A stretch of DNA of 37,082 nt from an uncultured Mucilaginibacter sp. (GTDB lineage Bacteria; Bacteroidota; Bacteroidia; Sphingobacteriales; Sphingobacteriaceae): positions 24,123-61,204 of the forward strand of contig NZ_CALMAT010000150.1 of the NCBI RefSeq assembly GCF_937859865.1, given 5' to 3'. Position numbers and translations under genes: made by a program. Position 1 is the stretch's first letter. Each line of letters starts with the position of its first letter. The notes under the pieces are model-generated. The model saw only the letters and a list, made by a program, of their open reading frames with translations. It had not been told where the DNA came from and made no database searches. This document shows, piece by piece, positions 1 through 37,082 of this stretch.

Positions 1-113
1 ATAAAGTAACTTTAACAATATTTAATACTTAAATTTTATTCATCAATATCTTTAATATCATATTTAAAGTAAGTTGTTGAATTAAAAGGCTTTCCTTGCA
101 CGTTTTTAACTAC

Positions 114-1379
114 ATGTCCACAGCTATCCAGGTTAAAAACCTATCCAAAGCATATCAGTTAGGCCAAATTGGTACAGGCACAATTTCACGGGACTTGGAA
201 CGATGGGTCGCCAGAATACGTGGCAAAGAAGACCCTTATCTAAAAATTGGCGAAACCAACGACCGCAGCACAAAAGGCACCAGCGATATTGTTTGGTCTT
301 TAAAAGACATCAATTTTAATATCGAACAAGGTGATGCAGTGGGAATCATTGGCCGTAACGGTGCCGGCAAAAGTACATTGCTTAAACTGTTAAGCCGGGT
401 TACTGCGCCAACAACAGGCAACATTAAAGTAAAAGGCCGAATTGCAAGTTTACTGGAAGTAGGCACAGGTTTTCACCCGGAACTAAGTGGACGGGAAAAC
501 ATTTTTTTAAATGGTGCCATTTTAGGAATGCGCAAAAGGGAAATCGCAGCCAAGTTTGATGAAATTGTAGATTTTGCAGGCGTTGAACGATATGTGGATA
601 CACCGGTTAAACGTTATTCCTCTGGCATGTATGTCCGCTTGGCTTTTGCGGTAGCGGCACACTTAGAATCCGAAATATTGATTGTAGATGAAGTGTTGGC
701 TGTTGGCGATGCGGAATTTCAGAAAAAATGTTTGGGCAAAATGGGCGAAGTAAGCGCAGGCGAAGGCAGGACAGTTTTATTTGTTAGCCACAACATGGCT
801 TCGGTAAAACAGCTTTGTAAAAATGGGATTGTGCTGGATAAAGGAAGCATCGGCTTAATTGGACCGGTTGAAAACGCCATCAGTTTTTACAAAGAACAGG
901 GCATTGTAAAAGAAAACAAAACACTGCTCCAACTGATTAAAGTTAAGCACGCCGCTTTAACAATCAACCATATTTGCATCAACCAAAGTGAAGATGCAAC
1001 GATAGAATTAAATACAAACGACCATAATTTAGCCATAGAAATTGATGGCTTTGCCACTGATATTTTCCAGTTAAATATTGAAATCAAAATATTTACTTTG
1101 GAAGGCGTTCTGGTATCTTTTTATAGTCCGGCACATTTATACGCAGAAATCCTGACGATTGAAAAAGGCAAATTCTCATTCAAAGAAAACATCCAACTTC
1201 CGGCTAATTTTGTAAATGGGGAATATACCATGAACATCGAATTAGATTATCCAAACATAGAAAGATATTTAACGATAGACGGCATTTCTTTAATTAAACA
1301 TGGACAATTAACAGCTACCGGAAAACCTATTAGTTATAATGAGTACGGCTTTTTCCTAATTAATCGAAATGGAAAATAA
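114..1379 (+). CDS. Wzt-like polysaccharide ABC-exporter ATPase
   Basis: Cytoplasmic ATPase subunit of an ABC exporter that would carry a lipid-linked polysaccharide across the inner membrane. From the ATG at 114 (421 aa) the nucleotide-binding domain shows Walker A GRNGAGKST (residues 80-88), the signature YSSGM (about 169-172), Walker B ILIVDEVLAVGD (D192/E193) and the H-loop VSHNM (H226). About 155 further residues follow (from roughly 265), as in Wzt proteins, where a C-terminal beta-sandwich recognises the glycan end. The frame is also open to a TTG at 96, but MSTAIQVKNL is the usual N-terminus, so I chose 114. The permease partner (Wzm-like) is not in the window and should lie just upstream. 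The stop overlaps the next gene by 11 bases, so the two are translationally coupled. Positions 1-113 are AT-rich with no gene seen. Confidence 0.93.
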   Translation: MSTAIQVKNLSKAYQLGQIGTGTISRDLERWVARIRGKEDPYLKIGETNDRSTKGTSDIVWSLKDINFNIEQGDAVGIIGRNGAGKSTLLKLLSRVTAPTTGNIKVKGRIASLLEVGTGFHPELSGRENIFLNGAILGMRKREIAAKFDEIVDFAGVERYVDTPVKRYSSGMYVRLAFAVAAHLESEILIVDEVLAVGDAEFQKKCLGKMGEVSAGEGRTVLFVSHNMASVKQLCKNGIVLDKGSIGLIGPVENAISFYKEQGIVKENKTLLQLIKVKHAALTINHICINQSEDATIELNTNDHNLAIEIDGFATDIFQLNIEIKIFTLEGVLVSFYSPAHLYAEILTIEKGKFSFKENIQLPANFVNGEYTMNIELDYPNIERYLTIDGISLIKHGQLTATGKPISYNEYGFFLINRNGK

Positions 1380-2307
1380 AGAGTGGCTTGAAAATTATGC
1401 CAAACTCAACAATTCTTTTAAAAAAGTTTTAGTTTTTAGGGTTGGGATACAGGCTGGGCTTTTTTCAGAAATTAATCATTTGTTTTTGGCCGTTTTGTTT
1501 TGCCTGAAAAACAACATTAAATTTGTATTATCTTCAAAAGGCAGTAATTTTTCTTATGATAAAGGCTGGGATGATTATTTTCTTCCTTTTTGTAAAGAAA
1601 GCCAGGCTAAAATCCATCTAAAATACAATGCCAGAAGTTACCAGATCAGGTCAACTATTCCAAATATCATCAAAACTAAACTAATCCGAACAACTTTGGG
1701 TATAAATTATTTAACCCAAGACGTTTGGCCTTTTATCCGAGATGCAAAGTTTCAAAACGAAACTTTTAACATACCACAATTAGACATTTCAGGAAATTTG
1801 CTTCATTCTTTGAAAGTAGTTACCGATCAGTTGTGGCGCTTTCAACCTACCATCAAACAAGAAATTGATGGTAGAATTACTAATTTAAACCTTCCCTTAG
1901 AATACATTGGTGTACATATCAGAAGCGGCGACAAAGCTACTGAAGCAAAATTATCGCCAGTTGATGACTATATCAATTACATCAAAAGCAAAAATTCGAC
2001 AAAAGAATTGTTTGTATTGACAGACAATTATAGCATTATCAAAGAACTTAAAAGTAATTATCCTGATTACAAGGTTTATACTTATTGCCAGGAAGATGAA
2101 AGAGGTTTTAGCGAAGGCGAGTATAATTTAATGAGCAAAGAAGCTAAAAAAACAATGACCATTAAATTAATAACAGATGTAGAAATTTTGTCAAGATCAT
2201 CAGTTTTTGTGGGTACGCTAAGTTCTAACGTTGGGATTTTTGTTGGCATGAGAAGGAACGCAAAATTATGGTATGGCATTGATGCCAACGATTGGCGGAT
2301 GTGGTAA
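1369..2307 (+). CDS. GT23-like (NodZ/FUT8 fold) glycosyltransferase
   Basis: 312 aa. The C-terminal half carries GVHIRSGDK (H183, R185, D188, K189) followed by LSPVDDYI, and later VGTLSSNVGIF (about 281-291). This order matches the GDP-sugar site of alpha-1,6-fucosyltransferases of family GT23 (NodZ, FUT8), which have an H-x-R-x-x-D-K motif and a T-x-S-S motif near the C-terminus. The N-terminal 150 residues are divergent and not recognised. A fucosyltransferase role is inferred and fits with gmd/fcl about 22 kb downstream supplying GDP-fucose. It overlaps the ABC ATPase gene by 11 bases. An O-fucosyltransferase-fold enzyme using another GDP-sugar is the main alternative. Confidence 0.7.
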   Translation: MENKEWLENYAKLNNSFKKVLVFRVGIQAGLFSEINHLFLAVLFCLKNNIKFVLSSKGSNFSYDKGWDDYFLPFCKESQAKIHLKYNARSYQIRSTIPNIIKTKLIRTTLGINYLTQDVWPFIRDAKFQNETFNIPQLDISGNLLHSLKVVTDQLWRFQPTIKQEIDGRITNLNLPLEYIGVHIRSGDKATEAKLSPVDDYINYIKSKNSTKELFVLTDNYSIIKELKSNYPDYKVYTYCQEDERGFSEGEYNLMSKEAKKTMTIKLITDVEILSRSSVFVGTLSSNVGIFVGMRRNAKLWYGIDANDWRMW

Positions 2308-2324
2308 ACCAAATTTTTATGCCA

Positions 2325-2336
2325 TAAAAGAAGTAT
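2325..2336 (+). repeat. TAAAAGAAG(C/T)AT element, T variant
   Basis: Exact copy TAAAAGAAGTAT, 18 bases after the stop of the GT23-like gene. It is preceded by AAATTTTTAT and a short GCCA spacer, so the full two-part form is present. Confidence 0.9.
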
Positions 2337-2429
2337 GTTATTTTATTATCTAAGTTAATTTTCTCAAAATAGCAACTTCTTTTTTTCAATAATTAAAAGC
2401 TTGATTAATTTTTTATTATCAAGGATTGT

Positions 2430-2441
2430 ATGCTTCTTTTA
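2430..2441 (-). repeat. TAAAAGAAG(C/T)AT element, C variant
   Basis: Exact copy, reading ATGCTTCTTTTA on the + strand. It faces the copy at 2325 about 95 bases away. The 277-base gap 2308-2584 holds three exact copies and no gene that I can see. Confidence 0.9.
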
Positions 2442-2508
2442 TTACTTGTAATTAACATATAGTTGATTTTAATTCACTTATGCTAATTCAATACTAATTT
2501 TTATAAGG

Positions 2509-2520
2509 TAAAAGAAGCAT
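2509..2520 (+). repeat. TAAAAGAAG(C/T)AT element, C variant
   Basis: Exact copy with the full upstream half (AATTTTTATAAGG directly before it), 64 bases upstream of the TTG start of the GT47-like gene. Confidence 0.92.
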
Positions 2521-2584
2521 TAACATTTTACTTCCATAAGTACAAACAGTCTTCAAGTTATTTGTAAAAATTGATTTTAAACTT

Positions 2585-3628
2585 TTGAGTTATAAACTCT
2601 ACACAGGAACAAATTATCCTGAAAAATTTGAAAGCGAAGAAGTAATTGTTCAATTAGGCATCCATTCTAACTTGGTTACTAAACCTGAAGATGCTGATTT
2701 TTTTGTTTTTCCTATCAATTACGAAAAGTTGTATGGTTACAAAGAGCATGAACACAAACACTATAATTATACTGCTGAAGAAATTGAAAGTTTGCGACAA
2801 AAACTTTCTGCAATGGTTGCAAATGCAGTAAAGTTGGATAAAAAAATTATTTTGTTTTACTATTATGACCCGGTTGATAAAATCAATGTTCCTAACAGTA
2901 TCATTTTCAGAACTTCCTTATTAAAAAGCAAGAAAGACACAAATGAATTTGCTTTACCTGCTTATACCAAAGATTTAAGGAAACAAAAAAACCTGACTGA
3001 AAATGAACTTTGGCTGGAAAAAACAGACCGTCCAACCATTGGTTTTCGGGGTCAATCAGCGCCACTGAAACTGCCGGTTAAACTTTCTATAAAAAGAACT
3101 GTTAACCAATTTTTAAAAAAAGCAGGCATAAACAAACAGTTTAACTTGTATTACAATTTCGGCTATCTTGCACGAAGAGATGCCATTGTTTCCTGCTTAA
3201 ACAACCCTAAAATTAAAACTGATTTTACCCTAACTACTTTAGAACAAAGTTGGGATCCAGTAAATTCAAAACTGCCTTTTGTAAATAATATTTTTGAAAA
3301 CCAGTATAACTTGTGCGTGAGCGGCCATGGCAATTACTCTTTTAGGTTGTATGAAATATTAAGCGCTGGTAGGATTCCAGTTTTTATCAATACAAATTGT
3401 GTTTTGCCTTTTGAAGAATTTACTAACTGGAAGAAACACGTTGTTTGGATTGAAGAAAAAGATGCCTCAAAAGCAGACCAGCTTATTTTAGATTTCCATC
3501 AAACCATTCACCCGGACGACTTTATCCAAGTTCAAAAAAACAACCGGTTATTTTGGAAAGAAAATTTGTCCAAAAAAGGTTTTTACCAAAGTTTACATCA
3601 ATATTTTCCGCTACTTAAACAAATATAA
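2585..3628 (+). CDS. Exostosin-like (GT47) glycosyltransferase
   Basis: 347 aa. The C-terminal third has the exostosin/GT47 pattern: NLCVSGHGNYSFRLYEILSA, then GRIPVFINTNCVLPFEEF and W-x4-V-x-I-E-E. In that family this segment binds the nucleotide-sugar diphosphate. The N-terminus starts SYKLYTGTNYPEKF. No ATG exists before residue 79, so the TTG at 2585 is taken as the start. Exostosin-like enzymes are usual in eukaryotic heparan and plant cell-wall synthesis but also occur in bacterial surface-polysaccharide loci; donor and linkage cannot be read from the sequence. It is the first gene after the element-rich gap 2308-2584 and is followed by GT2 and GT4 genes on the same strand. Confidence 0.75.
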   Translation: MSYKLYTGTNYPEKFESEEVIVQLGIHSNLVTKPEDADFFVFPINYEKLYGYKEHEHKHYNYTAEEIESLRQKLSAMVANAVKLDKKIILFYYYDPVDKINVPNSIIFRTSLLKSKKDTNEFALPAYTKDLRKQKNLTENELWLEKTDRPTIGFRGQSAPLKLPVKLSIKRTVNQFLKKAGINKQFNLYYNFGYLARRDAIVSCLNNPKIKTDFTLTTLEQSWDPVNSKLPFVNNIFENQYNLCVSGHGNYSFRLYEILSAGRIPVFINTNCVLPFEEFTNWKKHVVWIEEKDASKADQLILDFHQTIHPDDFIQVQKNNRLFWKENLSKKGFYQSLHQYFPLLKQI

Positions 3629-3723
3629 TTTCAAAGTCCTTTTTACCGGCCAAGTAAACCAAAATTTTATAGGGTAAAAACAGTATTAAAAACAATCACT
3701 ATAAAAACCAGTAAAATTTGTTT

Positions 3724-4677
3724 ATGAACCAACCTTTACTAACCATCGGGATTCCTACTTATAATAGGGAAAAATATTTGGACCGATGTTTGGATTCAAT
3801 TATTTCACAATTGAATGATGTAAATCAAGCCATAGAATTGGTCGTATCTAACAATGCATCCACAGATTGCACAAAAGATATTGTTGCTAAGCATGCACTA
3901 AAAACAAAGATTGATTATTATGAAAATAAAATTAACCTTGGGCCCGATTCTACTTGTTCGATGTGTTTTGATAAAGCTCATGGAAAGTATGTTTGGATTT
4001 TAGGCGATGACGAATTTTTGCTAAAAGGAAGCTTGAAGCAGGTTGTTGAGTTATTAAAAGACAAAGATTATGGCGATATTTATTTGCAATGTATCCCCTA
4101 TCACAAAGAAGATGAATTGGATGATGAATTAGTAACTTGTACGCGAACCATAACTTACCAAGACCCTTTAGCTTTTATCGAAAAAATCCATTATTACGTA
4201 ACTTTTATTAGCGGCAATATCATCAACAAATCTGTTCTTCCGCAGGATTACAATTATCAAAAGTATATGGGTACAAATATTGTTCAGGTTGGGTGGACAA
4301 TCAAAGCAATTTATTCGGCAAAAGAAAACCTTTTTGTGGAAACGCCTTTAATTGCTGCCAAACAAAATAATTCCGGAGGCTACCAGTTTGTTAATACTTT
4401 TGCTAAAAACTATAATTTTATTCTAAAGGACTTGGTGAAAAATGGACACGATAAAAGCATCATAAAAATTACCAATACCAACCTGATCGCAAATTATTTT
4501 CCTGCAAATATTATCAAGCTTTTATATTTTGAAAACAGGTTTGATACCGAAAACCATTATTCCGTATTACATAAAACCTTTTGGAGATACAAAAGTTTTT
4601 GGTCAAAACTTTTTCCAATTTATGCAAAATATTGGGCTAAAAAACTAATTGGAAAAAAAATTAAAAAATTTTCTTAA
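3724..4677 (+). CDS. Family 2 glycosyltransferase
   Basis: 317 aa from the ATG at 3724; an in-frame TTG at 3718 adds two residues and is less likely. GT-A fold of family GT2: LTIGIPTYNREKYLDRCLDS at the N-terminus, VVSNNASTD (nucleotide binding, about 40-48) and WILGDDEF (DDE at 95-97) as the metal-binding D-x-D equivalent. No membrane segment is evident, so it is probably a peripheral enzyme adding one sugar to the undecaprenyl-linked repeat unit. A diverged element (TAAAAACAGTAT preceded by AAAATTTTATAGGG) sits at 3675-3686 in the 5' gap. It ends 9 bases before the next gene. Confidence 0.85.
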   Translation: MNQPLLTIGIPTYNREKYLDRCLDSIISQLNDVNQAIELVVSNNASTDCTKDIVAKHALKTKIDYYENKINLGPDSTCSMCFDKAHGKYVWILGDDEFLLKGSLKQVVELLKDKDYGDIYLQCIPYHKEDELDDELVTCTRTITYQDPLAFIEKIHYYVTFISGNIINKSVLPQDYNYQKYMGTNIVQVGWTIKAIYSAKENLFVETPLIAAKQNNSGGYQFVNTFAKNYNFILKDLVKNGHDKSIIKITNTNLIANYFPANIIKLLYFENRFDTENHYSVLHKTFWRYKSFWSKLFPIYAKYWAKKLIGKKIKKFS

Positions 4678-4686
4678 CCAATTACA

Positions 4687-5898
4687 ATGAAGGTTTTATT
4701 ATTTGGTGATGCGCCGATGGCTTTAAACGAAGGCGGAATTAACCAGACCTTGTACAATTTATTTTGTTTTATAAAACCAGAAGACTTTTTAGGAATTACA
4801 GAAGTTGACCAAAAAAACCTTAAAAGTTTGGGTTCAACAGAACCTTACACCAAAAGATATAAAAGTTATAAGTTAAACCTAATAAATTTTCGGTTAAACA
4901 GGTACATGCAATTTTTGGCACCGTTAATTAACCAAATCAACTTTATACTTTTTAAAAACAACAACTATTCAAAACTAAAGCAGGAAATTATTGCATTTGC
5001 ACCTGATGTGGTTATATCCTGTTCAAACACAGCAACAGGTATTTTGATGCACAACAAGTTGCTGAACCATAAAAATATAACTTGTCCGGTTGTTCCTTAT
5101 TTTATGGATGATTGGATGTACAAAACCAAAAACGACCCAATAGGAAACTTAGTTAACAACATTATTAAAGATATGTTGCAAGAACATCATAAGTGGATGA
5201 TGATTGGTAAAGAATTGGGTAAACTTTTGGCTGAACGTTATGAAGCGAAGCCAGAAAAAATACTATATGCAAGAAACCCGGTAAACCTGCAAGATGCACC
5301 TCCAGATCAGCCTTATATCCAAAATAAACCTTTTAAAATTGCTTATGCCGGTGCTTTGTGGCCCATGCATTTTGATAGTTTTTATGCTTTTGCAAAAGCT
5401 GTCAAAAACATTTCATTGCAATTTCCTGTACAATTGTTACTTTATACACAGGAAAGCCAGTGGCAATGGCGGCGAAATGAATTAGAACCATTGGGCGTTG
5501 TTTATGGCGGGCATCTACCTTATAAGGAAATACATCAACAACTTAATAAAGCGGATGCACTTTTGATTACTGCTTCTTTTAACCAGGAAAATTATACACA
5601 TACCAAAGCTTCTTTGCAAACTAAAATTACAGATTATTGTAAAGCTAAAAGACTGATTATAAGCTGCGCCCCCTCCTATGCCGCCAACAATCAATTTTTA
5701 AAAGAAAACAACTGCGGCGTTTGTATTGAATCAAAGGATGAAAAAGTAATTGCAAACGAGCTATTGACAATTATGCAAAACATGGATGTTTACCAAAAAT
5801 ATGTAAGCAACGCATGGAATACTTTGCATAATTTTTCACAAGAAACAGTCCATAAAAAAATAAAAAATTTTCTCGAAGAAGTTATCAACCAAGCTTAA
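4687..5898 (+). CDS. GT4-like (GT-B) glycosyltransferase
   Basis: 403 aa. N-terminal MKVLLFGDAPMALNEGGINQ has the glycine-rich loop of GT-B enzymes. The second half begins with PFKIAYAGALW (about residue 218) and contains KADALLITASF and LQTKITDYCKAKRLIISC, which align with the sugar-donor half of family 4 enzymes. The canonical E-x7-E motif is not obvious, so it is a divergent member. Donor and acceptor are unknown. It follows the GT2 gene at 9 bases and is probably co-transcribed. A near copy of the 12-mer (one mismatch, 5570-5581) lies within it, encoding T-A-S-F-N. Confidence 0.75.
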   Translation: MKVLLFGDAPMALNEGGINQTLYNLFCFIKPEDFLGITEVDQKNLKSLGSTEPYTKRYKSYKLNLINFRLNRYMQFLAPLINQINFILFKNNNYSKLKQEIIAFAPDVVISCSNTATGILMHNKLLNHKNITCPVVPYFMDDWMYKTKNDPIGNLVNNIIKDMLQEHHKWMMIGKELGKLLAERYEAKPEKILYARNPVNLQDAPPDQPYIQNKPFKIAYAGALWPMHFDSFYAFAKAVKNISLQFPVQLLLYTQESQWQWRRNELEPLGVVYGGHLPYKEIHQQLNKADALLITASFNQENYTHTKASLQTKITDYCKAKRLIISCAPSYAANNQFLKENNCGVCIESKDEKVIANELLTIMQNMDVYQKYVSNAWNTLHNFSQETVHKKIKNFLEEVINQA

Positions 5899-5939
5899 TA
5901 TTTTCTACTTGCAATGTTCAACTATTTTAAATTATAAAT

Positions 5940-6845
5940 TTGGTTATAACTAAATTAATAAGCGGTTTAGGAAACCAATTGTTGCAATATGCTTTTGGTA
6001 GGCAATTGGCTTTAGCAAGAAAAGTTCCGTTAAAATTAGATATTTCTTTTTTTGACAACCAGGATTTGCGTACATATAAATTGAACCACTTTAACATTGA
6101 TGCGGATATTGCAACTTCAACGGATATTGTACCTTTTATGAAAGAGATTTCGACTTATCAAAACCTACATGCAAAAACTTCTTTTTATGCAAAGGTTTAT
6201 AGAAATATAGAACCGGTATTTTATCCAAAATACACTAAAAATTATTTTAAAGAAGCTGTTTGGTGGGTTTATGAACCTTCTGTTTTTAAAACGCCCAAAG
6301 ATGTTTACATAGAAGGTTACTGGCAGCATTACAAGTATTTTGAAAATATGCAACCGCAGGTTTTTGAAGAGTTAACTTTGAAAGACAAGCGAAGTGACGG
6401 AGCGCAAAAGTGGTTTTCTAACATTAACAATGATCCTGATGCCGTTGCTGTACATATTCGCCGGGGCGATTATGTAACGGATTCTGGCGCTAATTATTTG
6501 ATGGGCGTTTTGCCTGTAACTTATTATGATCAAGCTATCCATTATATCAAACAAAAAGTCTCAAGCCCCAACTTTTACTTTTTTTCAGATGACTTGGATT
6601 GGGTAAAAGACAATATTGAAACTAATGCACCGGCTTTTTATGTAGATGGCAATGCAGATTACGAAGATTTGGATTTAATGAGGCATAGCAAACATAACAT
6701 CATTGCAAACAGTACTTTTAGCTGGTGGGCCGCTCTTTTAAACAGGAACACAAATAAAATTGTAATTTCCCCTAATCAATGGTCGCCGATAGATCATGTG
6801 AATAAAAACATTAAATTACAATTTCCTGATTGGATTAAATTGTAG
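5940..6845 (+). CDS. Alpha-1,2-fucosyltransferase, family GT11
   Basis: 301 aa, the normal size for bacterial GT11. It has the N-terminal SGLGNQLLQYAFGR (8-21), the central VHIRRGDYV (171-179), and the late NSTFSWWAALLN (257-268), which are the conserved blocks of bacterial alpha-1,2-fucosyltransferases (FutC/WbgL type). The enzyme transfers L-fucose from GDP-L-fucose; gmd and fcl downstream would provide the donor. The family motif begins only eight residues after the TTG at 5940 and there is no nearby ATG, so TTG is the start. The acceptor sugar is unknown. Confidence 0.88.
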   Translation: MVITKLISGLGNQLLQYAFGRQLALARKVPLKLDISFFDNQDLRTYKLNHFNIDADIATSTDIVPFMKEISTYQNLHAKTSFYAKVYRNIEPVFYPKYTKNYFKEAVWWVYEPSVFKTPKDVYIEGYWQHYKYFENMQPQVFEELTLKDKRSDGAQKWFSNINNDPDAVAVHIRRGDYVTDSGANYLMGVLPVTYYDQAIHYIKQKVSSPNFYFFSDDLDWVKDNIETNAPAFYVDGNADYEDLDLMRHSKHNIIANSTFSWWAALLNRNTNKIVISPNQWSPIDHVNKNIKLQFPDWIKL

Positions 6846-6850
6846 TTAAT

Positions 6851-6893
6851 TTGGATTTTATAGTGGTAAAAGAAGCATTGTATCAAAATCCAA
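6851..6893. repeat. Hairpin enclosing a TAAAAGAAGCAT copy
   Basis: TTGGATTTT (6851-6859) pairs perfectly with AAAATCCAA (6885-6893), and the stem can extend by TA/TA pairs. The loop contains the element at 6867. It fills almost the whole 60-base gap between the GT11 and GT2 genes. It may act as an attenuator or terminator, though no T-run follows. Confidence 0.6.
6867..6878 (+). repeat. TAAAAGAAG(C/T)AT element, C variant
   Basis: Exact copy, preceded by GGATTTTATAGTGG; full two-part form. It lies 28 bases before the next ATG. Confidence 0.92.
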
Positions 6894-6905
6894 GGTTTAG
6901 ATTAA

Positions 6906-7910
6906 ATGGTTAATTTGGTATCTGCCATCATTCCAAATTATAACCATGAACGTTATTTAATACAACGTATTGATTCTGTATTAAACCAAACTTATCAAAA
7001 CTTTGAAATCATTATCTTAGATGATTGTTCTTCTGACGACAGTAGGTTGATTATCGAGCAATACAGGAATCATTCAAAAATAAAACATATTGTTTATAAT
7101 GAAATCAATTCAGGAAGTGTTTTTTTACAATGGGAAAAAGGAATCGCTTTGGCGTCCGGAGATTATATTTGGATGGCGGAAAGCGATGATTATGCAGATA
7201 ACAATTTCTTAGAATCCCTGGTTAATATAACCAATCAAAACCCAAATGTTGGCTTGGCTTTTTGCGGTTCTAATACAGTAGATGAAAATGGTGTAAGTAT
7301 TGGAAAATTGGTTCAGGAAGTTGCAAACAACCACAATGGTTATTATTTAAATAATGGCTATGATGAATGTAAAGATGCTTTTTTCTTTCATCCGATTGTA
7401 CCAAATGCAAGTGCAGTTATCTTTAAAAAAGAAAATTTTTATAAAGTTGATGCTTCTTTTAAACTATATAAAATTTGCGGCGATTGGCAATTTTGGATTG
7501 ACATCTGTTTTGACAATTACATTGCTTACTGGCCACAATGTTTAAATTACTTCCGCCAGTCTGATACTTCTGTAAGCAGATCGAAACATTATATCAAAGA
7601 CAATTATAAAATATTTTTATTAGAAAAATTAAAAGTAAGTTTATATGCTTACCGTAAAGTTAGATACAACATTTCATTAAAAAACAAATTAAAATATACA
7701 GACATCTATTTGTTCAGTGTAATATTAGAAGCTTCGCGAAAAAGAATTTTTCTAAATAAAGCTGATGTTAAATACATTATAAAATCCTTGTGTTTTTTAT
7801 CCCCTGTTACCGGGATTGTTTTTTTTAAATCCATGGCAGATGTAATTTTGTTTGGTTTAAGAAAAGTAAACAGAACACTTACCAAAAAAATGTTGCTAAA
7901 AACAGCATGA
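6906..7910 (+). CDS. Family 2 glycosyltransferase
   Basis: 334 aa, ATG start. GT-A motifs: VSAIIPNYNHERYLIQRIDS at the N-terminus, IILDDCSSDDS (DD at 39-40) and MAESDDYAD (SDD at 93-95). The middle (FHPIVPNASAVIF, then GDWQFWIDIC) is typical of GT2 members near rhamnosyl- and galactosyltransferases, but the donor cannot be assigned. The C-terminal 60 residues are basic with a hydrophobic stretch (PVTGIVFFKSMADVILF), perhaps a membrane-associating tail. Its stop overlaps the next start by 4 bases (ATGA). One exact 12-mer copy sits inside at 7450. Confidence 0.87.
   Translation: MVNLVSAIIPNYNHERYLIQRIDSVLNQTYQNFEIIILDDCSSDDSRLIIEQYRNHSKIKHIVYNEINSGSVFLQWEKGIALASGDYIWMAESDDYADNNFLESLVNITNQNPNVGLAFCGSNTVDENGVSIGKLVQEVANNHNGYYLNNGYDECKDAFFFHPIVPNASAVIFKKENFYKVDASFKLYKICGDWQFWIDICFDNYIAYWPQCLNYFRQSDTSVSRSKHYIKDNYKIFLLEKLKVSLYAYRKVRYNISLKNKLKYTDIYLFSVILEASRKRIFLNKADVKYIIKSLCFLSPVTGIVFFKSMADVILFGLRKVNRTLTKKMLLKTA
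7450..7461 (-). repeat. TAAAAGAAG(C/T)AT element inside a GT2 gene
   Basis: Exact copy within coding sequence, read as D-A-S-F-K on the coding strand. On the complement it is preceded by AAATTTTATATAG, so even this coding copy keeps the AT-tract half. Confidence 0.85.
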
Positions 7911-8998
7911 ATATTTTTTTAGTTTGTACCGGTTTAGGACACATTAATCGTGGTTATGAATCCTTTGCCCATGAATGCTATGATGCATTAAGAGACACAA
8001 AAGATTTCAAATTATACCTGATTAAAGGCGGTGGTAAAAGTACTGGCAATGAAATTGTATTACAGAATTTACCACGTCGAAACAAATCAACGCAATTTAT
8101 AGCTAAAGTTTTATCTTCTGATCCTTATAAGATAGAACAAGTTACTTTTTGTATATCGTTGCTTCCTTTAATTTTTAAAAAAAAACCGGCTGTTATTTAT
8201 TATAGTGATTTTTGGTTAGGCACCTATCTATGGCATTTACGAAGGTTACTTAAATTTAAATACAAACTTTTGTTTTCTAATGGTGCACCAAACGGCCCTC
8301 CATTTAAAACTGAAGATCATGTACAACAGCTTTTGCCCGTTTATTTAGAACAAGCCATTAAACAAGGCGCACCGGCGTCTATGCAAACGCTTTTGCCTTA
8401 TGGTTTTAACATTGATAAAGAAGAGCGTTTAAACGACCTTGCTAAAAAAGAAAATATCAGGAAACAATTAGGTTTTTCTTCTGATCAAAAAATCATCCTT
8501 TCAGTTGGAACAATTAACAAACATCATAAAAGAATGGATTACCTGATTAACGAAATTGCAAAACTTGGAAAGGATTATTTCTTAATTATTTTAGGCCAGT
8601 TTGAAGCAGAAACTGCAGAACTTATTGATTTGGCATCAGCAAAACTTCCCGAAAGACACTTGATCACTAGCGTTACATATGAAAAAGTAAAAGATTATTA
8701 TATTGCTGCCGATTACTTTGTGCTGGCTTCTTTGAATGAAGGTTTCGGCCGCGTATTGATCGAAGCCTTAAGTTATGGTCTGCCTTGCATTGTTCATGAT
8801 TATATTAATGCAAAACAAGTTTTGAGTGAAAATGGAACTTACTTGGACATGCAAAAAGAGGATGTTTTGGCTCAATATTTACGAAACACCCATCCTAAAA
8901 TTGATCCTAAATATTTAATACAAGCTGCCTATAATTGTTATTCTTGGGATGTTTTGAAAGACAGTTATATAAAAATGATCAAACAATTGTTTGATTAA
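7907..8998 (+). CDS. Family 4 glycosyltransferase
   Basis: 363 aa. GT-B fold: LVCTGLGHINRGYESF at the N-terminus (acceptor half), KIILSVGTINKHHKRMDYLI (about 195-214) opening the donor half, and E-G-F-G-R-V-L-I-E (E278, E286), the retaining-GT4 E-x7-E motif, followed by ALSYGLPCIVHD. Predicted soluble or peripheral, adding a sugar with retention of anomeric configuration. It is coupled by a 4-base ATGA overlap to the preceding GT2 gene, so the two probably act on the same repeat unit. Confidence 0.88.
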   Translation: MNIFLVCTGLGHINRGYESFAHECYDALRDTKDFKLYLIKGGGKSTGNEIVLQNLPRRNKSTQFIAKVLSSDPYKIEQVTFCISLLPLIFKKKPAVIYYSDFWLGTYLWHLRRLLKFKYKLLFSNGAPNGPPFKTEDHVQQLLPVYLEQAIKQGAPASMQTLLPYGFNIDKEERLNDLAKKENIRKQLGFSSDQKIILSVGTINKHHKRMDYLINEIAKLGKDYFLIILGQFEAETAELIDLASAKLPERHLITSVTYEKVKDYYIAADYFVLASLNEGFGRVLIEALSYGLPCIVHDYINAKQVLSENGTYLDMQKEDVLAQYLRNTHPKIDPKYLIQAAYNCYSWDVLKDSYIKMIKQLFD

Positions 8999-9021
8999 GA
9001 TTTTGAAAATTGAAAGTCAAC

Positions 9022-9035
9022 AATCAATATTGATT
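9022..9035. repeat. 14-base perfect palindrome in a short gap
   Basis: AATCAATATTGATT lies in the 65-base gap before the next GT2 gene. It could be an operator or a small hairpin; no partner regulator is evident and it is AT-only apart from one C and one G, so chance is possible. Confidence 0.35.
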
Positions 9036-9063
9036 ATAATAATATAATTGGGACAAGATTAGC

Positions 9064-9897
9064 ATGTTATCTGTAATTATTCCAACCTATAACCGCAATG
9101 ATTTGTTAACGCTTTGCCTGGATTGTCTCGATCCAAAATATCAAACGTTAAGTTCTGATCAATACGAAGTAATTGTAACTGATGATGGCAAAAACCAACA
9201 GGCCAAACAACTGCTAAAAGAAAATTACTCTTGGGCAAAATGGGTAGCGGGGACACAAAAAGGGCCGGCAGCAAACAGAAATTCGGGTGCAAAAAATGCA
9301 CAAGGAGAATGGTTGGTTTTTATAGATGATGATTGCTTGCCGGCTAAACAAATTTTAGAAGTTTATCATAACGCATTGTCTGGTTATCCAAATACTTTGG
9401 TTTTTGAAGGATGTATCAAAGTCGACCGCGAACAACAAAGTTTGGCAGAAGAATCTCCGGTTAATGAAACCGGCGGCTACTTGTGGTCTTGTAATTTCAT
9501 GATCAACAAAAATTTTTTTTTAAATACTTTACAAGGTTTTGATGAGCAATTTCCTTACGCAGCAATGGAAGATGTGGACTTGGATTACCGGCTCCATCTG
9601 AAAAACATCAAAAAAAATTTTCTAAAAGATGCCATAGTCATTCATCCATGGAGGGTACAAAAAGATATGTATCAAATTACAAAGCAGAGGTTTTTATCTA
9701 CCTTGTACTTTTTGAAAAAGCATCCCGAAAAGAAAAAGGAAATAAACAGCAAGTATTATTTAATTGCATTTTATAATTCATTCATAAAAAACACTTTAAA
9801 AAATGCTGCAGCTTACCAATTTAAAGGCATTTTTAGTAAAATAACTTATGATTTTATGCAATTATACTTTTCTGTTTATATGGCAATTAATAAATAA
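9064..9897 (+). CDS. Family 2 glycosyltransferase
   Basis: 277 aa, short for GT2. MLSVIIPTYNRNDLLTLCLD, then YEVIVTDDGKN (DD at 40-41), a G-PAANRNSGAKNA segment that positions the donor, and WLVFIDDDC (DDD at 88-90). The later block YAAMEDVDLDYRL resembles the glycosyl-acceptor ED motif of GT2 and GT27-like proteins. The C-terminus (KGIFSKITYDFMQLYFSVYM) is amphipathic. Substrate unknown. The 106-base gap after it (9898-10003) holds only diverged, doubtful element-like words (near 9955 and 9991). Confidence 0.87.
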   Translation: MLSVIIPTYNRNDLLTLCLDCLDPKYQTLSSDQYEVIVTDDGKNQQAKQLLKENYSWAKWVAGTQKGPAANRNSGAKNAQGEWLVFIDDDCLPAKQILEVYHNALSGYPNTLVFEGCIKVDREQQSLAEESPVNETGGYLWSCNFMINKNFFLNTLQGFDEQFPYAAMEDVDLDYRLHLKNIKKNFLKDAIVIHPWRVQKDMYQITKQRFLSTLYFLKKHPEKKKEINSKYYLIAFYNSFIKNTLKNAAAYQFKGIFSKITYDFMQLYFSVYMAINK

Positions 9898-10003
9898 TTT
9901 GCTATTTGTATATTTATATCCCGTTTTTTTATAAAACTACTTATTGAATAAAGCAGTATAAAGCATTGTTTAGGCCTTTTTTTTAAAAAACAAAAAAAGT
10001 ATT

Positions 10004-11248
10004 TTGATCAAAAAAAACTTATTAAAATTTCTTAAAGCCGGCCTGAACAAATTTCGTAGGCTAAAAACAGTATTGGCTAAAGGAATAAATGTTTATTTAA
10101 TCAAGCCATTGCGTATCAATTCTAAATATATTGGAGGCCCAAAAGACACTTTACAAACATTTGAAGAAATTATCAATTATGTTGAACTGAAAAAGAAACA
10201 GGGAAAACAATATAATCATTGGCAATTTTTTAACAGCAATATTGAAATAAAAGAACCAGTATTTACTTTGGGCACACCTTTGCCAGGTGCAGAAGTTGCG
10301 ACTTATCAAACCAAAACTACCGAAGACGTTTTCTTAATGCCCAACATCAGGATTTATGCTAAAGATTTTTTTACACTAACGGAAGATGATTATTTATTGG
10401 CACCGGTATCTAATTATTATGGCAATGCAAAAAAATCTCACCCGGCTTTTAGTACGCTGTTTTTGCCAAAATGCAAAAAACTGAAAGGCCGTTCCATCAT
10501 TATCCGTGGCGGTGCTTATTGGCATAAAATGCAGGACGGGCTTCCGATGCTTTACTTGGCCGAACTGGCTGGTTATGATTTTAATAAAATAGATAACTTT
10601 ATAATTCAAGATAAAATAATAGATAAGAATAGTATTTTTACACGGGTTGGGATCCCGCTTGAAAAGCAGGTTAGATTATATGGGAAAGAAGATGCTTATG
10701 ATTGCGATGAACTAGTTTTTTCTTCCTGGTACAACAGGAAGGGAAATTGGTACAAAGATTATCTTTTAAAAATCATCAAACCTAATGCTGTTTTTACCCG
10801 TACTTTTTCGAAACGGATTTACATCAGCCGGTCGAAAGTAAATACAAGGCGGGTACTGAACGAAGACGAAATAGTAGTTTTTTTAAAAAAATATGGTTTT
10901 GAATGTATCCATAACGAAGACCTGAGCATAGACGAACAAATTTACTTATTTCAAAATGTTACAGATATTATTTCTTGTCATGGATCACAACTAACAAATA
11001 TTATATTTTGCCAACCCGGGACAAAAGTTTGCGAAATAAGACATGTAACCCATAGAATCCATTACCGTAAAGCATTTCATGATTTATCAAACGGCTTTGG
11101 TTTGGATTACTATTTATTATATACCAATCAAGGCGAACCATTTATAGACGAAGCAAACAATATGATAGAAACTGATACCCATATGTTTATCCCACTTGCG
11201 GATTTAAAACTGATGCTGGATAAAATGCAGTTAAAAGAAATTTTTTAA
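10004..11248 (+). CDS. Family 61 glycosyltransferase (DUF563)
   Basis: 414 aa. The C-terminal half carries the GT61 hallmarks: RIYISRSKVNTRRVLNEDEI (271-290), GFECIHNEDLSIDEQIYLFQ, and SCHGSQLTNIIFCQPGTKV (324-341), matching plant xylosyltransferases and EOGT-type enzymes. The middle has RGGAYWHKMQDGLPMLYLAE, the position of the conserved N/H-F-x-H-x-x-x-D in this family. The N-terminal 40 residues are basic. The TTG at 10004 is used as the start because no ATG occurs before residue 112. GT61 members occur in bacterial capsule loci; donor unknown. A diverged 12-mer (TAAAAACAGTAT, 10062-10073) lies near its 5' end. Confidence 0.82.
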   Translation: MIKKNLLKFLKAGLNKFRRLKTVLAKGINVYLIKPLRINSKYIGGPKDTLQTFEEIINYVELKKKQGKQYNHWQFFNSNIEIKEPVFTLGTPLPGAEVATYQTKTTEDVFLMPNIRIYAKDFFTLTEDDYLLAPVSNYYGNAKKSHPAFSTLFLPKCKKLKGRSIIIRGGAYWHKMQDGLPMLYLAELAGYDFNKIDNFIIQDKIIDKNSIFTRVGIPLEKQVRLYGKEDAYDCDELVFSSWYNRKGNWYKDYLLKIIKPNAVFTRTFSKRIYISRSKVNTRRVLNEDEIVVFLKKYGFECIHNEDLSIDEQIYLFQNVTDIISCHGSQLTNIIFCQPGTKVCEIRHVTHRIHYRKAFHDLSNGFGLDYYLLYTNQGEPFIDEANNMIETDTHMFIPLADLKLMLDKMQLKEIF

Positions 11249-11252
11249 TTCC

Positions 11253-12260
11253 ATGTCAGAGCCATTAGTTTCCGTTATCATTCCTACTTATAATTACACA
11301 AATTATATCTTAGAAGCTATTGACAGTATTTTAAGCCAAAATTATCCGCAAGATAAAATTGAAATAATTGTTGTTGACGATGGCTCAACAGACAACACTT
11401 TTGAGGTTTTAAAAGATTTGGTTGATAAAAACAGCATCCAATATTATTACCAGGAAAATAAAGGAAAAGCCAATGCTACTTTTAATGCCATACAAAGGTG
11501 TACCGGAAAATATGTCTTTAACTTGGACGCCGATGATTACTTTTTACAAAACAAAATTGCGGAATATGTCAAAGTTTTTGAAAGCGATCAGAGTATTGTA
11601 CATGTAGGAACAGCGGCCAAAGTATTGTACCAGCAAACAAATGTATTGGTAACAGAAAAACTGCCAAAAGACATTTTAGGGAAACCTTTGTATGGCAATT
11701 GGCTTTTGCAACGTTTTTACAGCAGCAATATGTTTTTTGGCGGAGGAACTACGTATTCGGCAAGGGCTTCGGTATTAAAAACTATCCAAATTCCGGACGA
11801 AGTAGACATGTATATTGATGAATTTTTAATATTGGCCATACTGCCTTTAGGCAAGAGTTTTTTTATAGAAAAACCTTTATCAGTTTGGCGGATGCACAAA
11901 GATAATTTTTCTGTTTTTGCAGAGCTAAAAGAAAACCAAATCAAAAAAGACAAAAGGTTGTTGCGATCTTCGGCGGCTGTTTTAAAATATCTTATTGAAA
12001 ACAACTTTGATCAAAAACTGATTACTATTTACAGTTTACAGGATGCCACCCGTCAAATGGCTTTTAAAGAATCAACTAACAACAAAAAAATAAGCGATAT
12101 TGTTGATTATGCTTTTAAAGTATTTTTTAAGATAAAACCTGGTTTAAGGTTGATTAATAAATACAATGTAATGAACCGTTTGATACCTTTAAACATCATG
12201 AAATTGGTAAAAAAATCATACCAACCAACAAGTATAACTTTTAATGCTGATATCAAATAA
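11253..12260 (+). CDS. Family 2 glycosyltransferase
   Basis: 335 aa, ATG start 4 bases after the previous stop. Classic GT2: VSVIIPTYNYTNYILEAIDS, IIVVDDGSTDNTFEVL (DDGST 42-46) and FNLDADDYF (D-A-D-D 92-95). Residues after about 190 contain LSVWRMHKDNFS, the R/H-W-x-x-x block common in this family. The N-terminal half is well conserved and the rest divergent. It probably adds one sugar to the repeat unit, linked to the GT61 gene in one transcript. Confidence 0.88.
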   Translation: MSEPLVSVIIPTYNYTNYILEAIDSILSQNYPQDKIEIIVVDDGSTDNTFEVLKDLVDKNSIQYYYQENKGKANATFNAIQRCTGKYVFNLDADDYFLQNKIAEYVKVFESDQSIVHVGTAAKVLYQQTNVLVTEKLPKDILGKPLYGNWLLQRFYSSNMFFGGGTTYSARASVLKTIQIPDEVDMYIDEFLILAILPLGKSFFIEKPLSVWRMHKDNFSVFAELKENQIKKDKRLLRSSAAVLKYLIENNFDQKLITIYSLQDATRQMAFKESTNNKKISDIVDYAFKVFFKIKPGLRLINKYNVMNRLIPLNIMKLVKKSYQPTSITFNADIK

Positions 12261-12308
12261 AAATAGTTTGAAACTTTGTTTCTTGCAAAAATACGCTCTC
12301 TTTCATAG

Positions 12309-13418
12309 ATGAAAACTACTTATATTGTAACACCAAATTACCTGCCAGATATTTGTGGCATTGGAGATTACACTAGTTTTTTATTTAAAAATTTACAGGA
12401 AAAAAATGTTGATGTACATATCATTACTTTTTCACAAGATGCAACAGAAAGTGAACAGGTACATGTAATCCAAAAAGGCGAAGAGGAAAAAGCTGCTTCC
12501 TGGCTTAAATTTTTAAAACCGCCAACAGAAGTTAACACCATCATTTTTCAGTACGAACCTTATTCGTTCAGTAAAATTGGTATTCCTTTATATTTGATCT
12601 ATATTGTTTTAGTTTTAAGGATTAAAGGATATAAGCTTGCCGTTATGTTTCATGAGGTAGCAACAAGGTTATACATTTTAAACCCAAAAAAAATCACCGT
12701 CAGCCTTTTACAACTTGTTACTGCTTATTTCATTACGGCATTGTCTTCGGCACGGACAACTTCGACTACTTTTAATGCCAAACAATTAAAGCCCTTTCAT
12801 TTCACGTTTTTGCCCATCCCAAGCAATTTTACCAAAAACAACAACATTGGCCAAACCAATAACAATTTGCCTGCTATTGGTTGCTTTGCCAACCGTGTAG
12901 ATTCTTTTTTTGCAGAAGTTGTAGATCAAATTTTAAAAAACAATTTGGGCACAGTACTTTTGATAGGCAAACAAAGTAAGGCCAATAATGATGTTTGGAC
13001 GAAACATAACTTTTATAACAGGCCGGGTTTAACTATTACCGGTACTTTATCACCCGATGGCATAGAAAAATATTTTGACAGCCTTGATATATTTATCCAT
13101 ATGGAAAAGGTTGATGCACACGGAAGAGGCGGCGCATCATTAAAAAACGGAAGTTTGGCAGCGGCTTTGAATTGGGGTTTGCCGGTAATTACCTCAAAAG
13201 GCGACATGACAGATGAAAACGCACTGCAAAATAAAGTAAATATTTTATTTGTAAATAACCCAAACCGAACAGAAGACTGGGCTGAAGCTGTTGAAATGTT
13301 AAACAACAACCAGGATTTAAAAAAACTAATACAAAAAAATGCTGCTTCTTTTTATGAACATACTTTAAGCTGGCCTGTCATCACCCAAAAATATATTGGT
13401 ATTTTAAACAACATTTAA
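12309..13418 (+). CDS. GT4-like glycosyltransferase
   Basis: 369 aa. The N-terminal TYIVTPNYLPDICGIGDYTS is a GT-B acceptor half with the glycine-rich G-I-G-D-Y loop seen in WcaI/GumH-type enzymes. The C-terminal half includes FANRVDSFF, GTVLLIGKQS and SLDIFIHMEKVDAHGRGGAS, then GLPVITSKGD. The usual E-x7-E is replaced by a V-D-A-H-G-R-G-G-A-S segment, so donor specificity may be unusual. ATG at 12309. The 73-base gap after it carries an element copy. Confidence 0.75.
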   Translation: MKTTYIVTPNYLPDICGIGDYTSFLFKNLQEKNVDVHIITFSQDATESEQVHVIQKGEEEKAASWLKFLKPPTEVNTIIFQYEPYSFSKIGIPLYLIYIVLVLRIKGYKLAVMFHEVATRLYILNPKKITVSLLQLVTAYFITALSSARTTSTTFNAKQLKPFHFTFLPIPSNFTKNNNIGQTNNNLPAIGCFANRVDSFFAEVVDQILKNNLGTVLLIGKQSKANNDVWTKHNFYNRPGLTITGTLSPDGIEKYFDSLDIFIHMEKVDAHGRGGASLKNGSLAAALNWGLPVITSKGDMTDENALQNKVNILFVNNPNRTEDWAEAVEMLNNNQDLKKLIQKNAASFYEHTLSWPVITQKYIGILNNI

Positions 13419-13446
13419 ATTATCATTAGCAAACAAAATATAGGTG

Positions 13447-13458
13447 TAAAAGAAGTAT
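13447..13458 (+). repeat. TAAAAGAAG(C/T)AT element, T variant
   Basis: Exact TAAAAGAAGTAT, preceded by CAAAATATAGGTG, in the gap between two GT4 genes. Confidence 0.9.
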
Positions 13459-13509
13459 TGCATCAATATTAGTTGAAAATATACATAAACCTTGTTCTAT
13501 AATATTAAT

Positions 13510-14580
13510 TTGAAAATACTGTTTTTATCACATAATTTTTACCCATACATTGGCGGGATCGAAGCTAACTCGGATATTCTGTCTCGTGCTTTTTTTAAAG
13601 CCGGCCATGAAGTCCGTGTTTTAACCTGGACAAAGTTTTCGGGCGAAAACAACTTCCCTTTCCCAATTGTAAGAAATCCATCTGTATTCCGGTTGTTAAA
13701 AGAACATCAATGGGCGGATGTTGTATTTGAAAATAACCCTTGTTTACGTTTGGCCTGGCCAAACTTGATTTTTAAACATATTTCCGTTATCGCTTTGAAC
13801 ACCTGGGTTTCTCGTATTGACGGAGAAACGGGTATCCACGGAAAAATAGGTTTGCAAGACCGCTTAAAGTTTTTGTGGTTTAAACGTGCATCCAAGGTAA
13901 TAGCTGTAAGTGATGCCATTAGGAAACACAGTTTTCCACCGGCCATTGTCATCGGCAACCCTTATCAGTCAGACGTTTTTAAAATTATTCCTAATATTAT
14001 CAAGAGCGAAGCATTTGTTTTTCTTGGGAGATTGGTATCAAATAAAGGTGCAGACGAAGCAATAAAAGCAGTGCAAAAATTGATAGTGATGGATCAAAAA
14101 GAACACTTTTTAACTTTTAAGCCTACTTTAACCATCATTGGAGACGGGCCAGAAAAACCAAAGCTGGAGAAACTGGCCACCGATCTGGGCTTAGCAGCAT
14201 TTGTAAACTTTGTTGGCCCTCTTCGGGGCAATGATATTGCAGTTTGTTTAAACAAACATCGTTATATGCTCGTGCCATCGTTATGGGAAGAACCTTTTGG
14301 CAATGTTGTTTTAGAAGGAATGGCTTGTGGCTGCCTGCCCATCGTTTCGAATGGCGGCGGATTGCCCGATGCAATCGGAAACGCGGGCATTAGTTTTAAG
14401 CGTGGCGATACTGAAGCAATGGTTTTGTGCATAAAAAGAGTACTGCAAAACCCGGAATTAGAGCAACAGCTTCGTAGTGCTGCCAAAAGCCACCTTGCTA
14501 AACATTATCCTGATATAGTTTCACAACGTTACTTGGAAGTGATTGAAAAAGCCGCAAAAAGTACGTTTAAAGCAAATTAA
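13510..14580 (+). CDS. Family 4 glycosyltransferase
   Basis: 356 aa from the TTG at 13510, giving MKILFLSHNFYPYIGGIEAN, the expected GT4 N-terminus; another TTG at 13492 would add six residues. GT-B acceptor loop Y-P-Y-I-G-G-I-E; donor half starts about FVFLGRLVSNKGADEAI; E-E-P-F-G-N-V-V-L-E (about 259-268) is the E-x7-E motif, followed by GMACGCLPIVSNGGGLPD. Retaining transferase, probably peripheral. Its TAA stop shares one base with the ATG of the next gene, so they are tightly coupled. Confidence 0.88.
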   Translation: MKILFLSHNFYPYIGGIEANSDILSRAFFKAGHEVRVLTWTKFSGENNFPFPIVRNPSVFRLLKEHQWADVVFENNPCLRLAWPNLIFKHISVIALNTWVSRIDGETGIHGKIGLQDRLKFLWFKRASKVIAVSDAIRKHSFPPAIVIGNPYQSDVFKIIPNIIKSEAFVFLGRLVSNKGADEAIKAVQKLIVMDQKEHFLTFKPTLTIIGDGPEKPKLEKLATDLGLAAFVNFVGPLRGNDIAVCLNKHRYMLVPSLWEEPFGNVVLEGMACGCLPIVSNGGGLPDAIGNAGISFKRGDTEAMVLCIKRVLQNPELEQQLRSAAKSHLAKHYPDIVSQRYLEVIEKAAKSTFKAN

Positions 14581-15818
14581 TGAAAGTAATTATTTCGCAC
14601 CCTACCGGTAATGCTTTTTTTCGTGCCGCTGCACTCGGCCTTTATAAAGCCAATATGCTTGCCGGTTTCAGAACCACTGTAGCCACCTTTCCCGGTAATG
14701 TATTTGATAAACTGAGCACCTTTGGCCCTTTTGCAGAATTTAACAGAAGACATTATGACCCGGCATTGGCACCATACACAAAAGTATGGCCCTGGCACGA
14801 ACTTGGACGGTTCGCCGCTACGAAAGCAGGTTTTAAAAATCTGGTTAAACACGAAACCGGAATATTTAGTGTAGATGGTGTTTACCAAAATTTGGATAAA
14901 AGGGTAGCTAAAAGCTTAAAACAACTATCTGCTGAAGGAACCAACGCTGTTTATGCTTACGAAGACGGTGCCATATTTTCTTTTCGCGAAGCCAAAAAAC
15001 TACAACTTAAGTGTTTATATGATTTGCCTATTGGCTATTGGCGGGCATCAAAACGGCTTTTAGAAATAGAAAGTGAACGTTGGCCGGAATGGGCTGCAAC
15101 TTTAACCGGATTAGAAGATTCGAAAGAAAAATTAGAACGAAAAGACGAAGAGCTTCGTTTAGCAGATAAAATTTTTGTTGCCAGCCAATTTACGGCAAAC
15201 ACGCTTAAAGACTATCCCGGTAAATTAGCGCCTGTTGAAGTTATCCCTTATGCGTTTCCGCCGGTTGCCAGTTCCCGTAATTACGATTTAGGTTCGGTTT
15301 CCAAACCACTAAAATTACTTTTTGTAGGTGGATTGTCGCAAAGAAAAGGAATAGCTGATCTTTTTGCTGTGGCTGATAAACTTAAAAACCATGTCGAATT
15401 AACTGTTATTGGAAAAAAATCAACTGATCTATGTCCTGCTTTAAATGCGGCACTAGCAAAATACCGATGGATTCCAAGCTTGCCACACCACAAGATTTTA
15501 GAACTGATGCGCGAACATGACGTGCTTGTTTTTCCTTCCCTGTTTGAAGGTTTTGGATTGGTGATTACAGAATCCATGTCTCAAGGTACGCCGGTCATCA
15601 CAACAGATCGTACTGCCGGCCCGGATTTAATCAAACACGGAGAAAACGGCTGGCTGGTGGAAGCCGGTTCAACAGAAGCACTTCAAAAATCAATTGAAGA
15701 ATTGTTAAGTAAAAAAAGTATTATTGCTGAGATTGGACGTCAGGCTATGGATACAGCAAGTAAAAGGACGTGGGAGGTTTATGGTATAGAGCTTGCAAAA
15801 TCAATTAACAAGTTATAA
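14580..15818 (+). CDS. Family 4 glycosyltransferase
   Basis: 412 aa, ATG overlapping the previous stop by one base. The N-terminus MKVIISHPTGNAFFRAAALG lacks the usual glycine loop, suggesting an unusual acceptor half. The donor half is standard: PLKLLFVGGLSQRKGIADL, then L-F-E-G-F-G-L-V-I-T-E (about 321-331) and SMSQGTPVITTDRTAGPDLI. The latter segment is common in GT4 proteins of capsule and exopolysaccharide loci. Acceptor and donor are not assignable. A one-mismatch 12-mer (15710-15721) lies near the end. Confidence 0.87.
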   Translation: MKVIISHPTGNAFFRAAALGLYKANMLAGFRTTVATFPGNVFDKLSTFGPFAEFNRRHYDPALAPYTKVWPWHELGRFAATKAGFKNLVKHETGIFSVDGVYQNLDKRVAKSLKQLSAEGTNAVYAYEDGAIFSFREAKKLQLKCLYDLPIGYWRASKRLLEIESERWPEWAATLTGLEDSKEKLERKDEELRLADKIFVASQFTANTLKDYPGKLAPVEVIPYAFPPVASSRNYDLGSVSKPLKLLFVGGLSQRKGIADLFAVADKLKNHVELTVIGKKSTDLCPALNAALAKYRWIPSLPHHKILELMREHDVLVFPSLFEGFGLVITESMSQGTPVITTDRTAGPDLIKHGENGWLVEAGSTEALQKSIEELLSKKSIIAEIGRQAMDTASKRTWEVYGIELAKSINKL

Positions 15819-15919
15819 ATATTAGTATATGATTAGGTTTATCAGTAAACAGCAATATAAGATTCCAAATAGCGGGTCTTACAATAAAAAATTTTATGTT
15901 TATCTTTAATGTTAAATAA

Positions 15920-16798
15920 ATGAGTTCAACAGAAACTATATCAATTGTATTAGCAAGTGATAATCATTATGCTGTGATGATTGCAGCATTAATTAAGTCA
16001 ATTGAAATACATCATAAATCAAATGAACTATTGTTGTTTCTAATAATAGACGATGGGATTTCGAATAAAAACAAAATTAAAATACAAAATTCTGTTGACC
16101 TAAAAACAACTACTTTGCAATGGATAAAGTCTGAGGATATATTGTCAAAAGAAATTAAACTCCCTACTGATAGATCAACTTTCCCATTTACTGCCTATTT
16201 TAGATTATATGCACCATATATAGCAGCACCAGATTGTAAAAAATTAATTTACATGGATGTTGATATGATTGTTTATGACGACATATCGAACTTGTACAAC
16301 GTTGATATTGGAGATAATGTAGTAGGTGCTGTACAAGATTACATGTTAATAGCAAAGCATGGCATCCCAAATTATAAGGAATTAAATATTTCATCAGAAA
16401 CAAAGTATTTTAACTCAGGATTACTATTAATTAATCCAAAAAAATGGATTGAATTAAATATTATCAATTATGTAATTGATTGTTTAATCATAAACAAAAA
16501 ACACGTGATTTATCCAGATCAATACGGCTTAAATATTGTTTTACAAGATCGATGGCATGAGCTTGATCGTATTTGGAACTGTAGCCCTTTATTCGATTTT
16601 CCACCAAATCCAAGTATTGTACACTTTTTGGATATAAAGCCAATTTTCAAATCTTGCTTTGCACAAGAAAAATATAAAGAAGAATTTTTTCGATTACTAA
16701 GTTTAACAGCATTTAATGCTTTCAAGCCTATAAGTGATTATCAAAGATTATTTAAAAAGGCATTCACAAAAGCTAAAAAAATACTTAATAACAAGTAG
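15920..16798 (+). CDS. Family 8 glycosyltransferase
   Basis: 292 aa, the usual GT8 size. SIVLASDNHYAVMIAALIKS (N-terminal, GT8 A-S-D-x-x-Y block), FRLYAPYIAAPDCKKLIYMD followed by VDMIVYDD (metal-binding D-x-D near residue 113), YFNSGLLLINPKKW, and YPDQYGLNIVLQDRWHELD. These are the blocks of LgtC/RfaJ-like galactosyl/glucosyltransferases, retaining enzymes using UDP-sugars. A hand-counted sample line is about 30% GC. Neither this gene, the next, nor the gaps around them contain an exact 12-mer copy. ATG at 15920; the 101-base gap before it shows nothing further. Confidence 0.88.
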   Translation: MSSTETISIVLASDNHYAVMIAALIKSIEIHHKSNELLLFLIIDDGISNKNKIKIQNSVDLKTTTLQWIKSEDILSKEIKLPTDRSTFPFTAYFRLYAPYIAAPDCKKLIYMDVDMIVYDDISNLYNVDIGDNVVGAVQDYMLIAKHGIPNYKELNISSETKYFNSGLLLINPKKWIELNIINYVIDCLIINKKHVIYPDQYGLNIVLQDRWHELDRIWNCSPLFDFPPNPSIVHFLDIKPIFKSCFAQEKYKEEFFRLLSLTAFNAFKPISDYQRLFKKAFTKAKKILNNK

Positions 16799-16873
16799 CA
16801 AACTTTTGAAGAAAGATACAAAACTTGTGATGTGTATTTACAAATATTATTTTTTTTAAAATAAATATTAATA

Positions 16874-18268
16874 ATGGATATTAAAATACTTAATACTAGT
16901 TATTCAACTATTACTTTACCTAATAGCTTTAAAGTAAAAAAACAAGATCCAAATTTAATAATTAAGCAAGGAATTTATATTTATTTTTTATTATTAATTT
17001 TAGAAGGGGCTTTAAGAAAATGGTTCTTACCTGGACTATCAGGTCCATTACTAATCATTCGCGATCCTGTTGCAATATGGTTAGTATATATAACTTGGAG
17101 AAGAGGTATACTAAAGGCTAATATTTATTTAAGTGTGATAGTTGTCATCGGATTCGTAAGTATTTTTACTACTTTACTACTTGGTCATGGAAACTTAATT
17201 GTTACTTTATTTGGGGCCAGAGTATTATTGTTTCACTTTCCGATAATTTTTGTTATTGGGAAAGTCTTTAACCGTGAAGATTTGATTAAAGTAGGTAAAA
17301 TAGCCTTATGGATATCTATACCAATGACAGTTTTATTAGCATTACAATTTTATAGTCCTCAAACTGCTTGGGTAAATCGTGGTGTTGGTGGTGATATGAA
17401 GGGTGCCGGTTATACTGGTGCACTTGGATACTCAAGGCCTCCCGGAACTTTTTCTTTTACAACAGGCGTAACTATGTTTTATAGTTTACTCGCTCCATAT
17501 ATATTTTATTTCTGGCTTTATCCCAAAAACGTAAACCGGTTACTGCTAATAGCTTCAACTTTAGCTTTATTAGGTGCTATTCCTTTTTCTATAAGCAGGG
17601 GTTTATTTTTTCAGGTATTATTAACAGCCATATTTACAATATTAGCTACATTTAGAAAACCACAATATATAGGTAAGCTTATATTAGTTCTAATTACGGT
17701 CTTTATAGCTTTTTTAGTATTAAGTCAAACCAATGTATTTCAAAAATCTATTGAAGCATTTACCACCCGTCTCACAACTGCATCTAAGGATGAAGGCGGG
17801 GTAAAAGGTACACTAGTAAGACGTCAAATAGGTGGATTACTTTTAGCCCTTGTAGGTGCTCCAGATTTTAACCCACCTTTTTTTGGTTATGGCATAGGAA
17901 TGGGCACTAATGTTGGCGGTCAATTATTAGGGGGAGGGAGTGGTAAACTATACCTTATTGCTGAAGGTGAATGGGAAAGGACAATAGGAGAAATTGGATA
18001 TTTATTTGGGCTTACTGTGATTTTTATAAGGTTAGGATTTACGCTTAAACTTTTCATAGGAAGTTATAAGAGGTTGGCTGCCGGAGATTTACTACCATGG
18101 CTTCTTTTAAGTTATGCAATTTTAGAAGTTTCACAAGGAAATTGGGCACAACCAACCTCGCTTGGATTTTCCGTTTTTGATGGTGGATTAGTTTTAGCCT
18201 CTTTAAATCCAAGTAGTATTAAAAAAGCAGTAAGGTATAGGGCTATCAACAGCGAAGCCCTTGCTTAA
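16874..18268 (+). CDS. Wzy/O-antigen-ligase-like membrane protein
   Basis: 464 aa, polytopic, with about ten hydrophobic segments (roughly 34-49, 56-75, 84-103, 108-130, 142-160, 200-216, 222-240, 243-261, 267-285 and a C-terminal group). E-G-A-L-R-K-W-F-L-P-G (44-54) and LLIIRDPVAIW are characteristic of a Bacteroidota group of O-antigen polymerase/ligase-like proteins. R-P-P-G-T-F (188-193) and I-S-R-G (240-243) resemble the arginine-containing loops of Wzy/WaaL. It would polymerise repeat units, or ligate glycan, on the periplasmic face. Polymerase versus ligase cannot be separated here. Its base composition matches the GT8 gene, and the pair looks like one acquired block. Confidence 0.78.
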   Translation: MDIKILNTSYSTITLPNSFKVKKQDPNLIIKQGIYIYFLLLILEGALRKWFLPGLSGPLLIIRDPVAIWLVYITWRRGILKANIYLSVIVVIGFVSIFTTLLLGHGNLIVTLFGARVLLFHFPIIFVIGKVFNREDLIKVGKIALWISIPMTVLLALQFYSPQTAWVNRGVGGDMKGAGYTGALGYSRPPGTFSFTTGVTMFYSLLAPYIFYFWLYPKNVNRLLLIASTLALLGAIPFSISRGLFFQVLLTAIFTILATFRKPQYIGKLILVLITVFIAFLVLSQTNVFQKSIEAFTTRLTTASKDEGGVKGTLVRRQIGGLLLALVGAPDFNPPFFGYGIGMGTNVGGQLLGGGSGKLYLIAEGEWERTIGEIGYLFGLTVIFIRLGFTLKLFIGSYKRLAAGDLLPWLLLSYAILEVSQGNWAQPTSLGFSVFDGGLVLASLNPSSIKKAVRYRAINSEALA

Positions 18269-18310
18269 TATTTTATTTAAAAACGATTTCAAATCAGCTA
18301 AAATTATCTT

Positions 18311-19486
18311 TTGAACCTCGTCTTCTTCACCCACCCCAATTTTTTAGGACACCAAAGCATGCCGCGTTTTGCCAAAATGCTGGTCGTAGGCATGGCAAAA
18401 CGTGGCCATCAGGTAGAGATTTGGTCGCCAAAACCGGCCTTTTTCAACTTACCTTTTCCGAAAGCTTTTAAAAAATGGTTGGGTTACCTGGATCAATATT
18501 TATTATTTCCGTTAAAAACCCGGACTAAGTTAAAAGCTTCGAACCCAAATACTTTGTTTGTATTGACAGATCATGCGCTTGGACCTTGGCTGCCGCTGGT
18601 TGCAAATCGGCCGCACGTAGTACACTGTCATGATTTTTTGGCGCAACAATCAGCGTTGGATTTGATTCCTCAAAATCCTACTTCTTTTACAGGCAAAAAA
18701 TATCAGGCTTATATCCGGCACGGCTATTCGCAAGCAAAAAATTTTATTTCTGTTTCAAAAAAAACGCAGGCTGATCTTCATCAGTTTGTCAATCCTTCTA
18801 ACATAAATTCTACAGTAGTTTATAATGGGCTGAACCAAACTTTTGAGGCAATAGAACCTGCAATTGCAAGAAAAGAACTAAGCGCTAAAACAGGATTGGA
18901 TTTAAGCAATGGCTATTTGTTGCACATTGGCGGAAACCAGTGGTATAAAAACCGTACAGGCGTAATCGAAATTTATGATGCCTGGCGCAGCATCAGCAAC
19001 CTAACTTTACCATTGTTATTAATTGGTGAATTACCAGATGAAAAATTGTTGGAACGAATTGAACAATCCGCTTATAAATCATCTATTTATTACTTTAACA
19101 ATATTGAAGACCAATTAATCAGTGCGGCTTACTCCGGTGCTTCCATATTTTTATTTCCTTCTTTGGCAGAAGGTTTTGGATGGCCGATTGCCGAAGCGAT
19201 GGCTTGTGGCTGCCCCGTGATAACAACCAACGAAGCACCGATGACAGAAGTTGCCGGTGATGCAGGTTTTTTGATTTCAAAACAACCGCAAAATTCCTCA
19301 AACATAAAAACTTGGGCACAGGAAGCGGCAAAAACTGTTGAGAAGACCGTCAATTTGGACTTTGCTGAAAGAGCAAAAGTTGTTGCGGCAGGAATTGAAA
19401 ATGCCAGGCGTTTTAATACCGATCTTGCTTTAAACCAGATCGAAAAAATCTACCAAAACATCCTTCAAAAACCTACTGCTAAATGA
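18311..19486 (+). CDS. Family 4 glycosyltransferase
   Basis: 391 aa from the TTG at 18311; the conserved start LVFFTHPNFLGHQSMPRFAK leaves no room for a later ATG. GT-B enzyme: H-C-H-D-F (central), YLLHIGGNQWYKNRTGVI (donor half), FPSLAEGFGWPIAEAMACGC (E-x7-E), then PVITTNEAPMTEVAGDAG, the mannosyltransferase-like ending common in WbaZ/MtfB relatives. Mannosyl transfer is only a guess. It overlaps the next gene by 4 bases (ATGA). A one-mismatch element (18678-18689) is inside. Confidence 0.88.
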   Translation: MNLVFFTHPNFLGHQSMPRFAKMLVVGMAKRGHQVEIWSPKPAFFNLPFPKAFKKWLGYLDQYLLFPLKTRTKLKASNPNTLFVLTDHALGPWLPLVANRPHVVHCHDFLAQQSALDLIPQNPTSFTGKKYQAYIRHGYSQAKNFISVSKKTQADLHQFVNPSNINSTVVYNGLNQTFEAIEPAIARKELSAKTGLDLSNGYLLHIGGNQWYKNRTGVIEIYDAWRSISNLTLPLLLIGELPDEKLLERIEQSAYKSSIYYFNNIEDQLISAAYSGASIFLFPSLAEGFGWPIAEAMACGCPVITTNEAPMTEVAGDAGFLISKQPQNSSNIKTWAQEAAKTVEKTVNLDFAERAKVVAAGIENARRFNTDLALNQIEKIYQNILQKPTAK

Positions 19487-20724
19487 AACTATTGCATATT
19501 ACGGCAAGCATGGACCCAAAAGTGGGCGGTGTTTGCCAGGCAGTCAGAACAATAGTTAAAAGCCTTGGTGTTTATCCGGATGTTCAAAATACAGTCATTA
19601 GTTTTGATGCTGCGGATGCTTCTTTTATCGGGCAAAATTCTGATTATGTTGAAGCTTTGGGCACCGGAAAAGGGCCATGGTTTTACAACCCCAACTATCT
19701 GCCCTGGCTATTGAAAAACCTGCCACAGTTTGATGCGGTAATTCTACACGGGTTGTGGAATTATCAGGGTTTCGGTTTGATTAAAGCATTGAACCAGTTG
19801 AAAAAGCGGAATGCTTCTTTTACCCCTAAATTTTATGTAATGCCTCACGGGATGTTAGACCCCTACTTTCAAAAGGCATCAGGCAGAAAACTGAAAGCGT
19901 TACGCAACTGGTTTTATTGGAAATTTATCGAACGAAAAGTGGTTAACCAGGCCGACGGGCTGCTGTTTACCTGCGAAGCTGAACTTCAGTTGGCGCGTAC
20001 AACTTTCAAACCATATCTTCCTAAAAAAGAACTGGTAGTAGGTTTGGGCGTGGATGAACCTCCTGCTTTTACGCCAGCTATGCGTGATGCTTTTTTAAAG
20101 AAATGCCCTGGTTTAATCGCGCCTTACCTCCTGTTTATCAGCCGTATCCATCCTAAAAAAGGCGCTGATCTATTGGTGGATGCCTATATTAAAACACAAC
20201 CTTTTAATAATTTAAAGGAGGAAGCTGATCGGCTTAATACCAATACTGTTTTTATCGGCAAAAAATTGGCGTCAACAAAATTGGTGGTTGCCGGGCCGGG
20301 TTTAGAAACGCCATACGGACAAAAAATCAAAGCTGCGGCAGCTAATTTTAAACAGGCAGAAACAGCTATTTATTTTCCGGAGATGCTGACCGGAGATGCA
20401 AAATGGGGCGCATTTTATGGTTGCGAAGCTTTTGTATTGCCCAGCCATCAGGAAAATTTTGGCATTGCAGTGGTAGAAGCTTTAGCTTGCGGCAAACCGG
20501 TTTTAATTTCTAACCAGGTAAACATTTGGACTGAAATTGCCGCCGCCCAAGCCGGTATTATTGCTGATGATACCATCGCCGGAACGGAACAATTACTGGA
20601 AAACTGGTTTAAATTATCATCCGAAGAAAAACTTCAAATGGGCAAAAACGCAAGGCAATGTTACGAGAAGCATTTTGCCGTTGCCCCGGCAGCACAACGT
20701 TTTTCAGAAGCTATAAAAAACTAA
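19483..20724 (+). CDS. Family 4 glycosyltransferase
   Basis: 413 aa. MKLLHITASMDPKVGGVCQA gives the N-terminal glycine loop; LHGLWNYQGF and YVMPHGMLDPYFQK are the acceptor-side motifs of the PssF/WbyK-like GT4 group; YLLFISRIHPKKGADLLVDA opens the donor half; SHQENFGIAVVEALACGKPV carries the E-x7-E. It is translationally coupled to the upstream GT4. Two exact copies of the 12-mer are embedded in the first third (19616, 19811), both read as Ala-Ser-Phe. A hairpin terminator follows, so this is probably the last gene of its transcript. Confidence 0.88.
   Translation: MKLLHITASMDPKVGGVCQAVRTIVKSLGVYPDVQNTVISFDAADASFIGQNSDYVEALGTGKGPWFYNPNYLPWLLKNLPQFDAVILHGLWNYQGFGLIKALNQLKKRNASFTPKFYVMPHGMLDPYFQKASGRKLKALRNWFYWKFIERKVVNQADGLLFTCEAELQLARTTFKPYLPKKELVVGLGVDEPPAFTPAMRDAFLKKCPGLIAPYLLFISRIHPKKGADLLVDAYIKTQPFNNLKEEADRLNTNTVFIGKKLASTKLVVAGPGLETPYGQKIKAAAANFKQAETAIYFPEMLTGDAKWGAFYGCEAFVLPSHQENFGIAVVEALACGKPVLISNQVNIWTEIAAAQAGIIADDTIAGTEQLLENWFKLSSEEKLQMGKNARQCYEKHFAVAPAAQRFSEAIKN
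19616..19627 (-). repeat. TAAAAGAAG(C/T)AT element inside a GT4 gene
   Basis: Exact copy encoding D-A-S-F-I. On the complement it is preceded by GAATTTTGCCCGA, keeping the two-part layout. Confidence 0.85.
19811..19822 (-). repeat. TAAAAGAAG(C/T)AT element inside a GT4 gene
   Basis: Exact copy encoding N-A-S-F-T, 195 bases (65 codons) after the previous one and in the same frame. On the complement it is preceded by AAAATTTAGGGG, close to the intergenic consensus. Confidence 0.87.
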
Positions 20725-20783
20725 TTTTAAAATTATTTAAGCATATCAACAAAAGCTTTTAATACATTAAATACCTGATTTTT

Positions 20784-20824
20784 AAAGCTTATAATTGCCG
20801 TTTTGAGCAGCTATAAGCTTTTTT
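20784..20824 (+). terminator. Intrinsic terminator after the GT4 pair
   Basis: Arms AAAGCTTATA (20784-20793) and TATAAGCTTT (20812-20821) pair perfectly around an 18-base loop, followed by T-rich sequence. It lies 60 bases after the GT4 stop and ends the upstream transcript. The preceding A-rich side would let it work in both directions. Confidence 0.65.
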
Positions 20825-20907
20825 ATTATCGGCACTGCATCGTTAATTAAAACCATTCCAAGCAAAATTTATATAATTTAGCGTTTTGTTATCTAAAAAA
20901 ATAGGGC

Positions 20908-20919
20908 TAAAAGAAGTAT
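20908..20919 (+). repeat. TAAAAGAAG(C/T)AT element, T variant
   Basis: Exact TAAAAGAAGTAT after AAAAAAATAGGGC, 12 bases before the ATG of the wcaF-like gene. It sits where a 5' untranslated leader would be. Confidence 0.9.
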
Positions 20920-20931
20920 TAAACAGAATTG

Positions 20932-21480
20932 ATGCGAACAGACCTTTCAAAATTTACCGTTGGTAAGTATGTAGCAGGCCCAAAATGGAAAGTATTGGTT
21001 TGGCACTTTGTCAATTATTTTATTTTCAACAGTGCTTTCCCTTGGCCTTATCGTGCAAAAAGTGCTTTGTTGCGTTTTTTTGGAGCGAAGATTGGTAAAG
21101 GCTTGGTGATCAAAACAAAAGTGAGGATCAAAAACCCGTGGCGTTTGGAAATTGGTGAAAATTGCTGGATTGGCGAATCGGTTTGGATTGATAATTTAGA
21201 AGATGTTTTTATCGGAAGCAATGTTTGTTTATCGCAAGGCGCCATGTTGCTGACCGGAAACCATGATTACACGATGAGCGATTTTCCATATAAGTTAGGA
21301 AAGATTGTTTTAGAAGACGGCGTTTGGATTGGGGCAAAATCTGTTGTTTGCCCTGGCATTGTTTGCAGGTCCCACGCTATATTAACAGTTAATTCAGTGG
21401 CAACCAAAGAGTTAAGTGCCTGGACTATTTATGCAGGCAACCCGGCAGTACGCGTTCGCGAACGTAAATTTGTTGGTTAA
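20932..21480 (+). CDS. wcaF: WcaF-type left-handed beta-helix O-acetyltransferase
   Basis: 182 aa from the ATG at 20932 (a TTG at 20929 is in frame). It has the hexapeptide-repeat acyltransferase architecture: about residues 45-160 contain imperfect hexads (IGKGLV, IGENCW, IGESVW, IGSNVC), the catalytic-loop T-G-N-H-D-Y with its histidine, and the C-terminal VWIGAKSVVCPGI and YAGNPAVRVRER. This matches WcaF of colanic-acid-type loci, which acetylates a sugar (fucose in E. coli) using acetyl-CoA. Being next to WcaI and WcaJ homologues and near gmd/fcl supports this. It is cytoplasmic and probably trimeric. Confidence 0.88.
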   Translation: MRTDLSKFTVGKYVAGPKWKVLVWHFVNYFIFNSAFPWPYRAKSALLRFFGAKIGKGLVIKTKVRIKNPWRLEIGENCWIGESVWIDNLEDVFIGSNVCLSQGAMLLTGNHDYTMSDFPYKLGKIVLEDGVWIGAKSVVCPGIVCRSHAILTVNSVATKELSAWTIYAGNPAVRVRERKFVG

Positions 21481-21490
21481 ATAAGTTTTA

Positions 21491-22750
21491 ATGGCACAAA
21501 AGAGAATTTTATTGATCGGTGGAAATTTTTATCCCGAACTGACCGGAATAGGAAAGTACAACGGCGAAATGATGGATTGGCTGGCCGCGCAGGGAAATAT
21601 TTGCACGGTAATTACCACCTATCCTTATTATCCGGATTGGAAAGTAAAAACGCCTTACAACAAAAAAGCATATTGGTTCAGTAAAGATTTCAAACAAATT
21701 AATGCAAATCCTTCTAACCCGATAAAAATTTACCGTTGCCCACATTTTATCCCGGCAAACCCATCTGGTTTAACACGTATTTTGTCTGATATTTCGTTCT
21801 GCCTTTCTGCAACCGTAATGGTGTTTTTTTTATTGTTTAAAAAGAAACACAATTATGTAATTACCGTTTCGCCGCCTTTTTTGACCGGTATTTTAGCTAT
21901 TGTTTATAAAAAATTCAAAGGCGCAAAGTTTTTTTACCACGTACAGGATTTGCAAATTGATGCGGCCGCAGATTTAGGGATGATCAAATCACGGTTGTTG
22001 ATCAGGCTACTTTTTAGAATAGAAAGGTTTATCATGAAACAGGCAGATTTGCTCAGCAGTATTTCGGAAGGAATGATTGACCGGATCAAACAAAAAGCTG
22101 GCAGGGAAAGGGTGAGTTTTTTCCCCAATTGGGTTGATACAACCTTGTTTTTCCCTATTGCCAAAAAAGACGGGATAAAAGAAGCATTCGGGTTTCAAGC
22201 TACAGACAAGGTTATTCTATATTCGGGTGCCATCGGCGAAAAGCAAGGGCTGGAAGCGATTTTATATACTGCCGATTCGCTAAAAAACCGTTCAGGTTTA
22301 AAATTTGTTATTTGCGGTTCAGGCCCTTACAAAAAGAAACTGGAAGATTTAAAAACAAATTTGCAAACACAAAACGTCGTTTTTTTGCCATTGCAACCGG
22401 CGGAAAAACTGAACGAGTTTTTAAATATGGCCGACGTACATTTGGTGATCCAGAAAACAAATGCTAGTGATTTGGTGATGCCGTCTAAACTTACAGCCAT
22501 TCTTGCAGTCGGAGGGTTAGCAGTTATTACAGCGCCAGTCCACTCAAGTTTGTTTAAAGTTGTCAACAATAACCAAATCGGCTTACTGGCAGAACCGGAA
22601 AACCAGGTGGCATTAACAGAAGCCATCCAAAAAGCGCTAAACCCGGAAATGGGCCACATCAACGAAAATGCACGTAATTATGCCAAGCAATATTTATCCA
22701 TCAACGAAATACTAAAAAAGTATGCCCAAGACATGGCATCAATTAAGTAG
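21491..22750 (+). CDS. wcaI: WcaI-family glycosyltransferase (GT4)
   Basis: 419 aa, ATG 10 bases after wcaF. The N-terminus RILLIGGNFYPELTGIGKYN and then TTYPYYPDWKV is diagnostic for the WcaI family; VITVSPPFLTGI and FYHVQDLQIDAA follow; the donor half begins VILYSGAIGEKQGLEAIL. The motif near NMADVHLVIQKTNASDLVMP replaces the usual E-x7-E, with K-L-T-A-I-L-A-V-G-G as the donor-binding turn, as in other WcaI proteins. Known role: a transferase in colanic-acid repeat assembly, often with fucosyl transfer proposed. One exact 12-mer copy lies in the coding region (22176). Confidence 0.87.
   Translation: MAQKRILLIGGNFYPELTGIGKYNGEMMDWLAAQGNICTVITTYPYYPDWKVKTPYNKKAYWFSKDFKQINANPSNPIKIYRCPHFIPANPSGLTRILSDISFCLSATVMVFFLLFKKKHNYVITVSPPFLTGILAIVYKKFKGAKFFYHVQDLQIDAAADLGMIKSRLLIRLLFRIERFIMKQADLLSSISEGMIDRIKQKAGRERVSFFPNWVDTTLFFPIAKKDGIKEAFGFQATDKVILYSGAIGEKQGLEAILYTADSLKNRSGLKFVICGSGPYKKKLEDLKTNLQTQNVVFLPLQPAEKLNEFLNMADVHLVIQKTNASDLVMPSKLTAILAVGGLAVITAPVHSSLFKVVNNNQIGLLAEPENQVALTEAIQKALNPEMGHINENARNYAKQYLSINEILKKYAQDMASIK
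22176..22187 (+). repeat. TAAAAGAAG(C/T)AT element inside wcaI
   Basis: Exact copy encoding I-K-E-A-F. Preceded by AAAAAAGACGGGA, so the AT half is A-tract only. Confidence 0.8.
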
Positions 22751-22767
22751 AAATTATATTTAATAAT

Positions 22768-22826
22768 TTGTTGACTTTGATACTTCTTTTACCGTATAAA
22801 AAAAAGTTTAACCGGTAAAGCAACAA
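22768..22826. repeat. Bulged hairpin enclosing an element copy
   Basis: TTGTTG-A-CTTT (22768-22778) pairs with AAAG-CAACAA (22817-22826) across the gap between wcaI and the wcaJ-like gene. The loop holds the element at 22780 and a second GGTAAA partner. An A-rich run follows. This may be a weak terminator or a processing site. Confidence 0.45.
22780..22791 (-). repeat. TAAAAGAAG(C/T)AT element, T variant
   Basis: Exact copy reading ATACTTCTTTTA on the + strand, followed by CCGTATAAAAAAAAG. On the complement this is the full AT-tract/spacer/core form. Confidence 0.9.
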
Positions 22827-22915
22827 AAACATCGTTTTAAATTTTACCAGGAGTTAAAACTTTGTTATATATTTATCATCATACAAAAACCTTGAAATAA
22901 GGTGATTACCCAAAT

Positions 22916-24313
22916 ATGGAAAACCGTTATATATTTTTTTTAATTGTTTTACTTTTTCTGGGCGATATTATAGCAATCAATTGTTCTTTTATGATTGCTT
23001 ATTTTTTGGACAGCCAGAATAATTCGATCATACAATCCTCACACTACAACCTTGATCTGTTGATATTTAACGCTACCTGGATTGCCTCTGGCTTTTTTAT
23101 GCAGTTGTACCATCGTGAAACTGCTCAGCGCACAGAGTTTATTTTCCAAAAAAGCTGGCGGGCAGTTGTATTACACGCATTAACTTTTAACGTGGTTATT
23201 TTGCTAACCAATTATGCTTCGTACTCAAAAAACTTCTTAGTTTATATTTTTGTGCTTGAGGTTTGTGCCTTTGTCATCAGCAGGTTTGTTATTACCGCTT
23301 TTGAGCAATACCATATCAAACGGGTTAGGTACAAAAAGAAAATTGCAATTATCGGCTATAACGAAACCGCAAAAAGGCTGGCTGATTATTTCCTGAAAAA
23401 CCAGATGTCGTATAACTTTACCGGTTTTTTTGACCACACAACAGAAAGTTATACCGATAAAACAAACCACGATGTGATCCGTCCGATCAATAAACTGATG
23501 AACTATGCGGTAGAAAATGAAGTAGCAGAAGTTTACTCCACTTTGTTTCCCGAAGACCATCACCACATCAACGATTTGGTAGCCGTGGCAGAGCAAAACT
23601 GTGTGCGCTTTAAATTTATCCCTGATGTTACCAAAATTATTAATTCGGATTACGCCATTGATACTTATTTTGATGAAATACCGGTTTTAAGCACCCGCAC
23701 AGAACCTTTGGAACATATCACTAACCGTATTTTTAAACGGTCGTTTGATATTTTTACCAGTGTTTGTGTGGTTATTTTTATACTTTCCTGGCTTATCCCA
23801 ATCCTCACGGTCATTATTAAACTGCAATCCAAAGGGCCGGTATTTTTTATGCAGTTAAGGTCTGGCAAAGACAACAAACCGTTTTGGTGCTATAAGTTTA
23901 GGAGCATGACCATGAACGATGAAGTTGAACACATACAAGCCACCAAAAATGATTCGAGGGTTACTAAAATTGGGGCATTTATGCGCAAGACAAGTATTGA
24001 CGAACTTCCGCAGTTTTTTAACGTATTAATTGGCAATATGAGCGTGGTTGGCCCAAGGCCGCACATGGTTAAACATACCGAGCAGTACAAAGCCATTGTG
24101 CACCAATACATGGTAAGGCAATTGTTAAAACCAGGCATAACCGGTTGGGCACAAGTGAATGGTTACCGCGGAGAAACCAAAGACCATAAACAAATGGTGA
24201 AGCGTGTGGAACATGATATTTGGTACATCGAACACTGGTCGTTGATGTTGGATATTAAAATTATATTTTTAACCATCATCAATACTTTAAAGGGCGAAGA
24301 AAATGCTTATTAA
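22916..24313 (+). CDS. wcaJ: WcaJ-like undecaprenyl-phosphate sugar phosphotransferase
   Basis: 465 aa, full-length polyisoprenyl-phosphate hexose-1-phosphate transferase. The N-terminal half has membrane segments (about 4-27, 43-63, 84-102, 108-127) followed by a CoA-binding-like Rossmann domain (KKIAIIGYNETAKRLADYF). The C-terminal catalytic domain begins KRSFDIFTSVCVVIF (about 273), with S-K-G-P-V-F-F-M-Q-L-R-S-G, F-W-C-Y-K-F-R-S-M, the D-E-L-P-Q active-site block (about 362-366), and NMSVVGPRPHM. It transfers glucose-1-phosphate (or a related hexose-1-P) onto undecaprenyl phosphate, starting repeat-unit synthesis. It marks the start of a Wzy-type pathway. Confidence 0.92.
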   Translation: MENRYIFFLIVLLFLGDIIAINCSFMIAYFLDSQNNSIIQSSHYNLDLLIFNATWIASGFFMQLYHRETAQRTEFIFQKSWRAVVLHALTFNVVILLTNYASYSKNFLVYIFVLEVCAFVISRFVITAFEQYHIKRVRYKKKIAIIGYNETAKRLADYFLKNQMSYNFTGFFDHTTESYTDKTNHDVIRPINKLMNYAVENEVAEVYSTLFPEDHHHINDLVAVAEQNCVRFKFIPDVTKIINSDYAIDTYFDEIPVLSTRTEPLEHITNRIFKRSFDIFTSVCVVIFILSWLIPILTVIIKLQSKGPVFFMQLRSGKDNKPFWCYKFRSMTMNDEVEHIQATKNDSRVTKIGAFMRKTSIDELPQFFNVLIGNMSVVGPRPHMVKHTEQYKAIVHQYMVRQLLKPGITGWAQVNGYRGETKDHKQMVKRVEHDIWYIEHWSLMLDIKIIFLTIINTLKGEENAY

Positions 24314-24596
24314 TTTTTTACCTTTAAATATTTAAAGTGGTATGGTTAAACTTTTGAAGCTCTGTTAAAAATTGTACATAAATAAAAAATTGCATGCTTC
24401 TTTTACCGGGTAAAAATTGGTATGGTTGCATTGAACAAATCAAAAAAACAAACGATTTAGATTTTTGGGCGATAAAAAAAGCATTAACCCAAAAGAGACA
24501 GAAAAAATTAAACAACTTCAATTTTAAAGCAGCAGGTTTAAGATTACAATTAATTTTATAATTACAGATTAGAACAACAATTTAACAAAAAAACAT
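24314..24596. other. 283-base gene-free gap before gmd
   Basis: It holds a 14-base palindrome TTTAAATATTTAAA (24323-24336), a direct repeat TGGTATGGTT (24338-24347 and 24418-24427), one exact element copy (24394) and a one-mismatch copy TAAAAAAAGCAT (24473-24484) in the opposite orientation. The spacing, about 200 bases ahead of gmd, suits a promoter/leader, but I cannot place a convincing -7/-33 pair. Confidence 0.5.
24394..24405 (-). repeat. TAAAAGAAG(C/T)AT element, C variant
   Basis: Exact copy, followed on + by CCGGGTAAAAATTGG. TTTTACC and GGTAAAA here form a perfect short palindrome, the clearest example of the TTTTA/TAAAA symmetry. Confidence 0.92.
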
Positions 24597-25712
24597 ATGA
24601 AAAAGAAAGCCTTGGTTACAGGTATCACTGGTCAGGACGGTGCTTATTTAGCAGAATTACTATTGTCTAAAGATTATGAAGTGCATGGTATCAAACGCAG
24701 AAGTTCTTCGTTTAATACTGACCGTATTGATCATTTGTACCAAGACCCGCATGAAGCAAACGTCAGCTTTTTTATGCACTATGGCGATTTGAACGATTCA
24801 ACAAATTTGATCCGTATCATCCAGCAGGTCCAGCCAGACGAGATTTACAATTTAGGTGCGATGTCTCACGTAAAGGTGAGTTTTGATACACCGGAATATA
24901 CAGCCAATGCCGATGGTATCGGTACGTTAAGGATTTTGGAAGCGGTACGTTTATTGGGTTTAACCAAAAAAACCAAAGTTTACCAAGCTTCAACTTCCGA
25001 ACTGTATGGTTTGGTACAGGCAGTTCCGCAATCAGAAACTACGCCTTTTTACCCGCGCTCGCCTTATGCGGTAGCCAAGTTATATGCCTATTGGATTACC
25101 GTAAATTACCGCGAAGCTTATGGCATGTATGCTTGTAACGGTATTTTGTTTAACCACGAAAGCCCTTTGCGCGGAGAAACCTTTGTAACCCGTAAAATTA
25201 CACGCGGAGCAGCAAAAATTGCTTTAGGTTTGCAAAAGAAGCTTTATTTGGGAAACTTAGATGCACGCCGCGATTGGGGCCACGCAAAAGATTACGTAGA
25301 AGCAATGTGGCGGATTTTGCAACAGGAAAAACCGGAAGATTACGTTATCGCAACCGGAATTACCACCCCTGTCCGCGATTTTGTGAAAATGGCCTTTAAA
25401 GAAGCAGGTATCGAAATTGAATTTAAAGGCGAAGGTGTTGACGAAAAAGGTTATGTAGTATCGTGCAGCAACCCGGAATATCAAATTGAAACCGGAAAAG
25501 AAGTTGTTGCAGTAGATCCGGCTTACTTCCGCCCTACCGAAGTGGAATTGTTGATTGGCGACCCAACCAAAGCAATAACCCAATTAGACTGGAAAATTAA
25601 ATACGACTTGCCAATGCTGGTACAGGACATGATGAGTTCTGACCTGAAACTGTTTACTAAAGAAAAAGCTTTAAAAGAATTAGGTTACTCCATCAAAAAC
25701 CAGTACGAGTAA
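24597..25712 (+). CDS. gmd: GDP-mannose 4,6-dehydratase
   Basis: 371 aa, full length. An extended [11 protein letters not shown] (NADP-binding loop, residues 8-15), [18 protein letters not shown], the catalytic S-T-S-E (132-135; T133/E135) and Y157-x3-K161, then [19 protein letters not shown], which is specific to GMD. It converts GDP-D-mannose to GDP-4-keto-6-deoxy-D-mannose in the cytoplasm, the first step to GDP-L-fucose; fcl follows 33 bases downstream and completes it. This supports a fucose-containing glycan made by the upstream transferases. Confidence 0.97.
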
Positions 25713-25745
25713 TAACTGTTAACAGCTATAATAAAACACAACATA

Positions 25746-26690
25746 TTGGAAAAAAGTGCCAAAATATATATAGCCGGCCACAAAGGAATGGTAGGATCGG
25801 CTATTATGAGAAACCTGACTGCTAAAGGCTACAATCAAATTATTACCCGTTCTTCTAAAGATTTAGACTTGCGTAACCAGCAGGCAGTTACCGATTTTTT
25901 TGCAGAAGAAAAACCAGATTACGTTTTTTTAGCAGCAGCAAAAGTTGGTGGTATTGTAGCCAATAATACTTACCGTGCCGATTTTATTTACGAAAACTTA
26001 GCAATCCAGAACAACATCATCCACAACTCCTACTTAAATGGTGTAAAAAAGCTGATGTTTTTAGGTTCAAGTTGCATTTATCCGAAAATGGCACCACAGC
26101 CTCTAAAGGAAGAATACTTGCTGACCGGCCTTTTAGAGGAAACCAACGAACCTTATGCCATTGCAAAAATTGCAGGTATCAAAATGTGCGATGCTTACCG
26201 CGCACAATATGGCTGCAATTTTATATCAGTTATGCCAACTAATTTGTACGGCTACAACGATAATTACCATCCGCAAAACTCACATGTAATGCCAGCTTTG
26301 ATCCGCAGGTTTCATGAAGCTAAAGTTGATGGAAAAGATGAAGTAATGATTTGGGGAACCGGAAGCCCGAAAAGAGAGTTTTTGTTTGCTGATGATTTGG
26401 CCGAAGCTTGTTTTTACTTAATGGAAAATTATAATGAACCTGCACCAATCAACGTTGGCGTTGGAGAAGATATTACCATTAAAGAACTGGCTTATTTAAT
26501 CAAAGACACAACCAGTTTTGAAGGCAAAATTACTTTTGATACCACTAAGCCGGACGGTACGCCGCGCAAACTGATGGACGTAACCAAATTGCACAACTTG
26601 GGCTGGAAACACAAAATTGAATTGAAAGACGGTATTAAATTAGCGTACGAAGACTTTTTGGAAAAAGCTGAAAATGTAGCCGTGCGTTAA
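25746..26690 (+). CDS. fcl: GDP-L-fucose synthase
   Basis: 314 aa. Bifunctional 3,5-epimerase/4-reductase acting on the Gmd product to give GDP-L-fucose. It has [10 protein letters not shown] (NADP loop, 11-20), F-L-G-S-S-C-I-Y-P (S108, S109, C110) and Y137-x3-K141 (active site), with [20 protein letters not shown] as substrate binding. The reading frame starts with TTG at 25746; the family N-terminus ([13 protein letters not shown]) lies right after it, so the TTG is the real start. It is the last gene of the polysaccharide locus; 41 bases separate it from the convergent mobA. Confidence 0.96.
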
Positions 26691-26701
26691 TCATATTGGC
26701 G

Positions 26702-26713
26702 ATGCTTCTTTTA
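26702..26713 (-). repeat. TAAAAGAAG(C/T)AT element between convergent genes
   Basis: Exact copy in the 41-base convergent gap between fcl and mobA. Flanks make GGCGAT...ATCGGC around the core, so CGAT/ATCG can pair. The upstream half AATTTTATGCCGA is present on the complement. Confidence 0.92.
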
Positions 26714-26731
26714 TCGGCATAAAATTAGTGT

Positions 26732-27328
26732 TCAAATTGAACCTTTTTTAGCTAATATTTCCCGTACGCATTTTGCATCTTCAGGCGTATTTACATTGAT
26801 TAAAGCACCGGCATTCGGTGCTTTAATTGTTTTTGCCTGATGTGTAAGCAGGATTTTCCGTAGGGAAATATGCTCTTTTTGATGGTATAATTTCAGTTTC
26901 GGATAACTCTCCGATTCCCAAATAGCGGCCAATGGTTCGGGCAAACCATCAACCGGACTTTCAAAAACGGTGGCAATTTTAGAATCGTCCCTTTGGTTTG
27001 ACAAATGTTTTAATGTTTCCAAATCTATTAGCGGAATATCACAAGCAATGATCATCCAGCCACAATTTGGATCATGTTCAAAAGCGGTTAAAATTGCTTC
27101 AAAAGGCCCGGCGTTTTCGTATTTGTCGGCCAGTGTTTTGTAATTTGAATTAATTGCCAAAACTTGTTCTTCCCGGCAGGAAATAAAAACTTCTTCGCAA
27201 CAAAAACCTAATAAATCGGCTAAATAATATTGCTGTTCTTTGCCGTGCCAGTTCATTTTGGCTTTGCTTTCGCCCATTCGGCTGCTTCTGCCTCCGGCCA
27301 AAACCAATCCTTTTAAAGCAATTTTCAT
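26732..27328 (-). CDS. mobA: Molybdenum cofactor guanylyltransferase (MobA-like)
   Basis: 198 aa. Nucleotidyltransferase fold: LVLAGGRSSRMGESKAKM (residues 8-25) is the GTP-binding loop, ENAGPFEAIL (the G-P-x-x-x-I block) follows, and I-A-C-D-I-P-L-I (metal-binding D97) and DGLPEPLAAIW complete the MobA pattern. It attaches GMP to molybdopterin to give the guanine dinucleotide cofactor; sequence-close relatives act on other NTP-activated substrates. ATG at 27328. It stands on the strand opposite the polysaccharide genes and has no molybdopterin genes beside it here, so it is isolated from its pathway. Confidence 0.87.
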   Translation of the reverse strand: MKIALKGLVLAGGRSSRMGESKAKMNWHGKEQQYYLADLLGFCCEEVFISCREEQVLAINSNYKTLADKYENAGPFEAILTAFEHDPNCGWMIIACDIPLIDLETLKHLSNQRDDSKIATVFESPVDGLPEPLAAIWESESYPKLKLYHQKEHISLRKILLTHQAKTIKAPNAGALINVNTPEDAKCVREILAKKGSI

Positions 27329-27341
27329 GTTGATTTTTGTT

Positions 27342-27533
27342 CTAAAACTGAGTTTTTACTACTTCACACAAAACCTGAAAAACAGTTTTTCTGTCAAATA
27401 ATCCAGTTACTTCCGTTTGCATATCCGGCAATTGTAAATGGATCGTCCAATGAAATAGTGCGGTTATCCAAAGTAAAAAAACAGGTGCTAAAAGAAGTAT
27501 GAACGGGTTTGAGTTGAATAATAACTTTTTCAT
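27342..27533 (-). CDS. Possible small membrane protein (doubtful)
   Basis: 63 aa with ATG start, 13 bases upstream of mobA. The N-terminus (MKKLLFNSNPFILLLAPVFL) is basic then hydrophobic, like a signal anchor, with an unremarkable tail. No family recognised. It contains an exact element copy (27489) in the I-L-L-L reading, a different frame from that of the clear coding copies, which argues the ORF may be chance. It fills most of the 251-base gap between mobA and the DUF2807-like gene. Confidence 0.3.
   Translation of the reverse strand: MKKLLFNSNPFILLLAPVFLLWITALFHWTIHLQLPDMQTEVTGLFDRKTVFQVLCEVVKTQF
27489..27500 (+). repeat. TAAAAGAAG(C/T)AT element, T variant
   Basis: Exact TAAAAGAAGTAT after AAAAAAACAGGTGC, in the gap (or doubtful small ORF) upstream of mobA. 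Confidence 0.88.
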
Positions 27534-27579
27534 CAGGTTGATTGGTAATAAGGTTAAGCCCCTATAAAAATTGATTGGT

Positions 27580-28299
27580 TTACTTGCCCAGCAGTTTCAA
27601 AAACTTCCCGCTGAAAGCAACAGTTGCACTATCGGCAATGGTAAAATTGCGTCTGGCAATCACCGAGTTTTCTATTTCCAAATGGTTTTTTCCCGGCACA
27701 TTGATGGTTGCGTTGTCAATCTGGTTGCTTGAAGAGATAACCAGTTTTGCATTATCAGACATCGCATCGCCTACCAAAGCTTGTAAATTAGCTATGTTGC
27801 TTCGCTCTAAAAACAAATCCACGCCTTTACTTACTTTTAGGGATAATTTATCCAAAGTGAAACCTGTTATCGTTGTTTTACCTCTGGAATGAAGTTCATT
27901 CATACCTGATTTGCCAAGATAAGGAGATGTGGTTATGCTATCTACGGAAGGGCAAACAACGGTAACGCTGTTTTCATAAGCGGTTACACGGGTTGATTCC
28001 TTATTTTCAACATCGATCACCAAAATTTTTCCGTTGCGGTGGATGTTAAACCGGTCTTTCCAATTAGTTTTTATCCAAACGCCTGGCTCGTTTCCTTTTT
28101 CAACCTGGATGGAAATCAAGTTGGCAGCGCGGTTATCAATGACGTTGAAACCATTAAAAGCAGTTGTTTTTTCGAAACCGTAAAACCTACTTTTGTAAGT
28201 GCCTTTTTTGTATTCAGCACGCAAAGCAAAATCGTATGAGAGGAGCGAAATAATGCCGACCAAAACGGCAGTTAAAAATAATTTTGTGCTTGTTTTCAT
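27580..28299 (-). CDS. Periplasmic/exported DUF2807-like (GIN-domain) protein
   Basis: 239 aa from the ATG at 28299 (the frame is open 63 bases further). Residues 5-22 (TKLFLTAVLVGIISLLSY) form a signal anchor. The rest is rich in short beta-strand repeats with alternating hydrophobics: FNGFNVIDNRAANLISIQVE, then ILVIDVENKES, SLKVSKGVDLFLERSNIANL, LVISSSNQIDNATINVPGKN. This resembles the DUF2807 head-GIN adhesin-type beta-solenoid, though similarity is judged by eye. It is the last gene of the ABC/GntR operon, 10 bases after the regulator. Such proteins often accompany YtrA-type transporter operons in Bacteroidota. Function unknown. Confidence 0.6.
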   Translation of the reverse strand: MKTSTKLFLTAVLVGIISLLSYDFALRAEYKKGTYKSRFYGFEKTTAFNGFNVIDNRAANLISIQVEKGNEPGVWIKTNWKDRFNIHRNGKILVIDVENKESTRVTAYENSVTVVCPSVDSITTSPYLGKSGMNELHSRGKTTITGFTLDKLSLKVSKGVDLFLERSNIANLQALVGDAMSDNAKLVISSSNQIDNATINVPGKNHLEIENSVIARRNFTIADSATVAFSGKFLKLLGK

Positions 28300-28309
28300 G
28301 ATACTGTTT

Positions 28310-28684
28310 TTATGCCTGGTAATTTTGTGTTTTGAATAATTGGTAACGTTTTTCGATTTCATCCAAACTGATATCCAACAGGAAGATGTTCTTGAAAAAT
28401 TCCGGAAGTTCCTGTTGTAAAAAACGTTCTTTGCGATAGTTTTTCACTTTGTTTTTGGCATCGGCACTTACAAAATAGCCAATGCCGCGCTTGTTAAAAA
28501 TTACTTCTTGGTTTTGTAAAAACTCATAAGTTCTTGCAACCGTATTTGGATTCACTTGTAGCTCAACCGCTAAATCCCGTACTGATGGAATTTTCTGCTC
28601 GGCCTGCCATTTATCCAATGTTATATTTTCGCTTACATAGGCTGCAATCTGCATATATATAGGCTCGTTGTCTCTAAAATCCAT
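28310..28684 (-). CDS. YtrA-type GntR-family repressor
   Basis: 124 aa from the ATG at 28684 (MDFRDNEPIYMQIA); a longer frame exists upstream but overlaps the permease gene and lacks conservation. The winged-helix DNA-binding domain includes I-P-S-V-R-D-L-A-V-E-L and NPNTVARTYEFLQ (recognition helix), then the wing K-R-G-I-G-Y-F-V. The short C-terminal effector/dimer region (about 50 residues) is characteristic of the YtrA subfamily, which represses its own ABC-transporter operon. The third gene of the operon, it probably binds the inverted repeat at 30300-30325. Confidence 0.9.
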   Translation of the reverse strand: MDFRDNEPIYMQIAAYVSENITLDKWQAEQKIPSVRDLAVELQVNPNTVARTYEFLQNQEVIFNKRGIGYFVSADAKNKVKNYRKERFLQQELPEFFKNIFLLDISLDEIEKRYQLFKTQNYQA

Positions 28685-28686
28685 TT

Positions 28687-29466
28687 TTAAACCTCCTTTT
28701 CCTTTAGCCTGAAGTAGGCACTTGCCCATAATATTACCACCAGTATTGCTATTACCACAAGTATGATTTGCGTTTGAATTTCCGGTGGAAAAATAGTCCA
28801 ATAACTTTTTCCATCCGTTATTGTTAGCGGACTAAAAATCGTAGTGCCTACAATTTTATGATCAATCATGGAAGCCATAATCGGACTGTTTATCAACCCC
28901 AACAAAAAAATACCGATAAAAAAAGCAAAGCCCGATTTGATGAAATGCAGTTTCTCGAAATAAATGGCACCGAAAAACATGATAGCATGTATGATCGGAT
29001 AAAGAACAAATGCCATACGGGCCACCCGGTCTTTATCAAATAAATCTAACAGCACATTTTCGCGGCCGGGAACATCATGGCCAAAACTAATGATGATGCT
29101 TGCAATTAAATAAAACAGGGCGACATACAGCAATTGGAAGATGAGGAAGGAATACAGCCAGCTCACCAAATATTTTTCAAAATGCGAGGCAGGCAAGGTT
29201 AATGTAGGGATTGCTTTCTTTTTATCGCCCAAATCTGCAAAAGTTAAACTTGTAAAAATACTACCGGCCAACGGCAAAAAAATAATAAAAAACGATTCCT
29301 GAAACCCTAATAACAAAAAGCCATTGTTTGTAAAAGAAGCAAAACCCATAAATAGGATAAAGAGACCGGCCAAAACGCCAACCGACATCAAATAGGTTTT
29401 GTAATTCTCAACCGTGTGCTTTTTAAACAAAGCAGCAAAACGGTTTAGGTTAAATGTTTGGTTCAT
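28687..29466 (-). CDS. ABC transporter permease subunit
   Basis: 259 aa, about six membrane segments: TYLMSVGVLAGLFILFMGFA, then ESFFIIFLPLAGSIFTSLTF, LYSFLIFQLLYVALFYLIAS, an IIHAIMFFGAIYF segment, SGFAFFIGIFLLGLINSPIM, and IILVVIAILVVILWASAYF. A cytoplasmic loop G-D-K-K-K-A-I-P-T-L-T-L-P-A-S follows the second segment, a pattern seen in ABC-2-type permeases of YtrB-linked operons. It pairs with the ATPase encoded 5 bases upstream. Substrate unknown; possibly related to cell-envelope stress or antibiotic sensing as in Bacillus Ytr systems. Confidence 0.85.
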   Translation of the reverse strand: MNQTFNLNRFAALFKKHTVENYKTYLMSVGVLAGLFILFMGFASFTNNGFLLLGFQESFFIIFLPLAGSIFTSLTFADLGDKKKAIPTLTLPASHFEKYLVSWLYSFLIFQLLYVALFYLIASIIISFGHDVPGRENVLLDLFDKDRVARMAFVLYPIIHAIMFFGAIYFEKLHFIKSGFAFFIGIFLLGLINSPIMASMIDHKIVGTTIFSPLTITDGKSYWTIFPPEIQTQIILVVIAILVVILWASAYFRLKEKEV

Positions 29467-29471
29467 GGTGC

Positions 29472-30296
29472 TTATTTTAAAATTTCGGTGATGGTTTGAT
29501 GCTCATTGGTGATGGCGTTAAACAGCAGTTCCATATCCACTTTGCTGTAACTGCCGTTGGTGTTTTTGCTGATGGTATTTGTTCCGCGGACACTTTCTTC
29601 GGCATATAAAACCGCTGTTCCTGTTGTTGCTAAACCGAAAGTCAACCGTTCCGAAATCTCATCCAAACTCCGGTTCAGCACAATTTGCTTGTTGTGCACC
29701 ACCAGCAAAGTATCAATCAGATTATCCAAATCACGCACTTGGTGTGTGGAAATAATGATGCAACGGTTTTCTGTTAAAGCCAAAGCAATGATTTTGCGGA
29801 ATTGGCTTTTGGAAGGAATATCCAAACCGTTTGTCGGCTCGTCCATGATCAGCAAAGAAGTGTTGGTAGAAAGGCCGAAAGCAATCATTACCTTTTTTTG
29901 CTGGCCGAAAGAAAGTTTGTTCAACTGGCTATCGTTCGGGACATCAAACTCCAGCAGCATTTTGTTAAACTGTGCCTCATTAAAAGCCGGATAAAAATGT
30001 GCGGTGCTGTTGATAAACTGTTTTGCAGTAAGCGAAGGCATGTACACTTCTTCGGGGATGAAGAACAAATCTTGCAAAAAAGCCGGCAAACGTTTAGAAG
30101 CGTTGTAACCGTTCACTTCGCACAGGCCCTTTTGCGGAAAAACCAGACCGGCAATGTTTTTTAACAAGGTTGATTTGCCGGCACCGTTTTTTCCAAGCAA
30201 CCCATAAATGTGCCCTTCCTGCATCTGCAGGTTTAGGTTTTGGAACAACGTTTTTTTCCTGCTGTAGCCAAAAGTTAAGTTGGAGATTTTTATCAT
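29472..30296 (-). CDS. ABC transporter ATP-binding protein (YtrB-like)
   Basis: 274 aa from the ATG at 30296 (MIKISNLTFGYSRKKTLFQN). A farther upstream start is in frame but would lie inside the operator. Walker A G-K-N-G-A-G-K-S-T, signature L-S-F-G-Q-Q-K-K, Walker B L-L-I-M-D-E-P-T-N-G-L-D, H-loop I-I-S-T-H-Q. The C-terminal 60 residues (NRSLDEISERLTFG and after) are typical of YtrB-type ATPases. First gene of the operon ATPase-permease-GntR-DUF2807, expressed from the promoter just upstream. Confidence 0.92.
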   Translation of the reverse strand: MIKISNLTFGYSRKKTLFQNLNLQMQEGHIYGLLGKNGAGKSTLLKNIAGLVFPQKGLCEVNGYNASKRLPAFLQDLFFIPEEVYMPSLTAKQFINSTAHFYPAFNEAQFNKMLLEFDVPNDSQLNKLSFGQQKKVMIAFGLSTNTSLLIMDEPTNGLDIPSKSQFRKIIALALTENRCIIISTHQVRDLDNLIDTLLVVHNKQIVLNRSLDEISERLTFGLATTGTAVLYAEESVRGTNTISKNTNGSYSKVDMELLFNAITNEHQTITEILK

Positions 30297-30299
30297 GTT

Positions 30300-30325
30300 T
30301 AGTGTATTAGATAAATAGTACACTA
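30300..30325 (-). promoter_or_regulatory. Likely GntR/YtrA operator
   Basis: TAGTGTA (30300-30306) and TACACTA (30319-30325) form a perfect inverted repeat with a 12-base spacer, directly upstream of the ATPase start and overlapping the expected transcription start. YtrA-type regulators bind such inverted repeats to autoregulate. Operator function is inferred. Confidence 0.7.
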
Positions 30326-30356
30326 CAAATGTAAATAAGAAAAATTAAGCCGCAAG
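30326..30356 (-). promoter_or_regulatory. Bacteroidota-type promoter of the ABC/GntR operon
   Basis: On the minus strand, TACATTTG (30326-30333) matches the Bacteroidota -7 box TAnnTTTG. CTTG (30353-30356) lies 19 bases upstream as the -33 element (consensus TTTG). The start of transcription would fall within the inverted repeat, consistent with repression. Confidence 0.7.
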
Positions 30357-30383
30357 TATTTTTGAAAATAAATTTTTAGGGCA

Positions 30384-30421
30384 TAAAAAAAGCATCAAAC
30401 TTGCGCCTGATGCTTCTTTTA
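30384..30421 (-). terminator. Element-pair terminator after the hexosaminidase gene
   Basis: TAAAAAAAGCATCA (30384-30397) faces TGATGCTTCTTTTA (30408-30421), one mismatch in 14 pairs and a 10-base loop. Read on the minus strand the stem GCATCA...TGATGC is followed by seven T, giving a good intrinsic terminator 21 bases after the hexosaminidase stop. It is built from two copies of the repeat (one exact, one with a single change). Confidence 0.75.
30410..30421 (-). repeat. TAAAAGAAG(C/T)AT element, C variant
   Basis: Exact copy forming one arm of the terminator; followed on + by CCTATAAAAAATTGG, the AT half of the element. The facing arm at 30384-30395 is TAAAAAAAGCAT. Confidence 0.92.
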
Positions 30422-30442
30422 CCTATAAAAAATTGGCGTATA

Positions 30443-32359
30443 TTACTTTCTTGGTTTTGGCAAACGGGCCGTTAAATCAGTTATCGGGATACTCATCATG
30501 CGGCTAATGGGTTTGTTGCCGCGATAAGTGATGATTTTAATTTGTGCCGCTTCTTTGGGCACCGTTAAAGGCTGGGTGTATTTTGGATAAAACCGGTCGG
30601 GGAAAGAGTTATCAAAACTGTAATAAATATCCAACGGTTTAATTTCTGTAGATAAAGCAATTGTCATGGTGCTGTCTCTCCTCGAAACGTTTACAATCGG
30701 GTCGTACATACTTGGCGCGTAATTAATTTCTGCTTCTTCAAACCGCGGAAACTGGCCTTCCACCCTTTGGGAAAAATTGTCCCAATTCTTGCTTGCCTTT
30801 GGCGACCAAAGCGTTTCTGCTATGGCAAGCCCTCTTGGCCAGGTCATGTATTCTGCTTTACGCAAATTATAAACCTGTTCTGTCCATAAATTGGCTTGTC
30901 CGCCTTTAATCAGCTTGGCATCAACACTATCCGGCACTGGTTCAAACTGGTACGTTTTATCCAACCGCAACGTAGCATAAACTTTTGATTCGATGGAAGG
31001 ATCGCCCTGCATGTAATCCAAATAAGCATAAGTAGTTGGGCTCATCACTACTTCGTGGCCCATTTTTGCCGCTTCGATTCCGCCTTTCATGCCGCGCCAG
31101 CTCATCACCACAGCGTTTGGCGCCAGTCCGCCTTCCAAAATCTCGTCCCAGCCCATAAACTTTTTGCCTTTGGATTCTACAATCTTTTCGACGCGCTTTT
31201 CAAAATAGCTTTGCACTTCTTCCATGTTTTTAAGGCCTTCTTTTTGCATCAGCATTTTAACGGCCTCGCTTTTTTCCCAAAAGTTTTTCGGGCATTCGTC
31301 TCCGCCTAAATGAATGTATTGAAAAGGAAAAAGTTGCGCAATTTGCGTAATTACTTTGTCCATAAACTCGTAAACTTTTTCGTTTGCCGGGCATAAAGTG
31401 TTGTCAATCAAAGCAACAGGCGGCTGGCCGTGCGACCAGTCCATAATTTCTTCGCCAGAACGCACCTTGTATTTATCGGCACCAGGCGTGCAGGACAGCT
31501 CGGGATAAGAAACTACAGCCGCCAAACTATGCCCCGGAACATCAATTTCCGGCAAAATATTTACAAAACGTTCCTGCGCATATTTCACCAGTTCTTTAAT
31601 ATCTTCCTGGGTATAAAAACCGCCGTAAGTACGCGGTTCATCAGCAGGTGGCGGGGCAAAAGTGCCGAAATAACCAACCCGTTTTGCACTGTAAGCGCCA
31701 ACTTCGGTCAAGCGCGGCAAGCCTTTAATTTCTATGCGCCAGCCTTCGTCATCGGCCAAATGCAGGTGCAGCAAATTGTATTTGTAGCGCACCATGGCAT
31801 CAATATATTGCTTCACTTCTGCAACGGTGAAGAAATGGCGGGCAACATCAAACATCAAACCTCGCCAGCCAAACCTCGGATAATCAGTAATTTTTACACA
31901 AGGAACTGCCCATTTTATGCCTTTTACGGCTGTTTTGCTCTCAATTTCTTTGGGTAGCAACTGCACCAACGTTTGCACGCCATAAAATAAACCGGCTGCT
32001 GCGTTGGCTTTGATCACAATTCCTTTTGGCGTGATGGTAAGCTGATAACCTTCTTTTCCGATTGCCGCGTTTTCTGTTGGGTTAAGCGCCAATTTTATGG
32101 TGGTAAAAGAAGCATTGCCCTTCAACAAAACGCTTTTGCCGGTAGCCGTTTGGATCTTATTTTTTAAATAGGAAGTAACCGATGAAACTTCTGCCGAAGA
32201 ACTTGCGCCAATTGTAACCGTGGCAGGCAATGAAAACTGGCCGGAACTTTTAACCATACTTACCGGTTGTGGAATGATGTCAATGGTTTTGGCCGAAGTT
32301 TGGCTGAAAGTTTTAAAAGATAACAAACAGCAAAAAAGTAACGAGGAAATTTTAAGCAT
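30443..32359 (-). CDS. Secreted beta-N-acetylhexosaminidase, GH20
   Basis: 638 aa from the ATG at 32359. An N-terminal signal peptide (KISSLLFCCLLSFKTFSQTS) is followed by the GH20b-like N-terminal domain (IIPQPVSMVKSSGQFSLPAT, GYQLTITPKGIVI) and the GH20 catalytic barrel: R-G-L-M-F-D-V-A-R-H-F-F, NLLHLHLADDEGWRIEIKGL, LPEIDVPGHSLA, and the catalytic pair in IHLGGDECPKNFW (D354-E355). It cleaves terminal GlcNAc or GalNAc from glycans in the periplasm or outside. A short C-terminal CBM-like tail (YYSFDNSFPDRFYPKY) ends it. A TTG at 32374 is in frame but less likely. It has an exact element near its 5' end (32104). Confidence 0.94.
   Translation of the reverse strand: MLKISSLLFCCLLSFKTFSQTSAKTIDIIPQPVSMVKSSGQFSLPATVTIGASSSAEVSSVTSYLKNKIQTATGKSVLLKGNASFTTIKLALNPTENAAIGKEGYQLTITPKGIVIKANAAAGLFYGVQTLVQLLPKEIESKTAVKGIKWAVPCVKITDYPRFGWRGLMFDVARHFFTVAEVKQYIDAMVRYKYNLLHLHLADDEGWRIEIKGLPRLTEVGAYSAKRVGYFGTFAPPPADEPRTYGGFYTQEDIKELVKYAQERFVNILPEIDVPGHSLAAVVSYPELSCTPGADKYKVRSGEEIMDWSHGQPPVALIDNTLCPANEKVYEFMDKVITQIAQLFPFQYIHLGGDECPKNFWEKSEAVKMLMQKEGLKNMEEVQSYFEKRVEKIVESKGKKFMGWDEILEGGLAPNAVVMSWRGMKGGIEAAKMGHEVVMSPTTYAYLDYMQGDPSIESKVYATLRLDKTYQFEPVPDSVDAKLIKGGQANLWTEQVYNLRKAEYMTWPRGLAIAETLWSPKASKNWDNFSQRVEGQFPRFEEAEINYAPSMYDPIVNVSRRDSTMTIALSTEIKPLDIYYSFDNSFPDRFYPKYTQPLTVPKEAAQIKIITYRGNKPISRMMSIPITDLTARLPKPRK
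32104..32115 (+). repeat. TAAAAGAAG(C/T)AT element inside the GH20 gene
   Basis: Exact copy with the full upstream half CCAATTTTATGGTGG. On the coding (minus) strand it encodes N-A-S-F-T, in the poorly conserved N-terminal domain. Confidence 0.9.
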
Positions 32360-32372
32360 AACAGCGAGGTTC

Positions 32373-32421
32373 AAAAAAATAGTTCTTTTATCAACACCAA
32401 TTTAGGTTTGATAAAAGAACT
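32373..32421 (-). terminator. Intrinsic terminator between M14 and GH20 genes
   Basis: AGTTCTTTTATCAA (32381-32394) and TTGATAAAAGAACT (32408-32421) are perfect 14-base inverted arms with a 13-base loop. On the minus strand a run of seven T (A-run at 32373-32379) follows directly. It would stop transcripts coming from the M14 peptidase gene, 80 bases after its stop, just before the GH20 start. The arms contain TAAAAGAA, so a distant relation to the element is possible. Confidence 0.75.
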
Positions 32422-32486
32422 AAATTTTTACGGCTTTTAAAATTGATTTTACAATTTAAAGCGATGTGCCACCAATTTTATGGCGA

Positions 32487-32498
32487 TAAAAGAAGCAT
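32487..32498 (+). repeat. TAAAAGAAG(C/T)AT element, C variant
   Basis: Exact copy 3 bases outside the M14 stop, preceded by CCAATTTTATGGCGA. Flanks GGCGAT and ATCGGC resemble those of the copy at 26702. Confidence 0.92.
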
Positions 32499-32501
32499 CG
32501 G

Positions 32502-35282
32502 CTACTTTAACGCATACAATTGATTAAACAGCAATTTAAAAGTAGCGTGGGATTGGCCTCTAAAAGTAATATCCGGACCGAAAGCATACAATTTCCCGGC
32601 TCCTACCGGCGCCATAAATCCGGCCACACCGTCTTTCAAATATGCTTGCCCAAAAGCCCAGCCGCTGCGCAAAGGTTTATCGGTGGCAAACCAAACCAAT
32701 GGTTTTACGCCTTTTTCGGTGGCGTTGGCATCCAGTTTAAAAACTGGGCTGTTATCAAAATTAATGTCGGTTTCCTTGTCCATTCCCCAAGCAGCGGGTT
32801 GGTTTGGGTCAATGGTAGCCCGTAAAATACTTCCGGGAATGTAATATTTCGTTCCGGGAAGCGGATGGGTTTCGCCGCTGCTGTTTTTCTCCACCAAATC
32901 ATTATGCACCGGCAAACCCAAATGGTAAGCCAAATTGGTACTCGTTCCCAGCGCAACAATTGATCCTCCAGCTTCCAAAAAAGCTTTCAGTTGCGGGATT
33001 GATTTTTCCGGTGTGATTTTGCCCAGCATTTTTCGGAATTCTGCAGGTACATCTTCCGGTTTTGGCATTCGTTCGGCAAACATACTTCTGTCGGCCGCCT
33101 CTCCTCCTACCGGCGGAATGGCGCGCGTTACAAAAACGATCACGTCGTACTTATCTTTCAGGTTTCCGGCATCAATATCCTGCGCAAAGATTTGTTCGTA
33201 TGGAAAATGGTATTGCTCCATCAGCCAGCGTGTCCAGCCGGAAGGGATCGAGCCGCCGTAAGTATCCCAAAGGCCAATCCGCATGGAAGAAACTTTGGTT
33301 GCGCCAGTTGGTTTTTCTTTTGAATTCATCGCTTTCACACCTAAATCAGCAGCAGATTTTTCTAAAACTGCCTGCGCTTTTGTTCCTACGGGAATAAAAA
33401 ACGTACCCGTTTCTGCAGCGTTGCCTTCGCCTTTTGGCAAACGGTAAACTTCAACACCAGCCTTTAGCAAATCGTTTACCGCAATAAAAGCATTGTTTTG
33501 TTGGGAACTGAGCAAATAACCGTTTCCGGAAACAGCAGCAAGCGTTTGTTTTGGGGGAGATTGAACCTCGCCGTAAGGAATGCGTTGAAAAGGGCCGTTA
33601 AAAGCAGTCAGGATCCGGTCAAAATGAACGCCCATTTGGAAAGCCAAAGTCCAGCCGGCAGAATCATAAGGACGGATTGGCGGGCCGCCGGGATATAAAA
33701 AATCATTTGGATGGTCTTGCGGCTCAAACATATCCAGCACATGCGGCCGAAAAGCCTGATCGGTTTTAACCACAAAAGAACCTGCAGGATAAGTTTTTCC
33801 TTCCACCGTAAATGCCGCTGTTGCTTTTTGTACCGAAATTCCGGCCTTAATCAAAGCATTGATAAATTTGGTTGCCGTTGGAAAATCAGGCTGATTGGCC
33901 GGTAAAATGTACCCACGCGGATCGCGTAAGTCCGGGTTTTTCAAAACGGCATCGTAATATTTCATCGGGATATCGCTGCCACGCGTCATCCAGCCCATCG
34001 GATCACCAGCGGTGGCGGTACTGTTTTTATCGGTACTTTTTTGGTCATTGCGGTAAGCCTGCATAATCGCATCTGATTTTTTTGGCGATAAAGTCCAGTA
34101 ATCTTTGCTGCCTCTTTCGATCGAGTTTTTGCCCATGCGGTAGATGTTGAACAAAACCTCGTCACGCTGGCGCGCTGCATAATCTAAAACAGAATAATTA
34201 AGCGAAACCGAATAATCAATGGATTGCTTAAAGTGCCAAACATCCTGCGGCAAAACCGGGTTCGGCGTGGCACCGTTCGGAATTAAACGCGCCGGAACAA
34301 CCGGTATTTTCTCGGGCGTTGGGCCGCCGATAATTTCCGTCAGCAAACCAATCATGTTATGAAATTGTGTGGTGGTGCGCAAACCGCCATTATACCAGGT
34401 TGAGAAACTGGAGCCGGTTAAACGCGTGTAACCGGGTTTGTTCTCCACATTCAAACGGCTGTACATTGCAGCGCCCAAAGCATCAATACCGGTAATCATC
34501 AGCGGATCAAAAACATAATTAAAAGGGTCGCGGTACGGCGGGCCAGCCAGCACTGAACCTTCCGGGCCGCGCTGGTGGTGGTTGTACATAATTTGCGGAA
34601 ACCATTCTACAAACAACTGCCGGTTCATGTTGCTGCTTTCTTTGGTGTTCATCATGTAAAAATCGCGGTTGTTGTCATGACCAATGTATTTTTCATACAA
34701 GCGCGGAATGTTCAAATTCCGCTTTTTAGGGTCGCTTTCTTGCATGTACCAGTTGGAAACCAGTTCCTGCCCATCGGGGTTTGCGTGCGTCATCAGCACA
34801 ATTACATTGTCCAAAATGCGCATCGTTTCCGGGTCTTTCCGGCTTACTAAATTGTACATGGTCTCGATCAATTGGTGTGCACCAACCACTTCCGTTGCGT
34901 GTAAACCGCCGTCAATCCAAACCACGGCTTTACCTTCGGCAGCCAAAGCACGCGCTTGTGCATCGGTTAAACCTTCGGCACGAGCTAACCGCTGGGAAAT
35001 TTCTTTGTACCGCGCCAAATTTTTGATGTTGGCCGGAGAAGAAACGACCATCATGTATTGGTGCCGGCCTTCTTCGGTTAAACCAATATCAACTAATTTG
35101 GTGCGGTTGGAGGAGGCCGCCACTTTTTTAAACCAGGCTTCCGTTTGTGTGTAATTGGCCAACTGGTAATCATCGCCAATGGCAAAACCAAAATGTTCTT
35201 TTGGCGAGGGAACGTTTTGTGCCGAAACTATTTGAAACAGGAACAGCAGCAGGAACAATGCGGACAACAGTTTTTTAGTCAT
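32502..35282 (-). CDS. Secreted M14-type zinc carboxypeptidase, large form
   Basis: 926 aa. Signal peptide LLSALFLLLFLFQIVSAQ. The catalytic domain (about 35-370) has G-G-L-H-A-T-E (zinc ligands H128 and E131), N-P-D-G (168-171), NNRDFYM, M-Y-N-H-H-Q-R-G-P (H235 or H236 as third ligand) and T-E-I-I-G-G (E316, catalytic glutamate position). The remaining 550 residues form a large C-terminal region with VKTDQAFRPHVLDMFEPQDH, SGWTRWLMEQYHFPYEQIFA and MAPVGAGKLYAFGPDITFRG, probably including a flavodoxin/GATase-like fold (by eye only). Predicted periplasmic or surface enzyme cutting peptides from the C-terminal end; substrate unknown. Upstream lies its paralogue. Confidence 0.9.
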   Translation of the reverse strand: MTKKLLSALFLLLFLFQIVSAQNVPSPKEHFGFAIGDDYQLANYTQTEAWFKKVAASSNRTKLVDIGLTEEGRHQYMMVVSSPANIKNLARYKEISQRLARAEGLTDAQARALAAEGKAVVWIDGGLHATEVVGAHQLIETMYNLVSRKDPETMRILDNVIVLMTHANPDGQELVSNWYMQESDPKKRNLNIPRLYEKYIGHDNNRDFYMMNTKESSNMNRQLFVEWFPQIMYNHHQRGPEGSVLAGPPYRDPFNYVFDPLMITGIDALGAAMYSRLNVENKPGYTRLTGSSFSTWYNGGLRTTTQFHNMIGLLTEIIGGPTPEKIPVVPARLIPNGATPNPVLPQDVWHFKQSIDYSVSLNYSVLDYAARQRDEVLFNIYRMGKNSIERGSKDYWTLSPKKSDAIMQAYRNDQKSTDKNSTATAGDPMGWMTRGSDIPMKYYDAVLKNPDLRDPRGYILPANQPDFPTATKFINALIKAGISVQKATAAFTVEGKTYPAGSFVVKTDQAFRPHVLDMFEPQDHPNDFLYPGGPPIRPYDSAGWTLAFQMGVHFDRILTAFNGPFQRIPYGEVQSPPKQTLAAVSGNGYLLSSQQNNAFIAVNDLLKAGVEVYRLPKGEGNAAETGTFFIPVGTKAQAVLEKSAADLGVKAMNSKEKPTGATKVSSMRIGLWDTYGGSIPSGWTRWLMEQYHFPYEQIFAQDIDAGNLKDKYDVIVFVTRAIPPVGGEAADRSMFAERMPKPEDVPAEFRKMLGKITPEKSIPQLKAFLEAGGSIVALGTSTNLAYHLGLPVHNDLVEKNSSGETHPLPGTKYYIPGSILRATIDPNQPAAWGMDKETDINFDNSPVFKLDANATEKGVKPLVWFATDKPLRSGWAFGQAYLKDGVAGFMAPVGAGKLYAFGPDITFRGQSHATFKLLFNQLYALK

Positions 35283-35332
35283 AAAAACAGCATGAGGTTG
35301 ATGAATGATTTTTTGAAATTTATTTAGGCAGA

Positions 35333-35344
35333 TAAAAGAAGCAT
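35333..35344 (+). repeat. TAAAAGAAG(C/T)AT element, left arm
   Basis: Exact copy after TTTATTTAGGCAGA; left arm of the hairpin. Confidence 0.93.
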
Positions 35345-35357
35345 CAGCATTTCGCCC

Positions 35358-35369
35358 ATGCTTCTTTTA
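35358..35369 (-). repeat. TAAAAGAAG(C/T)AT element, right arm
   Basis: Exact copy followed by CCACCTAAAAATCAG; right arm of the hairpin. Confidence 0.93.
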
Positions 35370-35399
35370 CCACCTAAAAATCAGTGAAGTTTTTGTTGG

Positions 35400-37082
35400 T
35401 TATTTACTGGCATACAACTGGTTAAACAACAACCTGAACGTGCTGTGCGCCTGCCCGCGGAAAGTAATTTCCGGCCCAAAAGCATACAGTTTGCCTGCAC
35501 CAACCGGAGCCACAAAAGCGGCAACACCATCCTTCAGGTATTTTTGCCCCCAGGCCCAGCCACTGTCTAATGGTTTATCGGTTGCAAACCAGGCCAGGCG
35601 TTTTACACCTTTTGCTTCGGCATTGGCATCCAATTTAAAAACCGGGCTCCGGTCAAAATCCACATCGTTTTGTGCCGGCATTCCGTAATTTGCTGGCTGA
35701 TCAGTTTCAAAACTGGCACGCAGCAAACTTCCCGGAATGTAGTATTTGGTTCCCGGGATTGGCCTTTCTTTTCCGTTCGGGCCAACTTCTGTTAAATAAT
35801 TGTGCACCGGCAAACCCAAATGATAAGCCAAATTGGTACTTGTGCCGATGGTAATAATGTTTCCGCCGTCTTGCAAGAATTTTTTAAGCTGAGGAACAGA
35901 TTTTTCCGGTGTGATTTTTCCTAACCAGGATCGGTATTCTGCCGGGATCGAATCTGCTTTTGGCTGCCTGTCGGGAAACTCCGGCCTTTCTGCACGGCCA
36001 ACAGGCGGAATAGCACCGGTAACAAAAATCAGCACATCATATTTTTTATGGAGGTCTCCGGCATCAATTTCCTGCGTGTAAACGGTTTGGGCCGGATAAT
36101 GATATTGCTCCATCAGCCAACGCACCCAGCCCGAAGGAATGGAACCGCCATAGGTATTAAAAATCCCGATGCGGACCGGCGAAATAGCAACGCCACCTGT
36201 GGGCGCTTGTGTGGCTGCGGAAACTTTCAACCCAAAACCGGATGCTTCTTTTACCAGTATATTTTGAGCCTGATTTGAAGCAGGAACGTAAAAAGTGCCC
36301 GCGCCCATATCTGGCATTCCGCTTACGCCTTTTGGCAAACGGTAAACTTTAACGCCAGCTTTCAACAAATCATTTACAGCGATAAAACCGTTGTTAATAG
36401 CCGGACTAATTAAATAGCCACCTTGTGCCGAAGCTAAGTTTTGTTTCGGTGGAGATTGGATTTCGCCGTAAGGAATTTTTCGGAAAGGGCCGTTAAAAGC
36501 GTCCGTCAAACGGTCAAACTTTACGCCCATTTGAAAAGCCAAAGTCCATCCGGCAGAATCGTAAGGACGGATCGGCGGCCCGCCTTCGTATTGGAAATCG
36601 TTTGGATGGTCTTGCGGCTCGAACATATCCAAAACATGGGGCCGAAAAGCCTGATCAGTTTTAACAATATAAGAACCTGTGGGATATTTTTTTCCGGCAA
36701 CGGTAAAATCAGCCGTTGCTTTTTGAACCTGAACGCCCGACCAAAGCAAAGTATTGATAAACTTTACGGCCGTTGGAAAATCAGTTTGATCAGCCGGGAT
36801 GATGTAACCACGTGCATCGCGGTAAGCCGGGTTTTTAAGCACTTCGGTATAATATTTAGAAGGAATGCTTTCTTCTCTGCCAAAAGAAAATTCGCCAGAA
36901 CGGCTGTTACTGTCTTTTTTGGCTCCACTTTTATCTTTGTTGTAAGCTGTTTTTATAGAGTCTATATATTTTGGATAAAAAGTCCAGTGATCTTCCTTGC
37001 CGCGATCAATGGAGTTTTTGCCCATTTTATAAATATTGTATAATAGTTCTGTGCGATAACGGGCTGCATAATCCAACACCGC
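35400..37082 (-). CDS. Second M14-type peptidase paralogue (5' part outside window)
   Basis: About 560 residues of the C-terminal region; the frame is open to the window edge. It aligns along its whole length with the C-terminal 560 residues of the neighbour, for example AFRPHVLDMFEPQDHPNDF, which is identical in both, and IPSGW-x-RWLMEQYHYPAQTV and APVGAGKLYAFGPEITFRGQ. Thus this is a tandem duplication. The zinc-binding catalytic half, expected before the V-L-D-Y-A-A-R segment near 37060, is not in the window, so whether it is intact cannot be judged. An exact 12-mer copy sits at 36242, where the neighbour has none. Confidence 0.9.
   Translation of the reverse strand, partial: AVLDYAARYRTELLYNIYKMGKNSIDRGKEDHWTFYPKYIDSIKTAYNKDKSGAKKDSNSRSGEFSFGREESIPSKYYTEVLKNPAYRDARGYIIPADQTDFPTAVKFINTLLWSGVQVQKATADFTVAGKKYPTGSYIVKTDQAFRPHVLDMFEPQDHPNDFQYEGGPPIRPYDSAGWTLAFQMGVKFDRLTDAFNGPFRKIPYGEIQSPPKQNLASAQGGYLISPAINNGFIAVNDLLKAGVKVYRLPKGVSGMPDMGAGTFYVPASNQAQNILVKEASGFGLKVSAATQAPTGGVAISPVRIGIFNTYGGSIPSGWVRWLMEQYHYPAQTVYTQEIDAGDLHKKYDVLIFVTGAIPPVGRAERPEFPDRQPKADSIPAEYRSWLGKITPEKSVPQLKKFLQDGGNIITIGTSTNLAYHLGLPVHNYLTEVGPNGKERPIPGTKYYIPGSLLRASFETDQPANYGMPAQNDVDFDRSPVFKLDANAEAKGVKRLAWFATDKPLDSGWAWGQKYLKDGVAAFVAPVGAGKLYAFGPEITFRGQAHSTFRLLFNQLYASK
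36242..36253 (-). repeat. TAAAAGAAG(C/T)AT element inside the second M14 gene
   Basis: Exact copy, encoding V-K-E-A-S on the coding strand, with CAAAATATACTGG before the core. The equivalent place in the neighbouring paralogue (E-K-S-A-A) lacks it, with no length difference. Confidence 0.88.

Follow-up and report, generated by a model that had tools for sequence, protein, structure and literature searches.

A genus-limited, highly abundant 12-base word in Sphingobacteriaceae resembles a DNA-uptake sequence

INTRODUCTION

Towards one end of a 37,082-nucleotide stretch of DNA from the draft genome of an uncultured Mucilaginibacter sp. (hereafter 'the window') lie two neighbouring M14-like genes, A and B, of which only the second carries the short word TAAAAGAAGCAT; the copy is on the minus strand, appearing as ATGCTTCTTTTA at positions 36242-36253. 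The question raised by this locus is how a word that recurs across the window came to be present in one paralogue and absent from the other—by insertion of a mobile unit, or by substitution under selection or biased recombination—and, more generally, what such a word is for.

To our knowledge, strong uptake sequences are known only from the Neisseriaceae and the Pasteurellaceae, both of which have type IV pili, and we know of no earlier convincing DUS-like system in the Bacteroidota. The USS of the Pasteurellaceae has the core AAGTGCGGT, with A/T tracts downstream; ComP, of the Neisseriaceae, is a pilin. Our literature search, in which subscription journals were thinly covered, found no report of uptake sequences in Bacteroidota or Sphingobacteriaceae; among the papers listed for the word itself, none was on this subject to judge by title. 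Sections of one study put the USS of H. influenzae at 1,465 to 2,206 copies, depending on method, and describe it as scarce in newly acquired segments, with an inner core and AT-tracts governing uptake; the same sections hold that molecular drive can yield such distributions (PMC7811141). The Neisseria DUS is likewise portrayed, in passages of a second study, as highly conserved and absent from recently acquired genes (PMC2397512), whilst part of a third describes DUS 'dialects' across the Neisseriaceae, with two in one genome in Simonsiella (PMC3630211). Excerpts from work on Riemerella report competence without pilus homologues (PMC8459023), and a preference of R. columbina for its own DNA, only A/T-rich words having come out of the k-mer search in that work (PMC7965970, Table 3).

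RESULTS

The word is abundant on both strands and limited to one genus

The window holds 15 exact copies of TAAAAGAAGCAT, against 0.04 expected from shuffles, and the 3.98-Mb draft genome that contains it (G000) holds 2,114, compared to two copies of the reversed word used as a control. Together with G000, two further genomes (G001 and G002; 1,947 and 1,118 copies) make up the genus as we use the term here, the reversed word occurring once or twice in each of the three; the other 118 of the 121 genomes sampled across the family have between 0 and 10 copies. Among the genomes examined, abundance of the word is limited to this one genus. Copies in G000 are divided almost equally between strands (1,059 forward / 1,055 reverse), such that the word displays the extreme, clade-limited over-representation on both strands by which an uptake sequence is recognised.

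Strand balance also bears on a possible Chi- or KOPS-like role tied to replication direction; like those motifs, the word is short, non-palindromic and very frequent. In addition to the even genome-wide count, four contigs have no consistent strand preference (131 of 250 copies forward in 880 kb of G002), and 80-kb bins are mixed in orientation, the most uneven having 8 forward and 19 reverse, in what are draft assemblies with replichores unassigned. Seeing no consistent skew, we rejected this reading on the strand counts, and it is the least probable of those considered.

We also looked for dense words of their own in other Bacteroidota, scanning loci of at least 9 kb drawn from a set of 78. 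Among the loci listed, a dense word was seen only in L001, which belongs to G002 and hence to this genus (nine copies in 22.8 kb); of the remainder, L068 had a single A/T-rich 10-mer six times and the other 15 stood at five. A scan of viral contigs found at least 120 stretches, with one match per contig among the 80 loci listed. The Pasteurellaceae core is absent among the top over-represented 10-mers, so that the word does not belong with the USS. Separately, a further 10-mer, TCCGCAGAAA, is over-represented in a 1.2-Mb sample of G002 (59 copies, none reversed).

Two core forms share an upstream A/T tract

A second form of the word, TAAAAACAGYAT, is also abundant, with 856, 714 and 786 copies in the three genomes of the genus versus 0-13 in 18 relatives. 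Allowing for C or T at position 10, and for GA or AC at positions 6-7, there are four accepted forms; mixed dinucleotides are far rarer (AA with C at 13, 21 and 33 copies in the genome parts examined). Upstream of the core, each of positions -11 to -8 holds A or T in 93-100% of copies, whichever of the two forms or three genomes is considered; position -2 is mostly G and position -1 mostly a purine, again in all three. The full motif can thus be written as an A/T tract, then G-R, then TAAAA(GA or AC)AGYAT. The tract is mostly T-type and otherwise A-type (in G000, A-type for 64 of 365 GA-form copies, and also 23 of 108); since A-type tracts occur, it does not form one side of a fixed hairpin.

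Copies are concentrated between genes but also lie within them

The four forms account for 29 copies in the window, 16 of them intergenic and 13 coding (for examples, see Table 1). Across the genome parts examined, their overall density is 0.6-0.8 per kb; splitting this by simple mechanical ORF calling gives 0.27-0.31 per kb for coding and 2.6-3.6 per kb for intergenic DNA. Copies are spread along contigs except for the island gaps described below. Inside ORFs the main word is found in sense and antisense orientation at similar frequency (16/14, 35/33 and 24/16), with intergenic copies being densest between convergent ORFs.

This last preference would suit a transcription terminator or RNA processing signal, as would close inverted pairs capable of forming hairpins (e.g. 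35333-35369) and the potential for TTTTA to pair with TAAAA in T-type copies. Against it stand the even sense/antisense split, the coding copies themselves and the A-type tracts, which are unable to pair in this way; we therefore regard such a signal as a very improbable explanation of the word. Known uptake sequences, too, serve secondarily as terminators.

Table 1. Features of the window discussed in the text
Feature	Position	Strand	Remarks
Paired element	2430-2520		Each outer end formed by a word: 2430-2441 (-), 2509-2520 (+)
Word	6867-6878	+	Intergenic
Word	7450-7461	-	Coding
Word	19616-19627	-	Coding
Word	19811-19822	-	Coding
Second form, TAAAAACAGTAT	20243-20254	-	Coding, same gene
Word	22176-22187	+	Coding; A-type tract upstream
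Word	24394-24405	-	Intergenic
Word	26702-26713	-	Intergenic, between convergent ORFs
Word	30410-30421	-	Intergenic
Word	32104-32115	+	Coding, antisense in GH20 gene (30443-32374)
Word	32487-32498	+	Intergenic, past stop of gene A
M14 zinc carboxypeptidase gene A	32502-35282	-	PF00246, E 1.1e-26; old paralogue, lacking the word where it aligns with B
Second form, TAAAAACAGCAT	35282-35293	+	Overlaps first base of gene A
Inverted word pair	35333-35344 / 35358-35369	+ / -	Just past stop of gene B; terminator-like layout
M14-like gene B	35400-37082	-	Cut by contig end; G002 orthologue has the word at the same site
Word in gene B	36242-36253	-	Codons GTA AAA GAA GCA T; V-K-E-A-S
A/T-only tract, AAAAT	36261-36265	-	8-12 bases upstream of the M14 word; flank common to most copies

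The M14 copy differs from its orthologues by substitution

Returning to the M14 genes, gene B reads ATA CTG GTA AAA GAA GCA TCC GGT (I-L-V-K-E-A-S-G) around the word and gene A reads GTT TTA GAA AAA TCT GCT GCT GAT (V-L-E-K-S-A-A-D) at the aligned spot, the residues being those given in the original prediction. Six of the 12 bases of the word site differ between the two genes. Also borne out is the statement that the two align ungapped on both sides: in a pairwise alignment, counted by hand, the block covers about 14 residues ahead of the site and about 80 beyond it, the nearest gap being one of two residues, upstream. A many-sequence alignment shows a shorter A/B block (2 residues to the left and 13 to the right), with columns that are gapped in both rows. 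The fragment of gene B available to us has no Pfam match, the stretch equivalent to the peptidase domain of A falling beyond the contig end.

In a tree of 35 rows, B belongs to a 15-row clade (support 100/99) alongside second copies from Mucilaginibacter, Pedobacter and Chitinophaga, whilst A is placed among other copies from Mucilaginibacter and Pedobacter (91/95); the B copies of G000 and G002, which bear the word, are sisters (99/97). As A and B are therefore old paralogues, their comparison says little about the origin of the M14 copy. The right comparison is with the orthologues of B and it points the same way: Mucilaginibacter B orthologues, carrying CAAAAGAAACCT, AAAAAGCAGCAG and AAAAAGCATCAG at the word site, stand 3, 3 and 4 bases away from the word and are ungapped. 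Of 80 aligned M14 sequences, only gene B of G000 and G002 has the word; eight have a gap at the site and the closest word-less sequences are three bases off. A search with gene B found both M14 genes in G000 and G002 and neither in G001, where the pair has probably been lost or falls in an assembly gap. On this alignment, the simplest account would be a single gain by substitutions, before the split between G000 and G002.

Matched sites are maintained, and in coding DNA turn over mostly by substitution

We then compared copies across the genus, taking as 'matched' those sites lying in the best blastn hit with at least 350 aligned columns, irrespective of synteny, with paired copies marked and kept; the length rule was adopted as a looser count matched multi-copy paired elements to non-orthologous places. 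The majority of copies fell outside any alignment of this length, at least in part because the comparison covered only portions of the genomes (for G001 to G002, 165 aligned from about 569 copies in the part covered). Of those 165, 84 were identical and 40 had changed to another accepted form (Table 2); for control 12-mers in the same alignments, 213 of 2,271 (9%) were identical.

Table 2. Fate of word copies at matched sites; the two directions of a genome pair share sites and are thus not independent
Comparison	Aligned	Identical	Other accepted form	Ungapped change	Gapped
G001 to G002, all	165	84	40	27	14
G001 to G002, coding	93	55	22	15	1
G001 to G002, intergenic	72	29	18	12	13
G002 to G001, coding	101	53	23	20	5
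G002 to G001, intergenic	67	32	17	1	17
G000 to G001, all	48	24	10	10	4
G000 to G002, all	48	22	8	10	8

Changed coding copies were ungapped in 37 of 38 cases (G001 to G002) and 43 of 48 (G002 to G001), with the remaining pairs similar: 9/9 for G000 to G001, 11/12 for G000 to G002, 5/5 for G001 to G000 and 7/7 for G002 to G000. This upholds, for coding copies in general, the proposal made for the M14 copy that turnover is by substitution and not by insertion of a unit, albeit that ungapped change in genes should be read with care, indels there being selected against in any case; gaps are commoner at intergenic copies (13 of 72 and 17 of 67 in the two directions). It likewise supports the original preference for selection or biased recombination over a simple transposon as the source of coding copies, the two processes being indistinguishable here. 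Passages of PMC2397512 hold that many new copies of the DUS are thought to arise by recombination and not by point mutation, and multi-base changes at our matched sites need not, on that account, all be stepwise mutation.

At 13 coding sites the core switches between GA and AC, which in their reading frames must change the amino acid (E/T, S/V or L/F). Such switches alter the protein yet keep an accepted word, indicating that the constraint is on DNA and not on protein. Overall, matched sites are more conserved than their flanks and change largely by substitution, as is characteristic of uptake sequences.

Paired copies form elements of favoured length

Outward-facing pairs of the word number 41 in G000, 24 in G001 and 27 in G002 (genome parts examined), and 66 of the 92 span 85-97 bp end to end; by eye, the interiors of some G000 pairs are similar. 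These paired elements may be a small family of mobile or structured repeats, each with a word at either end, and some intergenic copies may have been brought in by them. Extending this to every copy—the word marking the ends of mobile palindromic elements of the MITE or REPIN type, with single copies as their remains—would account for the pairs, their favoured spacing and the likeness of some interiors. It is, however, hard to square with the 78 of 138, 129 of 168 and 94 of 115 main-word copies (three genomes) that have no neighbour within 100 bp, with coding changes that are mostly ungapped, or with a tract that may be T- or A-type and so provides no fixed hairpin; moreover, the forms interconvert at matched sites and target duplications are not evident by eye. 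We consider a mobile origin for the word as a whole improbable.

The word is scarce in at least one putative mobile region

In the 1.2 Mb of G002 examined, the largest gap between copies of the main word measures 81 kb (G002:C1 42318-123491; loci L142, L148-L151 and L143), where about 2e-8 such gaps would be expected on that contig. This stretch encodes a TrwC-type relaxase, serine and tyrosine recombinases/integrases and an ArdC protein, and to judge by this gene content is probably one or more integrated mobile elements. The next two stretches, of 30 kb each (about 0.02 expected for each), contain in one case a MobA/VirD2-type relaxase and in the other, at 31.6% GC, a run of genes that by eye are glycosyltransferase-like; all three stretches have a foreign look. 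Words of all four forms number 4, 5 and 4 in the three stretches against 48.7, 18.3 and 18.0 expected, a comparison affected by their having been selected for lacking the main word. A further expectation comes from the other three forms alone, which make up 380 of the 717 four-form copies in the part of G002 covered: 4, 5 and 4 are seen against approximately 26, 10 and 10. The shortfall in the 81-kb stretch alone is strong; the 30-kb stretches are only about twofold short.

A genome-wide distribution on both strands, with strong upkeep, could also reflect thousands of binding sites, preserved by selection, for a chromosome-organising or nucleoid-associated protein specific to the genus. The A/T tract is suggestive of shape readout by such a protein, and scarcity in islands is expected here too if the islands are recent. 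This is the main rival to an uptake sequence, though in our estimation an unlikely one: 0.6-0.8 sites per kb seems to us above the usual need, coding copies are kept at the cost of protein changes, copies run all along the contigs outside the island gaps and we have no candidate protein.

Competence genes are present, pilus components are not found

Proteins matching ComEC, DprA and HHH_3 are encoded in all three genomes of the genus. Among 21 genomes, some with the word and some lacking it, ComEC is, however, found in 19, DprA in 21 and an HHH protein in 21; being present in nearly all word-less relatives, they prove little. An N-methyl pilin (PF07963) was not found in the three genus genomes, an absence that is provisional as these are drafts, and no type II/IV secretion ATPase (PF00437) scored over the cut-off in the same three draft/metagenome assemblies; the two together are present in seven of 18 relatives and not in the rest. 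The type IV pilus with ComP that typifies a Neisseria DUS system is accordingly not seen in the genus drafts, again provisionally. With pilus parts not found, any uptake would have to cross the outer membrane in a pilus-independent way. A search for DUF5689, which is part of one uptake protein in Riemerella, likewise found no match.

Directly adjoining comEC (L108 9717-11837, on G000:C20) is a gene for a protein of 682 amino acids (11840-13888), a proximity seen in the two congeners and in the five relatives examined; the protein is 78% identical to its G001/G002 counterparts and 39-45% to those of the five relatives. Residues 59-120 give a weak match to HHH_3 (E 0.043), compared to 1.9e-9 for a relative's copy, which also resembles NCBIfam ComEA models at scores below their cut-offs. 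A comparison of the 682-aa protein with solved chains, by sequence, gave no match; by inspection, its C-terminal part, which ends in phenylalanine, resembles an outer-membrane beta-barrel.

DISCUSSION

Our analysis indicates that the word in gene B is one of thousands of copies of what is probably a DNA-uptake-sequence-like tag. Uptake sequences best fit the combination of genus-limited saturation, a core with an A/T tract, strand symmetry and upkeep through switching of forms, together with turnover in genes that is mostly ungapped and a shortage of copies in at least one mobile region.

The mechanism we envisage is as follows. Members of the genus would be naturally transformable, with a surface receptor that prefers DNA bearing the full motif, such that motif-bearing fragments would be taken up and recombined more often. 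Alleles gaining the motif would then spread and alleles losing it would be repaired, amounting to a molecular drive that, with or without selection for uptake of kin DNA, could fill the genome wherever this is compatible with protein or RNA constraints; such drive may have produced the copy in M14 gene B before G000 and G002 parted. The outer-membrane step would be pilus-independent, as proposed for Riemerella, with the comEC-adjacent 682-aa protein as a candidate component. In this fuller form—pilus-less uptake of self-DNA in Bacteroidota via one or more surface receptors, a bipartite GA/AC motif and a comEC-adjacent outer-membrane barrel—we see the proposal as evenly poised between right and wrong.

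Several observations sit awkwardly with an uptake function. A single receptor would not be expected to accept two dinucleotides whilst their intermediates are rare; possibly the GA and AC cores are read by two receptors, or by one with two binding modes. No pilus was found, whereas the uptake-sequence systems familiar to us use a type IV pilus. Lastly, 14 of 165 sites (G001 to G002) and 8 of 48 (G000 to G002) face a gap.

Set against known systems, the word shares with the Pasteurellaceae USS a core flanked on one side by A/T tracts, a copy number in the thousands and, as described for the USS in PMC7811141 and proposed here, accumulation by biased uptake and recombination; it differs in being an unrelated word from another phylum, with two core forms, one strong tract that lies upstream and no pilus detected. 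As with the DUS of Neisseriaceae, there are thousands of copies, conserved orthologous sites and two forms in one genome; unlike there, where ComP reads the DUS, no N-methyl pilin was found, and what distinguishes the forms, in all three species, is a linked dinucleotide. Riemerella matches in phylum and machinery (ComEC, DprA and an HHH protein, with pilus homologues lacking) and, in R. columbina, in a preference for own DNA, but the words recovered there were all A/T-rich, and DUF5689 is not found here. The pairing of short inverted words at a preferred distance recalls REPIN/RAYT and MITE elements, from which the present case departs in its many solitary copies, some of them coding, and in turnover that at coding sites is mostly by substitution.

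If our interpretation is correct, the genus would represent a third independent case of uptake sequences, in which recognition of self-DNA has re-evolved with other machinery, and would provide a handle on the outer-membrane step of competence in Bacteroidota. It would also supply a natural replicate for the debate over molecular drive versus selection, one in which two interchangeable core forms make turnover of the word directly countable.
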